A stretch of DNA of 64,000 nucleotides from Saccharomonospora viridis DSM 43017. Lineage in GTDB: Bacteria > Actinomycetota > Actinomycetes > Mycobacteriales > Pseudonocardiaceae. The translations under genes and the position numbers were made by a program. Location: NCBI RefSeq assembly GCF_000023865.1, contig NC_013159.1:1948001-2012000 (forward strand), given 5' to 3'. The stretch's first letter is position 1. Every line of letters begins with the position of its first letter. Positions 1-64,000 of the stretch are shown in pieces. The notes under the pieces were generated by a model. That model searched no databases, was not told the origin of the DNA, and saw only the letters and a program-made list of their open reading frames with translations.

Positions 1-3000
1 CCGAGCGGATCGGCGCGCACGAGATCCTCACCGCGGACGAACGACACCGACTGCTGGCTGAATGGAACGACACCGGCACGCAGCGGACCGCGACGCTGCC
101 GATCGAGCAGATCGAAAAACAGGCCGCCCTCCGTCCCGACGCCGTCGCGGTCACCCACGCCGACGCGACGCTGACCTACGCCGAACTGAACACGAGGGCC
201 GACCGGCTGGCCCGGGTGTTGGTGGAGCGCGGCGCCGCACCGGAGCGGTTCGTGGCCGTCGCCATGGAACGCACCGTCGATCTGGTCGTGGCGGTGGTCG
301 CGGTGCTCAAGACGGGGGCCGCGTACCTGCCGATCGACCACCGTTACCCGACGGAGCGCATCGAGTACCTGCTGACCGACGCCGACCCCGTGTCGTTCCT
401 CGCCTCCTCGGCGACGTGGCCCACCCTGGCGGGTCTGGTGGCGGAGGAGGCGGTACTCCTGGTCGACCGACTCGAGCTGGACACGGCCGTCGAGGGAGCC
501 GAGCCGATCGGACGGCACCGCTCGGCCCACCGGGACGGGGCCGCATACATGATCTACACGTCCGGGTCGACCGGCCGCCCGAAAGGCGTGGTCGTCACCC
601 ATGGGAACCTGGCCGAGCTGATGGCCTGGGCCCGCACGGAATTCGGCGCCGAACGGTTGGCGCAGGTGGTGCTGTCCACCTCGCTGAGCTTCGACGTCTC
701 GGTGTTCGAACTGTTCGCGCCGCTGTCCGTCGGCGGGACGGTGGAGATCGTCGACGACCTGCTCGTCCTCGCGGACCGTTCGGAGGCATGGTCGGCGAGC
801 CTGGTCAGCTCGGTGCCGTCGGCGTTCTCCCGGCTGCTGACGGGAGGTCTGCTCGACCGGGCCGACATCGGCACGTTGGTGTTCGCGGGGGAGGCGTTAC
901 CCGCGGCGACACTGGCCCGCATCCGCGAGGTGCTGCCGCACAGCGAGGTGTTCAACCTCTACGGTCCGACCGAGACGACCGTCTACTGCACCGGCGGTGC
1001 GCTCGACGTCGCCGACGGCGGCCGTTCGGCTCCTCCGATCGGCAGGCCGATGCCGAACACCCGGGCGTACGTATTGGACGAACGGCTCCGACCGGTCCCC
1101 GCGGGGGTCCCCGGAGAGCTGTACGTGGCCGGGGAACGCGTGTCACGCGGCTACCGGCGCCGCGCGTCACTCACCTCGACCCGGTTCGTCGCCTGTCCCT
1201 TCGGCCCGCTCGGTAGCCGGATGTACCGCACCGGAGACCTGGTGCGCTGGCTGCCCGACGGACGACTGGAGTTCCTCGCCCGGGTCGACGACCAGGTCAA
1301 GATCCGCGGGTTCAGGGTCGAACTGGGGGAGATCGAATCCGTCGTCGCCGCCCATCCGGACGTCGAACGCGTCGCCGTGGTCGCCCGCGAGGACACCCCC
1401 GGTGAGCCCAGGCTGGTCGCCTACGTCGTGGGCACGGTCGACCGGGCCGACCTGACGAGCTATGTCGCGGCCCGGCTGCCCGAGTACATGGCGCCGTCGG
1501 CGTACGTCGAGTTGACCGACCTGCCGTTGACCAGCAACGGCAAACTCGATCGTCGGGCGTTGCCCGCACCCGATGTCGAGGTCACGACCGAGGCGACACC
1601 GCGAAACGAGCGGGAGGAACTGCTGTGCGGTCTGTTCGCCCAGGTGCTCGGACTTCCGGAAGTCGGCATCACCGACGGGTTCTTCGCCCTGGGTGGCGAC
1701 AGCATCCTGTCGATCCAGTTGGTGGGGCTGGCCCGACAGGCCGGATTGGGACTGTCGGTGCGGGATGTGTTCGAACACCAGACGGTGGCCGGGTTGGCCA
1801 CCGTGGCGCGGGACCTGCCGACGGCGGGGACCGCACCGGTGAGCCGGGAGGCCGCCGTCGGGGAACTGCCACTGACCCCGATCATGGCGTGGCTTCACCA
1901 GCGTGACAGCGGTTCCGCCGGTTCCGCCCTGGCCGGGTTCAACCAGAGCCGGGTCGTGGCCGTCCCCGCCGGGGCTCGATACGACGACGTCCTGGCGGCG
2001 ATGACCGCGGTACTGGAACACCACGATGCGTTGCGTACGAGGTTGGACGACAGCGGGTCGCGCTGGAGGTTGTTCGTCGAACCGCCGGGCAGCGTCACCG
2101 CCGCCGACGTGGTCTCCCGCGTCGACGCCACGGGATGGACCGACGAGACGTTGCAGAAGCGCCTCGTCGAGGCCGCGGTGACCGCACGCGGGAAACTGGC
2201 GCCCACCGAGGGAATCCAGCTCCAGGCGGTGTGGTTCGACCGGGGTCCGCACCTTAGGGGTCGACTGCTGTTGGTGGCGCACCACCTGGTCGTCGACGGG
2301 GTGTCCTGGCGGGTCCTGCTACCGGACCTCGCGCAGGCGTATGGGGCGAGCACCCGTGGTACGCCCGCCGAATTGGCGCCCGTCGACGTGTCCATGCGCG
2401 AATGGGCCAACGCGCTGGCCGAACACGCACGTCACCCGGACACGGCGGCCGAACGGCCGTACTGGACCGAGGTGCTCTCCGGCGTGACCCCGGTGGCGGA
2501 CCGCGCGCTGGACCCGACCAGGGACGTCCAGGCCACCGCGCGCACGCTGTCCCGACAGCTGTCCACAGACGTCACCGAAGAGTTGTTGACGCGGATACCG
2601 GAACGGTTCCGGGCCGGGATCAACGACGTGTTGCTCGCGGGACTGGCGATGGCGTTGACCCGCTGGCACGGCGGCACCGACACGGTGATCGACGTCGAGG
2701 GGCATGGCCGCGAACCGCGTCTGGTGGGGGATGCCGACCTGTCCAGGACGTTGGGTTGGTTCACCACTTTGTACCCGGTCCGATTGGTGACCGGCCCGTT
2801 GAACTGGTCCGACGAGTCCGCCCGCGCCACGGTGATCAGCCGGGTCATCAAGCGGACGAAGGACATGGTGCGGAACATCCCGGGCAACGGGCTCGGTTTC
2901 GGCCTCCTTAAGTATCTGGCGCCCTCGTCCGAATCGCCCGGGCCGGACCTGTCCGAACTGCCGGCACCGGAGATCGGCTTCAACTACCTGGGCCGGATGA

Positions 3001-3338
3001 GGGTCGGAAGCAGTCGCGAGGAGGACGACTGGGACCTGATCGGCGGTGGGGTGGCGGGCGTGCCCGAGGGATTGCCGATGGCGCACGTCATCGAGATCAA
3101 CGCGGTCACCCACGACACGCCGGACGGTCCGGTGCTGCACATCGGTTGGACCTGGGCGGGGGAGGCGATAGCCGAGGACCGGGTGCGACGACTCGCCGAT
3201 CTGCTGACCGACACGCTGACCGCGATCAGTCGTCACGTCGACGACCCGAACATCGGCGGGTTGTCCACATCAGATGTCACGCTGGCGGGGCTTTCCATGG
3301 CGGAGCTCGAATACCTCGAAGCTGATTGGAACGAATAG
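1..3338 (+). CDS. Nonribosomal peptide synthetase, C-terminal part (A-PCP-E), 5' end outside window
   Basis: The frame is open from base 3, so the N-terminus lies upstream. The first residues look like the end of a condensation domain. An adenylation domain follows (SGSTGRPKG near nt 560, YGPTETT near nt 960), then a carrier domain (LGGDS, phosphopantetheine Ser at nt 1701) and an epimerization domain (HHLVVDG at nt 2280, NYLGRM near nt 2980). By alignment to GrsA from memory, the ten specificity residues read DVFSVALVYK. I cannot assign this code with confidence; a small residue such as alanine is possible. The E domain means the residue is delivered in D configuration. The protein ends right after the E domain and the next NRPS starts one base after its stop, the same split as DptBC/DptD in the daptomycin cluster, where position 11 is D-Ser. 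Confidence 0.95.
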
Positions 3339-3339
3339 C

Positions 3340-6300
3340 ATGAACCGTGGCAATGTGTTGGATATCCTGCCGCTTTCGCCGCTGCAGGAAGGAATGCTGT
3401 TCCACAGCGTCTACAGCGATCACGACGCGTCCGCACCGGACGTCTACACCATCTCGGTGATCGCGTCACTGGTCGGTCGGGTGGACTCCGACCTGCTGCG
3501 CACCGCCACGGAGAAGCTGCTGGACAGGCACGCGAACCTACGGGCCTCGTTCCGTTACGACGGCGTCCGCAAACCCGTCCAGATCGTGCCGAAAAGGGTC
3601 GAGGTGCCGTTCGAGGAACGGGATCTCACGGATCTACCGGAGCATGAACGAAACGCCGCGGTGAACGCCCTCGTGGAGGAACAACGGTGGCGCCGATTCG
3701 ACCTCTCCCGCCCGCCGCTGGTCCGGTTCCTGTTGGTCCGGACCGGGCCGGACCGGCATCGGTTCATCATCACCATCCACCACATCCTCGTCGACGGCTG
3801 GTCACTGGCCCTTTTGCTGGCCGAACTCCGGCAGCTGTACCGCGCAGGCGGTGACGACACGGCACTGCCCGCGGTCCGGCCGTATCGTGACTATCTGGCC
3901 TGGTTGGCCCGGCGGGACACCGCCGAGGCGCGGCGGGCGTGGCGTACGGCGCTGGCCGGACTGAGCGGTCCGACCCTGCTGGCGCCCGGTGTGGACCGCA
4001 CGACCGAACCGCCGCAGTGGCACGACTTCGGCCTGGCGGAGGGCACGGCCGAACGGCTCGTCGCGCGGGCCAAGGAAGCGAACGTCACACTCAACACCCT
4101 GGTCCAGGCGGCCTGGGCCGTCGTGCTCGGCGCCCTCACCGGTCAAGACGACGTCGTGTTCGGGACGACGGTCTCCGGCAGACCCGCCGAACTGTCCGGT
4201 GTGTCCGACATGGTCGGTCTGTTCATCAACACCATTCCGCTGCGGGTGACCCTGCGTCCCGCGGAATCACTGACCGAGCTGCTGCGCAGACTGCAGACCG
4301 AGCAGACGGCGCTGCTGGACCACCAGCACGAACGCCTGGTGAACATCCAGCAGGAAGTGGGGATGTCCGAATTGTTCGACACCCTCATGGTGTTCGAGAA
4401 CTACCCGGTGGCCTCGGCCACCCGGTCGACCGGGACGGAGGCGGACCCGCGCGATCTGACCGTCGCCGACCTCACCATGCGTGACGCCATGCATTACCCG
4501 CTCGGCTTGCTGGCGATCCCCGGCCCCCCTCTGCGGTTCCGACTGGGTTACCGGCCCAGCGTGTTCACCACGGCCGAGGTCGCCGCGATCGCCGATCGGT
4601 TGGTGCGGGTGCTCGACGCCTTCGCGGACACGCCGGAGATCCCCGTGGGTCGGGTGGAGCTGCTGAGCGCCGAGGAACGACGTCGGCTGCTCGTCGAGCG
4701 CAACGACACGGCGGTCCCCTTGCCGGACACCACCCTGCCCGCCCTGTTCGAAAGTCAGGCCTTGCGAAACCCCGACGCACCGGCGGTCGCGTCGGATCGG
4801 TTGCGCTGGTCCTACGCGGAATTGAACGAGCGGGCCAACCGGCTGGCCCGAAAGCTGCGCGCGACCGGTGTCGGCGCGGGGGACCGCGTCGCCGTGGCGT
4901 TGCCCCGCACACCCGAGTTGCTGGTCGCCGCGTTGGCGGCGATGAAGGCGGGCGCGGCCTATGTGCCGGTCGATCCCGACTACCCGGCGGACCGGATCGC
5001 TTTCATGTTGGCCGACGTCGCCCCCGGTCTGGTGCTGACCAACCGCGCCTCGGCCGACACGGTGAACGCGGCCACCGCGAACACGTCCGCGTCCCCGACC
5101 TGGTTGCTGGACGACCCGGAACTACTCGAACGACTGGCCGAACTGCCAGGGCACGACCTCACCCGGTCCGAGACCGGTGGTGCCCCGCAGCCGGCTCATC
5201 CCGCCTACGTCATCTACACCTCCGGCTCCACCGGCCGTCCGAAAGGCGTCGTGGTGTCGCACGGCTCGCTGGTGAACTACCTCCTGCGCTCCGTGGAGGT
5301 CTATCCCTCGGCGGCGGGCGTGACGCTCGTGCATTCGAAGGTGTCCTTCGACCTCACGATCGGGGCGTTGTTCGTGCCGTTGGCGGCCGGTGGGTGCGTG
5401 CGGCTGGCCGACCTCGACGACGCCGAGGTGATCGGCCCGGACGAACCCCGCCCGACGTTCATGAAGGCGACCCCCAGCCACCTGGCGATCCTGGACGACC
5501 TGCCCGAGCGGGTCACGCCGTCACAGGCGATCACCCTCGGAGGGGAACAACTGCTCGGCGAGACCGTGGCCGACTGGCGGTCGAGGCATCCCGGGGTGAC
5601 CGTGTTCAACGTCTACGGCCCCACCGAGACCACCGTGAACTGTTCGGAGCACCGACTGGACCCCGACGCGGCCACCCCGGACGGTCCGATCCCCATCGGT
5701 CGTCCACTGTGGAACACCCGACTCTACGTGCTCGACCGGGGACTGCGACCGGTCCCGGACGGTGTCCCCGGAGAACTGTACGTCGCCGGCGTCGGAGTGG
5801 CCTTGGGCTATCTGAACCGTCCCGGCATCACCGGTGAACGATTCGTCGCATGCCCGTTCGGACCTCCCGGGGAACGGATGTACCGGACCGGTGACATCGT
5901 GCGGTATCGGCCGGACGGGGAACTCGAATACCTGCGTCGGGTCGACGACCAGGTCCAGTTGCGCGGGTTCCGCATCGAGCTCGGCGAGATCGAGACGCTG
6001 CTGGCCCGCAGGCCGGAGGTGGCCAGGGCCGCCGTGGTGCTCCGTGAGGACGAACCCGGTGACAAGCGGTTGGTCGCGTACCTCCGCGCCGCGGGGCCCG
6101 TCGACACCACCGAACTGACGAACTACCTGGCCGCCGCGCTGCCCGACTACATGGTGCCGTCGGCATTCGTCGTGCTCGACGAGTTCCCGCTGTCGCCGAA
6201 CGGAAAGGTCGACCGATCCGCCCTGCCCGCGCCGGTGCCCGAGTTCACCGGTGGTCGCGCCCCGCGCACCCCGCGGGAGGAGATCCTCTGCGGTCTGTTC

Positions 6301-9300
6301 GCGGAGGTCCTCGGCCTGCCCAAGGTCGGGATCGACGACGACTTCTTCGTCCTCGGCGGGCACTCCCTGTTGGCCACCCGGCTGGTCGGCCGGGTGCGGT
6401 CGGCGCTGTCCGTGGAATTGGCGCTGCGCGAGTTGTTCGTCAACCCGACACCGGCCCGACTGGCCGCGGTGCTGGACGAGTCCGCTGGTGCACGCCCACC
6501 GGTGACCGTGCGCTCGCCGAGGCCGGAACGGATACCGTTGTCGTTCGCGCAGCGGCGGCTGTGGTTCCTCTACAAGCTCGACGGGCCGTCGGCGAACTAC
6601 AACGTCCCGTTCGCGATGCGGTTGAACGGAACTCTGGACGTGGCCGCACTCCGCGAGGCACTGATCGACGTGGTGGACAGACACGAGGCCCTGCGCACCG
6701 TGTTCGCCGAGGACGAGGCAGGCGCGTACCAGCGGGTGCTGTCCGGCGACGACGCGGTTCCGGGTTTCACCGTCACCTCGGTCACCGAGGCGGAGTTGTC
6801 CGCGCAACTGAGCCACGCCGCCGCGCACGCATTCGACCTGCGCACGGACATCCCGATCCGGGCATGGCTGTTCAGACTGTCCGAGCGCGAGAACGTACTG
6901 CTCGTGTTGATCCACCACGTGGCGACCGACCGATGGTCCCGATTCCCCCTCATCAAGGACCTCTCCCGGGCCTACCGGGCCCGGGTCAACGGACAGCAGC
7001 CGGAGTTCCCGCCGTTGCCGGTGCAGTACGCGGACTACGCCCTGTGGCAACACGAGGTCTTCGGCACCGATGACGATCCGGACAGCCTTCTTAGCGCTGA
7101 GCTCGATTACTGGACCGACCAGCTCGCCGGGTCGCCGGACTGTCTCGACCTGCCCGGTGCCGGTCCGCGGCAGGCGAAACCGAGCTATCCGAGCGGCCGG
7201 ATCCCGTTCTCGGTGACGGCGGAGTTGCACACCGCCGTCACCGAACTGGCACGCGGGACGAAGGCCACTCCGTTCATGGTGTTCCAAGCCGGTCTGGCGG
7301 CGCTGCTGACCAGGTTCGGCGCGGGGACAGATCTGCCGATCGGCACCCCGATCGCGGGTCGTACCGACGACGCGGTCGAGGACCTGGTCGGGTTCTTCGT
7401 GAACACCCTGGTGCTGCGCACCGATACCAGTGGCAACCCCACTTTCCGGCAGCTGATCGACCGGGTGCGGCAGGTCGACCTCGCCGCCTATGCCAACCAG
7501 CATCTGCCGTTCGAGCGGTTGGTCGAGGCGCTCAACCCGCCCCGGTCACTGGCGTGGCACCCGCTGTTCCAGGTCATGCTGGCGTTCCAGAACTTCGTCG
7601 GCCTGGACGACGACCCCGAGAATGTGACGGACTTGCCGGGCCTGCGGGTGTCGTACGAGAGCGTGGCCACCGACACGGCCAAGTTCGATCTCGCGTTCAG
7701 TGTGATCGAGACCTTCGACGAGTCGGGCAGACCGACCGGCATGAACGGCACCGTCGAGTTCAACGCGGACCTGTTCGCCGCCGAGACCGTCGAGGTCATG
7801 GTCGACTGCCTGCTCCGCCTGCTGACCGACGCCGTGCACAACCCCGAGGTCGAGCTGGACGCACTCGAGTTGCTCAGCCGGGAACACCGGACCCGACTGC
7901 TGCGCCACAACGACGTCGCACGTCGGCCGATCATGAAGCGCACACTCGCCGAACTCTTCGAACGCGACCTGCGCGCCCACGGCGACGCGACCGCCGTGCT
8001 CGACGTGGGCACCGGGGAGTCGCTGACCTACTCCGCCCTCAACGCCGAGGCGAACCGCCTGGCTCGATTGCTCGTGGGACACGGTGTCGGACCCGGTGAT
8101 CCGGTGGCCGTCGCGCTGCCGCGTGCGACGACCCTGGTCGTGGCATGGCTCGGTATCGCCAAGGCCGGGGGTGCCTACCTGCCGATCGACGTCACGGCCC
8201 CGCCCGAGCGGATCGGGCAGGTGCTCACCGAAGCCGCCCCGGTCCTGGCACTGACCACCGAGGAGACCGCCGGAAGCGTCTCCGGGACACCCACGGTGTC
8301 ACTCGACGCCCCGACGACCATGGCCGAACTGCGCGAGCACAGCGACACCGACGTGACCGACGCGGAGCGGAAACGCCCGCTGTCCATCCGGGACACGGCG
8401 TACGTCATCTACACCTCGGGTTCGACCGGCCGGCCGAAGGGCGTGGTCGTCGAACACGAGGGGCTGGCGGACCTGCACGCCGCACAGTCGGAGCTGTTGG
8501 CGCCGTCGGTGGGCGATCGGGTGCTCCAGCTGGTCTCGACCAGCTTCGACGCCTCGATCTGGGACTTCAGCACCGCGTTGTTGACCGGCGCGACGCTGGT
8601 CTTCGCGCCCGCTGATCGGTTACTCGGTCCCGCCCTCCCCGAATTGGTGGAGGGGTCCGGCATCACGCATCTGACGTTGCCACCGCCGGCGCTGGCCACC
8701 GTCGACGAGGAGCGCATGCCGCGCTCGATCACGCTGACCGTGACCGGTGACGTGTTGCCCGCGCCGCTGGCCGCGCGGTGGGCCCGGGACGGCAGGCGGG
8801 TGATGAACGGGTACGGGCCGACCGAGACCACGGTGGGCGCGACCTACTGGGTGTGCAACCCGGACGAGGCCGGTTCGGTGCCGATCGGAAATCCGTTGCA
8901 CAACAAGCGGGTCTACGTGCTGGACCACCGGTTGCGACCGGTGCCGGACGGTGTCGTCGGTGACCTCTACGTCGCGGGGGCGGGGCTTGCGCGCGGCTAC
9001 TTCTTACGTCCCGGTGAGACCGCACACCATTTCGTCGCCGACCCGTACGGGGCGCCGGGGGAGCGGATGTACCGCACCGGTGACCGCGGTTATCGCCGGG
9101 CCGACGGGGCGCTGATGTTCGCGGGACGCGCCGATGATCAGGTGAAGATCCGAGGGTTCCGTATCGAACTCGGCGAGATCGAGGCCGCGCTGAGCGCGCA
9201 TCCGGACGTCCGACAGTGCGCCGTGGTGGTCGACGACTCCGAGGACAAACGGATCATCGGTTACGTCGTACCGACCGCGGCGGGTAAGAAGCTCACGGCG

Positions 9301-10491
9301 ACGGACATGCGGGAGTACCTGTACGACCGGATACCGGACTACATGGTGCCCAGCGCCATCGTGCTGCTCGACGAGCTACCGATGACCGTCAGCGGCAAGA
9401 TCGACCGAAGGGCACTGCCGAGGCCGGCCGCGTCCACCGACGTCGAACGACGGGCGCCGAGATCGCCTCAGGAGAAGATCCTGTGCGAGAGTTTCGCCGG
9501 AGTGCTCGGCCGTGAACGGGTCGGTATCGACGACGATTTCTTCCTCCTCGGAGGACATTCGTTGTTGGCCGCGAAACTGGTCTCCGACATTCGTGCGGCG
9601 ACCGGTGTCGAACTGACGATCAGGAACCTGTTCGAAGCGCCGACCCCCGCTCGGCTCGCCCGATATCTGACGGACGGTACCGCCGGGAACCCATTCGACG
9701 TCGTGCTGCCGCTGCGCTCCGGGGGAAGCGCGTCCCCGATATTCTGTGTCCATCCCGGAATGGGACTCAGTTGGTCGTACAGCGGATTACTCGGACAACT
9801 CGACGGTGACATCCCGGTCTACGGCATCCAGGCGAGGGGAATCGCTGAAAGGGCGATACTGCCGCGCAGTATTCCGGAAATGGCCGCGGACTACATCGCG
9901 GAAATACGGCGGATATGCCCGAGTGGACCGTATCGATTGTTGGGGTGGTCGTTCGGCGGGAACGTGGCCTACGAAATGGCGTGTCAGCTCCAGCACGCGG
10001 GCGCGGAGGTGGGGCTGCTGATGCTGTTGGACGCTTATCCGGTCGCCGAATCGGTCCGTGGCACCGAGCTGGACGAACATCGGGCACTCGGAGAGTACCT
10101 CCGGGGGATCGGCCTCGATCTCACCCACGAAGAGCTCGAGCGGGGCGACTGGGTGGACAATCTGCGGTCGCTCACCGCGGAGCTCGGTGGTCCGGTCGCG
10201 AATCTTTCCCCCGACGACATCATGGCGATGAAGGACATTTATCTCAACAATGCGAGGTTGACTCGACGGTTCGCGCCTGGCAAGTTTGCAGGGAACATGA
10301 CCTTCATCGAATCGGGGGTTTCGGGGCCGGGTGGCCGTGCCGAGTTGTGGCGGCCTTACGTGGCCGGACGAATCGACGTCCATGTCGTTCCTTATGAACA
10401 CGAGCAGTTGTTGGGGCAGAAATCGATCGCAGAGGTGGGCGTGATTCTGAGGAATGCGCTGGCGGTCGAAGGGAAAGGGAAGGAGAGTTGA
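3340..10491 (+). CDS. Terminal lipopeptide NRPS, C-A-PCP-C-A-PCP-TE, DptD-like
   Basis: A 2383-residue synthetase that adds the last two residues and releases the peptide. Order: C (about 1-440, HHILVDG at 147), A (460-960), PCP (Ser1009 in GGHSL), C (1063-1507), A (1527-2027), PCP (Ser2074 in GGHSL), thioesterase (2120-2383, Ser2204 in GWSFGG). The first C should be a DCL type since it follows an E domain. Hand-read specificity codes are DLGKTGVVNK, one residue from the DLGKTGVINK I recall for 3-methylglutamate in daptomycin-type synthetases, and DAWTTTGVGK, which I recall as the daptomycin kynurenine-13 code. The second C domain reads HHVATDR where HHxxxDG is expected. I chose the ATG one base after the upstream stop; an in-frame start 66 bases earlier would overlap the E-domain protein. 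The role is firm from architecture; substrates are inference from the codes and neighbours. Confidence 0.95.
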
Positions 10492-10706
10492 AGTCGAACC
10501 CGTTCGAGGATGAAAACGGTGTCTACCACGTGCTGGTGAACGACGAGGGACAGTACTCGCTGTGGCCGTCTTTCATCGAGGTGCCCGCCGGATGGCGCGA
10601 GGTGCTGAGCGGGAAGAGCCGGCAGGAGTGCCTCGACTACATCGAGGAGAACTGGACCGACATGCGTCCTAAAAGCTTGATCAAAGCCATGGAGGACGCG
10701 TCGTGA
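10488..10706 (+). CDS. MbtH-like protein
   Basis: A 72-residue MbtH family protein, the small chaperone-like partner that binds and activates A domains. The signature is intact: NPFED near the N-terminus, [14 protein letters not shown], and WTDMRP near the C-terminus. The TTG start overlaps the NRPS stop (TTGA), with AAGGAGA about five bases upstream, so it is translationally coupled to the synthetase. Its stop overlaps the GTG of the methyltransferase by four bases. The daptomycin cluster has an MbtH gene (dptG) at the corresponding place. It probably serves the A domains of this cluster. Confidence 0.95.
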
Positions 10707-11752
10707 CCGGAAGGATGCTGGACAATCCAGCACCCACGTGGTCGTCGTACATCCCGGGGAAGACGTTGCACGAGTATCAGCTGCACATGAAGCAGCAACA
10801 CCCGGCGATGTTCGAGCTGCTCGACGCCCGCAGGATGGCCGAACTCGAGAACCAGACCTGGCTGGCCGAGGACAACGAGTTCGGTGATGAGGACGGCCGG
10901 GGTCGTGGCATTTCCTACCGACTCGCGCAGCGTCGATCGACGGCGCGGCTCACCGGGATCACCACGCTGTTCGATCTGCTCGGAGGGCCACATTGGACTC
11001 GCCCGGTCTGCGATGTGCTCGGTGGGGACGGGTTGTTGAGCAAGGTGTGGCGCCGCTTGACCGGGGCCCCGGACGACGCCGAGGTGCCGTTGTTGGCCGG
11101 GGACATCAGTGGGTCGATGGTGGCCGCCGCGTTGGCCGACGGACTGCCCGCCGTACGACAGCGAGCCGACCAACTGTTGTTGCGGGACGACGTGCTCGAC
11201 GCCGTGCTCATCGCCTACGGAAGTCACCACATCGCGCCCTCGCAACGTCCCCGGGCGTTGTCGGAGGCGTATCGCGTACTCGTCCCGGGCGGTCGTGTCG
11301 CGTTGCACGACTTCGCCTCGGATTCGCCGGTCGCGCGGTGGTTCGGCGAGGTCGTCCACCACCAGGCGTTGGCCGGGCACGACTACGACCACTTCACCGA
11401 CGACCAGATGGCGGGTTACCTGTCGGACGCCGGGTTCGCGGATGTGCGAGTCGAGACGATGTACGACCCGATCACCATCCACGGTGACACTCCTGAGCGG
11501 GCACTGGCGGGGTTGGCCGACTACATGATCGACATGTATGGGCTGGAACTGCTGCGTGAAGGCGCGCCGGACGTCGAAACCGCCCGGGCCGACGTGTTGC
11601 GCCTGCTGCGGGAGATCTTCCGGTACGACCCCGAGACGTTCCCGGATTCGGCGGTTGACCCCGTCACCGAGCTGACCGTCGTCGCGGACGGTTTCGGCTA
11701 TCGCGCGGAACTGCCCAGGCTCGCGCTCGTGGCCAGTGGTACCAAGCGGTGA
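10703..11752 (+). CDS. SAM-dependent C-methyltransferase, DptI/GlmT-like (probable alpha-ketoglutarate 3-methyltransferase)
   Basis: A 349-residue protein with a class I methyltransferase core. VCDVLGGDG near residue 95 is a plausible motif [13 protein letters not shown] sits in the post-II region, and [12 protein letters not shown] matches the motif before the methyl-transfer strand. The GTG start overlaps the MbtH stop (GTGA). In daptomycin and CDA clusters the gene here (dptI, glmT) methylates alpha-ketoglutarate, which is then transaminated to 3-methylglutamate. The first A domain of the neighbouring NRPS carries a methylglutamate-like code, which supports that role here. The family is clear; the exact substrate is inference from position and from that code. 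No dedicated aminotransferase is visible, so a housekeeping enzyme would have to finish the residue. Confidence 0.88.
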
Positions 11753-11782
11753 ATCGTAGGGAAGGTGGGGAGGAAACAGCGG

Positions 11783-12496
11783 ATGACCGAATGGGGTGCC
11801 ACGCAACCGGATCCAGTCTACGGGGAGTCCCTCAGACTGGACGAACTGCTGTCGCTCCTCTGCGTGAACGACGAAGTGGACCGGATGTTCTTCGTCTCGA
11901 CGCACCAGGCATGCGAGATCTGGTTCGCGGTCGTCCTGCGGCACCTGGAAGACGTGATCGACGCCCTGACGCTGAACGACGGGGTCAAAGCGGCCGAGCT
12001 GCTGGAGCGCCTGCCCAGGATCATGCTGGTGATCTTCGAGCACTTCGAGGTCCTCCGGACGCTGAAGTTCGAGTCGTTCGACCGCATCCGCACCAGTGTC
12101 GGTTCAGCCAGCGGATTCCAATCGGTCCAGTACCGGGAGATCGAGTACCTCTGCGGTGCACGGGACACCCGGTTTCTGAACACCGTCGGTTTCCGTGATC
12201 GCGATCGGCGAAAACTGAAAGAGCGATTGGAGGGCAAATCCTTGTCCCAAGTCTTCTTGGAGTACCAGCATCGTGGTTCGGAGCGTGTGGTGAACCGGAT
12301 TCGTGACGCGCTGCACGACTTCGACGATTCGATGCGGGAACTGCGAACACGGCATGCGAGGATCGCCGAGCATTTCCTGAGTTCGAGACCGGGCACCGCG
12401 GGCACGACGGGCGCGGATTACCTACGAAGATCCACGTCCCGAACGTTGTTCCCTGAAATCTTCGAACGGGAAAGTCCCGGAACAGTCGGACGATGA
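11783..12496 (+). CDS. Tryptophan 2,3-dioxygenase
   Basis: A 237-residue heme dioxygenase that opens the indole ring of L-tryptophan to give N-formylkynurenine. Family motifs are present: STHQACEIWF (substrate-site His region), SASGFQSVQYREIE, and the C-terminal GTAGTTGADYLRRS loop preceded by histidines in the heme-ligand region. I preferred the ATG with GGGGAGGAAA eight bases upstream over a GTG 18 bases earlier. It starts 30 bases after the methyltransferase stop and is presumably cotranscribed. Position and role match dptJ of daptomycin and the dioxygenase of the taromycin cluster. It should supply kynurenine for the last NRPS module, whose A-domain code is kynurenine-like. No tryptophan halogenase is seen next to it. 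Confidence 0.93.
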   Translation: MTEWGATQPDPVYGESLRLDELLSLLCVNDEVDRMFFVSTHQACEIWFAVVLRHLEDVIDALTLNDGVKAAELLERLPRIMLVIFEHFEVLRTLKFESFDRIRTSVGSASGFQSVQYREIEYLCGARDTRFLNTVGFRDRDRRKLKERLEGKSLSQVFLEYQHRGSERVVNRIRDALHDFDDSMRELRTRHARIAEHFLSSRPGTAGTTGADYLRRSTSRTLFPEIFERESPGTVGR

Positions 12497-12739
12497 GACC
12501 TCGAGGAGATCTCGAGAACCACCGCTTGATCGAATCGACGATCGGCCGAGGGTGTCGAGACGCAAGGGAAGAGGGTTGGGCGTGATGTCGATGGGCCGCG
12601 CCGTCGTGTCCGGTGCGGGGGTGAGGTCACGAGCCACCGAGGCTTTCGCCGGTGTCGCCCTGTGGGCACACGACACGCGGCGGTGCGGGCGGTGGTCGGT
12701 GACTGCGAGCATGGTCGACCGAGCGGGGTGATCCGTCCC

Positions 12740-13630
12740 ATGGCCACGGCGGTTTTCCGGTCGTACGACCAGCGTGAGCTGGACCTCCAGTATTCGCCGA
12801 GTTCGTGTGTCGACGACGTCGAGGGCTACTTCCACGAGTACACCCGGCGCAGCGCCGAGGCGCGGCGGGAGATCGAGGGGTTCGTCGAGGTCCGTTACGG
12901 CGACGAACCCGACCAGGTCCTCGACTTCTTCCCGGCGAAGACACACGGGTCCCCGTTGCTGGTCTTCCTCCACGGTGGTTACTGGCAGGAGTTCAGTCGT
13001 CGCGAAGCCGCCTTCATGGCCATGGATTTGACCGCCCAAGGCGTTTCGGTGGCCGCACTGGGCTACGGCCTGGCCCCGCGGTACACCCTGCCGGAGATCG
13101 TGACGATGGTGTCCGAGGGGGTGCGGTGGATCTGCCGCAACACTGACGGGCTTCCCGGTTCGCCTCGGCGTGTTGTCCTGAGTGGATGTTCCGCGGGTGC
13201 GCACCTGGTCGCCATGGCCTTGCTCGACGAGATCGGCTGGCGGCGGGAAGGAGTGCGACCGACGGAGGCGATCGCCGGGGCGGTGTTGCTCAGCGGCGTC
13301 TACGACCTCGACCCGGTTCGCCGGACCTACGTGAACTCCCCGCTCGGACTCGACGTCGACACCGCACTCGCCTGCAGTCCCCGGCATCTTCCCTTGACCG
13401 GTCTGCCACCGTTGGTCATCGCGCGCGGGGAGAACGAGACCACGGAGTTCGCCAGGCAGCACACGGAGTTCGTCGCCGCGGTGCGACAGGCCGGCGGTTG
13501 CGTGAGCGATCTCGTCGTCCCGGGCCGAAACCACTTCGACCTGCCCTTCGACCTCGGGGATCCGGGGACATCGTTGGGAGCGGCGGTACGACGGTTGTTT
13601 GTCCCCTCGGTAGGCGGGGACGCCCGGTGA
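12740..13630 (+). CDS. Kynurenine formamidase, alpha/beta-hydrolase type
   Basis: A 296-residue alpha/beta hydrolase with the HGGYW oxyanion motif, nucleophile elbow GCSAG, a plausible acid in ARGENE and a His in GRNHFD. This matches arylformamidases that hydrolyse N-formylkynurenine to kynurenine and formate. Placement next to tryptophan 2,3-dioxygenase in a kynurenine-type lipopeptide operon supports the call. The start is uncertain: a GTG at 12728 and an ATG at 12662 are also in frame, and no start has a strong ribosome binding site. About 240 bases without a gene separate it from the dioxygenase. I recall no dedicated formamidase in the daptomycin cluster but one in taromycin, so this cluster looks closer to taromycin. 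Confidence 0.82.
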   Translation: MATAVFRSYDQRELDLQYSPSSCVDDVEGYFHEYTRRSAEARREIEGFVEVRYGDEPDQVLDFFPAKTHGSPLLVFLHGGYWQEFSRREAAFMAMDLTAQGVSVAALGYGLAPRYTLPEIVTMVSEGVRWICRNTDGLPGSPRRVVLSGCSAGAHLVAMALLDEIGWRREGVRPTEAIAGAVLLSGVYDLDPVRRTYVNSPLGLDVDTALACSPRHLPLTGLPPLVIARGENETTEFARQHTEFVAAVRQAGGCVSDLVVPGRNHFDLPFDLGDPGTSLGAAVRRLFVPSVGGDAR

Positions 13631-13697
13631 AAAGCTGTATGGACAAGATGAGTCAGGTGCCGGGTAGGGTCGATCCGGGAGCCGAGGGGAGAAAGCC

Positions 13698-14441
13698 ATG
13701 AAAGGCGGTTGGCTACGAAGCCGTCGACAGAACCCTGCCGCGATGGTGGAACTGGTGTGCTTTCCGCATGCCGGCGGTTCTGCGAGCTACTTCCACCACT
13801 TCAACGAACACCTGTCGTCGACCATCGCGGTCACGGCGGTCCAGTATCCGGGCCGACAGGATCGGCTCAACGAGGCCGGACTGGTCAGCATCGTCGACGC
13901 CGCCGAGACGATCGCGGATGAACTCGACGCCGTCCGCCGTCCCCTCGCACTGTTCGGCCACAGCATGGGTGCGTTGATCGCGTTCGAGACGGCGCATCTG
14001 CTGCGGGACAGGGGACGGCCACCGCTCGCGCTCATCGTGTCGGGAAGCAGGCCCCCACACCTGGTCGAGGACCGCAAGATCCACCAGCTCAGCGACGAAG
14101 ACCTGATCAACGAGATCAGGAGTCTGGCCGGGACCAGCGATGTGCTGCTGTCCGATGACGAGTTCGTCCAATTGCTGCTTCCGACCATCCGCGCCGACTA
14201 CAAGGTCACGGAGACGTATGTTCACCAGCCGCGTCCGGCGCTCGACATACCCGTCCAGGTCCACGTCGGTGGCCGGGACGACAACGTGTCGCCGACTGAA
14301 GCGGACGAGTGGCGTCGGTACACGGTCGGGGACTTCCGCGTGAACGTCCATGAGGGTGGGCACTTCTACCTCAACGACTGCCTGGACGTCCTCGGGAAGT
14401 CGGTCTCGGCGCTCCTCGAGCCCTCAGCATCCTCGCCCTGA
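13698..14441 (+). CDS. Type II thioesterase
   Basis: A 247-residue stand-alone alpha/beta-hydrolase thioesterase of the GrsT/RifR kind. It has CFPHAGGSA near the N-terminus, the nucleophile motif GHSMG, an Asp in GGRDDNVSP and the catalytic His in EGGHFYL. Such enzymes clear misprimed or stalled acyl groups from NRPS carrier domains. The ATG follows GAGGGGAGAAAG at good spacing and lies 67 bases after the formamidase stop. It closes the biosynthetic operon and converges with a LysR gene 25 bases downstream. Confidence 0.93.
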   Translation: MKGGWLRSRRQNPAAMVELVCFPHAGGSASYFHHFNEHLSSTIAVTAVQYPGRQDRLNEAGLVSIVDAAETIADELDAVRRPLALFGHSMGALIAFETAHLLRDRGRPPLALIVSGSRPPHLVEDRKIHQLSDEDLINEIRSLAGTSDVLLSDDEFVQLLLPTIRADYKVTETYVHQPRPALDIPVQVHVGGRDDNVSPTEADEWRRYTVGDFRVNVHEGGHFYLNDCLDVLGKSVSALLEPSASSP

Positions 14442-14466
14442 GGGGCAAGGGGCGGTCGACGTGATC

Positions 14467-15396
14467 TCACACCCAGCGCGCACCGGCTGGTAATCGCAGT
14501 CGCTGGGAGCGGGCGTTCGCGAGAAGTTCCATGAGGGCCAAAGCGGTGCGGGACAGGGGTCTGGTGGGGTCGTGGACGAGGCAGATGTCGCGTTCCACGA
14601 CCGGTTCGACCAGGGGGCGGGAGTCGATCTCGGCGAACGTCATCATGGGGAGCACGAGTCCGGGCACGGCGGAGACACCGAGGCCCGACGCGGTGAGCCC
14701 GGCGACGGCGCCGACGTTGCGTGCCTGGGTCACCGAGCCGAGCCGCACGCCGTGCCGGGACAGTATCCGGTCGACGTAGGCGCGGATGCTGCTGGTCGGG
14801 TCGAAGGCGACGAACTCCTCGCCGTCGAGGTCGTTCCAGGTGATCTCGCTGTGTTCGGCGAACCTGTGCCCCGGTGGGAACACGCAGACGAACCGGTCGA
14901 CGGCGATGGGCCGGGCGTGCAGCGTGGGAGGCACGGTCGCGGCGACCGTGACCGCCATGTCGGCGCTACCCCGCGCCACGTGGTCGAGCACGTCCTGGGA
15001 CAGTCCATCGAGGACGGTCACGGCCACGTCGGGCCGTGCCGTCCGGAACTTCGCGAGCACGTGCGGCAGCATCGTCGCGGCGAGCGAGGGCAGTGCTGCG
15101 ATCGACACCGATCCCCGTGTCCCGGACAGATAACCCTCGAAGTGGTTCATGGCGGTGTCGAACTCGGCCAACAGTCGGCGGGCGATGGTCAGGAACTGTT
15201 CACCGTCGACGGTGGGGTGCACCCGGCGAGTCGTGCGCTCGAAAAGCCGCACCCCGAGTCGTTGCTCGACCTCGAGCACCGTGCGGCTGACCGAGGACTG
15301 GGCGACGTGGAGCTTTCGGGCCGCGCCGGTGTAGCCGCCCGCATCGGCGACGGCGGCCACGGCACGCAGGTGTCGTATGCCGATGTCTATGCCCAT
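14467..15396 (-). CDS. LysR family transcriptional regulator
   Basis: A 309-residue regulator. The N-terminal winged helix-turn-helix covers roughly residues 5-65 (AARKLHVAQSSVSRTVLEVE as the recognition region) and a periplasmic-binding-like effector domain fills the rest. It is divergent from the CitMHS transporter operon, with a perfect interrupted palindrome five bases upstream of its start codon. LysR proteins usually control the divergent operon and themselves from such a site, so it most likely regulates the transporter/AtuA/hydrolase operon rather than the lipopeptide genes it converges with. The effector is unknown; an organic acid or acyl intermediate is plausible given the transporter. 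Confidence 0.93.
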   Translation of the reverse strand: MGIDIGIRHLRAVAAVADAGGYTGAARKLHVAQSSVSRTVLEVEQRLGVRLFERTTRRVHPTVDGEQFLTIARRLLAEFDTAMNHFEGYLSGTRGSVSIAALPSLAATMLPHVLAKFRTARPDVAVTVLDGLSQDVLDHVARGSADMAVTVAATVPPTLHARPIAVDRFVCVFPPGHRFAEHSEITWNDLDGEEFVAFDPTSSIRAYVDRILSRHGVRLGSVTQARNVGAVAGLTASGLGVSAVPGLVLPMMTFAEIDSRPLVEPVVERDICLVHDPTRPLSRTALALMELLANARSQRLRLPAGARWV

Positions 15397-15400
15397 GGCG

Positions 15401-15423
15401 CATCAATGTATGCGAAATTGATG
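15401..15423. promoter_or_regulatory. LysR-type operator palindrome (CATCAAT-N9-ATTGATG)
   Basis: Two perfect 7-base arms flank a 9-base spacer, giving the T-N11-A geometry of LysR recognition sites. It lies in the divergent promoter region, next to the lysR start codon and about 105 bases before the transporter ATG. It is probably the autoregulatory and activation site of the adjacent LysR. Confidence 0.65.
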
Positions 15424-15527
15424 GTGGACTTGAATAGTGCCCGGCCTCACACTCGTGATCCAGGCAGCGCCGCCGGAGTGCCCCGGTGTGGCTGCGCTCC
15501 GAGTCGTTGAGTGAGAGGTCTGGGTCG

Positions 15528-16925
15528 ATGTTGTCCCTGATGGGTTTTCTGACCATCGGCGTGATCCTCGCTGTGCTGCTGACCAACCGGGTGGCCGCGG
15601 TGGTCGCGCTGGCGGGCGTCCCGATCCTGGGTGGGTTGATCGCGGGCTTCTCCCCTGCGGAGATCGGCGGGTTCGTCTCCGAAGGGCTCGGTGGCGTCGT
15701 CGGCGTCACCACCATGTTCGTCTTCGCGATCATCTACTTCGGGCTGATGCGCGATGCCGGTATGTTCGATCCGATCATCGACCGCATCGTGTCATTCGCC
15801 GGGAACGCACCGGTGACGGTGTGTGTGGCGACCACACTGTTGGCGTGTGCGGCGCACCTGGACGGGGCCGGGGCCACGACCTTCCTGATCACCATCCCGG
15901 CGATGTTGCCGCTGTTCGACCGGCTCGGGATGAGCAGGCTCGTCCTCACCACGTGCGTCGGGCTCGGTGCCGGTGTGATGAACGTCCTGCCGTGGGGCGG
16001 CCCGACCGCGCGGGCGGCGGCGGTGACCGACGTCGCCGTCAACGACCTGTGGGTCCCGCTCATCCCGGCGCAGGTCGCCGGGGTGGTCGCGGCTGTGGCC
16101 ATCGCGTGGTGGCTCGGACGTCGAGAGCGGCGCAGGCTCGCCGGGATCACCACCGAGCACGCACAGCAGGCGCAGGGTGTCACCACAGTCGGGGGCTCCC
16201 GCGTCATAAGCGGTGTCTCGGACTCCGTATCCAGCGGCGCCGGTGGGGACGGATCGGCCGGTGAGGAAGGTGAGGAAGCAGGGGAGGACCTGCGCCGCCC
16301 GCGGCTGTTCTGGTTCAACGTCGCCTTGACGATCGCGGTCATCGCCTGTCTCGTGGCCGCGGTGGCACCTCCTGAGCTGTTGTTCCTGGTCGCGGTACTG
16401 ATCGCGTTGCTGGTGAACTATCCGGGCCTGAAGCAGCAGACCGCCCGGATCGAGGCCCACTCCAAGGGCGCCATGCTCATGGCCACCACCCTGCTCGCCG
16501 CCGGTGTGTTCCTCGGCATCCTCGAAGGGAGCGGGATGATCGACGCGATGGCGTCGACGGCCGCGGGACTGATCCCGGACGGAGCCGCGCCCGCACTGCC
16601 GCTGATCGTCGGTGTCCTCGGGGTACCGCTGAGCCTCGTGTTCGGACCGGATGCGTATTACTTCGGGGTCATGCCGGTCCTGATCGGCGTGGGCGAGCAG
16701 TTCGCGGTGTCCGGCGTCGCCATCGCTTCGGCCTCGCTGATCGGGGAGGAGACCGTCGGATTCCCGATCAGCCCGCTGACCGGTGCGTTCTACCTGCTCG
16801 TCGGACTGGGAGGGGTCGAGATCGGACGACACATCCGACATCTCATCGGCTGGGCCTGGCTCGTCAGCATCGTGATGCTGCTCGTCGCCATCGCAACCGG
16901 GGCGGTGCCGCTGTGGGTGGCATGA
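15528..16925 (+). CDS. CitMHS family citrate/metal-type transporter
   Basis: A 465-residue membrane protein with about a dozen hydrophobic segments and a Ser/Gly/Glu-rich central cytoplasmic loop (about residues 220-255). It resembles the CitMHS family that imports divalent-metal citrate or related carboxylates, with family-like stretches such as LDGAGATTFLIT, LPWGGPTAR and FGPDAYYFG. The chosen ATG has AGAGG about nine bases upstream; a GTG 42 bases earlier is also in frame. It is the first gene of a coupled operon: its stop overlaps the next start (ATGA). The substrate is not determined; the AtuA-type neighbours suggest a carboxylate that they help degrade. Confidence 0.88.
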   Translation: MLSLMGFLTIGVILAVLLTNRVAAVVALAGVPILGGLIAGFSPAEIGGFVSEGLGGVVGVTTMFVFAIIYFGLMRDAGMFDPIIDRIVSFAGNAPVTVCVATTLLACAAHLDGAGATTFLITIPAMLPLFDRLGMSRLVLTTCVGLGAGVMNVLPWGGPTARAAAVTDVAVNDLWVPLIPAQVAGVVAAVAIAWWLGRRERRRLAGITTEHAQQAQGVTTVGGSRVISGVSDSVSSGAGGDGSAGEEGEEAGEDLRRPRLFWFNVALTIAVIACLVAAVAPPELLFLVAVLIALLVNYPGLKQQTARIEAHSKGAMLMATTLLAAGVFLGILEGSGMIDAMASTAAGLIPDGAAPALPLIVGVLGVPLSLVFGPDAYYFGVMPVLIGVGEQFAVSGVAIASASLIGEETVGFPISPLTGAFYLLVGLGGVEIGRHIRHLIGWAWLVSIVMLLVAIATGAVPLWVA

Positions 16926-18262
16926 GGGGGACAACGGTGCGCCTGGGTGCCGGAGCCGGGTTCGCCGGCGACCGGATCGACCCGGCCGTGGATCTGGCCC
17001 GCCGGGGTGGACTGGACTTCCTGATCTTCGAGTGCCTCGGTGAGCGGACCGTCGCCGCCGCCCACGCCCGCAGGCTGAGCGATCCGAGTACGGGCTACGA
17101 CCCGTTGCTGGCAGCGCGACTACGCGCGGTCCTGCCCCACACCCATCGCGGCGGCACGCGGGTGGTCACCAACTCCGGGGCCGCGAACCCGGAAGCGGCA
17201 GGCGAGCTCGCCGCTCGCGTCGCCGCCGAACTCGGTGTGCCCTCCCGGATCGCGGTCGTCGGCGGTGACGACGTGCTGGACATCGTGCGCCGCGTCGACC
17301 CCGTGGTGTGGGAGACCGACGCGCCGCTGTCGGCCTGCCCGGAGGAACTGATCTCGGCCAACGCCTACCTGGGCGCGGCCCCCGTCGTGGAGGCCCTCGA
17401 GCAGGGCGCCGACGTGATCGTGACCGGACGGTTGGCCGACCCGGCCCTGTTTTTGGGGCCACTGGTGCACACGTATGGCTGGGACGCCGACGACTGGGAA
17501 CTGCTCGGCGCGGGCACCGCGGTGGGGCATCTGCTGGAGTGCGCGGGCCAACTCACCGGCGGGTACTTCGCCGATCCCGGCACGAAACCGGTTCCGGACC
17601 TCGCCCGGCTCGGGTTCCCGTTCGCCGACGTCGCCGCGGACGGCACCGCCGAACTCCGCAAACTGGCGGACACCGGTGGCCGATTGGACACCCGGACCTG
17701 CGCCGAGCAACTGCTGTACGAAGTGGATGATCCCACCGCATACCTGACCCCCGACGTGGTCGCGGACTTCTCCGAGGTGACCTTCACCGGCACCGGCGAG
17801 AACCGGGTACGGGTGTCGGGCGCCTCCGGGCGACCTCGACCGGACCAACTCAAGGTGTCCCTCGGGTTCCGGGGAGGCTGGCTGGGGGAAGGACAGATCA
17901 GCTACGCGGGTCCCCGCGCTCTGGACCGGGCCCGCCTGGCCGCCGACGTCGTGCGCGAACGGCTCGTCCGGGTCCACGGAGTCGACGAGAGCGCGATCCG
18001 GGTCGAGTACATCGGCGCGGGCGCGGCGTTCCGCGGACTCGTGGTCGATCCTCAGCCGTTCGAGGTGCGTCTGCGGGTGTCCGCCCGCGTCCCCGAGCCC
18101 GACCAGGCCGAGGTGATCGGCTGGGAAGTGGAGTCGCTCTACACCAACGGCCCGGCGGCGGGCGGTGGCGTCACCCGGACCACACGCGAGACCGTCGTCG
18201 TCCGCTCGTGCCTGTTGCCGCGCCAGCTGGTGACCCCGTTCGTCCACCTGTTGGAGGCGTGA
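16922..18262 (+). CDS. AtuA/DUF1446 family protein (acyclic terpene utilisation-like)
   Basis: A 446-residue cytoplasmic protein that matches the AtuA/DUF1446 family, with RLGAGAGFAGDR at the start, VTNSGAANPEAA, and DVIVTGRLADPALFLGPL in the middle. Members occur in terpene and carboxylate catabolic operons; the founding member is in the Pseudomonas citronellol/geraniol pathway, and the exact chemistry is poorly defined. The ATG overlaps the transporter stop; a GTG 15 bases later with GAGGGGG ahead of it is the alternative start. Family assignment is firm. The substrate in this organism is unknown, and nothing around it is a classical citronellol gene. Confidence 0.88.
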   Translation: MRGTTVRLGAGAGFAGDRIDPAVDLARRGGLDFLIFECLGERTVAAAHARRLSDPSTGYDPLLAARLRAVLPHTHRGGTRVVTNSGAANPEAAGELAARVAAELGVPSRIAVVGGDDVLDIVRRVDPVVWETDAPLSACPEELISANAYLGAAPVVEALEQGADVIVTGRLADPALFLGPLVHTYGWDADDWELLGAGTAVGHLLECAGQLTGGYFADPGTKPVPDLARLGFPFADVAADGTAELRKLADTGGRLDTRTCAEQLLYEVDDPTAYLTPDVVADFSEVTFTGTGENRVRVSGASGRPRPDQLKVSLGFRGGWLGEGQISYAGPRALDRARLAADVVRERLVRVHGVDESAIRVEYIGAGAAFRGLVVDPQPFEVRLRVSARVPEPDQAEVIGWEVESLYTNGPAAGGGVTRTTRETVVVRSCLLPRQLVTPFVHLLEA

Positions 18263-18603
18263 TGTCCACCGTGTTGCTCGACGACCTCGCCGACGTCCGG
18301 GCGGGGGACAAGGGTGATGCGCTGATGCTGTCGGTGTTCCCGCGTGATCCGGCCGACGCCGACCTGCTGTCGACCCACCTCACAGCGGAGGTCGTGGCGC
18401 GGCACTTCGGTGCCGCCGTCACCGGCCCGGTGACCCGCACCGTGCTGCCACGACTGCCCGCTTTCGTGTTCGCGATCCCCGGGGTCCTCGCGGGCGGTGT
18501 CACCGGCTCCACCGTCCTCGACGGACACGGCAAGACGCTCAGCTACCACCTGCTCACGTTGGAACTGCCGATCCGACCCACCACCGAAGGAGAGTCGACA
18601 TGA
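18262..18603 (+). CDS. AtuA-associated small protein
   Basis: A 113-residue protein overlapping the AtuA-like stop (TGATG). It contains LADVRAGDKGD near the N-terminus, matching the small domain that follows DUF1446 proteins as a separate gene or fused C-terminus. It probably forms a functional pair with the preceding protein. Its own stop overlaps the next start by four bases. Function beyond this association is unknown. Confidence 0.85.
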   Translation: MSTVLLDDLADVRAGDKGDALMLSVFPRDPADADLLSTHLTAEVVARHFGAAVTGPVTRTVLPRLPAFVFAIPGVLAGGVTGSTVLDGHGKTLSYHLLTLELPIRPTTEGEST

Positions 18604-20204
18604 GCCCGGCTCGCCACGGACGTGCTCACCCCCGCCCCCGAGCACGCCGCGCGCTCGCCTGCGCCGCGAGCATCCTCACGGCACTGGCGGTGTCCGTGGC
18701 CCCGGTGGCCACGGCCGCACCGAAGCCCGCCGCCCCCTCCACCGACGTACTCCCGGACGACCCCTTCTTCGCCTACGACCGCCCACCGGAATACGAGGTG
18801 GTGCGCCAGGACGTGCGCGTGCCGCTGCGCGACGGCAGCCACGTGGTGTGCCAGCTGTACCGGCCGGGGGACACGACGACACGACCGGCGGCGGGACGGT
18901 TCCCCGGCATCGTCTATGAGTACACCGCCTACGCCGACAACGCGGAAGCTTTCGGAGCCGGTGCGGCGTACTTCGTCCGTCGCGGCTACAACGCACTCGT
19001 GTGCCAGGCCCGTGGCTCGGGCGGATCACCGGGATCGCTGGACCCGTTCAGCCCCCAGGAACAGCGGGACAACTACGACGTCATCGAATGGCTCGCCGCG
19101 CACCCCGCATCGACCGGCCGCATCGGCCAGATGGGTGTCAGCTACGGCGGCCACAGCGCACTGCTGGTCGCGGTGAACCAGCCGCCGCACCTGGAGGCGA
19201 TCATCCCGATGAACGGCATTCACGACTGGTACGAGGACACGATCTACCACGGTGGTATCTACTCCGCCCGCATCCGCGACTGGCAGCGACAGGTGGCACC
19301 CGACACCCTCCGAACCTACGCGGAGCACCCGCTCTACGACGACTTCTGGCGCGACCGCAGTGTCATGTCCCGCTGGGACCGGCTCACCGTCCCCACGCTC
19401 GAGATCAACGGCTGGTACGACCGCTACCGGGACGGCATGGTGAAGAACTACCGGGCCCGGCCCGACAACGTGTGGCTGATCTCCGGTCCGTGGGAACACG
19501 GCTATCCGGAGGGCCAGTACGCCGACATCGGCAAGGGCGCCTATCTCGCCTGGTGGGACCACTGGTTGATGCAGGACCCCGACGCCCCGCTGCCCGCCAC
19601 ACACGTCATCTCGTACGAAGTGCCGGGCCCCGGTGCGGGCCGAGGCTGGCAACGGTTCGAGCAGTGGCCACCGCGTGACGCCCATGAGCTGACCCTGCGG
19701 CTCGGAACGGACGGGGTCCTGAGCCGGACGGCCGGACGCCCCGGGACGGTCACCTTCGACGTCAACACCGAGCCGGAACCGCCGCAAGACCACGAGCGGT
19801 TGGTGTTCGGCACCGCACCGCTGCGCCGGGACCTGGTACTCGCCGGGGACGCGAGCGCCCGTATCAAGGCCTCGTTCGAGGCCGAGGACGGGCACCTCGC
19901 GGTGGTGCTCTACGACCAGGCGCCCGACGGCACCAGCACCAGGATCACCGAGGGCTGGCTCAAAGCCAGCCACCGTGACACGCACACCGCCCTCTCGCCG
20001 GTGGAACCGGGGCAGGTCTACGAACTGGACGTGCACATCCGCCCGACGCACTACCGGCTGTCCGCAGGACATCGCCTGGTCCTGCGGGTCTCCAGCGACG
20101 ACTACCCGGCGATCGATTCCAGTGCACCGCCGGGTCGGGTGGAGGTGCGGACGGGTGCCGCCGGATCGACGTTGCACCTCACCGTCCGCAACGGACACCG
20201 TTAG
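18600..20204 (+). CDS. Secreted CocE/NonD family hydrolase
   Basis: A 534-residue protein with an N-terminal signal peptide: an Arg-rich n-region, a hydrophobic stretch about residues 19-38, and a likely cleavage after an Ala-rich site near residue 40. The alpha/beta-hydrolase domain has nucleophile motif GVSYGGHS, an acid in NGWYDRYRDG and His in GPWEHG. The C-terminal 200 residues resemble the jelly-roll domain of X-Pro dipeptidyl-peptidase/CocE enzymes. These hydrolyse esters, amides or dipeptides. The start overlaps the preceding stop (ATGA), so it is the last gene of the LysR-linked operon. A secreted hydrolase plus importer plus cytosolic AtuA pair suggests an extracellular ester or amide is cleaved and its acid taken up; that is inference. 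Confidence 0.9.
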   Translation: MSPARHGRAHPRPRARRALACAASILTALAVSVAPVATAAPKPAAPSTDVLPDDPFFAYDRPPEYEVVRQDVRVPLRDGSHVVCQLYRPGDTTTRPAAGRFPGIVYEYTAYADNAEAFGAGAAYFVRRGYNALVCQARGSGGSPGSLDPFSPQEQRDNYDVIEWLAAHPASTGRIGQMGVSYGGHSALLVAVNQPPHLEAIIPMNGIHDWYEDTIYHGGIYSARIRDWQRQVAPDTLRTYAEHPLYDDFWRDRSVMSRWDRLTVPTLEINGWYDRYRDGMVKNYRARPDNVWLISGPWEHGYPEGQYADIGKGAYLAWWDHWLMQDPDAPLPATHVISYEVPGPGAGRGWQRFEQWPPRDAHELTLRLGTDGVLSRTAGRPGTVTFDVNTEPEPPQDHERLVFGTAPLRRDLVLAGDASARIKASFEAEDGHLAVVLYDQAPDGTSTRITEGWLKASHRDTHTALSPVEPGQVYELDVHIRPTHYRLSAGHRLVLRVSSDDYPAIDSSAPPGRVEVRTGAAGSTLHLTVRNGHR

Positions 20205-20557
20205 TCCCCGGTCTCGGTTGTGCCGTTCCTCGACCCCGCCGGGTACGAGTGCCCGGTGACCGACGACGGGGCACACACCCCGTCGTCGGTCCGGAGAACG
20301 GTGGCCATCGGGTCGAAGGTTCCCTCACGCGATCCCCTGTGTCCCGGCGTGATCTCAACGAAGACCTGCGGCGGCACCGACGTCACACGCCGGTTTCCGT
20401 CCCTTCCGAGGACTATGACCCCGTATTTGCCCGTCGTCCCGCCCGAGGTCTCGTCACTGTTCACGGCGTCGATGAACTCGGCGATGAGGTGCTGTGCCGC
20501 GGCGATCGCTTCCTCACCGGTACGGGCAGTGTGCTCGAACGTCGGCACGATCACCAC
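20201..20557 (-). CDS. Possible small hypothetical protein downstream of the CoiA-like gene
   Basis: A frame of 118 codons starts at a GTG 13 bases beyond the CoiA-like stop. Its first 70 residues look protein-like (VIVPTFEHTARTGEEA, then IAEFIDAV), with no recognised domain. It runs four bases into the end of the convergent hydrolase gene and reads straight through the hairpin at 20258-20291, which would terminate its message. Either the terminator is leaky or the C-terminal part is not real. No good ribosome binding site is visible; coupling to the upstream gene is possible. Confidence 0.33.
   Translation of the reverse strand: MVIVPTFEHTARTGEEAIAAAQHLIAEFIDAVNSDETSGGTTGKYGVIVLGRDGNRRVTSVPPQVFVEITPGHRGSREGTFDPMATVLRTDDGVCAPSSVTGHSYPAGSRNGTTETGD
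20258..20291. terminator. Strong bidirectional hairpin (14-bp perfect stem, CACACA loop)
   Basis: A perfect 14-base-pair GC-rich stem with a six-base loop lies 54 bases after the stop of the CocE-type gene, which is transcribed towards it, and beyond the CoiA-like gene from the other side. It fits a shared factor-independent terminator of the actinomycete kind, without a long U tract. Confidence 0.7.
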
Positions 20558-20570
20558 CGCATCCGGTCGC

Positions 20571-21605
20571 TCAGGGGCGGAGCGCCGGTGCCGGAAGCCT
20601 CCTTTTCTTCCGACAACCGTCACAGAGGTTCGGGTCGGGGCGGACGAGCTGGGCGAGGTGGAAGATCCCCTGACCACAGCCGGTGCAGTAGGCGGCCACC
20701 GGTGGGTTGTCGTGGACCGGGTGCCGGCATCGGGTCCTGTGCGTGGCGGAGCGGGTTTTGCCTCGCAGATCGGGGCGATACTCCGCTGGACGATCGGTGA
20801 GTTCCCGGAACAGGTCCAGAGCCTCCGGAGCCGCGAGGTGGACGTCGCCGTGCAGATCGTATAGCGGCACGATGCGTCGTGCGGGGACCATGGCGGCGAC
20901 GTCGTCGATGGTCAGTCCGCCCCAGGGCTGGCGCTGGGGATGCCATTCACCACAGGGCCGTCCGCGTCCTTCGGGGCATCGGTCGAAGGCACCGGGGCGG
21001 TACTTGGCGGGGAGGAACCTGCTCAGTCCGATCGCCGTGGCCGAGCGGCGCAGCGGCAGCTGCTCCCAGCCGATGTTGCTGCGGACGGCGGGGACGTGGT
21101 GCATCCAGTCCGGTTGCCGGTCGGAGTCGAGGAACCACACCGAAAGCCATCCGGCGTTGAACGACCGGGTGGTGCGTGCCTTCACCGCCGGTGTGGCGAT
21201 GGCGGAATGCCGCAGCTCGATACCGGTGTCGCGGAGGCCGTGGATGGCGACGTCCAGGATCGTTCCCCGGCCGGTGGGAAGCTCCCGGGTGACTTCGAAC
21301 CCGGCGTACTCGGCCGCGCGGGCCCAGTAGTCCTTCTGCCGTCGGTGTTCGTCGGACTCCCGTGCGATGACATAGGAACAATCGTGCCCGCCGCCCGGGA
21401 AGTGGGCGGCCCGATACCTGCCGTTCCTCTCTTTGACCAGCATCTCCCGGTCCTCGGGCTTGGCCGAGGCTTTCTGGCACAGCAGTATCCGTTGTCCGCG
21501 TTTGATGCGCCGGTGCAGTGAACGGATGAGTTCGTAATCGGTTTGGTTCAATCTGGCGAGATCGAGTCCCCGGTTTTCCGGGGTGTAGAGGACAACGGTC
21601 GCCAT
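20571..21605 (-). CDS. CoiA-like protein with C-terminal zinc-ribbon-like motif
   Basis: A 344-residue protein resembling actinobacterial competence CoiA-like proteins. The middle holds CSYVIARESDEHRRQKDYW and GTILDVAIHGLRDTGIELRHSA, which fits the nuclease-like core of the family (an acidic residue followed by ExR). The C-terminus has C-x2-C pairs (CTGCGQG, CDGCRKK) that could bind zinc. GGGAGG lies six bases before the ATG. CoiA-like proteins are linked to DNA uptake in firmicutes, but in actinomycetes their role is not established, and no other competence gene is nearby. I am fairly sure of the family and not of the function. Confidence 0.72.
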   Translation of the reverse strand: MATVVLYTPENRGLDLARLNQTDYELIRSLHRRIKRGQRILLCQKASAKPEDREMLVKERNGRYRAAHFPGGGHDCSYVIARESDEHRRQKDYWARAAEYAGFEVTRELPTGRGTILDVAIHGLRDTGIELRHSAIATPAVKARTTRSFNAGWLSVWFLDSDRQPDWMHHVPAVRSNIGWEQLPLRRSATAIGLSRFLPAKYRPGAFDRCPEGRGRPCGEWHPQRQPWGGLTIDDVAAMVPARRIVPLYDLHGDVHLAAPEALDLFRELTDRPAEYRPDLRGKTRSATHRTRCRHPVHDNPPVAAYCTGCGQGIFHLAQLVRPDPNLCDGCRKKRRLPAPALRP

Positions 21606-21995
21606 GAATCGCCTCCCGCGTGTCTTTCGACGAAAAGGGTAAGCGATTGATTACCTGGAATACAGGGACCGTTACGGGGTGAGGAACTGGGTTTCCGAGC
21701 GTGGTGGGGGTTCTCGTCGACGCATTCCAGGACCGTCGGTCGATGCGTCGAGATGTGTCCTGACCACTGCAAACGCTGCCGAACAATCGATCTTCGGGGT
21801 GGATTTCTGGTAGAATGACACAGCAGGCAGGCAGTTCAGTACCGCGTGGTTACCGTCCAGTCCGACAATATCGGCGTTGTTCGGCCGAGTGGGGGATCGT
21901 CAATTCACGGCCGTGTTCGTGATGGGCATTGATCGGTTACCTTTCGTCGGCGTCGGAACCCGCGGTGCTCCACGACGGCGAACGGAGCTGGTCTG
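21606..21995. other. Intergenic region between divergent CoiA-like and hypothetical genes
   Basis: 390 bases less GC-rich than their surroundings. It should carry promoters for both genes. A TAGAAT hexamer at 21811-21816 could be a -10 element for the rightward gene, but I see no convincing -35. A short GCAGGCAGGCAG repeat follows it. I found no RNA gene or operator. Confidence 0.4.
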
Positions 21996-22637
21996 GTGAA
22001 TTCCGCTGACCGTACCGTGTTCATCGGTGGACTTCAGTGGTTGGACTACGTCCACGCTGGCCCACGTAAGGCCATGTCGATGGTGGCGGAGCAGAAACGT
22101 CGTTACCTCGACCCCGGCCGCTACGCCTGGTTCGCCTACGGGCCGCTGTTGGCGGCTTTCCGGCGGGCGTTGAACTCCCCGGACAGGGAGCGTGAACTCG
22201 AGCGCGTCATCGCTTGGGCCGAGCACAAGGGGGACTGGCGGGCACTGGCCTACCGTGACGCCGTCGACGGGTTCCTACGGACGGTTCCGAAACGTGCCAC
22301 CGGGATCCCGGTCAGTGAGGCCACCTGGGCGGAGGGGAAGCTCCGGGTCGTCTTCCGACACATGCTCGGCGTGCGCCTGCATGACCGCAACGACACGCGG
22401 TGGCTCCTTTTGCCGTATTGCAAGGGGGAGGAACTCACCCAGGACAGCGCGGACATAGTGCTGCAGATGATGGAGTCGCTCGTCGATCCGGTCCTGCCGG
22501 GTGCCACGCCCGTGGTGCTTGACAGCCGTCGTGGCAAGCTCTTCAAACTGCGCGCGAACGCCAACCGCGCCACCATCGACGCCTGTGTTCGGGGCTTGGC
22601 CGTGGCCTACGAACGGCAGTGGGCGCTCGCGGCGTGA
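21996..22637 (+). CDS. Hypothetical protein
   Basis: A 213-residue, basic, probably cytoplasmic protein that I do not recognise. There is no signal peptide, membrane segment or obvious catalytic motif. It contains WLDYVHAGPRKAMSMV near the N-terminus and LDSRRGKLFKLRANANRATI near the C-terminus, and is rich in Arg and Trp. The GTG start has GGAG about eight bases upstream. Codon use is like its neighbours and a strong hairpin follows six bases after the stop, so it is probably a genuine single-gene unit. Confidence 0.65.
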   Translation: MNSADRTVFIGGLQWLDYVHAGPRKAMSMVAEQKRRYLDPGRYAWFAYGPLLAAFRRALNSPDRERELERVIAWAEHKGDWRALAYRDAVDGFLRTVPKRATGIPVSEATWAEGKLRVVFRHMLGVRLHDRNDTRWLLLPYCKGEELTQDSADIVLQMMESLVDPVLPGATPVVLDSRRGKLFKLRANANRATIDACVRGLAVAYERQWALAA

Positions 22638-22642
22638 GCTCG

Positions 22643-22671
22643 AGCCGGTCGAGCTTCGTGCTCGACCGGCT
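22643..22671. terminator. Terminator hairpin (12-bp perfect stem, TTCGT loop)
   Basis: Arms AGCCGGTCGAGC and GCTCGACCGGCT pair perfectly around a five-base loop and are followed by TT. It sits six bases after the stop of the upstream hypothetical gene and also lies beyond the convergent MazG-like gene, so it can serve both. The arm core GCCGGTCGAGC recurs in the hairpin at 24401-24440. Confidence 0.8.
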
Positions 22672-22733
22672 TTCACCCGTACCCGGCGGGTGTTCGATTC
22701 CCGTGCGGACGTCGCCCGGTGCCGGTGCGGTAC

Positions 22734-23096
22734 TCACCGGTCCGTCGCGAGCCGGTCGTACTTGTCGGCACGGCCACGCGCCTCCTCGACCGGATATTTC
22801 GCCTCGTTGACCCGCATCTTCTCCACCAGCGCCGCCGCCAGGTCGACCTCGAGCACATCCGCGAGCCGCAACAGGTAGGACAGCACATCGGCCAGTTCAT
22901 GACGGACGTGCTCGGCGGTTCGCGCATCGCTCATGACGTTGTTCGACTGTTCCGGCGTCAACCACTGGAAGATCTCCAGCAGCTCCCCGACCTCCCCGGC
23001 GAGTGCCATCGCCAGATTCTTGGGGGTGTGAAACCGGTTCCAGTCCCGCTCGTCGGCGAAGGCGCGAAGACGGCGTTGCAAATCGGCCAGCTCCAT
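22734..23096 (-). CDS. MazG-like nucleotide pyrophosphohydrolase
   Basis: A 120-residue all-alpha NTP pyrophosphohydrolase of the MazG/RS21-C6 (dCTPase-like) type. The metal-binding pairs are present as EVGELLE and ELADVLSYLL, the ExxE and ExxD helices that coordinate Mg2+. The N-terminus (FADERDWNRFHTPKNLAMAL) is typical of the subfamily. It probably removes non-canonical or excess dNTPs. It shares a strand with the membrane protein upstream, separated by 234 bases that hold no gene I can support. Confidence 0.88.
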   Translation of the reverse strand: MELADLQRRLRAFADERDWNRFHTPKNLAMALAGEVGELLEIFQWLTPEQSNNVMSDARTAEHVRHELADVLSYLLRLADVLEVDLAAALVEKMRVNEAKYPVEEARGRADKYDRLATDR

Positions 23097-23330
23097 GCCG
23101 ACTCACCCTACGAGCGTGGCTGAAGACCCGGCTTCGCGGCGTGACACGTCATCCGCTCAAGGAACCCCTGGGGCTTCCGGATCGGTGGAGTACAGGCACA
23201 CCACGCATCCCCGGGGCAACAGAGCCTTGTAGGTGTTTTCGGATGAGCTCTCCTGTCACGGTCTCGGCTTCCCGGTGCGTGTCCGGTCGTTCTCAGCGGC
23301 CGACACGGCCGGCGGTCCCTGCTTCCCGTC

Positions 23331-23870
23331 CTAGCGGTCGGGGAGTTCGGCGAGAAAAGCGGGGCTGGGGTGGTTGACGAGTACCGTGCCGCCTTCCGGC
23401 GCTGTCACCGCACCGATCACTCGGGACATGCCGGCCCTGGAGAAGGGGAAAGCCGCCAGAATCGTCAGCGCGAATCCGGCCATCGCCACTCCGGCCAGTT
23501 CCTGCATCGTGCCCTTCTCTGCCAGCATTCCGACAATGAGGGAGCCGACGAACAGCAGGAGACCGCCGACGAACATGATCGCGGCGACGCTGAGCCACCC
23601 TGTTCGCGTGCGCGTGCAGACCTCACACAGCGGCCATCCCTTGACCTCGGTCACCCGCACTGTGCGCGCGTGTTGATCCAGGCGCTCCGCCATGCCGAGC
23701 GCCCCGAAAACGCCGACACGGCGCGCGCGACTGCCCTCGAGTCGGACTTTGGACTGCAGTGTGAAGTCGGCTCGCTTGACCGCGGGTCTGCCATGGCGGG
23801 AGCAATGCGACGGAAGATGACCCCGCTCCGCCAGTTCTGCCGCGATTTCGATGACGCCGAACCCGGACAT
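23331..23870 (-). CDS. Hypothetical membrane protein with two transmembrane segments
   Basis: A 179-residue protein. The N-terminal 90 residues are soluble and include CSRHGRPAVKRADFTL and PLCEVCTRTR, whose Cys/His could form a metal site. Two hydrophobic helices follow, about residues 93-115 and 124-143, then a short tail ending near HPSPAFLAELPDR. It resembles small actinomycete proteins pairing a Cys-rich head with a membrane hairpin, but I do not recognise the family or a function. Confidence 0.6.
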   Translation of the reverse strand: MSGFGVIEIAAELAERGHLPSHCSRHGRPAVKRADFTLQSKVRLEGSRARRVGVFGALGMAERLDQHARTVRVTEVKGWPLCEVCTRTRTGWLSVAAIMFVGGLLLFVGSLIVGMLAEKGTMQELAGVAMAGFALTILAAFPFSRAGMSRVIGAVTAPEGGTVLVNHPSPAFLAELPDR

Positions 23871-24100
23871 GTGGGATCCTCTCCGGCTAGATCCACACCG
23901 CTCGTCGCGAGCCTACCGATACAGCCGGGCAGCGCGATCGCATTGCCGTGCGGTGACTGACGATGGGGAAGGCAACCTCACGGGCTTCAAGACGGAACCC
24001 GCAACCCGCAAGCAGCGGAAAGTCCGGTGAACGAATCGACGAGCTGAGAGCCGACGCAAGGCGGCACAGACCTATGCCGAAGATCATTTGAGGATCGACG

Positions 24101-24499
24101 GTGACGGTGTTGCGCGACAAGGTGTCCGACCCCGAGTTCAGGCCCCTGGTCGACGACATCCTCGCAGGACGCAAGAGCCTCGGCACCTTCACCTCGCCGG
24201 CCTTCTACCGGGCGTTGAACCCGCTGGTGGGCGAGGCCGTGCAGCATCACCGCAGTTTGCCCGAGGAGGAGCGCCGGGAACTCGCCGGGGCGGGCGAGCA
24301 GCAATTCGAACGGTCGCGGCGGGAAGAGAAGAAGCGGGTCGCGGCGCGAACGGGACGAGGACGACGAGGACTTCAGCGACCGGAACTGGTTGCGTTGGAC
24401 CCGGGCCGGTCGAGCACAGCGTCGTGCTCGACCGGCCCGGGATCACGTCACAGGTGCCGGGTCAGCTCGCTCACCGTCGGCAGCTTCGCAAGCCCGTAG
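24101..24499 (+). pseudogene. Small hypothetical gene with a probable frameshift near its 3' end
   Basis: The GTG start has AGGA at good spacing and the first 80 residues read like a real protein (SDPEFRPLVDDILAGRKS, then TFTSPAFYRALNPLVGEAV). After about nt 24345 the frame becomes low-complexity Arg/Gly, whereas the frame one base on reads RERDEDDEDFSDRNWLRW, a more natural acidic ending. The listed frame then runs through the perfect hairpin at 24401-24440 and 52 bases into the convergent MmgE gene. This suggests a frameshift and lost stop. I do not recognise the family, and an intact gene with an odd tail is possible. Confidence 0.45.
24401..24440. terminator. Terminator hairpin with 17-bp perfect stem
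   Basis: Arms CCGGGCCGGTCGAGCAC and GTGCTCGACCGGCCCGG pair perfectly around a six-base loop, AGCGTC. It lies eight bases beyond the stop of the MmgE/PrpD gene on the minus strand and at the natural end of the small plus-strand gene, so it looks like a shared terminator. Confidence 0.82.
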
Positions 24500-25845
24500 G
24501 TCAGCTCGGTGACGCGGTCCGCCTGTTCCTCGGACAGCACGCGGGTGGCGTTGAGGCGGAACTTCGTGGCGAGTTCGTCGGCCGACAGCGGATTGCCGCT
24601 GCCACCGCGGTTCTGTTCCACCCGCTCCTCCACCTGGGTGCCGTCCCGCAGTCGCGCGCGGAGCACGGCGGGGAATTGGTGCGGGAAGATCTCGTCGCAC
24701 CGGGCGTCGGGCACACACGTCACCTTCGCCGCCAGGGCCAGTCGAGTGGGATCGGCCGCGGCCTCGTCGGTGAAGTCCTCGTGGAAGACGCCCAGGCCAC
24801 CGCCGCCCAGCAATGCCGCCGCCACCGTGTAGGGGCCGGAGAACGCCGCGTGATAGCCCGACTTCGGTGCGATCTTGTCCTCTCGCGGTTCACCGATGGT
24901 GCGCAGCACCGCCGTGGGGGCCCCGAGCTCGAGGGATTCGATGTCGGCCGGGTCCACACCGCGTCGCCGCAACCGTAGTGCCGCGTCGATACCGGCATGG
25001 GTGAAGTGGTTGCACGGGTACGGTTTGAAGAAGATGCCCGGCAGTTCCCAGTGCTGTCCGAGCCCGTCGGTGATCGCGTCGAGGTCCACTTGGTCGCCGC
25101 AGAAGGCCTGCAGCAACCCGAACCTGCCCTCCAACACGGTGGGTGGGCCGGTGATCCCGGTACGGGCGAGTCCGGCCGCCGTCACCGCGGCGTGCGCGGC
25201 CCAACCACAGTGCACCCGTTTGACGGTGCCACCCGTGCGGTTCGCCTCCAGTAGCCCGGAACCCATGCTCGCCGCGATCCCCACGGCGTCGGCGATGCGT
25301 TCGGCATCCAAATCGGACAGCATGGCGGCGGCGACGGCGCCACCCAACGCACCGCAGATCGCGGTGGCGTGCAGGCCGCGTTCGAAGAACACCGAGTTCC
25401 CCAACGTCCGGTCGTAGCCGGCCATACCGACCCGGACCGCGATCTCGACACCGACCCCGATCGCGTCGAGCAACCGGGCACCGGAGACGTCGCGGGACTC
25501 CGCCACGGCCAGCGCGGCGGGTACGACCGAGGCCGACGGGTGCAGGACCGACGGCAGATGGGTGTCGTCGAAGTCCAGTGCATGGGCCAACGTCCCGTTG
25601 AGCAGAGCGGCACTCGGTTCGGGGAGTCGGATACCGGTGCCGATGCCGGTTGCCCGCCCTTCACCACCCCACTCGCGGACGAGTGTGCCCACCGCCGCCG
25701 CCGGTGGTTCCGCCGTGGCGGCCAAGCTGTTGCCCAGCACATCGAGCACCCGGCGCGCCGCGTCGGCGCGGAGTTCGTCGGAAAGACCCGTCCGGCGCAC
25801 CGAATCGGCCAGTTCGGCGAGTCGCCGCACCAGTGTCGTGCTCAT
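24448..25845 (-). CDS. MmgE/PrpD family protein
   Basis: A 465-residue protein of the MmgE/PrpD (2-methylcitrate dehydratase-like) family. Conserved stretches include NGTLAHALDFDDTH near residue 85, GVGVEIAVRVG, and FKPYPCNHFTHAGIDA near residue 275, where family members place catalytic and substrate residues. It is the last gene of a minus-strand operon (CaiB remnant, CitE-like lyase, cyclase, this gene) in which each start overlaps the preceding stop by four bases. PrpD-like enzymes dehydrate or isomerise substituted tricarboxylates; in such operons they more often act on other carboxylates. The substrate is not known. Confidence 0.9.
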   Translation of the reverse strand: MSTTLVRRLAELADSVRRTGLSDELRADAARRVLDVLGNSLAATAEPPAAAVGTLVREWGGEGRATGIGTGIRLPEPSAALLNGTLAHALDFDDTHLPSVLHPSASVVPAALAVAESRDVSGARLLDAIGVGVEIAVRVGMAGYDRTLGNSVFFERGLHATAICGALGGAVAAAMLSDLDAERIADAVGIAASMGSGLLEANRTGGTVKRVHCGWAAHAAVTAAGLARTGITGPPTVLEGRFGLLQAFCGDQVDLDAITDGLGQHWELPGIFFKPYPCNHFTHAGIDAALRLRRRGVDPADIESLELGAPTAVLRTIGEPREDKIAPKSGYHAAFSGPYTVAAALLGGGGLGVFHEDFTDEAAADPTRLALAAKVTCVPDARCDEIFPHQFPAVLRARLRDGTQVEERVEQNRGGSGNPLSADELATKFRLNATRVLSEEQADRVTELTYGLAKLPTVSELTRHL

Positions 25846-26663
25846 GCGCTCACCGCCGCCAGTGGCCGGATCGGCGAGCCGGTGCCGCCGACGATACGCA
25901 GTGGGGCCAACAGGAAGGCGAACTCACGCACGCCCTGTTCGGCCACCTCCTCCAGGTTGAGGTGCTCTATGATGTAGATGCCCGACTCCACCAGCAGGAC
26001 GCGATGCACGGGGAGCACCGCGTGTCCGGCACCGGCGGGGATCTGCTCGTAGGCCGTGGTGTCGGCTCCGGTGGCGACCACGCGCCGTTCGGCCAGCCAA
26101 CGCGCGGCCTCGACGGTCACCCCGGGCACCCCGGTCTGTTTGCCCAGATACGCCGTGACGTCATCGAAGTTACGCGCCCAACCGGTGCGTACCAACGCCA
26201 CGTCACCCTCACCCGGTTCGGCGCCCGCCAACTCCGCGGCGGCCTCCAGGTCGGCCGCGGTGATGCCGTAGCCCGCATCGAGTGTGGCGACACCGTGGAC
26301 GGCGGCCACGTCCAGCAACACCCCGCGTCGCAGGAGGCCGGGGAGGTTCTCCGCCCCGTGGGTGGTGAACACGCCGCCCTGCTGTGCCTGCGCGGCATCG
26401 ACGTCGCCGTGCAACTTGCCGTCGTGACTGACGTGGGAGAGCGCGTCGATGTGCGTGCCCACGTGACCACCCGTGACGATGATCTCGTTGGCCGCGGACC
26501 CGCCGTCCGGGCGCAGCATGTCCCCGTGTCTGCGGATCAACGTCATCCGGAACCCGGGATGGTTCGGTGAGCACGGCATCCCCGTGAAGAAGGGCTGTCC
26601 CAGCTCGAACAACCGCACCCCACCGGCGACGGCGGAAAGTAGCGGATCTTGTGTACGTGTCAT
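25842..26663 (-). CDS. Cyclase family metal-dependent hydrolase
   Basis: A 273-residue protein of the cyclase superfamily, which also includes bacterial KynB-type formamidases. The signature HVGTHIDALSH near residue 67 supplies the metal ligands, and RTGWARNFDDV and ATGADTTAYEQ fit the later core. The ATG overlaps the CitE-like stop. Although the fold includes kynurenine formamidases, its operon (CoA-transferase remnant, lyase, PrpD-like) points to a ring-opening or lactone-type hydrolysis in carboxylate breakdown. The alpha/beta-hydrolase at 12740 is the better candidate for kynurenine formation. Confidence 0.87.
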   Translation of the reverse strand: MTRTQDPLLSAVAGGVRLFELGQPFFTGMPCSPNHPGFRMTLIRRHGDMLRPDGGSAANEIIVTGGHVGTHIDALSHVSHDGKLHGDVDAAQAQQGGVFTTHGAENLPGLLRRGVLLDVAAVHGVATLDAGYGITAADLEAAAELAGAEPGEGDVALVRTGWARNFDDVTAYLGKQTGVPGVTVEAARWLAERRVVATGADTTAYEQIPAGAGHAVLPVHRVLLVESGIYIIEHLNLEEVAEQGVREFAFLLAPLRIVGGTGSPIRPLAAVSA

Positions 26664-27496
26664 GGTTTCTGGCCTTTCTCGGCGTGAGCGCCGTCCGCGA
26701 TCGCCACGAGCCAGCGCGCCCGTTCCACGATCGCCTTGTCCACGAACCGTCCTGTGTGGTCGATCCAGGCCGCGTCACCGCTCTCGCTGACCCGGTCCAG
26801 CACCGAGCGGGCCCATGCGGTCTCCTCGGGGTCGGGTGCGCAGGCTTCGTGCACCACGGGGATCTGCGCCGGGTGGATCACCGAACGTCCGAAGAAACCT
26901 CGGCGGCGGGCGGCGAGCGTGTCGCGGCGGAGCCCGTCGAGGTCCTTCACGGCCGTCCACACGCTCTGCACCGGACTCGGCAACCCGGCTGCGCGGGCGG
27001 CGACGACGATGCGTGAGCGCGGCCAGGCCAGCACCTCGTCGCCGGTGGCGCGCAGATCCGCCGACAGATCCGCCTCACCGAGCGAGATCCCGGCGACCAA
27101 CGGATGTGCGGTGGCCAGCGCCCAGGCGTTCTCCACACCGAGCGCGGATTCGATCACAGGAAGGACCGGGACACCGAGTTCATCGGCCACGCGGCGCAGT
27201 TCCTCGACGTCCTCGCACTTGGGAATCCGCACACCGGCCGGGGCGGCTGCGGCGGCGGCGAGCGCGCGCACGTCCTCGGCCCCGTGTGGACCGTTTGGAT
27301 CGTTGATGCGCACGTACACTTCATGACCCTCGGCGAGGGTGTCGAGCACGGTGCGGCGAGCGGCGTCCTTGTTGGCCGGTGCCACCGCGTCCTCCAGGTC
27401 GAGGATCACCGCGTCGGCCTCGCTCGCGAGCGCCTTGCGGACCCGGTCGGGACGATCGGCGGGGACGTAGAGCCAACTCCGGTGGGGAGGGATCAC
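26660..27496 (-). CDS. HpcH/HpaI aldolase/citrate lyase beta-like (CitE) protein
   Basis: A 278-residue TIM-barrel CoA-ester lyase of the CitE family. It shows RSWLYVPADRPDRV at the N-terminus, DAVILDLEDAVAP (acidic metal site), VYVRIND (substrate Arg), PVIESALGV and SLGEADLSADL. Relatives cleave or condense malyl-CoA, methylmalyl-CoA or citramalyl-CoA. The GTG start overlaps the stop of the CaiB-type remnant (GTGA), and its stop overlaps the cyclase start. The pairing with a CoA-transferase is typical: the transferase would make the CoA thioester this enzyme cleaves. Here that partner looks truncated. Confidence 0.9.
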   Translation of the reverse strand: MIPPHRSWLYVPADRPDRVRKALASEADAVILDLEDAVAPANKDAARRTVLDTLAEGHEVYVRINDPNGPHGAEDVRALAAAAAAPAGVRIPKCEDVEELRRVADELGVPVLPVIESALGVENAWALATAHPLVAGISLGEADLSADLRATGDEVLAWPRSRIVVAARAAGLPSPVQSVWTAVKDLDGLRRDTLAARRRGFFGRSVIHPAQIPVVHEACAPDPEETAWARSVLDRVSESGDAAWIDHTGRFVDKAIVERARWLVAIADGAHAEKGQKP

Positions 27497-27900
27497 CGGA
27501 TCACACCTTTCCGCCGCAGCTCGTCGAACTGCTCCTCCGTGACCCCGTAGCGCTTGAGCACCTCGTCGGTGTGCGCGCCGAGCGGGGCGCCGGTCGAGCG
27601 GATCTTCCCCGGGGTCTCGGAGAGCCGGAAGAGCACGTTCTGCATCCGGACCTGGCCGAGCTCGTCGTCCGGCAGGGAGACGATGCTGCCCAAGGCCTGG
27701 AACTGGGGGTCGGCCATGACGTCCGCCGCGGTGTAGATGGGGGCGATGGCGGCCTGGGCCACGTCATCGACGACGAACACGTGGCTGTGAACCTCGCCGC
27801 CCTGCGTCGCCGGGCCCGACGACACGCCACCGTGGCCGATTGGGACGAAAGATGGAACGCGATGGTGGCCTACGCGGGCGAAAAGGGTTGGTTGCTCCAC
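27493..27900 (-). pseudogene. CaiB/BaiF CoA-transferase, C-terminal remnant
   Basis: The last 95 or so residues of this 135-codon frame match the C-terminus of class III CoA-transferases: AAIAPIYTAADVMADPQ, then RMQNVLFRLSETPGKI and GAHTDEVL. A full protein is about 380-410 residues with its catalytic Asp in the missing N-terminal part. The first 40 residues do not resemble the family and run antisense to another coding-like fragment (DWDERWNAMVAYA on the plus strand, about 27835-27875). The gene therefore seems to have lost its 5' three quarters by a deletion whose breakpoint is near 27780-27800. It still overlaps the CitE-like start by four bases, as expected for the original operon leader. 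Confidence 0.75.
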
Positions 27901-27966
27901 AGTGGAGCATCAGTACGAGTGCATTGCGTACGTACCACCACACCGAAGCCGGACCGATAGGACGAA

Positions 27967-27988
27967 GCGGATCGAACGAAGGATCCGC
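27967..27988. terminator. Weak hairpin (GCGGATC/GATCCGC)
   Basis: A seven-base perfect stem with an eight-base loop lies between the CaiB remnant and the flavin reductase remnant. It could be a leftover terminator of the disrupted plus-strand fragment ending at 27960. No U tract follows, so function is uncertain. Confidence 0.3.
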
Positions 27989-28006
27989 CACGAGAACGGT
28001 GGTCCC

Positions 28007-28503
28007 ATGGTACTCACTAGCTACGGCAGCACTGATGTCGACGAACTCAAGCGTACGTACTCGTGTTTTCCCAGCGGTGTGACGGCGTTGTGCGCCCTGC
28101 GCGACGGCGTCCCGATCGGGATGTCCGCCAGCGCGTTCACTCTCGTCTCACTCGCCCCACCAATGGCGTCGGTCTGCGTCCGGAAGGAATCGACGACATG
28201 GCCGCTGTTACAGGATCGCAACAGGCTGGGCGTCAGCATCCTCTCCGCCGAACACGAGATCGTGTGCCGCGCACTGGCGGCCAGGGCGTCGATCGATTCG
28301 CCAACGTCGACTGGGAACACAGTGATTCCGGAGCGGTCTTCATCAGCGGGTCGAGCGCCTGGTTGGAATGCGACATCGCCCGGATCGTCGAAGCCGGCGA
28401 CCACCACCTGGTCCTGCTGACGATCCTCGCGCAGAGTTCGTCCCCCGACACCGAACCACTGGTCTTCCACCGCAGCCGGTTCCGACGGCTGCTGGCCGCA
28501 TAG
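28007..28503 (+). pseudogene. Flavin reductase (FMN-binding split barrel) with a frameshift
   Basis: The N-terminal frame from the ATG reads like a DIM6/NTAB flavin reductase (CFPSGVTALCAL, PIGMSASAFTLVSLAPPMASV, SILSAEHEIVCRALAAR) and then derails. The next frame picks up the rest of the domain (GVDRFANVDWEHSDSG, LECDIARIVEAGDHHLVL) to a TAG. Adding one G to the GGG at 28284-28286 restores one continuous protein of about 165 residues. Such enzymes supply reduced flavin to two-component monooxygenases, fitting the FAD monooxygenase and reductase downstream. It is either a true mutation or a homopolymer read error. Confidence 0.8.
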
Positions 28504-28550
28504 CCGCTGGAACGACACAGGCAGGCCTCACATCCGCCTGGGAGGTACTG

Positions 28551-29618
28551 ATGACTACGGCGTCCGGTGACACGAGATCCCGCGTTCTTCGGGTGGTCGA
28601 GGTCCGTGAGGAGACCGAGGAGGCGAAATCGCTCGTCTTCGCGATCCCCGAGCGGGACCGAGAGCTCTTCTCCTACCGGCCCGGCCAGTTCGTGACCATC
28701 CGTATCCCGAGCGATCGCACCGGATCGGTGGCACGTTGTCATTCGATCTCCAGCTGTCCCGCGGAGGAACGGCTCAGCGTCACCGTCAAACGCGTCGACG
28801 GTGGCTACGGATCGAACTGGCTGTGCGACAACGTCACCGCGGGAACCTCGTTGGAGGTTCTGCCTCCCAGCGGCGCTTTCACGCCCAGAAGTCTGGACGG
28901 CGACTTCCTGCTCATCGGGGCCGGAAGCGGGATCACGCCACTGCTGTCCATCACGAAAGCCGTCCTGCGGTGTGGTACGGGGAAGGTCACCCTGTTCTAC
29001 GCCAACCGGGACGAGAAATCGGTGATCTTCCGGGACGAGCTGCGGGAACTGGCTGTGGGGCACCGGGAACGACTGACGGTGCTCCACTGGCTGGAGTCTT
29101 TGCAGGGGATGCCCCACCGGACACGCCTGGCTCCGCTGCTCGCCCCACACGTCGGGGCCGAGACCTACCTGTGTGGCCCGCAACCGTTCATGGAACAGGT
29201 GCGGCAGGCCTTGGCCGAACACGGCGCGGCCGACGACGTCCACGTCGAGAAGTTCACCTCTCTCAGCGGTGACCCGTTCACGGAACGCTCGCCCACCCCG
29301 GCCCCGGCATCGGTCCCCGACTCCGAGGCCGCCGGTCGGGCCGTGTCCGTCATCGTCGGCGGTGAGGAACACGAGATCCACTGGAGTCCCGGGTCAGTCC
29401 TGCTGGACGCCTTGCTGGACGAAGGTGTCGACGTGCCGTTCTCCTGCTTCGACGGGGAATGCGGGACGTGTCGAGCGGAATTGGTGCAGGGAAAGGTGCG
29501 CATGGGCCGAGCCGAGGGACTCACCGAGGACGAGGTGGAAAAAGGCGCCATCCTCGCGTGCGTGACCGAAGCCCCGGACGACTCCGACCCGACCCGGATC
29601 GTCGTCCGCTTCCCTTGA
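28551..29618 (+). CDS. FAD/NAD(P)-dependent reductase with C-terminal 2Fe-2S ferredoxin domain (PaaE/KshB type)
   Basis: A 355-residue electron-transfer protein. Residues about 1-105 form an FAD domain (RCHSISSCP in the flavin site), 110-240 a NAD(P) domain (LIGAGSGITPLLSI, YLCGPQPFM), and 265-355 a plant-type ferredoxin with cysteines in CFDGECGTC plus a downstream Cys in ILACVTE. It passes electrons from NAD(P)H to an oxygenase, as KshB does for 3-ketosteroid hydroxylase or PaaE for phenylacetyl-CoA epoxidase. GGAGG lies six bases before the ATG. No obvious terminal oxygenase partner survives nearby. It is intact, unlike several neighbours. Confidence 0.93.
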   Translation: MTTASGDTRSRVLRVVEVREETEEAKSLVFAIPERDRELFSYRPGQFVTIRIPSDRTGSVARCHSISSCPAEERLSVTVKRVDGGYGSNWLCDNVTAGTSLEVLPPSGAFTPRSLDGDFLLIGAGSGITPLLSITKAVLRCGTGKVTLFYANRDEKSVIFRDELRELAVGHRERLTVLHWLESLQGMPHRTRLAPLLAPHVGAETYLCGPQPFMEQVRQALAEHGAADDVHVEKFTSLSGDPFTERSPTPAPASVPDSEAAGRAVSVIVGGEEHEIHWSPGSVLLDALLDEGVDVPFSCFDGECGTCRAELVQGKVRMGRAEGLTEDEVEKGAILACVTEAPDDSDPTRIVVRFP

Positions 29619-29761
29619 GACCACACCGAAAAACCCCGATCACGCCGCCGAAGAGGGCTTACCGGCCTGAGGACTTCTCCGCTCGCACGGCGGAATTCGA
29701 ACCGAAGGACACAGGTCTTGTGGCCTGTCGAAAACCGGCTACCGCAAAGGATTGGACCGCG

Positions 29762-30814
29762 ATGCTGCAGCGAACCGTGACCGCGAACGGTCAGCGTTTC
29801 CATTACGCCGAACAAGGAGAGGGACCCCTGGTCCTGCTCCTGCACGGATTCCCGGAGTCATGGCATTCCTGGAGTCACCAGATCCCGATGATCGCCGAGG
29901 CCGGCTACCGTGCCGTCGCCCCGGACCTCCGCGGATACGGTAGGTCGTCGAAACCACGTCGGGTCGACGACTACCGGATCACCGAGCTCGTCGCGGACTG
30001 TGTCGGTCTCGTCGAGGCGCTGGGGGAGACCGAGGCGGTGGTGGTCGGTCATGACTGGGGCTCCATGTTGGCGTGGACGGCCGCCTGGACCCGGCCGGAC
30101 GTCTTCCGCGGGGTCGTCGGGCTCAGCGTCGCCTTCGGCGGCCGCGGACTGCTCCCCGTGGCGGGTGTCAGTTCGCTGGGTGAACTACGGCCCAGCGAAG
30201 TGCACCGTGTCATCGCCGGCCCGGACAAGGCGTTCTACCAGGAGATCTGGATCGACGGCGAAGGATTGGCCGCCGAGGCGGAGGAGGACATGTACACCTT
30301 CTTCCGCGACCAGTTCCACAGCTTCTCCGGCGATGTCTACCCCGCCGACCACCAACCCCCGAACGTCCTGACGATCTCGCCCGAGGAGGTTTTGGAGTTC
30401 ACCCGGGCCAGCGGCGCGGTGGTCGACCGGGGAAGCCGGTTCCGCTCGGGCCTGGTCAGCCCGGAGACGCTCCCCGAATGGTTGGCGAGGGACCTCGACT
30501 TCTACGTCGCCGAGTACGAACGTACGGGCCTGCATCACGCCCTGAACTGGTACCGCTGCATGGACCTGGACTGGGAACTGCTCGCCCCATACGAGGGCAG
30601 GCCGATCGAGGTCCCGGCGATGTTCATCGGCTCCGACCTCGATGTCGCGACGCTGTGGGGAGCCGAGGCCATCGCCAACTTCCCCACGACGGTTCCCCGA
30701 CTCACCGAAACCGTGATCCTCGAACGCTGCGGGCACTGGATCACCAGGGAGGCCCCGGTCGCGACTGGGGAGGCGATCGTCCGTTTCCTCCGAACCCTCT
30801 CGTCGGCGAAGTGA
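29762..30814 (+). CDS. Alpha/beta-hydrolase, epoxide hydrolase type
   Basis: A 350-residue hydrolase with HGFPESWHSW (oxyanion HGxP), the nucleophile motif GHDWGS carrying the catalytic Asp, and GHWITREAP with the catalytic His. An Asp nucleophile rather than Ser, together with HGxP, marks soluble epoxide hydrolases or related dehalogenases. The start is uncertain: I took the ATG with AAGGA about ten bases upstream, though the frame is open far upstream. About 140 bases before it hold no gene. It would fit hydrolysis of an epoxide made by a monooxygenase such as the damaged one downstream. Confidence 0.87.
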   Translation: MLQRTVTANGQRFHYAEQGEGPLVLLLHGFPESWHSWSHQIPMIAEAGYRAVAPDLRGYGRSSKPRRVDDYRITELVADCVGLVEALGETEAVVVGHDWGSMLAWTAAWTRPDVFRGVVGLSVAFGGRGLLPVAGVSSLGELRPSEVHRVIAGPDKAFYQEIWIDGEGLAAEAEEDMYTFFRDQFHSFSGDVYPADHQPPNVLTISPEEVLEFTRASGAVVDRGSRFRSGLVSPETLPEWLARDLDFYVAEYERTGLHHALNWYRCMDLDWELLAPYEGRPIEVPAMFIGSDLDVATLWGAEAIANFPTTVPRLTETVILERCGHWITREAPVATGEAIVRFLRTLSSAK

Positions 30815-30911
30815 CGCAAGCCCATTTCCGTTCCTCGAAGCAACCAATCGTTTCCGACCGACTCGATCACACGTCAGCGAGTTCCACCGAGATGAAGGAG
30901 AGGGAATACCC

Positions 30912-32317
30912 ATGCCCGTTCGTGGCGACCACGCCATCGTCCTCGGGGGGAGTGTGGCCGGGCTGCCGACCGCGAGGGTGCTCAGCCGTTACTTCGACAC
31001 GGTCATGATCGTCGAACGCGACCCCTGCCCGATCGCGCCGAACACCGCCCCGGTGTACCGCAGAGTCCGCATCTGCACGGACTCCTCTACGGTGGCCGAC
31101 TGTTGTTCGACGAGATCTACGGTGACGAAGCCTTCACCGAGGCGATGCGTGCCGTCGGGGGACCGTATTTCGACTTCGGTCGGCATCAGGCCTTCCGCTT
31201 CCCGGAGGGTTGGATCAAACGCACGAGCTGTGACCTGATGGTGGTCTTCGCGACCCGGTGGACGATGGAACACGTCGTCCGTCGGCTGACGCAACAGGTG
31301 CCGAACATCCACTTCGTCCAGGGCCATGTGACCGGATTGCTCGCGGACACCACGGGCGCCCGGGTCACCGGGGTGAAGGCCCGGGGCGAAGAGGGAGAGT
31401 GGACGTTGGAGGCCGACCTCGTCGTGGACGCGTGTGGCCGTGGCTCCCGGTCACCGAAGTGGTTGGAGAAACTCGGCTTCACCCCGCCCGAGGAGTCGGT
31501 GGTCCGCTCCTTCCTCGGCTACGCGACCGTGTACGGCTACGTGCCGGACGACGCGTGGCCCGGCGACATCAAATCCATCGCCGCCCCACCGTTTCCGGGT
31601 GCCACGCGCGGTGGTTTCGTCGTCCCCCAGGAGAACGGACTGGTCGGCATCATGGCCGCCGGACAGAGTCGGGACTACCCGCCGGGGGACGAGGAGGGTT
31701 TCACCGAGTTCCTCCGGACCGCCATCACCCCGGTGATGTACGACATGTGGCGGCAGTGCGAACCGGTGACCGAGATCGAGACGACGAAGACCTCCCAGAA
31801 CCGGCTCCGGCGGTGGCACGAACTCGACCGTCGTCCGCAGGGCTTCATCCCGATCGGAGACGCCGTGGCGGCGTTCAACCCGGTCTACGGACAGGGGATG
31901 ACATCGGCCGTGTTGCAGGCGAAAACACTCGGTGACCGGCTCGCCGAGAACGACGACCTCGATGCCGTCGTGACGGGTTTCCCGGAGGACGCCGTCCAGG
32001 CGAGCCAGTTCGCGTGGAGCGCGGCCACCGACGCGGACCTCGGTTTCCCCGCGACAGAGGTCGAAAACCTCGCGGTGTCGGACAAGGACCCCGAAACGAT
32101 CTCCTACCTGAGCGATATGCGACGGGCGGCCACGTTCGACGGTGGAGTGGCGAGCGCCTTCTTCCGGGCACAGGCCACGTTGAACGGCGGTCTGCTCTTC
32201 CAACCGCAGGTCATGGAGCGGGTCCGGACCGTCCTCGCCGAAGCGGGACCCGACGAGCGAGACCACGAGCGTCCGCCCGAGTGGTCCGAGGACGCCGAGC
32301 CCATCGCACTGTCCTAA
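30912..32317 (+). pseudogene. FAD-dependent monooxygenase-like oxidoreductase with a frameshift
   Basis: The frame from the ATG opens with a dinucleotide fold (HAIVLGGSVAGLPTARVLS, VMIVERDPCP). About residue 47 the similarity moves to another frame, which reads GVPQSPHLHGLLYGGRLLFD and continues for about 400 residues with VVDACGRGSRSPKWLE and IPIGDAVAAFNPVYGQGMT (second FAD motif). Adding one G near 31052 joins the parts into a protein of roughly 468 residues. The family is the PHBH/geranylgeranyl-reductase-like FAD group common in actinomycetes. As given it would stop early and be inactive, unless the second half is made alone from the ATG at 31103, which lacks the first FAD motif. Confidence 0.82.
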
Positions 32318-32356
32318 GCCCCGTGCCGTCGGTCAGGCCCGAGCGAGGAGGCGTAC

Positions 32357-33568
32357 ATGTCCCTCTCACGAACCCGGTCGCCCGAAGCGCCGGTACGCCA
32401 CGACACGGACATACGACCCGTCGATGTCCGACCGTGGAATCCCGTTTTCGAAGCCCTGGAAGCGCTGCGGTCAGGTAAACCGGTTCTGGTCGTGGACGAC
32501 CAAGACCGGGAGGACGGAGGTGACGTGGTGCTCGCGGCCGCCTTGGCCGAACCTCGCTCGGTCGCCTGGACGGTGCGGCACACCTCCGGATTCCTGTGCG
32601 CACCCATGCCCGCCGCCCGAGCCGACGAGCTCGACCTGCCTCCCATGGTCACGGACAACGCCGATCCACACCGGACCGACTACGCGGTGTCCGTCGACGC
32701 CGCCAGGGGAGTCGGCACCGGCATCAGTGCCACGGACCGGGCGCGCACCGCTCGGGTCCTCGCCGACCCCGCCACCCGTCCCGCCGACCTGATCCGACCG
32801 GGACACGTCCTGCCGCTACGGGCGCGGCCCGGCGGGGTGGTGGACCGTCCCGGCCACACCGAGGCCGGTGTGGATCTGTGCCGATTGGCGGGACTGCCCC
32901 CGGTCGCGTTGATCGCCGAGCTTGTGAACGACGACGGCACGATGGCCCGACGTCCGGACGTCGACGAGCTCGGTAGGCGGGCAGGGCTTCCGGTGCTCGA
33001 CATCGCCGCGTTGGTGACCCACCGGCTGTACCACGGCGATGGCGAACACGCGCGCGTGACCCGCATGGCCCACACCCGTCTGCCGACCCGGCACGGCGAA
33101 CTGCGCGCGATCGGCTATCGCGACGACGTCACCGGCGCCGAACACCTTGCTCTGCTCGGGGAGCCCACCCCGGGAACGTATCCCCTGGTCGCCGTCCGCC
33201 ACGTCGCCGCCCGGAAAGCGTTCGGAGCGCGGCTGAGTGACCTGGGGATGGTCCAGCAGATGATCGCCGACAACGAGATCGACCTGGCGGCCACCCGAGC
33301 ACTGCTGCGCGAGGCCTGCCAGGAGTTGGACGAAGGCGGGCACGGCCGGAAGAGCACGTCGATCGCCAAGACCTTCGCCGCCGAGGCCCTGCACCGGGTC
33401 GTCGATCGGGCCGCCCAGATGTGCGGTGGGCTCGGGGTGTCCACCGAACTGCCGATCGCCCGGATCGCCCGGGAGATCCGGCCGTTTCGCATCTACGACG
33501 GTCCGTCCGAAGTGCACCGCTGGTCGATCGCCAGGCGTGCCGTTCGCGAACTCGGAGGGGACGCATGA
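32357..33568 (+). CDS. Chimeric protein: RibB + RibA N-terminal fragment + acyl-CoA dehydrogenase C-terminus
   Basis: One 403-codon frame joins unrelated parts. Residues about 25-225 are a DHBP synthase domain (RibB): PVLVVDDQDREDGGD, DLIRPGHVLPLRA, GHTEAGVDLCRLAG and LVNDDGTMARR. Residues about 230-281 are the start of GTP cyclohydrolase II (TRLPTRHGELRAIGYRDDV), which ends before its zinc cysteines. From about 283 it becomes the C-terminal helical domain of an acyl-CoA dehydrogenase (ARKAFGARLSDLGMVQQMI, MCGGLGVSTELPIARI, YDGPSEVHRWSIARR). The junction is near nt 33200. The RibB acidic loop has Gly where the usual DxDRENEGD has its second Glu. GAGGAGG precedes the ATG, and the stop overlaps the kinase-like gene (ATGA), the partner normally next to such a dehydrogenase. 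It looks like a deletion fusion; whether any activity remains is unknown. Confidence 0.85.
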   Translation: MSLSRTRSPEAPVRHDTDIRPVDVRPWNPVFEALEALRSGKPVLVVDDQDREDGGDVVLAAALAEPRSVAWTVRHTSGFLCAPMPAARADELDLPPMVTDNADPHRTDYAVSVDAARGVGTGISATDRARTARVLADPATRPADLIRPGHVLPLRARPGGVVDRPGHTEAGVDLCRLAGLPPVALIAELVNDDGTMARRPDVDELGRRAGLPVLDIAALVTHRLYHGDGEHARVTRMAHTRLPTRHGELRAIGYRDDVTGAEHLALLGEPTPGTYPLVAVRHVAARKAFGARLSDLGMVQQMIADNEIDLAATRALLREACQELDEGGHGRKSTSIAKTFAAEALHRVVDRAAQMCGGLGVSTELPIARIAREIRPFRIYDGPSEVHRWSIARRAVRELGGDA

Positions 33569-34638
33569 CCGGCGACACCCCCGAATCGACCGGCAAGAAG
33601 GCGGCCGCTGCCGCCACCCTGTCCGAGGCGGAGCTGGCGGCCGTGCGCGAACGGATGGTGGCCGCGGGCGTCGACGTGTCGGAACGACTCCGGGCCGAGC
33701 TGATCGCCGGGGGCAGGTCGAACCTCACCTTCCGACTCGACGACGGCGTCGGTTCCTGGGTGCTCCGGATGCCCCCTCGAGTCGGAAGGACCCCCTCGGC
33801 CCACGACGTCGCCAGAGAGCACCGGGTCACCTCGGCGCTCACCGGTTCCGACGTCCCCGTCGCCCGTCCCGTCGTGTTGTGCGAGGACGAGTCCGCGATC
33901 GGCCTCCCGTTCTTCGTGGCGGAATACGTCGCCGGTGTCACGGTCCGAAGTGATTCCGACCTGGCCGCACTGAACGACGGGACCGTGGACCGAAGCGTCC
34001 GGGCGATCGTGGCGGCTCTTGCGGCTCTGCATCGAGTGGACCACGTCGCGGTGGGTTTGGGTGACTTCGGCCGACCGGACGCCTACGCGGCCCGGCAACT
34101 GCGACGGTGGTCCGGCCAATGGGAGATCGTGCAGCCCGGGGACCGGCAGGTGGACGGACTCGCCACCGAACTGCGCACGCACCTCGAACGGCTGCTCCCA
34201 CCCCAGCGGTCGACGGGCATCGTGCACGGGGACTACCGCATCGACAACACGATCCTGGAGCTGGGGTCAGGCTCTCCCCGGGTCGCCGCGATCGTGGACT
34301 GGGAGCTGTGCACGATCGGCGATCCGGTGGCCGACGTCGCCATGATGTGCGCCTACCGGCATCCGGCACTCGATCTCGTCCTCGGCGTGCGATCGGCGTG
34401 GACCAGTGACCGCCTGCCCAAAGTAGGGGAACTCGCCGCGATGTACGAAGCGGCCGGCGGCGTCCCCCTCGACCACTGGGAGTTCCACCTGGCACTGGCG
34501 TACTACAAGATCGCCGTCATCGCGGCCGGCATCGATCATCGTTATCGCGCCGGCGCTTCGGTCGGTCCCGGCCTCGATCGGGTCGCCGAATCCGTTCCCC
34601 GATTCCTGCAGGCTGGTCTTGAGATGGTGAGAGCATGA
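33565..34638 (+). CDS. APH/ACAD10-type phosphotransferase family protein
   Basis: A 357-residue kinase-fold protein with the aminoglycoside-phosphotransferase signature HGDYRIDN (catalytic Asp and Asn) near residue 220 and the metal-binding DWE in IVDWELCTIGDP. The N-terminus carries AGGRSNLTFRLD, a P-loop-like strand. Actinobacterial members often sit beside an acyl-CoA dehydrogenase and an SDR, as here, and are thought to phosphorylate hydroxyacyl-CoA substrates, by analogy with human ACAD10/11. Resistance to aminoglycosides is not implied. It overlaps both neighbours by four bases. Confidence 0.88.
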   Translation: MTGDTPESTGKKAAAAATLSEAELAAVRERMVAAGVDVSERLRAELIAGGRSNLTFRLDDGVGSWVLRMPPRVGRTPSAHDVAREHRVTSALTGSDVPVARPVVLCEDESAIGLPFFVAEYVAGVTVRSDSDLAALNDGTVDRSVRAIVAALAALHRVDHVAVGLGDFGRPDAYAARQLRRWSGQWEIVQPGDRQVDGLATELRTHLERLLPPQRSTGIVHGDYRIDNTILELGSGSPRVAAIVDWELCTIGDPVADVAMMCAYRHPALDLVLGVRSAWTSDRLPKVGELAAMYEAAGGVPLDHWEFHLALAYYKIAVIAAGIDHRYRAGASVGPGLDRVAESVPRFLQAGLEMVRA

Positions 34639-35369
34639 AGAGCGCGTTGGTCACCGGGGCTTCTCGCGGTATCGGTCGTGGTATCGCTTTGCGCCTGGCC
34701 GGAAAGGGATACGGCCTCACCATCACCTCGCGCAAGGACGGGGATCTCCAGGTGCTGGAGCAGGAACTGGTGGCCGCCGGCGCGCCGAAGGTGGTTCGCC
34801 ACGCCGCGGACATGGCCCGACGCGACTGTTTGCCCGCACTGATCGCAGCACACGAGGACGGATTCGGTGCGATGAACGCCCTCGTGGTGAACGCCGGTGT
34901 CGGAACAGCGGGCAAGGTGGCCGACTACGACCTCAAACGGCTGGACAAGACACTCGAGGTCAACTTCGCCTGCGCCGTCGTACTGATCAAAAAGTCCCTG
35001 CCGATGCTTCGCACCGCCGCGGCCGAGGACCCCGTCTGTGGTGCGCGGATCATCGGGGTGTCGTCGATCACCGGCGCCTACGCCGAACCCGGCCTCGCCG
35101 TCTACGGCGCGTCCAAGGCCGCCCTGCTGTCCCTCCTCGAAACCGTCAACCTCGAGGAGTCCGCCCGCGGGGTGACGGCGTCCGCCATCGCACCGGCGTT
35201 CGTCGACACGGACATGTCCGACTGGGTCACGGACCGGATACCGAAGGACGAGATGATCCCGGTCGAGGACGTGGTGCGGGTGGTCGACATGTTGCTCGAA
35301 CTGTCCGCCAACACGGTCGTCAACCGCATCGTGTTGTCCCGCAAGGGAACCAACGGGTACTCGGCGTGA
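34635..35369 (+). CDS. Short-chain dehydrogenase/reductase
   Basis: A 244-residue classical SDR. The cofactor motif TGASRGIGRG is at residues 7-16, NAGV near residue 89, the catalytic Ser in GVSSITGA and YGASK as the Tyr-x3-Lys pair. The basic residue after the glycine motif (SRKDGD) suggests NADP(H) preference. The start overlaps the phosphotransferase stop (ATGA). It likely oxidises or reduces a hydroxyacyl intermediate of the same pathway; the substrate is unknown. It ends the plus-strand run and converges with the peptidase gene 12 bases on. Confidence 0.93.
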   Translation: MKSALVTGASRGIGRGIALRLAGKGYGLTITSRKDGDLQVLEQELVAAGAPKVVRHAADMARRDCLPALIAAHEDGFGAMNALVVNAGVGTAGKVADYDLKRLDKTLEVNFACAVVLIKKSLPMLRTAAAEDPVCGARIIGVSSITGAYAEPGLAVYGASKAALLSLLETVNLEESARGVTASAIAPAFVDTDMSDWVTDRIPKDEMIPVEDVVRVVDMLLELSANTVVNRIVLSRKGTNGYSA

Positions 35370-35380
35370 GTCGGTCGGGT

Positions 35381-37462
35381 TCACCCCGTCGCACGGTGGG
35401 CGACCTCGGTGGCCTGTTCCATCGACTCGATCAACAAGTCCCGGTACTTCGTCGCCGTGGCGACATCGCCCTCCGTGACGGCGTCGTCGATCGCGGACAG
35501 GGGCTGCGCCGCATAGCCGGTGTAGAAACCCGGCGCGTACACCATGTGTTTGAACCACTCCCGGCCGGGCAGTCCCTCCTTGTGGACCAATGCCCGTTCC
35601 TGGGCGAGCAACGCCTCGTTGAGCGTGTCCCGCTCGTCCCCTCTCGCGTTCCGTGCCGCGTTCTCCAACCGTTGCGCGGCGACCTGCCAACCACGGGCCG
35701 CATCGTAGGCGGGACCGAGATCGACCACCGGGTCCCCGACCTGCGCGTCGTCCACCTCCCGTAGGTGCCGGACCACCTCGCGGGCGTAGTCGGAGTAGAC
35801 CAGCGGCAGCACGTCGGAATCGGCCATCCGCAGCGCGAACGTTCCGGCATAGGCGGCGGCGACCGCGTGATAGGCGTAGTCGGGGTCGAGGAAGTTGCGC
35901 ATCATGTGGAGGTCGTCGTACGCGCTGTGGTACTCGCCCGAGGGGGTCGACGTTCCGAAATCGGCCGAAGCGATACCGAGGTGGTCGAGGAACACGGTGT
36001 AGTCCGACCCGCTGCCCAACCGGCCCGGGACGGGACGTCGATCGCCGGATGACCGCTGCCAATTGGCGTACACGGTGCCGTGGTGTGGATCCTCGACCGT
36101 CTTCGCGATGTCGACGAGCACGTCGTCGAGCGCCGGCACGGAAGCGGCGGAGAAGTCCACGCCGCCTCCCGCGCCGTCCATGTTGAGATAGACCACGGCG
36201 TTCTCGACCAGATCGGCCCGGTGGTCCTCGGCCCACTCGGTCGAGCCGAGCAGGCCGTACTCCTCGCCGTCCCACCCGGCCAGCACGATGGTGCGTTCAG
36301 GACGCCAACCCCGGTCGTGCAGTGTCGCCAGTGCCCTGGCGGTCTCCATCAGGGTCGCCCACCCTGACACGTCGTCCTTGGTCCCGTAGGCCCAGGAGTC
36401 GTAGTGCGCGCCGAGCACCACCTTCTGTTCCGGGTGCACCGAGCCGGGGATTTCGGCGATGACGTCGTTGATCGGTATCTGTTCGTAGTCGATGTCCAGG
36501 TCGAGGTGGACGGTGGTGGGTCCGGGGCCGATCCGATAGCCGAGGTCCAACCCGCCTTGCCATTCCTTCGGGGCGCGTGGTCCGTCGAGCGCGGCCAACA
36601 GGTAGCGGGCCTGACCGTAGGAGATCGGGGTGGTGGGGATCCTGGGCAGGTTCTCCGCGTCGGCGGGATCGAGTCGTGGGGTACCGGGGATCGACGGTGC
36701 GCCGGGGGTGAGCGGATCACCGGGATACCGGAAGAGGTACTGGACGCTGCCGCGTTGAATGCCGTCGGCGTTACGCCAGGGGCCGTCCGGATAGACCGGA
36801 CCACGGGTGAACCCGTCGTCGGCGGGATCGGAGTACAGGATCACCCCCGCCGCGCCGTGTTCCTCCGCGACCTGTGACTTCACCCCGCGGAAGCTGTTTC
36901 CGTAGCGCGCCAGCACGATCTTGCCCTCGACGTCGACGCCGAGGTCCTTAAGCGTCGCATAGTCCTCGGGTAGTCCGTAGTTCACGTAGACCACATCGGC
37001 GGTGACGTCACCGGCGGGGGAGTACGCGTTGTAGCCGACGACCACGTCATCGAAGTCCTCGTGCCAGGCGAAGGGCGGTTCCTTCACCTCCAGCCTTCGA
37101 CGTTCGGGACCGGTCATCGTGACGGAGATGTCCTTGGGGACGGAGGCGTAGACCTCGTAGCTCTCCACTCTCGCGTCGAGTCCCCACGAGGTCAGCATGT
37201 CGATCGAGTACGCGGCTCTGCGGGCGGCGCCCTCGGTTCCTGTCAAGCCCGGGTAGGTCGACAGCGCCTCGCTCAGCCGTGCGGCGCTGTCGGCGTCGAC
37301 CTCTGCCTGAAGAGCGCGTTCCCATGAACGGGAATCGACCGGGGTGTGAGGTTCTCCGGTGGCACCGGTGGTGAGCCCGACGAGGAGCCCCGCGGTCAAT
37401 ACCGTTGCGCCGAGCATTCCCGCGTGCCGTGTGTGTCCGGGGCGTTTTGCAAGGTGTGTCAT
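35381..37462 (-). CDS. Secreted M28 family zinc peptidase (glutamate carboxypeptidase II-like)
   Basis: A 693-residue protein with a signal peptide (hydrophobic residues about 16-36, Ala/Gly-rich cleavage region), a protease-associated domain inserted at about 120-330, the M28 catalytic domain at about 335-560 and a C-terminal dimerization-like helical domain. The zinc and catalytic residues are visible: His in GAHYDSW, bridging Asp in KDDVSG, catalytic and ligand Glu in DGEEYGLLGS, Asp in NMDGAG and His in YHSAYDDLH. It resembles PSMA/transferrin-receptor-type exopeptidases, which cleave acidic or small peptides outside the cell. I chose the ATG preceded by GAGGAG rather than one 39 bases upstream. 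Confidence 0.92.
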   Translation of the reverse strand: MTHLAKRPGHTRHAGMLGATVLTAGLLVGLTTGATGEPHTPVDSRSWERALQAEVDADSAARLSEALSTYPGLTGTEGAARRAAYSIDMLTSWGLDARVESYEVYASVPKDISVTMTGPERRRLEVKEPPFAWHEDFDDVVVGYNAYSPAGDVTADVVYVNYGLPEDYATLKDLGVDVEGKIVLARYGNSFRGVKSQVAEEHGAAGVILYSDPADDGFTRGPVYPDGPWRNADGIQRGSVQYLFRYPGDPLTPGAPSIPGTPRLDPADAENLPRIPTTPISYGQARYLLAALDGPRAPKEWQGGLDLGYRIGPGPTTVHLDLDIDYEQIPINDVIAEIPGSVHPEQKVVLGAHYDSWAYGTKDDVSGWATLMETARALATLHDRGWRPERTIVLAGWDGEEYGLLGSTEWAEDHRADLVENAVVYLNMDGAGGGVDFSAASVPALDDVLVDIAKTVEDPHHGTVYANWQRSSGDRRPVPGRLGSGSDYTVFLDHLGIASADFGTSTPSGEYHSAYDDLHMMRNFLDPDYAYHAVAAAYAGTFALRMADSDVLPLVYSDYAREVVRHLREVDDAQVGDPVVDLGPAYDAARGWQVAAQRLENAARNARGDERDTLNEALLAQERALVHKEGLPGREWFKHMVYAPGFYTGYAAQPLSAIDDAVTEGDVATATKYRDLLIESMEQATEVAHRATG

Positions 37463-37947
37463 CCCCGTCTCCTCGGTTGGAAGGGAGTGAGTGGCGAACA
37501 CGCCGATAATTACACTGCGCTATCGACTGTGTACTTTCCGTTTAGATCCTCGGGTTTCCTTCCTTTGGAGGAGTCGCGAGGGACGCCACGGGTCGGGGAC
37601 ACGTCCGAGGAACGCCTTCGGCCGGATGCGGATGTGCCGCGGGTGGGGCCGGTGTTTCGGGGTCAGCGGTCGTAGCGCGGCCGCCCACGAAGTTTCACCG
37701 CGGGTATCTCAGTTCTGTGCGAGACGCGACGGAGGCGAAAAGGCCTGACTGCGCATCCGGGCTGCGGGCGTTCTCGGGAGGCGGGGGAGAGGTCCGGCGA
37801 GTTCGACGCGCGGAGGCTTCCACGACATCACGGCGGCGAGTGGCATTGACGACTCTCCGTGCACAAAGTGATGCCCTTCACCCGATGGAGGGACTCGTCG
37901 TTTTATTCTGTCGGCCTTGCTCATGACGAGCTGACAAGGGAGTCGAT
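37463..37947. other. Intergenic region between divergent peptidase and symporter genes
   Basis: 485 bases that should hold both promoters. I see a GGAGAG at 37786 that could pair with CTCTCC at 37853, but the conserved glycine-riboswitch internal motifs are absent, so I do not call one. Short frames here have no protein-like composition. I found no convincing operator palindrome. Confidence 0.4.
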
Positions 37948-39378
37948 ATGGAGGAGTTCCTCGACGAGGTCAGCAGTGTGGTGTGGGGGCCGTTCCTCCT
38001 CATCCCGTTGCTGCTGGGTACGGGCCTGTACCTGACGATCCGGTTGGGTGGGGTCCAGTTCCTCAAGCTCATCCCGGCGCTGAAGCTTGCGCTCATCAAA
38101 CGTCGGGACGCGGATGCGGACGGTGACGTCTCCCATTACCAGGCGTTGACCACCGCGCTCGCCGCCACGGTCGGTGTCGGCAACATCGCCGGTGTGGCGA
38201 CCGCGATCTACCTGGGCGGTCCGGGCGCGTTGTTCTGGATGTGGATCACCGCGCTGGTGGGGATGGCGTCGAAGTATTCGGAAGCCTTCCTGGCGGTGCG
38301 CTTCCGCACCAAGGACGCTCGCGGCGAGATGTCCGGTGGTCCCCAGTACTACCTGGCCAAAGCCATCCCGAACCGGTTCGGGTTCGTGCTCAGCATCGCG
38401 TTCGCGGTCTTCGCGGTCGTGGCGAGCTTCGGTATCGGCAACATGACGCAGTCCAACACGGTCGCCGCCTCGGTGGAGGGTTCCTTCGGCATCCCGTCCT
38501 GGGCGACGGGCATCGTCGTCACCATCGCCGCCGGCGCTGTCCTCCTCGGGGGGATCAAGACGATCGGCAAGGTGACCGCCGCGTTCGTGCCCTTCATGAT
38601 CATCGTTTACGTCCTGGGCGGGATAGCCGTTCTGCTGTTCAACATCAACGAGATCCCGGCGGCGTTGGCGTTGGTCGTCAGTGACGCCTTCACGGGGACC
38701 GCGGCCACGGGCGGCTTCCTCGGGTCGACGTTCATCATCGCCCTGCAATACGGTGTCGCCCGCGGAATTTTCTCCAATGAGTCGGGCTTGGGGTCGGCGG
38801 CCATCGCGGCCGCCGCGGCGCAGACCCGGCACCCGGTGCGACAGGGCATGGTGTCGATGACGCAGACCTTCATCGACACGATCATCGTGGTCTCGATGAC
38901 CGGTCTGGTCATCGTCACGACCGGTGCCTGGGACTCGGGCCTGGAGGGCGCGGAGATGACGGCGGAAGGCTTCACCCGCGGCCTGCCCGGTGAGTGGGGT
39001 CATTACGTCGTGACCGCCGGTGTGGTGTTCTTCGCCTTCTCGACCATCCTGGGATGGGCCTACTACGGCGAACGCTGCATGGAGCGGCTCGTCGGGGTCA
39101 AGGGGGTCATGCCGTACCGGGTGGTGTTCACCGTGGTGGTCCTGGTGGGTGCCACGACCGAACTGAGCGTGGTCTGGGCCTTCTCCGACGTGATGAACGG
39201 TCTGATGGCGTTGCCCAACCTCATCGGACTGGTGTTGTGCGCCGGACTGATCGCCCGCGAGACCAGGCAATACCTCGCGGTGGACCCCGATCTGTCGAAC
39301 CCGCCGCTCGAGTCGACCCTGCACGGCACGGACTCCCTGGCCGGCCCGCGCCGTGCCGATCCTGATCCCGTGGATTGA
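37948..39378 (+). CDS. Sodium:alanine (or glycine) symporter, AgcS family
   Basis: A 476-residue integral membrane protein with about 11 hydrophobic segments. The family signature is complete: ATVGVGNIAGVATAI near residue 75, GGPQYYLAK near 135, and FSNESGLGSAAIAAAAAQT near 280, part of the substrate and Na+ site. It imports alanine or glycine with sodium. The ATG has AAGGGAG about eight bases upstream. It is monocistronic and lies close to a large glycine/serine pathway region, but with no shared operator that I can see. Confidence 0.95.
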   Translation: MEEFLDEVSSVVWGPFLLIPLLLGTGLYLTIRLGGVQFLKLIPALKLALIKRRDADADGDVSHYQALTTALAATVGVGNIAGVATAIYLGGPGALFWMWITALVGMASKYSEAFLAVRFRTKDARGEMSGGPQYYLAKAIPNRFGFVLSIAFAVFAVVASFGIGNMTQSNTVAASVEGSFGIPSWATGIVVTIAAGAVLLGGIKTIGKVTAAFVPFMIIVYVLGGIAVLLFNINEIPAALALVVSDAFTGTAATGGFLGSTFIIALQYGVARGIFSNESGLGSAAIAAAAAQTRHPVRQGMVSMTQTFIDTIIVVSMTGLVIVTTGAWDSGLEGAEMTAEGFTRGLPGEWGHYVVTAGVVFFAFSTILGWAYYGERCMERLVGVKGVMPYRVVFTVVVLVGATTELSVVWAFSDVMNGLMALPNLIGLVLCAGLIARETRQYLAVDPDLSNPPLESTLHGTDSLAGPRRADPDPVD

Positions 39379-39576
39379 TCGACGGGTTACGGCCGGCGAC
39401 TCCGAGATCGAGGGAAGGTGCGTGCGGTGGGCCGGTGTTGACCGCTTGCCGTACGCACCTTTCGTGTCGTACCGACGTCCCGTCCGGAACCGTGTCAACG
39501 GAAGAACACATCGACGCCAGCGCTCGCCGTCGACCCACACGGTGAGAAGAGACGTCTGCCAAGGCGTCACGATACG

Positions 39577-40266
39577 GTGACCTGTGTGGCTTTGACTCCG
39601 TGCGATGACGCCTCGCCCTTTCGGTGGATTGCGCAAGACGGGTCCCCGTGGTCGCGATTGGTGTCCTTCGGGCCTTCCGGTTTCGCCGCCTATGCACGGC
39701 TGCGGTTCGTTCCCGATCCCGCGTACGAGGGGCAGCAGGAGGCCGACGCCGACGCGGTCAACGACGAGGCCGAGCAACTGCGGATGGTGTTCGACGTGTT
39801 GGCCGAACACACTCGCACCCCGCGGGATTGCTACTTCTGTCTCTGGGAGGGCACCGGAGACATCGTCAGACCGGATTCCCCCGTCCCCGACGAAGACGAG
39901 GATGCCGCCGCGTATCCGGAGCTTCGAGCTCAACCGGCGCGCGTGCCGAAGCACGCTGAGCCGCCTCGGCTGCCCGGGCCGCTCGTGAGCGTGCCGCACC
40001 GTTCGTACTACCTCTTTCACGGGGCGCTGTCGGAGGCCGGAGCGTGGAGTTTCCCCGAAGGATGGCCTGACCAGCCGCGGCTCGACATCACCCACATCGC
40101 GTTCGCGTGGCCCGCCGACCACGCCTGGTGCGTGGCCAACGACGTCGACCCGCACTGGGCGGGAATCGGTGCCGACGCCGCTGTCATCGACCGGCTCGTC
40201 GCCGACCCCCGCCTCGATGTGGTTCCGGCTGACCCCACCGCTGAGCAACCGGTGTATCTGTGGTGA
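39577..40266 (+). CDS. Hypothetical protein
   Basis: A 229-residue soluble, acidic protein without signal or membrane segments. It has an acidic stretch in the middle (PDEDEDAAAYPE) and aromatic-rich motifs (CYFCLWEGTG, RSYYLFHGAL, HIAFAWPADHAWCVAND). It looks like conserved actinobacterial proteins of unknown function; I cannot name a family. The start is uncertain between two GTG codons nine bases apart. About 200 bases between it and the symporter hold nothing I recognise. Confidence 0.7.
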   Translation: MTCVALTPCDDASPFRWIAQDGSPWSRLVSFGPSGFAAYARLRFVPDPAYEGQQEADADAVNDEAEQLRMVFDVLAEHTRTPRDCYFCLWEGTGDIVRPDSPVPDEDEDAAAYPELRAQPARVPKHAEPPRLPGPLVSVPHRSYYLFHGALSEAGAWSFPEGWPDQPRLDITHIAFAWPADHAWCVANDVDPHWAGIGADAAVIDRLVADPRLDVVPADPTAEQPVYLW

Positions 40267-40368
40267 ACGAGCGGACGGCGCACGAGTGAAGACCCTCGGC
40301 GTGGGAGCGTGCGGAAATCGCTTCAGCGGCCTGGTCGGGCCTCGCGCCCCCGCATGCTCCGGCGCCGG

Positions 40369-41811
40369 TCAAGGGGAGTGTCGCGGGGAAGGGGGATTCT
40401 CCAAGGGTACCCCGGATCCGGACAACCTCGGTGAGGGCAGATCGGCGCTCGAGGCGAGCGGCGCGTCCCCGGTCATGGGCGCGCCGGCGGGTTCCTTGAG
40501 GAAGAACGTGCTGATGATGCCGATCACGCCCGCGCCGATGAGGTAATAGCCGGGCCAGTCGAGGTTGCCGGTGGTCGTGACCGCGACCCCGATGACGGTC
40601 GGCGCGGTACCGGCGAAGGCTGAGACGAACAGGTTGAAGATGATCGCGAGACTGCCGTAACGAATGAAAGCGGGAAAGAGCGCGGGCAGTGTCGAGGGGG
40701 TGACGGAGGCGAAGCACACCAAGGTGAAGCCCATGATCGCAAGCCCGGCGATCTGGCCAGTGAATCCCTTTTGGAGTAACCAGGTCGAGGGGAGGCCGAG
40801 CAGGATGAGCGACAGACTCCCGGTCGCCAGGATCGGCTTACGGCCGATTCGGTCGCTGAGCCTGCCGAGGAACACCACCACGCAGAGCATGGCCACCATG
40901 ACCGCGACTTGCAGCGTGGTCGACATCGCCTCGCTGACCCCGCTGTGACCATGATCCGGCAGGGTTCCGGTGAGGTAGGTCGGAATATAGTTGGTCAGGA
41001 CGTAATTGGTGACGTTCCAGGCGACCACCAAGCCGCCCGCGATCAGTGCGGCGGAGCGATATCGGGTCACCAGGATTCGGAACACCCCGCGTAGCGACAT
41101 GGTGGCCATCGCCGGTGAGCGTTCCATCAATTGACGAAACGCCGGGGTCTCCTCCAGGCGGATGCGGAGATAGATTCCGACGATGCCGATGGGCAGCGCC
41201 AGCATGAACGGGATGCGCCAGCCCCAGGAAAGAAGATCCTCTTTGGACAAAGCAGTGATCAAAGTGGCGCAGATGCCGGCGCCGAGGGTGTATCCGACGA
41301 GTGTGCCGAACTCCAGCCAGCTGCCGAAGAAACCCCGTCTGCGGTCCGGGGCGTACTCGGCGACGAGGGTGAGTGCGCCGGTGTACTCGCCTCCGGCGGA
41401 GAAGCCCTGCAGCATCCTGATGAACAGCACGATGAGCGGCGCCGCGATGCCGATGGTCCCGTAGCCGGGGATCAGGCCGAGCGTCAAAGTGGCGATCGCC
41501 ATCAGCAGCACGGTGGCGGACAGGACCTTGGTACGGCCGATGCGGTCCCCCAGAGGCCCCAGGATCACGCCGCCGAACGGGCGAGCCAGGAATGCGGCGG
41601 CGAAAGTGCCGAGTGTGAAAACCGACGACCAATCGCCGGCGTCCGGGAAGAAAACGTGATTCAGGGCGACGGCAGCAAGATAGGAATAAATTCCGAAATC
41701 GTACCATTCGGCGATATTTCCCAAGGTGGCTGCCGTGGTGGCGCGACGGATCGTACGTTCGTCCTCGACGATTACTCGGCCAGGCGTCGACTGATCGTCC
41801 ACCTTCCTCAC
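40369..41811 (-). CDS. MFS transporter, MHS (ProP-like) family
   Basis: A 480-residue, 12-helix transporter of the metabolite:H+ symporter family. The N-terminus has GNIAEWYDFGIYSYLAA, the loop 2-3 motif GDRIGRTKVL, GEYTGALTLVAEYAPDRRRG in helices 4-5 and RLSDRIGRKPIL in the second half. This family includes ProP (proline, glycine betaine) and alpha-ketoglutarate carriers. It precedes a glycine betaine degradation region and has a TGATATATC palindrome 80 bases upstream that recurs at glyA and sdaA, so betaine or a related compound is the likely substrate. It lies downstream of iclR on the same strand. Confidence 0.88.
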   Translation of the reverse strand: MRKVDDQSTPGRVIVEDERTIRRATTAATLGNIAEWYDFGIYSYLAAVALNHVFFPDAGDWSSVFTLGTFAAAFLARPFGGVILGPLGDRIGRTKVLSATVLLMAIATLTLGLIPGYGTIGIAAPLIVLFIRMLQGFSAGGEYTGALTLVAEYAPDRRRGFFGSWLEFGTLVGYTLGAGICATLITALSKEDLLSWGWRIPFMLALPIGIVGIYLRIRLEETPAFRQLMERSPAMATMSLRGVFRILVTRYRSAALIAGGLVVAWNVTNYVLTNYIPTYLTGTLPDHGHSGVSEAMSTTLQVAVMVAMLCVVVFLGRLSDRIGRKPILATGSLSLILLGLPSTWLLQKGFTGQIAGLAIMGFTLVCFASVTPSTLPALFPAFIRYGSLAIIFNLFVSAFAGTAPTVIGVAVTTTGNLDWPGYYLIGAGVIGIISTFFLKEPAGAPMTGDAPLASSADLPSPRLSGSGVPLENPPSPRHSP

Positions 41812-41889
41812 CCCGCCGAATCGGCTTGCAGGGCAAGGGAAAGCGGGTTCGAGCGATGTTCGTCCATGATCACCTTTGATTCATGAGAC

Positions 41890-41905
41890 AACTGATATAT
41901 CTGTT
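41890..41905. promoter_or_regulatory. Putative GntR operator, site 1 (AACTGATATATCTGTT)
   Basis: A near-perfect palindrome of form AAC-n-GATATATC-n-GTT, upstream of the ProP-like transporter. The core matches the perfect palindrome before glyA (47454) and a variant between gntR and sdaA (57091). The AT-rich 10-base core stands out in this GC-rich DNA. Confidence 0.5.
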
Positions 41906-41950
41906 GAACTTAATAGGTGTGACAAATCTGGTCAAGGGTGTTCATCGCGG

Positions 41951-42736
41951 TCAGGGGTTCGTCAAAAGCTGCAGTCGGGTCAGGATCTCATCGGCCGCCT
42001 GGGTGAGTATTCGGGCGATGTCCTTGAAGTCGTCGGGGTGAAGGTGTTCGTCGGATGCGGACACGCTCAGTGCGCCCGCGATGCGATCACCGGGCCCGCG
42101 TACCGGCACGGCGACGGAGTTGAGTCCCAGTTCCAGTTCGCCGATCGTCGCGCCCCAGCCTCGATCGCGGGTTCGGTTCAAGTCGGCCAGGAGTGCGCCG
42201 CTGGCCGTGATGGTGTTGGCGGTGAACCGCTGTCTGGGGCGTTCCAAAGCGCTGCTGAGTTCCTCGAACCCGAAGCTCGCCAGAAGCACCTTGCCGGTCG
42301 CCGTCGCGTGCAATGGCATCCGAAGTCCGATCCAGTTCCGTTCCGTGCTCGGCTCTTGTGCCACGGCGGTCGCGCCACCGCCTTCGAGGACGCTCAGGGT
42401 CACCGTGCCTCGCAGCTCGGTGGCCAATCGGGCGCAGACCGGCCGTCCCTCCTTGGCGATGTCCAGTTGAGCGGCGGTCGCGCCGGCGAGTCGGACTATG
42501 CCGAAGCCGAGGCGAAATTTGCCGCGATTGCCGTCTTGTTCAACGAATCGGAACTTCTCCAGCGTCGCCAGCAGTCGAGTCGCGGTCGATTTGTGGACCC
42601 CGAGGTGACGGGCGAGGTCGGTGACGCCCAACGGTCCACGTTGGGCCAACAGGGTGAGGATCGACAGAGCTCGATCGACGCTCTGGCTGGGGGTTTTGGG
42701 CTCGGTTGCGATGACAGCGTGGCTGTTGTTGCACAT
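41951..42736 (-). CDS. IclR family transcriptional regulator
   Basis: A 261-residue regulator with an N-terminal winged helix-turn-helix at about residues 20-80 (SVDRALSILTLLAQ, HLGVHKSTATRLLATLE) and a GAF-like effector domain (MPLHATATGKVLLA, GLNSVAVPVRG). It is divergent from the Rieske ferredoxin operon, with an interrupted palindrome over its own start codon and another ahead of the ferredoxin gene. It most likely controls the ferredoxin/reductase/oxygenase genes, and itself, in response to the oxygenase substrate or product. Confidence 0.93.
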   Translation of the reverse strand: MCNNSHAVIATEPKTPSQSVDRALSILTLLAQRGPLGVTDLARHLGVHKSTATRLLATLEKFRFVEQDGNRGKFRLGFGIVRLAGATAAQLDIAKEGRPVCARLATELRGTVTLSVLEGGGATAVAQEPSTERNWIGLRMPLHATATGKVLLASFGFEELSSALERPRQRFTANTITASGALLADLNRTRDRGWGATIGELELGLNSVAVPVRGPGDRIAGALSVSASDEHLHPDDFKDIARILTQAADEILTRLQLLTNP

Positions 42737-42744
42737 TTTGCAAC
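42728..42744. promoter_or_regulatory. Putative IclR operator overlapping the iclR start (GTTGCA-N5-TGCAAC)
   Basis: Perfect six-base arms surround a spacer containing the iclR start codon, a position suited to autorepression. It shares the half-site TTGCACA with the second palindrome 71 bases away in the same divergent region. Confidence 0.5.
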
Positions 42745-42814
42745 TCCGAGGCTGTGAGGCGGTTTTCTGGGCTCAGGTGATTGACGGGCTGCGGAGACCT
42801 ACCTGATGCTCTGT

Positions 42815-42827
42815 TGTGCATTGCACA
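42815..42827. promoter_or_regulatory. Putative IclR operator upstream of the ferredoxin gene (TGTGCA-T-TGCACA)
   Basis: A perfect 13-base palindrome with a single central base, 32 bases before the ferredoxin start, in the likely promoter. The half-site TTGCACA is shared with the site over the iclR start. Confidence 0.5.
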
Positions 42828-42859
42828 GCGTGTTCCGCGATAAGCAACAGGAGTCGATG

Positions 42860-43234
42860 ATGATCTTAGTTGGCGCGGCATCCGATATTCCAGTCGGAGA
42901 GTCTGTACGTGTGCAGGGCCGGGCGGCAATCGCAGTCTTCAATGTGGACGGAGAGTTCTACGCGATCGACGACACATGCACCCATCAGGACGCTTCACTG
43001 TCCGACGGATGGCTGGAAGGATGTGCGGTCGAATGCCCGCTTCACTCCGTGTGCTTTGACCTCCGTACCGGTCGCCCGAGTGGGCCACCTGCCCGGAAAC
43101 CGGTGCGGACGCACGAAGTCGTCCTCATCGACGGTCTGGTCTACGTCTACGAATCCACCGGTACCGCGGAGGAGGTCGACTCCACCGGTGTCGCAACCGA
43201 AGTCGTCGGAGCGGTCCCGGAAGAGGCCCGGTGA
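42860..43234 (+). CDS. Rieske-type 2Fe-2S ferredoxin
   Basis: A 124-residue Rieske ferredoxin. The cluster ligands are visible as CTHQDASLSDG (Cys and His) and CPLHSVCFDLRTG (Cys and His). It should carry electrons from the following FAD reductase to the Rieske oxygenase two genes on. Two adjacent ATG codons (42857, 42860) are possible; CAGGAG fits the second better. Its stop overlaps the reductase start (TGATG). The C-terminal tail of about 25 residues is acidic and beyond the usual domain end. Confidence 0.93.
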   Translation: MILVGAASDIPVGESVRVQGRAAIAVFNVDGEFYAIDDTCTHQDASLSDGWLEGCAVECPLHSVCFDLRTGRPSGPPARKPVRTHEVVLIDGLVYVYESTGTAEEVDSTGVATEVVGAVPEEAR

Positions 43235-44409
43235 TGAGAGCCGTCACCGTTGTCGGCGCTTCGCTCGCCGGACTGACCGCTGTTCGCGCGCTACGGGATC
43301 AGGGTTACGAAGGTCGGATCACCGTGGTCGGCGACGAGGTGCACGCCCCGTACGACCGGCCCCCGTTGTCGAAGGATTTCCTGGCGGGCACGGTATCCGA
43401 GAACGACCTCAAATTGCAGACCCCGGAAGACGCTTCGCTGGATGTCGACTGGCGCCTGGGCCGTACCGCCGAGGCACTCGACACCGCCGAACGTGCGATC
43501 GTGCTTGACAATGGTGAACGGATCGTATCCGACGGGGTGGTCATCGCCACTGGAGCTCGCGCTCGGCGGCTACCGGGGCAGGGACTGTGCGGAGTGCACA
43601 CACTGCGCACCCTCGACGATGCGATCGCTCTGCGCAAAGCACTCGTCCCCGGCTCCCGACTCGTCGTGATCGGCGCGGGATTCATCGGCTCCGAGATCGC
43701 GTCGACGGCCGCGGGAATGGGGATCGAGACCGACGTGGTCGAAGCCGAGCCGGTGCCCCTGCGAAAACCGTTGGGCGTGGAGATGGGCCGGGTCTGTGCC
43801 GCGCTGCACGCCACGAGGAACGTCCGGCTGCACACGGGGGTAGGCGTTGCCGGTCTGGTCGGGAACGGGCGGGTGGCCGCAGTGAAACTGGCCAACGGCA
43901 AGACACTGCCCGCGGACGTCGTGGTCGTGGGAATCGGTGCCGTCCCCTGCGTGGATTGGCTCATCGGCTCCGGGCTTCGGCTGGACAACGGAGTACGGAC
44001 TGACGCGCGAGGTGTCACGAATGTACCAAAGGTGGTTGCGGTCGGTGATTGCGCCAACTCCGATCGGCCGAATGCCACCACGCCGATGCGTTTGGAACAC
44101 TGGACCAACGCGGTTCAACAACCGATAGCCGCGGTTTCCGCTCTGTTGAGCCGGAACTACACCCCGCCCGCCCATCATCGTCTGCCCTACTTCTGGTCGG
44201 ATCAATACGGTCACCGCATCCAATTCGCCGGTCACCGTACCGAGAACACCACGGTGGAAGTAATCGAAGGCGACGTGGAGGCCTTCGACTTCCTCGCCCT
44301 CTACCGCGACCGGACCGGTAGTCCGGTGGCGGTGCTCGCGGTCGACCGCGCCCGTTCCTTCGGGCGCTGGCGGCGCCAACTGGCCACGCTCCTGTCCACT
44401 TCGCACTGA
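43234..44409 (+). CDS. FAD-dependent ferredoxin reductase
   Basis: A 391-residue NAD(P)H:ferredoxin reductase of the rhodocoxin/biphenyl-dioxygenase reductase type. The first dinucleotide fold is VTVVGASLAGLTAVRAL, the second VVIGAGFIGSEIA, and VVAVGDCAN is the FAD ribityl motif. PYDRPPLSKDFL is typical of the family. It is coupled to the ferredoxin gene by a TGATG overlap. Together with the ferredoxin and oxygenase it makes a three-component system, unlike the two-component GbcAB of Pseudomonas. Confidence 0.93.
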   Translation: MRAVTVVGASLAGLTAVRALRDQGYEGRITVVGDEVHAPYDRPPLSKDFLAGTVSENDLKLQTPEDASLDVDWRLGRTAEALDTAERAIVLDNGERIVSDGVVIATGARARRLPGQGLCGVHTLRTLDDAIALRKALVPGSRLVVIGAGFIGSEIASTAAGMGIETDVVEAEPVPLRKPLGVEMGRVCAALHATRNVRLHTGVGVAGLVGNGRVAAVKLANGKTLPADVVVVGIGAVPCVDWLIGSGLRLDNGVRTDARGVTNVPKVVAVGDCANSDRPNATTPMRLEHWTNAVQQPIAAVSALLSRNYTPPAHHRLPYFWSDQYGHRIQFAGHRTENTTVEVIEGDVEAFDFLALYRDRTGSPVAVLAVDRARSFGRWRRQLATLLSTSH

Positions 44410-44452
44410 CCGATCCCTCCCGACCTTCGTCGAGTCAGCAGAAAGGATCGCC

Positions 44453-45595
44453 GTGAGTTCCACCGAAGTCCGTACCCAGCGGCTTGAGACCGGCACCAGC
44501 CTCATTCCGACCCTGCCCGGTTCGTACTACACCGACCCTGAGATCTTCGAACGCGAGAAGAGCCGGATCTTCCAGCGCAATTGGTTCGCCGCGGCACGGA
44601 GTACCGATCTGCCCGAACCGGGCTCCTTCCGCGCCGTCGACGTCGGCGGGGAGAGTGTGCTGATCGTCCGGGGCCGGGACCGCAAGCTGCGGGCCTTCCT
44701 CAACGTCTGTCGCCACCGCGGTGCCCGGTTGTGCATGGCGGATTCCGGCTCCGTGCGGCGATCCCTGCAATGCCCTTACCACGCATGGACCTACGGCCTC
44801 GACGGTTCGCTCATCGCGGCACCGAACCTGAGTTCGATGAACGACGTCAACCGCGACGAATACGGCTTGGTCGGTGTCGCGCTGCGGGAATGGCTCGGAG
44901 CTGTCTGGGTGTGTCTGGCCGAGGAACCGCCGTCCTTCACCGACACGGTGCAGGCCGCGGTCACCGCTCGGCTGGGCGACGCCGGGATGATCGAGGAATG
45001 GGGTATCGACGAACTGGTCGTCGGTCGCCGTATCACCTACGACGTCAAGGCGAACTGGAAGCTGATCGTCGAGAACTTCATGGAGTGCTACCACTGCGCG
45101 ACGATCCACCCGGAGCTGACCGAGGTGCTGCCGGAGTTCGCCGAAGGCTACGCCGCCCAGTACTTCGTCGGACACGGCGCCGAATTCGGTGAGGAGATCG
45201 AGGGATTCACCGTCGACGGCCGACCCGGTTTCGACCGGATCGACGGTGTCGACGACGAACACGATCGCCGCTACTACGCGATCACCATCAACCCCCAGGT
45301 GTTCATCAACCTGGTACCCGACCACGTGATCTTCCACCGGATGTACCCGAAGGCGGCGGACCGCACCGTCATCGAATGCGACTGGCTCTACACCAAGGAC
45401 GTCGTCGACAGCGGTGCCGATCTGAGTAAGTCGGTGGAGCTGTTCCACCGGGTCAACCAGCAGGACTTCGACGCCTGCGAACGCTGCCAACCGGCGATGT
45501 CGTCGAAGGCCTACGTCGATGGCGGGGTGTTGGTGCCCAGTGAGCACCACATCGGGGAGTTCCGTGACTGGGTCGTACGCGCGCTCGCGGACTGA
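44453..45595 (+). CDS. Rieske non-heme iron oxygenase, probable glycine betaine demethylase (GbcA-like)
   Basis: A 380-residue oxygenase alpha subunit. The Rieske cluster ligands are in CRHRGARLC and CPYHAWTYG (residues about 85-110), and the mononuclear iron site is in NFMECYHCATIHPEL (about residue 205). It resembles choline monooxygenase/GbcA-type enzymes acting on quaternary amines by oxidative N-demethylation, releasing formaldehyde. Downstream are a formaldehyde dehydrogenase, dimethylglycine oxidase and sarcosine oxidase, which would process dimethylglycine. Glycine betaine is therefore the best substrate guess; stachydrine or carnitine remain possible. The GTG start has AAAGGA seven bases upstream. 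Confidence 0.85.
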   Translation: MSSTEVRTQRLETGTSLIPTLPGSYYTDPEIFEREKSRIFQRNWFAAARSTDLPEPGSFRAVDVGGESVLIVRGRDRKLRAFLNVCRHRGARLCMADSGSVRRSLQCPYHAWTYGLDGSLIAAPNLSSMNDVNRDEYGLVGVALREWLGAVWVCLAEEPPSFTDTVQAAVTARLGDAGMIEEWGIDELVVGRRITYDVKANWKLIVENFMECYHCATIHPELTEVLPEFAEGYAAQYFVGHGAEFGEEIEGFTVDGRPGFDRIDGVDDEHDRRYYAITINPQVFINLVPDHVIFHRMYPKAADRTVIECDWLYTKDVVDSGADLSKSVELFHRVNQQDFDACERCQPAMSSKAYVDGGVLVPSEHHIGEFRDWVVRALAD

Positions 45596-45686
45596 AGCGG
45601 TCGGCACGAGCGTCGAGTCGAGGTTCCGCAAGGGGTTCGTCCGGTTCGAAACCATCTGATCGTCCGACAGAAGAAGGTGAATCAGT

Positions 45687-46775
45687 ATGGCGCAGAAGGT
45701 TCGCGGGGTCGTCGCGCTGGAAAAGGGAGGCCCGGTCAGCGTCGAGAACATCGTCATCCCCGATCCCGGCCCGGGGGAGGCGGTGGTGCGGGTGCAGGCG
45801 TGCGGGGTGTGCCACACCGACCTGCATTACCGGGAAGGCGGGATCAACGACGAGTTCCCGTTCCTGCTCGGTCACGAAGCGGCGGGGGTCGTGGAGTCCG
45901 TCGGTGACGGCGTGACCGAGGTGGCCCCCGGTGATTACGTGATCCTGAATTGGCGCGCGGTGTGCGGGCAGTGCCGGGCCTGCCGCAAGGGCAAGCCCCA
46001 GTACTGTTTCGACACCCACAACGCCACGCAGAAGATGACCTTGACGTCGGGGCGGGAATTGACCCCTGCCCTGGGGATCGGCGCGTTCGCGGAGAAGACC
46101 CTGGTGGCGGCCGGACAGTGCACCAAGGTCGACCGCCGGGCCAGGCCGCAGGTCGCGGGTTTGCTCGGTTGCGGCGTCATGGCCGGCATCGGCGCCGCGG
46201 TCAACACCGGGGAGGTCGGCCGTGGGGACACGGTCGCGGTCATCGGTTGCGGTGGGGTCGGTGACGCGGCCATCGCCGGGGCCCGATTGGCGGGGGCGAC
46301 CACCATCGTCGCCGTGGACCGCGATCCCCGCAAACTCGACAAGGCGAGGGAGTTCGGGGCGACCCAGGTGGTGGACGCCCGTGACATCGATCCGGTCGAG
46401 GCCATCCGACGTTACACGGGCGGCTTCGGCGCGGACGTGGTGATCGACGCGGTGGGGATTCCGGAGACGTGGAAACAGGCCTTCCGCGCCCGAGACCTGG
46501 GTGGCACGGTCGTCCTGGTCGGGGTCCCGACCCCCGACATGGAGGCTCCGAAGCTGCCGCTGCTCGAGTACTTCTCCCACGGCGGGGCGCTGAAGTCCTC
46601 CTGGTACGGGGATTGCCTACCGTCCCGGGACTTCCCGGCCCTGATCGACCTGTATCTGCAGGGCAGGCTTCCGTTGGACAAGTTCATCACCGAGGAGATC
46701 CCTCTCGACGACGTGGAGGGAGCCTTCGACAGGATGCAGCGTGGAGGCGTGCTGCGTTCGGTGGTGGTCCTGTGA
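45687..46775 (+). CDS. S-(hydroxymethyl)mycothiol dehydrogenase
   Basis: A 362-residue zinc-dependent medium-chain alcohol dehydrogenase of the MscR/mycothiol-dependent formaldehyde dehydrogenase type. Catalytic zinc ligands are in [10 protein letters not shown] and GHEAAG; structural zinc cysteines are in [15 protein letters not shown]; the NAD fold is [12 protein letters not shown]. It oxidises the formaldehyde-mycothiol adduct, matching the formaldehyde made by Rieske demethylation and possibly by the methylamine oxidases. The ATG follows AGAAGAAGG. The next gene overlaps its stop (GTGA), a pairing conserved in mycobacteria. Confidence 0.93.
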
Positions 46776-47398
46776 GCCCGATCGAGCACCTGGTGACCTC
46801 CGGAACCTTCTCCCTCGACGGGGGAACCTGGGAGGTCGAGAACAACGTCTGGCTCGTCGGCGACGAGCGGGAGGTCATGCTCATCGATCCCGCACACGAC
46901 GCCGAGGCGGTGGCGAAGCAGGTCGGGGACCGGCGGGTGACGGCCATCGTGTGCACCCACGCCCACGACGACCACGTCAACCAAGCGCCTTCGCTCGCAG
47001 ACCGGTTCGGCGCCCCGATCCTGATGCATCCCGATGAAGCACCGTTGTGGAATCTGACCCATCCGGATCGCTTGCCGGACAAGGAATTGGAGCACGGACA
47101 GGTGCTGTCCGCGGGCGGGATCGAACTGCGGGTCCTGCTCACGCCGGGGCATTCACCCGGTTCGGTCTGCCTGTACGTCCCGGAACTGCGGACCGTGTTC
47201 TCCGGCGACACGTTGTTCCGAGGAGGCCCGGGCGCGACCGGTCGTTCGTACTCCGATTTCGACAAGATCATCGAATCCATCCGGGACAACCTGCTGAGCC
47301 TGTCTGCGGACACCGAAGTCCGCCCCGGGCACGGTGAGTCCACTTCGATCGGAGTGGAGGCTTCCGACCTGCACGAGTGGATCCGTCGAGGTTATTGA
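46772..47398 (+). CDS. MBL-fold metallohydrolase, likely partner of the mycothiol formaldehyde dehydrogenase
   Basis: A 208-residue metallo-beta-lactamase-fold hydrolase with the metal motif THAHDDH near residue 65, [14 protein letters not shown] and PGHGEST. It resembles glyoxalase II-like thioesterases. Its GTG overlaps the stop of the dehydrogenase, so the two proteins should be made together. The dehydrogenase yields S-formylmycothiol, which needs hydrolysis to formate and mycothiol, and this enzyme is a natural candidate. That step is inference from position and fold. Confidence 0.88.
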
Positions 47399-47453
47399 CC
47401 GCGCCGCTGTCACGGCTTCGTCCGTGGCAGCCTCGGCCTCTTCTCGACCCCTG

Positions 47454-47465
47454 CTGATATATCAG
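47454..47465. promoter_or_regulatory. Putative GntR operator, site 2 (perfect palindrome CTGATATATCAG)
   Basis: A perfect 12-base palindrome 35 bases upstream of the glyA ATG, in the promoter of the glyA-soxBDAG-dimethylglycine oxidase operon. It is the strongest copy of a motif also found at 41890 and 57091. Confidence 0.55.
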
Positions 47466-47499
47466 TTTTCCAGCATAGGTATGACGGGAGTGGGACGAC

Positions 47500-48797
47500 A
47501 TGTCCGTAACCGTTGATCGTGGAGGAACACTCACCCCTGAACGGATCCTCGGGCTGCCACTGGTGGAGGCCGATCCGGAGGTCCACCGGGTGATCAACCT
47601 GGAGGTGGAGCGCCAGCGCGACACGCTGGAGATGATCGCGAGTGAGAATTTCGCCCCGTTGAGCGTGCTGGAGGCCCAAGGGTCGGTCCTGACCAACAAG
47701 TACGCGGAGGGCTATCCGGGCCGCCGTTACTACGGCGGTTGTGAACACGTCGACGAGTTGGAGCAATTGGCCATCGACCGCGTGAAGGCGTTGTTCGGCG
47801 CCGAGTTCGCCAATGTCCAGCCACATTCGGGCGCACAGGCGAACGCGGCGGTGTTGGCGGCGCTGTTGTCACCGGGAGACACGTTCCTCGGCCTCGACCT
47901 CGCTCACGGTGGGCATTTGACCCACGGTATGCGTCTGACCTTCTCCGGCAAGTACTTCAACGCCGTGCCCTACCACGTGCGAAAGGACACCCACCTCGTC
48001 GACATGGACGAGGTGGCCAGGCTGGCCCGACGACACCGACCGAAGCTGATCGTGGCGGGCTGGTCGGCCTATCCCCGCCACCTCGACTTCGCTGGGTTCC
48101 GACGGATCGCCGACGAGGTCGGCGCCTACCTGATGGTGGACATGGCGCACTTCGCCGGTCTGGTCGCCGCCGGACTGCACCCGTCCCCGGTGCCGTACGC
48201 GGACGTGGTCACCTCGACCACACACAAAACCCTCGGTGGCCCACGAGGCGGGGTGATCCTGGCCAAGCAAGAACTGGCCAAAAAGCTCGACTCCGCGGTG
48301 TTCCCCGGCATGCAGGGGGGCCCGTTGCAACATGTGATCGCGGCCAAAGCGGTGGCGTTCAAACTCGCCGCGCAACCGGAGTTCCGGACACGGCAGGAAC
48401 ACACCCTCTCCGGGGCCAAGATCCTGGCCGAACGGCTGTTGCGGGAAGAGAACGTGGGCGTGGTCTCCGGTGGAACGGACGTCCACCTGGTCCTGGTCGA
48501 CCTTCGGGACTCCGAAATGGATGGAAAAAGCGCCGAGGACAGACTGCATCGCGTGGGAATCACGGTGAACCGCAACGCCGTCCCGTTCGACCCACGACCG
48601 CCCATGGTGTCCTCCGGCGTGCGTATCGGCACCCCGGCGCTGGCGGCACGGGGTTTCCGCGACGCCGAGTTCATCGAGGTCGCCGACGTCATCGCGACGG
48701 CACTGCGCCCCGACACCGACGAGGCCACGTTGTCCGAACTGGCCCGCAGGGTCACCACCCTGGCCGAACGCCACCCCCTCTACCCGGAGTTGCAGGC

Positions 48798-48801
<4 letters not shown>
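47500..48801 (+). CDS. glyA: Serine hydroxymethyltransferase
   Basis: A 433-residue PLP enzyme interconverting glycine plus 5,10-methylene-THF and serine plus THF. The PLP lysine is in [13 protein letters not shown]; other family blocks are [22 protein letters not shown] and HFAGLVAAG. As first gene of the sarcosine oxidase operon, it would use both glycine and methylene-THF made by demethylation to form serine, which SdaA then deaminates. The pathway position suggests a dedicated catabolic copy, with a housekeeping glyA probably elsewhere. The last four bases overlap soxB. Confidence 0.96.
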
Positions 48802-50036
<1,235 letters not shown>

Positions 50037-50052
50037 CGACGCGAGGACTGCC

Positions 50053-50358
50053 ATGCAACTGATCCACTGCCCCTGGTGCGGCCCCCGCGAGGAGGTCGAG
50101 TTCCACTACGGCGGTCAAGCCGAGATCGCCTATCCCGAGAACCCGAGCGAATTGTCGGACCGCGAATGGGCCGAGTTCCTCTTCTACCGCGACAACCCGA
50201 AAGGACCGTTCGCCGAGCGGTGGAACCACAGCGCGGGCTGCCGCCGCTGGTTCAACGCCGTCCGCGACACGCACACCTACCGATTCCTGGGCACGGCCAA
50301 ACTCGGCGAGCCGTTGCCGCAGCCGAAGGCCCAGCGGGACGAGGAGGTGCGGATATGA
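50053..50358 (+). CDS. soxD: Sarcosine oxidase delta subunit
   Basis: A 101-residue zinc-binding subunit. The N-terminus is MQLIHCPWCGPREEVEF with the C-x2-C pair; FHYGG and HSAGCRRWF complete the probable zinc site. The ATG follows GCGAGGA. The stop overlaps soxA (ATGA). It is structural and needed for assembly of the SoxBDAG complex. Confidence 0.95.
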   Translation: MQLIHCPWCGPREEVEFHYGGQAEIAYPENPSELSDREWAEFLFYRDNPKGPFAERWNHSAGCRRWFNAVRDTHTYRFLGTAKLGEPLPQPKAQRDEEVRI

Positions 50359-53132
50359 CGCGGGTCCACGGGTACGGCCGCATCGACCGCAGCCGCACCC
50401 TCACCTTCACCTTCAACGGACGCACCTACACCGGACACCCCGGTGACACACTCGCGTCGGCGCTGCTGGCCAACGGTGTCCACCGGCTCGGGACCAGCGT
50501 CAAGTTCGGCCGCCCCCGGGGCATCACCGCCGCCTGGACGGAGGACGCGACCGCGCTGGTGCAGATCGAACGACCGTTTCCCGAACCGATGCTGCAGGCC
50601 ACCACCGTCGAACTCGTCGACGGCCTGGTGGCCCGCGGAGTCAACGGGCAGGGCACGCTCGCCGACGTCCCGGACCCGGCCCGTTACGACCACCGACACG
50701 TGCACACCGACACGTTGGTGGTCGGCGCAGGCCCGGCCGGATTGCTCGCCGCCCTCGCCGCGGCCCGCGCGGGCGAGGACGTGGTGCTGGTCGACGATCG
50801 CCCCGCCGCGGGTGGGAGCCTGACCGGCACCGAGCGGATCGACGGTCGCCCCGCGCTCGAGTTCGTCGACGACGTCGTCGACGAACTGGCGCGGCTCGGC
50901 GTCCAGCACCTCCAGCGCACCACCGCGTTCGGACACTACGACGACGGATTCGTGCTCGCCCTGGAGCGGCGCACCGACCACCTCGGCGCCGCCGCACCAC
51001 CGAACCGCAGCCGGCAACGGGTGCACCGGATCCGCGCGCTGAAGACCGTGCTCGCCACCGGTGCGCAGGAACGGCCGATCGTGTTCTCCGACAACGACCG
51101 GCCCGGGATCATGCTCGCCTCCTCCGCGCGGGACTACCTGCACCGGTACGGCGTCCTCGCCGGGGACGAGATCATCGTGTTCACCGCGGACGACGCCGCC
51201 TACGCCGCCGCGATCGACCTGGCCGGTGCCGGAGCGCGCGTCACCGTCCTCGACGCGCGGGAACATCCACCCCTGGAATGGGTGAGTCGGGCGACTGCCG
51301 TCGGGATCCCCGTGCATCCGGCGACCGTGGTCACCGGAACCGAAGGCGAACAACGGGTACGGACGGTGCTCGCCCGAACCGCCGACGGCAGCGTGCGGTT
51401 CCCCGCGAACCTGCTGCTGGTCTCCGGTGGCTGGAACCCGGTCACGCACCTGTTCAGCCACATCCGGGGAACACTGACCTACGATGCGTCGCTCGGTTCG
51501 TTCCGCCCTTGCGGGTCACTGCCCGGTGTCACCGTGATCGGCGCGGCGGGTGGGACGCTGGAGCTGACCGAGGTGCTGCGCGAGGGCGGTGGCCAGGACG
51601 CGCCGCACGCCGACCCGGAACCGCCTCGCACGCCGACCCGGGTCATGTGGCGAACCGAAGGCGATCCGGACCGACAGTTCGTCGACCTCCAACGCGATGC
51701 CACGGTGACCGACATCAGTCGTGCGGTGGGTGCCGGGCTGCGGTCGATGGAACACGTCAAGCGCTACACCACGATCGGTACCGCGCACGACCAGGGCAAA
51801 ACCTCCGGGGTGGTCGCCTCGGGCATCACCGCGGAGCTGCTGGGCGTGCCGATCGAGAAGTTGGGCACCACCACGTTCCGCCCGCCGTACACCCCGGTCG
51901 CCTTCGCCGCCCTGGCCGGTCGCGCGCGAGGGCGCCTGTTCGACCCCGTGCGAACCACGATGTTGCACGATTGGCACGTCGAGGCGGGCGCGGTGTTCGA
52001 GGACGTCGGACAGTGGAAACGCCCTCGCTACTATCCGCGGCCCGGTGAGGACATGGACGCCGCCGTACTCCGCGAATGCGCGGCCGTCCGATCGGGTGTC
52101 GGCATCCTCGACGGGTCCACATTGGGCAAGATCGACGTGCAGGGCCCGGACTCCGGAGTACTGCTCGACCGGCTCTACACCAACATGATGAGCACGTTGC
52201 GGGTCGGTCGGGTCCGTTACGGGGTCATGTGCGGCAACGACGGCATGGTGCTCGATGACGGAACCGTGCTGCGGCTCGACGAGAACCGCTATCTCATCAC
52301 CACGACCACCGGCGGTGCCGCCACGGTGTTGGACTGGATGGAGGAGTGGCTCCAGACGGAGTGGCCGGAATTGCGGGTGCACCTGACGTCGGTCACCGAG
52401 CAATGGTCGGTGTTCCCGGTGGTCGGCCCGCGTTCGCGCGACGTGATCGGCGCGGTGTTCCCGGACCTCGACGTCAGCAACGAGGCGTTCCCCTTCATGA
52501 CGTGGCGGGACACGACGCTCGACGACATCCCGGTCCGCATCGCCCGGATCTCGTTCTCCGGTGAACTGGCCTACGAGGTCAACGTCAATTCCTGGTACGC
52601 GCCGGCGCTGTGGCAACGCCTGCTCGCCGCGGGCGAGAAGTACGGGATCACACCGTACGGCACCGAGACGATGCACGTGCTGCGCGCGGAGAAGGGCTAT
52701 CCGATCATCGGGCAGGACACCGACGGCACGGTCACCCCCCAGGACCTGGGCATGAGCTGGGTGGTGTCGAAGAAGAAGGACGACTTCATCGGCAAACGCT
52801 CCTTCGCCCGGCCGGAGAACAACAACCCACAGCGCAAACAACTCGTCTCGCTGCTGCCCGTCGACGGTCGGACGAGATTGCCGGAGGGCTCCCAGATCGT
52901 CGAACTGTGCGAGGACGACAGGCTTCCCGAACCGCCGGTGCCGATGCTCGGACACGTCACCTCCAGCTACTTCAGCGCCGAACTGGGCCGACCGTTCGCG
53001 CTGGCGTTGGTGAAGAACGGTCGTGCCCGGATCGGTGAGGTGGTGCACGTGCCGTACAACGGCACCCTCGTGCGAGCCCAGATCGGCGAAACCGTGCTGG
53101 TCGACCCGGAAGGAGCGCGTCGCGATGGCTGA
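50355..53132 (+). CDS. soxA: Sarcosine oxidase alpha subunit
   Basis: A 925-residue subunit. Residues about 1-100 form a 2Fe-2S-ferredoxin-like module without cluster cysteines (FNGRTYTGHPGDTLASALL), 115-480 an NAD-binding flavoprotein domain (LVVGAGPAGLLAALAAARAG), and 560-920 a GcvT-like folate domain (YTNMMSTLRVGRVRYG, SGELAYEVNV). It binds NAD+ and THF and accepts the methyl-derived carbon. The start was set by the ATGA overlap with soxD; upstream in-frame starts lie inside soxD. Its last eight bases overlap soxG. Confidence 0.96.
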   Translation: MTRVHGYGRIDRSRTLTFTFNGRTYTGHPGDTLASALLANGVHRLGTSVKFGRPRGITAAWTEDATALVQIERPFPEPMLQATTVELVDGLVARGVNGQGTLADVPDPARYDHRHVHTDTLVVGAGPAGLLAALAAARAGEDVVLVDDRPAAGGSLTGTERIDGRPALEFVDDVVDELARLGVQHLQRTTAFGHYDDGFVLALERRTDHLGAAAPPNRSRQRVHRIRALKTVLATGAQERPIVFSDNDRPGIMLASSARDYLHRYGVLAGDEIIVFTADDAAYAAAIDLAGAGARVTVLDAREHPPLEWVSRATAVGIPVHPATVVTGTEGEQRVRTVLARTADGSVRFPANLLLVSGGWNPVTHLFSHIRGTLTYDASLGSFRPCGSLPGVTVIGAAGGTLELTEVLREGGGQDAPHADPEPPRTPTRVMWRTEGDPDRQFVDLQRDATVTDISRAVGAGLRSMEHVKRYTTIGTAHDQGKTSGVVASGITAELLGVPIEKLGTTTFRPPYTPVAFAALAGRARGRLFDPVRTTMLHDWHVEAGAVFEDVGQWKRPRYYPRPGEDMDAAVLRECAAVRSGVGILDGSTLGKIDVQGPDSGVLLDRLYTNMMSTLRVGRVRYGVMCGNDGMVLDDGTVLRLDENRYLITTTTGGAATVLDWMEEWLQTEWPELRVHLTSVTEQWSVFPVVGPRSRDVIGAVFPDLDVSNEAFPFMTWRDTTLDDIPVRIARISFSGELAYEVNVNSWYAPALWQRLLAAGEKYGITPYGTETMHVLRAEKGYPIIGQDTDGTVTPQDLGMSWVVSKKKDDFIGKRSFARPENNNPQRKQLVSLLPVDGRTRLPEGSQIVELCEDDRLPEPPVPMLGHVTSSYFSAELGRPFALALVKNGRARIGEVVHVPYNGTLVRAQIGETVLVDPEGARRDG

Positions 53133-53745
53133 GCCGCTGTACCGTACCCATCCGTTGGCAAGCCGACGGCAGGCCCTGGCCGAACTCTCCGACCAAGTCG
53201 ACGGGTTGACCGTGTTCGCGGAGGAGGCGGTCGCCGCCGTGAACCTGCGGATCGACCCGACCGGCCCGGGAGCTGAAGAGCTCGGTCGTGCACTCGGCAC
53301 GGCCCTGCCGACGGAACCCAACACCTGGACCCACACCACCGACGGCCAACTCGTCTGGCTCGGCCCCGACGAATGGTTGGTCACCGACACCAGGATCGAC
53401 ACCCGACCGTCCGAATTCGAAAAGGAACTCGGACGGATCGTCTCGGCCTTCGACGGCGCCGCCGTCGACGTCTCCGCGCAACGGACGAGCATCCGCTTGC
53501 ACGGAAGTCTGGCTCGTGAACTGCTGTCGTTGGGCTGTTCGTTGGACCTCCGCCCCTCCGCGTTCCCACCGGGATCGTGCGCCCAGACACGAATCGGGCA
53601 GGCCGGAGTGTTGCTCATCGCGCTCGGTGCGGACGACTTCCGCCTGTTCGTCCGCCAGTCCTTCGCGGAGTACCTCGCCGACTGGTTGCTCGACGCCGCC
53701 GAGGAATTCCGTGCCCCCGCCCAGATCTCCGCGAATCGTCAGTGA
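53125..53745 (+). CDS. soxG: Sarcosine oxidase gamma subunit
   Basis: A 206-residue subunit completing the SoxBDAG set. Typical features are the N-terminal HPLASRRQALAELS, LVWLGPDEWLVTD and LGCSLDLRPSAFPPGSCAQT with QAGVLLIALG. The ATG has AAGGAGCG about seven bases upstream and lies within the end of soxA. It is the least conserved subunit but the context is decisive. Confidence 0.93.
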   Translation: MAEPLYRTHPLASRRQALAELSDQVDGLTVFAEEAVAAVNLRIDPTGPGAEELGRALGTALPTEPNTWTHTTDGQLVWLGPDEWLVTDTRIDTRPSEFEKELGRIVSAFDGAAVDVSAQRTSIRLHGSLARELLSLGCSLDLRPSAFPPGSCAQTRIGQAGVLLIALGADDFRLFVRQSFAEYLADWLLDAAEEFRAPAQISANRQ

Positions 53746-56214
<2,469 letters not shown>

Positions 56215-56242
56215 ACGGGTGATGAGGGGGTTCTCCACCATG

Positions 56243-56331
56243 CGCAAGCACATCGCCGGGGCAGGTACGAGGCGCCGTTCGCGGGCGTGGTCGCACCTGT
56301 CCAGGCCGAGAACGCGTGCGATGTGCTTGCG
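56243..56331. repeat. Long-range inverted repeat (14-bp perfect arms, 61-base interior)
   Basis: CGCAAGCACATCGC at 56243-56256 is the exact reverse complement of 56318-56331. Inside, CAGGT at 56262 pairs with ACCTG at 56295, so the whole element can fold as an extended hairpin. It fills the gap between the convergent dimethylglycine oxidase and gntR genes. It may be a terminator or a small structured RNA; no protein-coding sense is apparent. Confidence 0.6.
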
Positions 56332-56353
56332 ACCCGGCAGGCGATCCGGGCGT

Positions 56354-57019
56354 TCAGACGATCGCCCGGATCGCCGCCTCGAAACCGGTGACGTGGTCAC
56401 GGGCGATACGTTCGGCTTCGGTGCTTTCGCCTTTCGCGATCGCCCGCAGCAGGCCGATGTGCTCACCGATGTGCCGGTCGAAGTGGGTGATCCGGTCCAG
56501 GAACAGGCAGAAGATCCTGGTGGCGAGGTTGTTGTAGCGCACCAGAGTGTCCTCGAGGTGTGGGTTCCCCGCGGCGCGATAGATCGCGCGGTGCACACGC
56601 AGGTCCCAGTGCATCAGCTCGTTGCGCCCCAGACTGCGGATGTCGTTGTGCTGGAGCTTGTCGGCGAGGTCGGCCAGTTCCGCGCGGATCTTTTCGTTCG
56701 AGTTCTCGGCGGCGCGACGGGCCGCGAGGGGTTCCAACTGCACGCGGATCTCGGAGATGTAGGCCAGGTCGGTGATGTCCACGGCGGTGGCGAAGGTGCC
56801 GCGACGGGGATAGGAGATCACCAACCGGTCGACTTCGAGGCGTTTGAGCGCTTCCCGGACCGGTGTGCGACCCACGCCGAGGGACTCGGCCACCGCGACG
56901 TCGTCGATCGGGGCCATGGGTGGGATGTCGAGCATGATCAGTTTGTCCTGGAGCGCGGCGTAGGCACGGTCGGCCAGCGAGACGGACGCTTGTTCGAGCT
57001 GACGAGAGGCGACGGTCAC
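56354..57019 (-). CDS. GntR family regulator, FCD (FadR-like) subfamily
   Basis: A 221-residue regulator: N-terminal winged helix at about residues 10-80 (MAPIDDVAVAESLGVGRTPVREALKRLE) and an all-helical FCD effector domain (MHWDLRVHRAIYRAAGNP, RNELMHWD), whose His/Asp residues usually bind a metal and a small acid. It is divergent from sdaA, with a TTGACATATCAA motif between them. It is the best candidate to bind the TGATATATCA palindromes at the transporter, glyA and sdaA promoters, perhaps sensing betaine, glycine or serine. The start is a GTG. Confidence 0.92.
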   Translation of the reverse strand: MTVASRQLEQASVSLADRAYAALQDKLIMLDIPPMAPIDDVAVAESLGVGRTPVREALKRLEVDRLVISYPRRGTFATAVDITDLAYISEIRVQLEPLAARRAAENSNEKIRAELADLADKLQHNDIRSLGRNELMHWDLRVHRAIYRAAGNPHLEDTLVRYNNLATRIFCLFLDRITHFDRHIGEHIGLLRAIAKGESTEAERIARDHVTGFEAAIRAIV

Positions 57020-57090
57020 GCGCTCATCCTAAGGCGTGAAATACGAAGGCGTCAGACAAAACCGCCTTTTGGAATTCAACGTGACTCACA

Positions 57091-57102
57091 TTGACATATC
57101 AA
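57091..57102. promoter_or_regulatory. Putative GntR operator, site 3 (TTGACATATCAA)
   Basis: A one-mismatch version of the TTGATATATCAA palindrome, between gntR and sdaA and 42 bases before the sdaA start. It includes TTGACA, which could also be a -35 box, with CACAAT at 57118 as a poorly spaced -10. Operator and promoter readings are not exclusive. Confidence 0.4.
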
Positions 57103-57143
57103 ACGCGGTCTCCGCGGCACAATGACGTGACCAGGGGTGTCGA

Positions 57144-58517
57144 ATGACCATCTCCGTGTTCGACCTGTTCAAGGTGGGAATAGGGCCTTCAAGTTCACAC
57201 ACCGTCGGCCCGATGCGGGCCGCGTACATGTTCGTCAATCGACTGAACGGCTCCGGAAGGCTCGGTCGCACGGCACGGCTCCGGTGCGAGCTGTTCGGCT
57301 CATTGGGGGCGACCGGACACGGTCACGGCAGTGTCAAAGCCGTGGTGCTCGGGTTGTGCGGGGAACAGCCCCACCTGGTCGATCCGGTGGCGGCCGATCC
57401 GACGGTGGCCACGGTGCGGGCAGCGCGACGGATCAGTCTCGGCGGAAAACACGAGATCGATTTCCACGTCGACGACGATGTGATCCTGCATCGGCGAAAA
57501 CGGCTCGATTTCCACAGCAACGGCATGGTCTTCACCGCCTACGACGCCGAGGGGAGCGAAGTCGACCGTCGCGAGTACTACTCGGTGGGCGGGGGTTTCG
57601 TCGTGGACGAGGACGAAGCCGGGCATCCCGTCTCGGTGGAGGACCCCACCCCTGTCCGCTATCCGTTCACCACCGGTGAGGAGCTGTTGAGGCTGACTCA
57701 GGACACCGGACTGCGGGTCAGCGACATCATGCTCGCCAACGAGACGGCCTGGCGCGGGGAGACGGAGATCAGGGCCGGGCTGCTGCACATCTGGTCGGTG
57801 ATGCGCGAATGCGTCGAGCGTGGCACGCGCACCGAGGGGACGCTTCCCGGGGGGCTCAGGGTCCGACGTCGGGCGGCCGCCCTGCGACGCCGGCTTGAGT
57901 CTGATGTGGATGATGCAGACCCCTTGCGGGCCATGGAATGGGTCACCTTGTACGCACTCGCGGTGAACGAGGAGAACGCGGCGGGCGGGCGGGTGGTCAC
58001 CGCGCCGACCAACGGCGCCGCCGGGATCGTGCCCGCCGTGTTGCACTACTGCGCCCGTTTCCTGCCCCGCTTCGGCGACGACCACGTCGTCCGGTTCCTC
58101 CTCACCGCAGGCGCGATCGGCCTGCTGTTCAAGCGGAACGCCTCCATCTCCGGTGCCGAGGTCGGTTGTCAGGGTGAGGTGGGCTCGGCCTGCTCCATGG
58201 CCGCGGGGGGACTCGCCGAGCTCCTCGGAGGGACTCCCGAACAGGTGGAGAACGCCGCCGAGATCGGCCTCGAACACAACCTGGGACTGACCTGCGACCC
58301 GGTCGGCGGACTCGTGCAGATCCCCTGCATCGAGCGCAACGCGATAGCGGCGATCAAAGCCATCACGGCGGCCCGCATGGCGGTCCGTGGTGACGGCGTC
58401 CACCACGTGTCGCTGGACAAAGCGATCAAGACCATGCGGGAAACCGGCGCGGACATGAAGGACAAGTACAAGGAGACCGCCCGCGGCGGGTTGGCTCTCA
58501 ACATCGTCGAATGCTGA
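57144..58517 (+). CDS. sdaA: L-serine dehydratase (ammonia-lyase), single-chain
   Basis: A 457-residue 4Fe-4S L-serine ammonia-lyase with both domains in one chain. The N-terminal domain has [16 protein letters not shown]; the C-terminal domain has [30 protein letters not shown] and [16 protein letters not shown], which include the iron-sulfur cysteines. It converts serine to pyruvate and ammonia, the last step of the betaine route encoded to its left. purU follows nine bases later and is cotranscribed. Confidence 0.95.
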
Positions 58518-58526
58518 GGAGGAACC

Positions 58527-59375
58527 GTGAGCGACACCGTCATCCTCACCCTGAGCTGTCCCAATCGCACCGGCATCGTCCGAGCGGTCAGCGGCTACCT
58601 GTTCGAACAGGGCTGTGACATCGTCGAACATCGGCAGTTCGACGACGCCGCGCGGGACCGGGTGTTCATGCGCACCCAGGTCAGCGCGCCCGGCGGGACG
58701 GACATCGAACGACTCTCCGCCGACTTCGCCCCGGTCGCCACCGAATTCCGGATGACGTACGAGTTCAACTCCGACCGCAAGGCGCGGATTCTGATCATGG
58801 TCTCGAAACTGGGGCACTGCCTCAACGACCTGATCTTCCGGTGGCGGGAGGGGAGCCTGAACGCCGACATCGTGGCCGTGGTGTCCAATCACGAGGACCT
58901 ACGCCCCATGGCCGAATCGGCCGGTCTACCGTTCTTCCACATCCCGGTCACCCCGAAGAAGAAGGAGACCGCCGAGGCGCGGTTGCTCCGGCTCGTGGAC
59001 GACTACGAGGTCGAGCTGGTCGTCCTGGCCCGCTACATGCAGATCCTGTCCGAGAAGACCTGCAAGGCACTACACGGACGCGTCATCAACATCCATCATT
59101 CGTTCCTGCCCGGGTTCAAAGGCGCCAAGCCCTATCACCAGGCGTACCAGCGGGGAGTCAAACTCGTGGGCGCCACCGCCCACTACGTCACGCCCGAGTT
59201 GGACGAAGGACCGATCATCGAGCAGGAGGTCATCCGGATCGACCACACCTATGATCCGCGTGCATTGCAGATCGCCGGCCGGGATGCCGAGGCACTCGCG
59301 CTGTACCGGGCGGTGCGTTGGCACTGCGAGCGCAGAGTGCTGCTCAACGGCGACAGCACGGTGGTGTTCTCCTGA
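58527..59375 (+). CDS. purU: Formyltetrahydrofolate deformylase
   Basis: A 282-residue enzyme: an N-terminal ACT domain (LSCPNRTGIVRAVSGYLFEQG) and a formyltransferase-fold domain with SNHEDL (Asn), HHSFLPGFKGAKPY (His) and TPELDEGPII (Asp), the catalytic set of PurU. It hydrolyses 10-formyl-THF to formate and THF, regenerating THF used by sarcosine and dimethylglycine demethylation. The GTG start follows GAGGAGG. Its place after sdaA is typical of actinobacterial one-carbon disposal clusters. Confidence 0.95.
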   Translation: MSDTVILTLSCPNRTGIVRAVSGYLFEQGCDIVEHRQFDDAARDRVFMRTQVSAPGGTDIERLSADFAPVATEFRMTYEFNSDRKARILIMVSKLGHCLNDLIFRWREGSLNADIVAVVSNHEDLRPMAESAGLPFFHIPVTPKKKETAEARLLRLVDDYEVELVVLARYMQILSEKTCKALHGRVINIHHSFLPGFKGAKPYHQAYQRGVKLVGATAHYVTPELDEGPIIEQEVIRIDHTYDPRALQIAGRDAEALALYRAVRWHCERRVLLNGDSTVVFS

Positions 59376-59523
59376 GGACTCGACGCGGAGGCGACGTCGG
59401 TTACGGCCCCGTCTCGAACGTCGATGTCGAAAACGGTCGCTGAGACGACGCGGGGCGAGAGGTCGGTCGACGGACTCGTCCGGAGAGCCCACCCCTCGGA
59501 AGTGATCGTCGAGGATGGGACGG

Positions 59524-59568
59524 CGAGGTCCTGCTCGCGACACCGGATGCGGCGCGAGCAGAACCTCG
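59524..59568. terminator. Bidirectional terminator hairpin (16-bp stem, one mismatch)
   Basis: Arms CGAGGTCCTGCTCGCG and CGCGAGCAGAACCTCG form a 16-base stem with one mismatch around a 13-base loop. It lies ten bases beyond the fahA stop on the minus strand and about 150 bases beyond purU on the plus strand, so it probably ends the homogentisate operon and may also stop purU readthrough. Confidence 0.72.
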
Positions 59569-59577
59569 TGTCAACGG

Positions 59578-60816
59578 TCAGACCGCGGGAAGCACCCGAC
59601 CCGTGCACTCGCCGAGGGCGATGGTGCTGCCGTTGGGCCCGGGGGCGGTGGCCCGCATGCAGACCTCGTCACCGTCCCGGAGGAAGGTGAACTCGCTGCC
59701 GTCCTTGAGCGTCATCGGCTCCGAGCCGCCCCAACAGATCTCGAGGAAGGACCCGCGCTGGAAGCGTTCGCGACCGGAGATGGTGCCGCCGGCGAAGAAG
59801 TCCCCGGCCCGCAGCCCGGCGCCGTTGATGGTCATGTGGGCGAGCATCTGGGCGGCGGTCCAATACGTCTCGGCGAACGGTGCCACGGAGACGACCTCGC
59901 CGTTGAGCAGGATCTCGATCTGCAGGTCGAAGGACCAGGGCGCGGCGTTGGTGTCGTCGAGATAGTCCGACAGCGGGGTGTCCCGCTCCGGTGGCGCCAC
60001 CCGTGCCTCGGAAAGAGCGGCGAGCGGGGTGATCCAGGGCGAGATCGTGGTGCAGAACGACTTGCCCAGGTTCGGGCCCAGCGGCACGTACTCGAAGCTC
60101 TGGATGTCCCGGGCCGACCAGTCGTTGGTCAGGGTGAGGCCGAAGATGTGGTTGTCGGCCTCGGTCAAGGGCACCCGTCCGCTGGGAACGGGGGAGCCGA
60201 GGACGAAACCGACCTCGGCCTCGATGTCAAGACGCCGGCTCGGCCCGAACGTCGGTACACCGTCGGGGTCGAGCCGGATGCCCTGCGGCCGCGGGAAGTC
60301 GGTTCCACTGGGGACGATGGTCCCGGCCCGGCCGTGGTAGCCGATCGGCAGGTGCTTCCAGTTCGGGGTCAACGGCTCCTGCGTCGGGCGGAAGATCCTG
60401 CCCACGTTGCGGGCGTGGAACTCGTTGCCGTAGAAGTCGACGTAGTCCGCGACCGTGAACGGCATGCCCATCGTCACGTCGGCCAAGGGGATCGCCGCCG
60501 CCGCGACGGCCTCACCGTGCGTGGGGTCGCCGAGCACCTTCTGCAACCCGGCCCGGACCTCGTCCCACACCGTGCGGTTCTGGGCGAGCAGGGCGTCCAG
60601 GGACGGTGCGTCGACAGCGGTACGGGCCGCGTCGCTGAGCTCACCCGAGGGCAGCAACGCCAGTACGGCGCTGACCTCGAGGACGTGGTCGCCGAGCCGG
60701 ACCCCGAGTCGGGGCCCGTTGTCGCCGTGGGTGTACGACCCGTACGGCAGGTGCTCGATGTCGTTGCCTGTGCTGCCGAGTCGCGCAGCGGCACTACCGG
60801 GTGCTGGAGTGTTCAT
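59578..60816 (-). CDS. fahA: Fumarylacetoacetase
   Basis: A 412-residue enzyme cleaving fumarylacetoacetate to fumarate and acetoacetate, the last step of tyrosine/homogentisate breakdown. The N-terminal SH3-like domain (NTPAPGSAAARLG onward) precedes the catalytic core: DFYGNEFHARNVGR, DIEAEVGFVLGSPV (metal Glu), NDWSARDIQSFEYVPLGPNL and TISGRERFQRGSFLE. It is the last gene of the minus-strand operon and is followed by a strong hairpin. The maleylacetoacetate isomerase step is not encoded here. Confidence 0.95.
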   Translation of the reverse strand: MNTPAPGSAAARLGSTGNDIEHLPYGSYTHGDNGPRLGVRLGDHVLEVSAVLALLPSGELSDAARTAVDAPSLDALLAQNRTVWDEVRAGLQKVLGDPTHGEAVAAAAIPLADVTMGMPFTVADYVDFYGNEFHARNVGRIFRPTQEPLTPNWKHLPIGYHGRAGTIVPSGTDFPRPQGIRLDPDGVPTFGPSRRLDIEAEVGFVLGSPVPSGRVPLTEADNHIFGLTLTNDWSARDIQSFEYVPLGPNLGKSFCTTISPWITPLAALSEARVAPPERDTPLSDYLDDTNAAPWSFDLQIEILLNGEVVSVAPFAETYWTAAQMLAHMTINGAGLRAGDFFAGGTISGRERFQRGSFLEICWGGSEPMTLKDGSEFTFLRDGDEVCMRATAPGPNGSTIALGECTGRVLPAV

Positions 60817-60825
60817 GCTTGACCT

Positions 60826-61695
60826 CTACGTGGTGGACAACAGGGCGGGATCGAGCAGATCGAGTGCGATCAGCGACTCGATGGGCTCGGAGATACTGCA
60901 GGTGCCGAAGGATTCGAAAAGCGTCCTCCAGGACGCCGAGGTCTCGGCGTAGGCCGCCCGGACGGCGTCGTGGTCGCGCTCGGCCAGAAGCCGCTGAACC
61001 CGGTCGAAGTCGGCGCCGGACCGGGCGGCCGCCGTGGCGAGCGCGATGTTCAAAAAGCCGTGGTGCTGAAAACCGGTCTTCGGGCCGGTGTGGCGGACGG
61101 CTTGGTGCAGGCCGGCGGTGAGCTTGAACGGAACCTCCGCCTGAGCGGCCGCGTCGATCACCGAGGCCAGTTGGGCGACGGAGGGGAAGAGCGTCGCCTC
61201 AAGCCCACCGGTGCGGTATTTCAACCGCGCGGCGGTGCCTGCCAACTCCTTGACACCACCTTCGGCCACCGCGTCGCCGGACAGCTCCACGTGCACCGAA
61301 TACGGCGCGTCCTGGGCCAGCTCGACACCGGCGGCCAACTGCTCGCGCCACCGTTGGTCGGTCTTGAGCTCCAGGCCGCTGATCACGACCCCCTGCGGCG
61401 GTTCCGCGGCCACCCGCAGCGCTTGGTCGAGAGCCCCCGGCGCGACCACGAGACCGACCCGCAGCGGCTCGCGGGCGAGGTCGATGCCGAGTTCACCGGC
61501 CACCTCGGTGGCCAACGCCGCGGCCTCCGAAAGCCTCGCCTCGGTCAACAGCAACGGACCGACCAACGGCTGGATGGAGGCGGAGCGCCGCTGCAGGTGA
61601 GCACGGACGGCGTCGGGCAGCTCCGCCGAACCAGGGGGGAAGATCGCCGCGTCGTCGAAGAAACCGGTGAAGTCGGAAAAACGCGAGGTGGTCAT
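60826..61695 (-). CDS. Conserved hypothetical protein between hmgA and fahA
   Basis: A 289-residue soluble protein that I do not recognise. It starts TTSRFSDFTGFFDDAAIFPPG and has alternating beta/alpha-like blocks (LRVGLVVAPGAL, VVISGLELKTD, YSVHVELSGDAV, VPFKLTAGLHQAVR, GFLNIALATAAA). Such a repeat pattern and a late Lys-x-Thr-x-Gly-x-His would suit a TIM-barrel-like fold, but this is speculation. The ATG overlaps the hmgA stop by three bases, and fahA starts nine bases later, so it is bound into the homogentisate operon. A role in the missing maleylacetoacetate isomerisation or in regulating the pathway is conceivable. Confidence 0.8.
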   Translation of the reverse strand: MTTSRFSDFTGFFDDAAIFPPGSAELPDAVRAHLQRRSASIQPLVGPLLLTEARLSEAAALATEVAGELGIDLAREPLRVGLVVAPGALDQALRVAAEPPQGVVISGLELKTDQRWREQLAAGVELAQDAPYSVHVELSGDAVAEGGVKELAGTAARLKYRTGGLEATLFPSVAQLASVIDAAAQAEVPFKLTAGLHQAVRHTGPKTGFQHHGFLNIALATAAARSGADFDRVQRLLAERDHDAVRAAYAETSASWRTLFESFGTCSISEPIESLIALDLLDPALLSTT

Positions 61696-62891
61696 CCGAT
61701 CCACCTGCCTTTGCTCCAGGAAGAGGCGTACGACGTGTCCTCGGCGGCCAGGCCGGCCTCCCCCAGCAGCAAGGGACGGAAGGTGTCGACCATGATCCCG
61801 GTCTCGTCGAAGTAGTCCTTGCCCAAGCTGGCCTCGATGGCACCCGGCTGGGGACCGTGCGGGTGCCCACCGGGGTGGAGTGAGACCGAGCCGATACCGA
61901 TGCCCGAACCCTTGCGGGCCTCGTAGTCACCGCCGCAGTAGAACATGACCTCGTCCGAGTCGACGTTGGAGTGGTAGTAGGGCACCGGAACGGCCTGCGG
62001 GTGGTAGTCGACCTTGCGGGGCAGGAAGTTGCAGATCACGAAGTTCTCGCCCTCGAACACCTGGTGCACGGGCGGCGGCTGGTGGATCTTGCCGGTGATC
62101 GGCATGAAGTTCTCGATGTTGAAGGTGTACGGGTACAGGCAGCCGTCCCAGCCGACGACGTCGAACGGGTGGTGCGGCAGTGTGTGCACGGTGCCGGTGA
62201 TGCCGTTGGGGCCCCGGTGCTTGATGTAGACCTCGACGTCCTCTCCCTCGACGTGGAGCGGCTCGGTCGGGCCGTGCAGGTCCCGCTCGCAGAACGGCGC
62301 GTGCTCCAGCAGCTGACCGTACCGGGACAGGTAGCGCTTGGGCGGAGCGATGTGGCTGTTGGCCTCGATCGCGTAGAGCCGGACCTCGGTTCCCTCCTCG
62401 ATCACCCACCGGTGCGTGGTCGACCGAGGGATCACCACGTAGTCACCCTGACGAGCCGGGAGCGCGCCGAAGACGGTCTCCACAAGCGCCTCACCGGACT
62501 CGACGAAGACACACTCGTCACCGAGCGCGTTGCGATACAGCGGCGAGGTGGCACCGGCGGCGACGTAGGAGATGCGCACGTCGTCGTTGCCGAGCACCAG
62601 GCGCCGCCCGGTGACCGGGTCGGTCTTCGCGACGGCGGAGGCGTCGACGAGGTCGTGCAACTTCAGGTGCCGCGGCAGCAGAGGTTCGTTCGGCGTCAAG
62701 CTCTGGTCGGGCAGTTCCCAGCGGCGCGCACCGACGACGGCCGAGGGAATGTGCCGGTGGTAGAGCAGCGAGGAGTCGGAGGAAAAGCCCTCTTCCCCCA
62801 TCAGCTCCTCGTAGTAGAGGTTGCCTTCGGGAGAACGGAAGACGGTGTGTCGGGTCTTGGGTACCTCCCCGACTGCGCGGTAGTAGGCCAC
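61692..62891 (-). CDS. hmgA: Homogentisate 1,2-dioxygenase
   Basis: A 399-residue cupin-type iron dioxygenase opening homogentisate to maleylacetoacetate. It shows YYRAVGEVPKTRHTVFR at the start, the iron-site region YYHSNVDSDEVMFYCGGDYE (Glu ligand) and SLHPGGHPHGPQPG (His ligands). I placed the start at a GTG with AAGGAG seven bases upstream; the open frame extends 68 codons further but that part is low-complexity and not dioxygenase-like. It leads the hmgA-unknown-fahA operon. Confidence 0.93.
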   Translation of the reverse strand: MAYYRAVGEVPKTRHTVFRSPEGNLYYEELMGEEGFSSDSSLLYHRHIPSAVVGARRWELPDQSLTPNEPLLPRHLKLHDLVDASAVAKTDPVTGRRLVLGNDDVRISYVAAGATSPLYRNALGDECVFVESGEALVETVFGALPARQGDYVVIPRSTTHRWVIEEGTEVRLYAIEANSHIAPPKRYLSRYGQLLEHAPFCERDLHGPTEPLHVEGEDVEVYIKHRGPNGITGTVHTLPHHPFDVVGWDGCLYPYTFNIENFMPITGKIHQPPPVHQVFEGENFVICNFLPRKVDYHPQAVPVPYYHSNVDSDEVMFYCGGDYEARKGSGIGIGSVSLHPGGHPHGPQPGAIEASLGKDYFDETGIMVDTFRPLLLGEAGLAAEDTSYASSWSKGRWIG

Positions 62892-63230
62892 CTGATGCTC
62901 CTTGCTGATCACGATGAGCGGGTGATGCGAGCACGAGCATGCGATCGGGTGCCGGCAGCCTGCAACCAGCGCCGATCGCCTTCCCGAGCGCTCGTCGAGC
63001 GATGTGTGACCAGGCTGATCGGCGCGGAGGCCTCCATTTACGCGCGCGCGATGGGGGCTTGCCCGACCGGTCCCCAGGCGGCGGTCCCGCCGCACATCGC
63101 CGCCAAGGTTGACATGAAAATGAAATGTTCCCCGTGTCAGAGTCGGTCATGAACCGGAGGCCCACGGCACGGCTGGGCAGGCCGGGCTCCGCTGACCCCA
63201 GAGCCGACACAGAGCAGTGAGGAGGGCGTC
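62892..63230. other. Divergent intergenic region between hmgA and the regulator
   Basis: 339 bases that should hold promoters for both. TTGACA at 63109-63114 on the plus strand could be a -35 for the regulator, but no good -10 is seen 17 bases on. A GCGCGCGCG run is present near 63040. I found no clear operator palindrome. Confidence 0.4.
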
Positions 63231-64000
63231 ATGGCCGCACCACTTCGCAGCGACAGCTTGGCGCCGAGTCGTCGGATGCGCACCGGAGCCGCTGCGGTCT
63301 TCCAGGTACCCTCACAGCGGCTCGCCGTCGTAGACCTGGCCGCGGAGCTGGGCCGACGCCCGGCGGTGACGAACATGTCGGAGCGTCTCGGCTGGGGTTT
63401 CCTGCACCTCACCGACAGTGAGCAACTCACCTGGGCGCTGCGGGTGAACCGTCCTGCCGCCGTCCTCGTACTGCTCCCCTCCGATTTGCCCCCGGACGTC
63501 GTCACCGTCGAACGGGCCCGGCGCGCCACCCGCGCTCCGATCGCTGTCATGGGCGAGGTCGCCGGTCCCCAGAGTGTCGCTCTGCTCGCCGCCGGTGCCG
63601 ACGTCGTCCTGCCGGTCAACATCCGCGAGGAGGAACTCGGTGCCCGCATGCTGGCTCTGGTGCGTCGAGCCGCCGAGGGATCCGACGCCGGCGCCCGTTA
63701 CCTGGTCTCCGGTCCACTGCGGATCGACCTGTGGCAACGCGAGGCCACCCTCGACACGGAACCGCTCCCCCTCACCGGCACCGAATTCCGCCTGCTGGTC
63801 TGTCTGATGGAGGCCGACGGCCAGGTCGTGCCGAGCAGTCGGTTGATCTCCCGGGTATGGGGTTGGGCCGGTGCGCACGATGGCCTCAACACGTTGCGTA
63901 TCGGCATCGCACGCTTGCGCAAGAAACTCGGCGACGACACCAGGGCCCCGCGGTTCGTGATCTCGGTGCGCGGCGCCGGTTACCGCTTCGGCGGCCGGGT
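63231..64000 (+). CDS. OmpR/PhoB-type winged-helix regulator with degenerate receiver, 3' end cut by window
   Basis: About 257 codons are visible. The N-terminal 130 residues have receiver-like spacing (AAVLVLLPSDLPPDVV, APIAVMGEV, AAGADVVLPVNIREEEL) but lack the acidic pair, the phosphoacceptor Asp and the usual Lys (VVLPVN in place of DYLxKP). The C-terminal winged helix is convincing: PLPLTGTEFRLLVCLME, VWGWAGAHDGLNTLRIGIARLR and ISVRGAGYRF near the end. It is therefore probably an atypical orphan response regulator not controlled by phosphorylation. GAGGAGG lies before the ATG. Only a few residues seem to be missing at the C-terminus. It may regulate the divergent hmgA operon. Confidence 0.85.
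   Translation, partial: MAAPLRSDSLAPSRRMRTGAAAVFQVPSQRLAVVDLAAELGRRPAVTNMSERLGWGFLHLTDSEQLTWALRVNRPAAVLVLLPSDLPPDVVTVERARRATRAPIAVMGEVAGPQSVALLAAGADVVLPVNIREEELGARMLALVRRAAEGSDAGARYLVSGPLRIDLWQREATLDTEPLPLTGTEFRLLVCLMEADGQVVPSSRLISRVWGWAGAHDGLNTLRIGIARLRKKLGDDTRAPRFVISVRGAGYRFGGR

Follow-up and report, generated by a model that had tools for sequence, protein, structure and literature searches.

A cryptic taromycin-like lipopeptide gene cluster in Saccharomonospora viridis DSM 43017, examined from its 3' end

In the biosynthesis of taromycin, the lipopeptide of Saccharomonospora sp. CNQ-490, free tryptophan is the substrate of chlorination by Tar14, and the chlorinated amino acid is subsequently converted to chlorokynurenine (PMC12615548). 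A cluster of S. viridis DSM 43017 is already known and already assigned as unchlorinated and taromycin-like: first reported in 2010, it is listed by Baltz 2021 (PMC9113097, citing Baltz 2010 and 2018) as "(desCl-Taromycin)" with a finished BGC and described as cryptic and without a tryptophan chlorinase, and according to PMC7990883, S. viridis might produce taromycin-like compounds. A search of the literature, mostly of open-licence rather than subscription papers, returned no report of the product (deschloro-taromycin) from this thermophile.

We analyzed a stretch of 64,000 nucleotides (here called the window), i.e., positions 1948001-2012000 of NC_013159.1, the single contig of the 4,308,349-base S. 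viridis DSM 43017 genome. There is little doubt that the 3' end of this strain's cryptic, taromycin-like cluster of the daptomycin family occupies window positions 1 to 14441, and no finding contradicts this assignment. The whole cluster, approximately 58 kb in length, spans about positions 1904534 to 1962441 of the contig (Table 1). The initial annotation, read by hand from the raw sequence, had assigned this interval to the 3' half of a calcium-dependent lipopeptide cluster of the daptomycin/taromycin type, and the domain order, the adenylation codes, and the upstream genes agree with it. Up to 14441, the window genes share a common direction; neighbors either overlap slightly or are spaced 12, 165, or 67 bases apart. 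A LysR regulator gene on the opposite strand (14467-15396) adjoins this run, which argues that the cluster end at 14441 is correct; it is followed by a CitMHS-type transporter gene and then AtuA-type genes, and none of these look like cluster members. Approximately 250 kb downstream of the cluster, a further NRPS gene with a 3551-aa open frame (minus strand; positions 2212132-2222376; loci L010 and L011) was detected through condensation-domain matches only.

Table 1. Features of the lipopeptide cluster (window positions unless the contig accession is given)
Feature	Position	Strand	Basis or remark
ABC-2 permease and DrrA-type ATPase	NC_013159.1:1904534-1906325	-	Upstream of window
FAAL-type ligase, 577 aa	Upstream of window, just 5' of first NRPS	+	
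Two acyl-CoA dehydrogenase-type proteins, 583 and 549 aa	Upstream of window	+	
Free-standing ACP, 88 aa	Upstream of window, just 5' of first NRPS	+	
First NRPS, 5772 aa	Upstream of window	+	Condensation domain at its start
Second NRPS (DptBC equivalent), 7310 aa	NC_013159.1:1929406-1951338	+	
C-terminal part of second NRPS, module 11 A + T + E	1..3338	+	Pfam, domain motifs
Module 11 adenylation domain, DVFSVALVYK	114..1154	+	Pfam, code reading
Module 11 epimerase	1935..3026	+	Condensation-family match containing HHLVVDGVS motif
Terminal dimodular NRPS C-A-T-C-A-T-TE (DptD/Tar10 equivalent), 2405 aa	3274..10491	+	Pfam, motifs
Module 12 adenylation domain, DLGKTGVVNK (3-methylglutamate)	4747..5814	+	Pfam, code; published code (PMC9113097, Table 7)
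Module 13 adenylation domain, A3 motif to AMP-binding_C end, DAWTTTGVGK (kynurenine)	8410..9399	+	Pfam, code
Thioesterase domain	9736..10425	+	Pfam, GWSFGG motif
MbtH-like protein, 72 aa	10488..10706	+	PF03621, E 5.2e-29
DptI-type SAM methyltransferase	10703..11752	+	Pfam methyltransferase
Tryptophan 2,3-dioxygenase, 243 aa	11765..12496	+	PF03301, 103.8 bits
Alpha/beta hydrolase (Abhydrolase_3)	12662..13630	+	Pfam; HGGYW and GCSAG motifs
Stand-alone type II thioesterase	13698..14441	+	PF00975, E 1.3e-53

Lipid initiation genes, whose absence the initial annotation had named as a ground against its reading, were found in the upstream DNA in the form of the FAAL-type ligase and the free-standing ACP. 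The best NCBIfam matches of the ligase were to fatty-acid--AMP ligase families, all below the respective cut-offs. The ligase would activate a fatty acid, which would be loaded onto the ACP, desaturated by the two acyl-CoA dehydrogenase-type enzymes, and joined to Trp1.

At window positions 3-3338, Pfam identified an A domain, a T domain, and a Condensation-family domain, the last being marked as an epimerase because of its histidine motif. The 7310-aa NRPS thus ends with the module 11 epimerase, bearing out the earlier view that an E-terminated protein precedes the DptD-like protein as in the DptBC/DptD split. The next protein (Pfam: two C, two A, and two T domains and one TE domain) has the CAT-CATTe architecture and carries the MeGlu and Kyn codes. 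Its start is probably an ATG near 3340 rather than that at 3274, since the latter still falls within the preceding gene, which stops at 3338. Its TE domain is expected to close the peptide ring, probably onto Thr4. A PDB search with this protein retrieved general relatives only among the best 60 of 305 matches. The MbtH, methyltransferase, and dioxygenase genes lie in a one-direction run, as annotated initially, but of the "thioesterases" said to accompany them, only the gene product at 13698-14441 is a thioesterase by Pfam. An NCBIfam search with the MbtH-like protein gave no match, and a PDB search with the methyltransferase yielded general relatives only. The methyltransferase, named DptI-sv in PMC9113097, would supply 3-methylglutamate through the methylation of alpha-ketoglutarate. 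Both a DptI-type methyltransferase and a tryptophan dioxygenase are encoded inside the cluster.

The dioxygenase is likely the source of kynurenine from tryptophan, together with a formamidase. No second member of the tryptophan dioxygenase family was found in the genome by a family search, which gave two neighboring matches in one frame. The protein scored 138 bits against NCBIfam TIGR03036 (cut-off, 391). The hydrolase encoded next to it may, tentatively, be a kynurenine formamidase, as suggested by its HGGYW and GCSAG motifs, a PDB match to kynurenine formamidase 4e11 (E 1.1e-21), and its gene neighborhood. Its best PDB match was 9n8r, "Lipase 1" (E 1.2e-30), the remaining ones were lipases and esterases, and its best NCBIfam match was a hormone-sensitive lipase family (129 bits; cut-off, 320).

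That the cluster is decayed and nonfunctional is very unlikely. The cluster is cryptic, with no product in the literature covered, and the dioxygenase is 33 to 63 residues shorter than the listed solved bacterial structures (276-306 aa), its Pfam and PDB matches being split into two pieces. Against decay, the dioxygenase retains the HQ..E.W, SGFQS.QYR, RHxR, and GT.G motifs of the solved bacterial enzymes, whose histidine, arginine, and threonine motifs we take to have catalytic roles. The frames of all three NRPSs are open throughout, and together they contain 13 carrier motifs, 13 condensation motifs (including the variant HHIALDA as the histidine motif of module 1), and the TE motif.

Adenylation codes were read for all thirteen modules and verified by eye against the sequence context; nine residues were read per code, the tenth (K) being a convention. 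The codes of modules 1 to 5 are DVSAVGAVEK, DLTKMGDVHK, DLTKVGAVNK, DFWNIGMVHK, and DILQLGLIWK, those of modules 6 to 10 are DTWDMGYVDK, DLTKVGAVNK, DVFSVAAVYK, DLTKVGAVNK, and DILQLGVIWK, and those of modules 11 to 13 are given in Table 1. The predicted order of the 13 residues assembled by the three NRPSs, as read from the codes, is Trp-(D)Asn-Asp-Thr-Gly-Orn-Asp-(D)Ala-Asp-Gly-(D)Ala-MeGlu-Kyn, in which the calls for modules 1 to 11 are our own, based on known specificity codes and the order of the modules rather than on a predictor. Modules 7 and 9 have the same code, which we take to specify Asp, and that of module 10 presumably specifies Gly; the Asp-x-Asp-Gly calcium motif, against which the initial annotation had asked the upstream modules to be checked, is thus present at modules 7 to 10. 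Calcium-dependent membrane action would be expected of such a product. An epimerase motif comes after each of modules 2, 8, and 11, which is the chirality pattern of daptomycin. The module 12 and 13 codes are identical to those published for the S. viridis Tar10 homologue, where DLGKTGVVNK is assigned to 3mGlu and DAWTTTGVGK to Kyn (PMC9113097). These two codes, with their MeGlu and Kyn specificities, and that of module 11 had been hand-read exactly; a clinically relevant antibiotic family was thus recognized by hand reading of raw sequence, with three specificity codes free of error.

The module 11 code had been judged not to resemble serine, which we also take to be the case, and this had led to the suggestion of a new congener. 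The two parts of this claim fared differently. The code shares eight of nine read residues with the Ala code of module 8 (DVFSVAAVYK), and hence the best reading of position 11 is alanine. Taken with the module 11 epimerase, this Ala-like code points to D-Ala11 by sequence alone, and D-Ala11 is a published residue of taromycin (PMC9113097), so that novelty on that ground falls. A new daptomycin congener with a residue not yet known at position 11, which a difference from known serine codes would favor, is thus very unlikely, and this candidate was dropped in view of the nearly identical module 8 code.

As a control of code reading, A54145-type loci were examined. The alignment was one column off in L056, L057, L061, and L065, giving DGLFVGIVTK, and was shifted in the same way in L078, whereas L062 was read correctly as DGLFVGIAVK. 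PMC9113097 reports the latter code from S. pini PL19 (the strain of L057) and S. griseoluteus ISP-5360 (the strain of L061), as well as from other strains of S. barkulensis and S. exfoliatus. The sequence context at L056, L057, L061, L062, and L065 has I-A-V at the shifted positions, indicating that the slip lay in the alignment.

A Pfam family search of the S. viridis genome found no full-length tryptophan halogenase, and thus no Tar14-type tryptophan chlorinase, the source of 6-Cl-Trp and 4-Cl-Kyn in taromycin. The product should consequently be an unchlorinated relative of taromycin. Two Trp_halogenase matches (22.8 bits each) passed the Pfam cut-off of 21 bits; of 458 positions, one covers 58 and the other 61. 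Production of a chlorinated taromycin after all, through a halogenase elsewhere in the genome, is extremely unlikely: taromycin does carry chlorine on Trp1 and Kyn13 (PMC9113097), flavin reductase family genes are present, and the two matches exceed the cut-off, but these matches are low scoring and short, a shared FAD-binding stretch is their likely cause, the same search was positive in 5 of 14 control genomes, including Escherichia coli, and the cluster has been published as lacking a chlorinase (PMC9113097).

With the unchlorinated product as the preferred reading, the kynurenine-supplying enzymes may be viewed beside those of taromycin. Tar13 and Tar16 of taromycin are, in work attributed to Luhavaya et al. 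in 2019, reportedly chlorine selective, and in the taromycin cluster the chlorinase and its reductase presumably lie between the dioxygenase and formamidase genes. In S. viridis, these two genes are separated by only 165 bases; halogenation may therefore have been cleanly gained or lost at this gene pair. There is an even chance that the dioxygenase and formamidase of S. viridis act on unchlorinated Trp and N-formylkynurenine and thereby form a natural unchlorinated pair corresponding to Tar13 and Tar16. If so, a comparison of both enzyme pairs would reveal the origin of chlorine selectivity.

The likeness to taromycin and daptomycin is drawn from published and otherwise known features of their clusters. 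Regarding taromycin, the residue order, D-Ala11, the module 12 code, and the presence of two fatty-acid dehydrogenases are shared, the DptI and Tar5 homologues are 82% and 78% identical, respectively, and the Kyn code is DAWTTTGVGK in S. viridis and DAWTTTGVAK in taromycin, while S. viridis lacks the tryptophan chlorinase (PMC9113097). The product is expected to differ from taromycin in the absence of chlorine, as already published in that paper. As for daptomycin (Streptomyces roseosporus), MeGlu12 occurs in both, the Kyn13 code is identical, the MeGlu code has V for I at one place, and DptI is 54% identical (PMC9113097). The two clusters are split alike into DptA, DptBC, and DptD equivalents; they differ in position 11, Ala-like in S. 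viridis and Ser in daptomycin, and in the fatty-acid dehydrogenases for an unsaturated lipid in S. viridis. The placement of epimerases is also alike. The A54145 clusters of Streptomyces share MeGlu12 with the same code, but their last residue is Ile/Val instead of Kyn (PMC9113097); the methyltransferases adjoining A54145-type dimodules are DptI-type and 39 to 45% identical to that of S. viridis, and no match to the S. viridis dioxygenase was found in the A54145 stretches examined.

Relatives of the methyltransferase were searched at several levels. Within the genus, 7 of 12 genomes matched at E 0.001, the only full-length match being that of S. viridis itself and the other six being partial (34 bits or less). 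Within the family, a threshold of E 1e-20 was reached in at least 6 of 390 genomes, including S. viridis. The other five loci are probably not lipopeptide clusters, since no adenylation A3 motif occurred within 40 kb around the match under a strict pattern, which a loose motif could escape. A scan of genome contigs with the single methyltransferase sequence found nothing, and one with a five-sequence alignment found 37 loci, not including those of the taromycin and daptomycin producers. Within flanks of at most 10 kb, a readable adenylation domain was present at 18 of these 37 loci, and neither the dioxygenase nor the formamidase of S. viridis had a counterpart at any of them at a threshold of E 1e-6.

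One of the clusters found is a 13-module lipopeptide-type cluster of Streptomyces sp. NP-1717 (locus L042 on NZ_JAAPBF010000002.1 and loci L081-L085 at G390:C112, about 28000-87000), whose DptI homologue is 54% identical to the S. viridis methyltransferase. Its codes, with middle residues that are less sure because their context was only partly checked, are DAYCVAAVEK, DMAKVASVNK, DLTKVGDVNK, and DFWSVGMVHK (modules 1 to 4); DILQLGVIWK with a methyltransferase insert, suggesting a Sar-like residue (module 5); DVFCVAAVYK, DLTKVGAVNK, DADDAGTVDK, and DLTKIGAINK (modules 6 to 9); and DILQLGLVWK, DLTKVGDVSK, DLGKTGVVNK, and DVQYVGHVVK (modules 10 to 13). Epimerase-type motifs follow modules 2, 8, and 11. 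The cluster also encodes an AMP-binding protein at the place of the FAAL, along with a TauD-type oxygenase and an ABC permease; no free ACP was identified. With the residue order of A54145 as the scaffold for comparison, the predicted peptide looks like A54145 ending in MeGlu-Pro instead of MeGlu-Ile, and the cluster is possibly a new hybrid of A54145 and friulimicin/malacidin endings. The strain name was not found in the open-licence literature; neither the strain nor, among the rows of Table 7, a MeGlu-Pro end appears in the available part of PMC9113097.

The 432-kb linear plasmid of Streptomyces sp. NBC_00829 (L031; NZ_CP108868.1) encodes a DptI-like methyltransferase (44% identical) adjoining NRPS genes with the codes DAHHFGQVNK and DALQMAGGFK; genes for a methylaspartate mutase and an accompanying B12-binding protein are also present, as is a gene related to glutamate synthase. 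DAHHFGQVNK also lies next to the methyltransferase in L051 and in L054/L076 (the latter two on one chromosome), indicating that the pairing of this methyltransferase with another NRPS product recurs.
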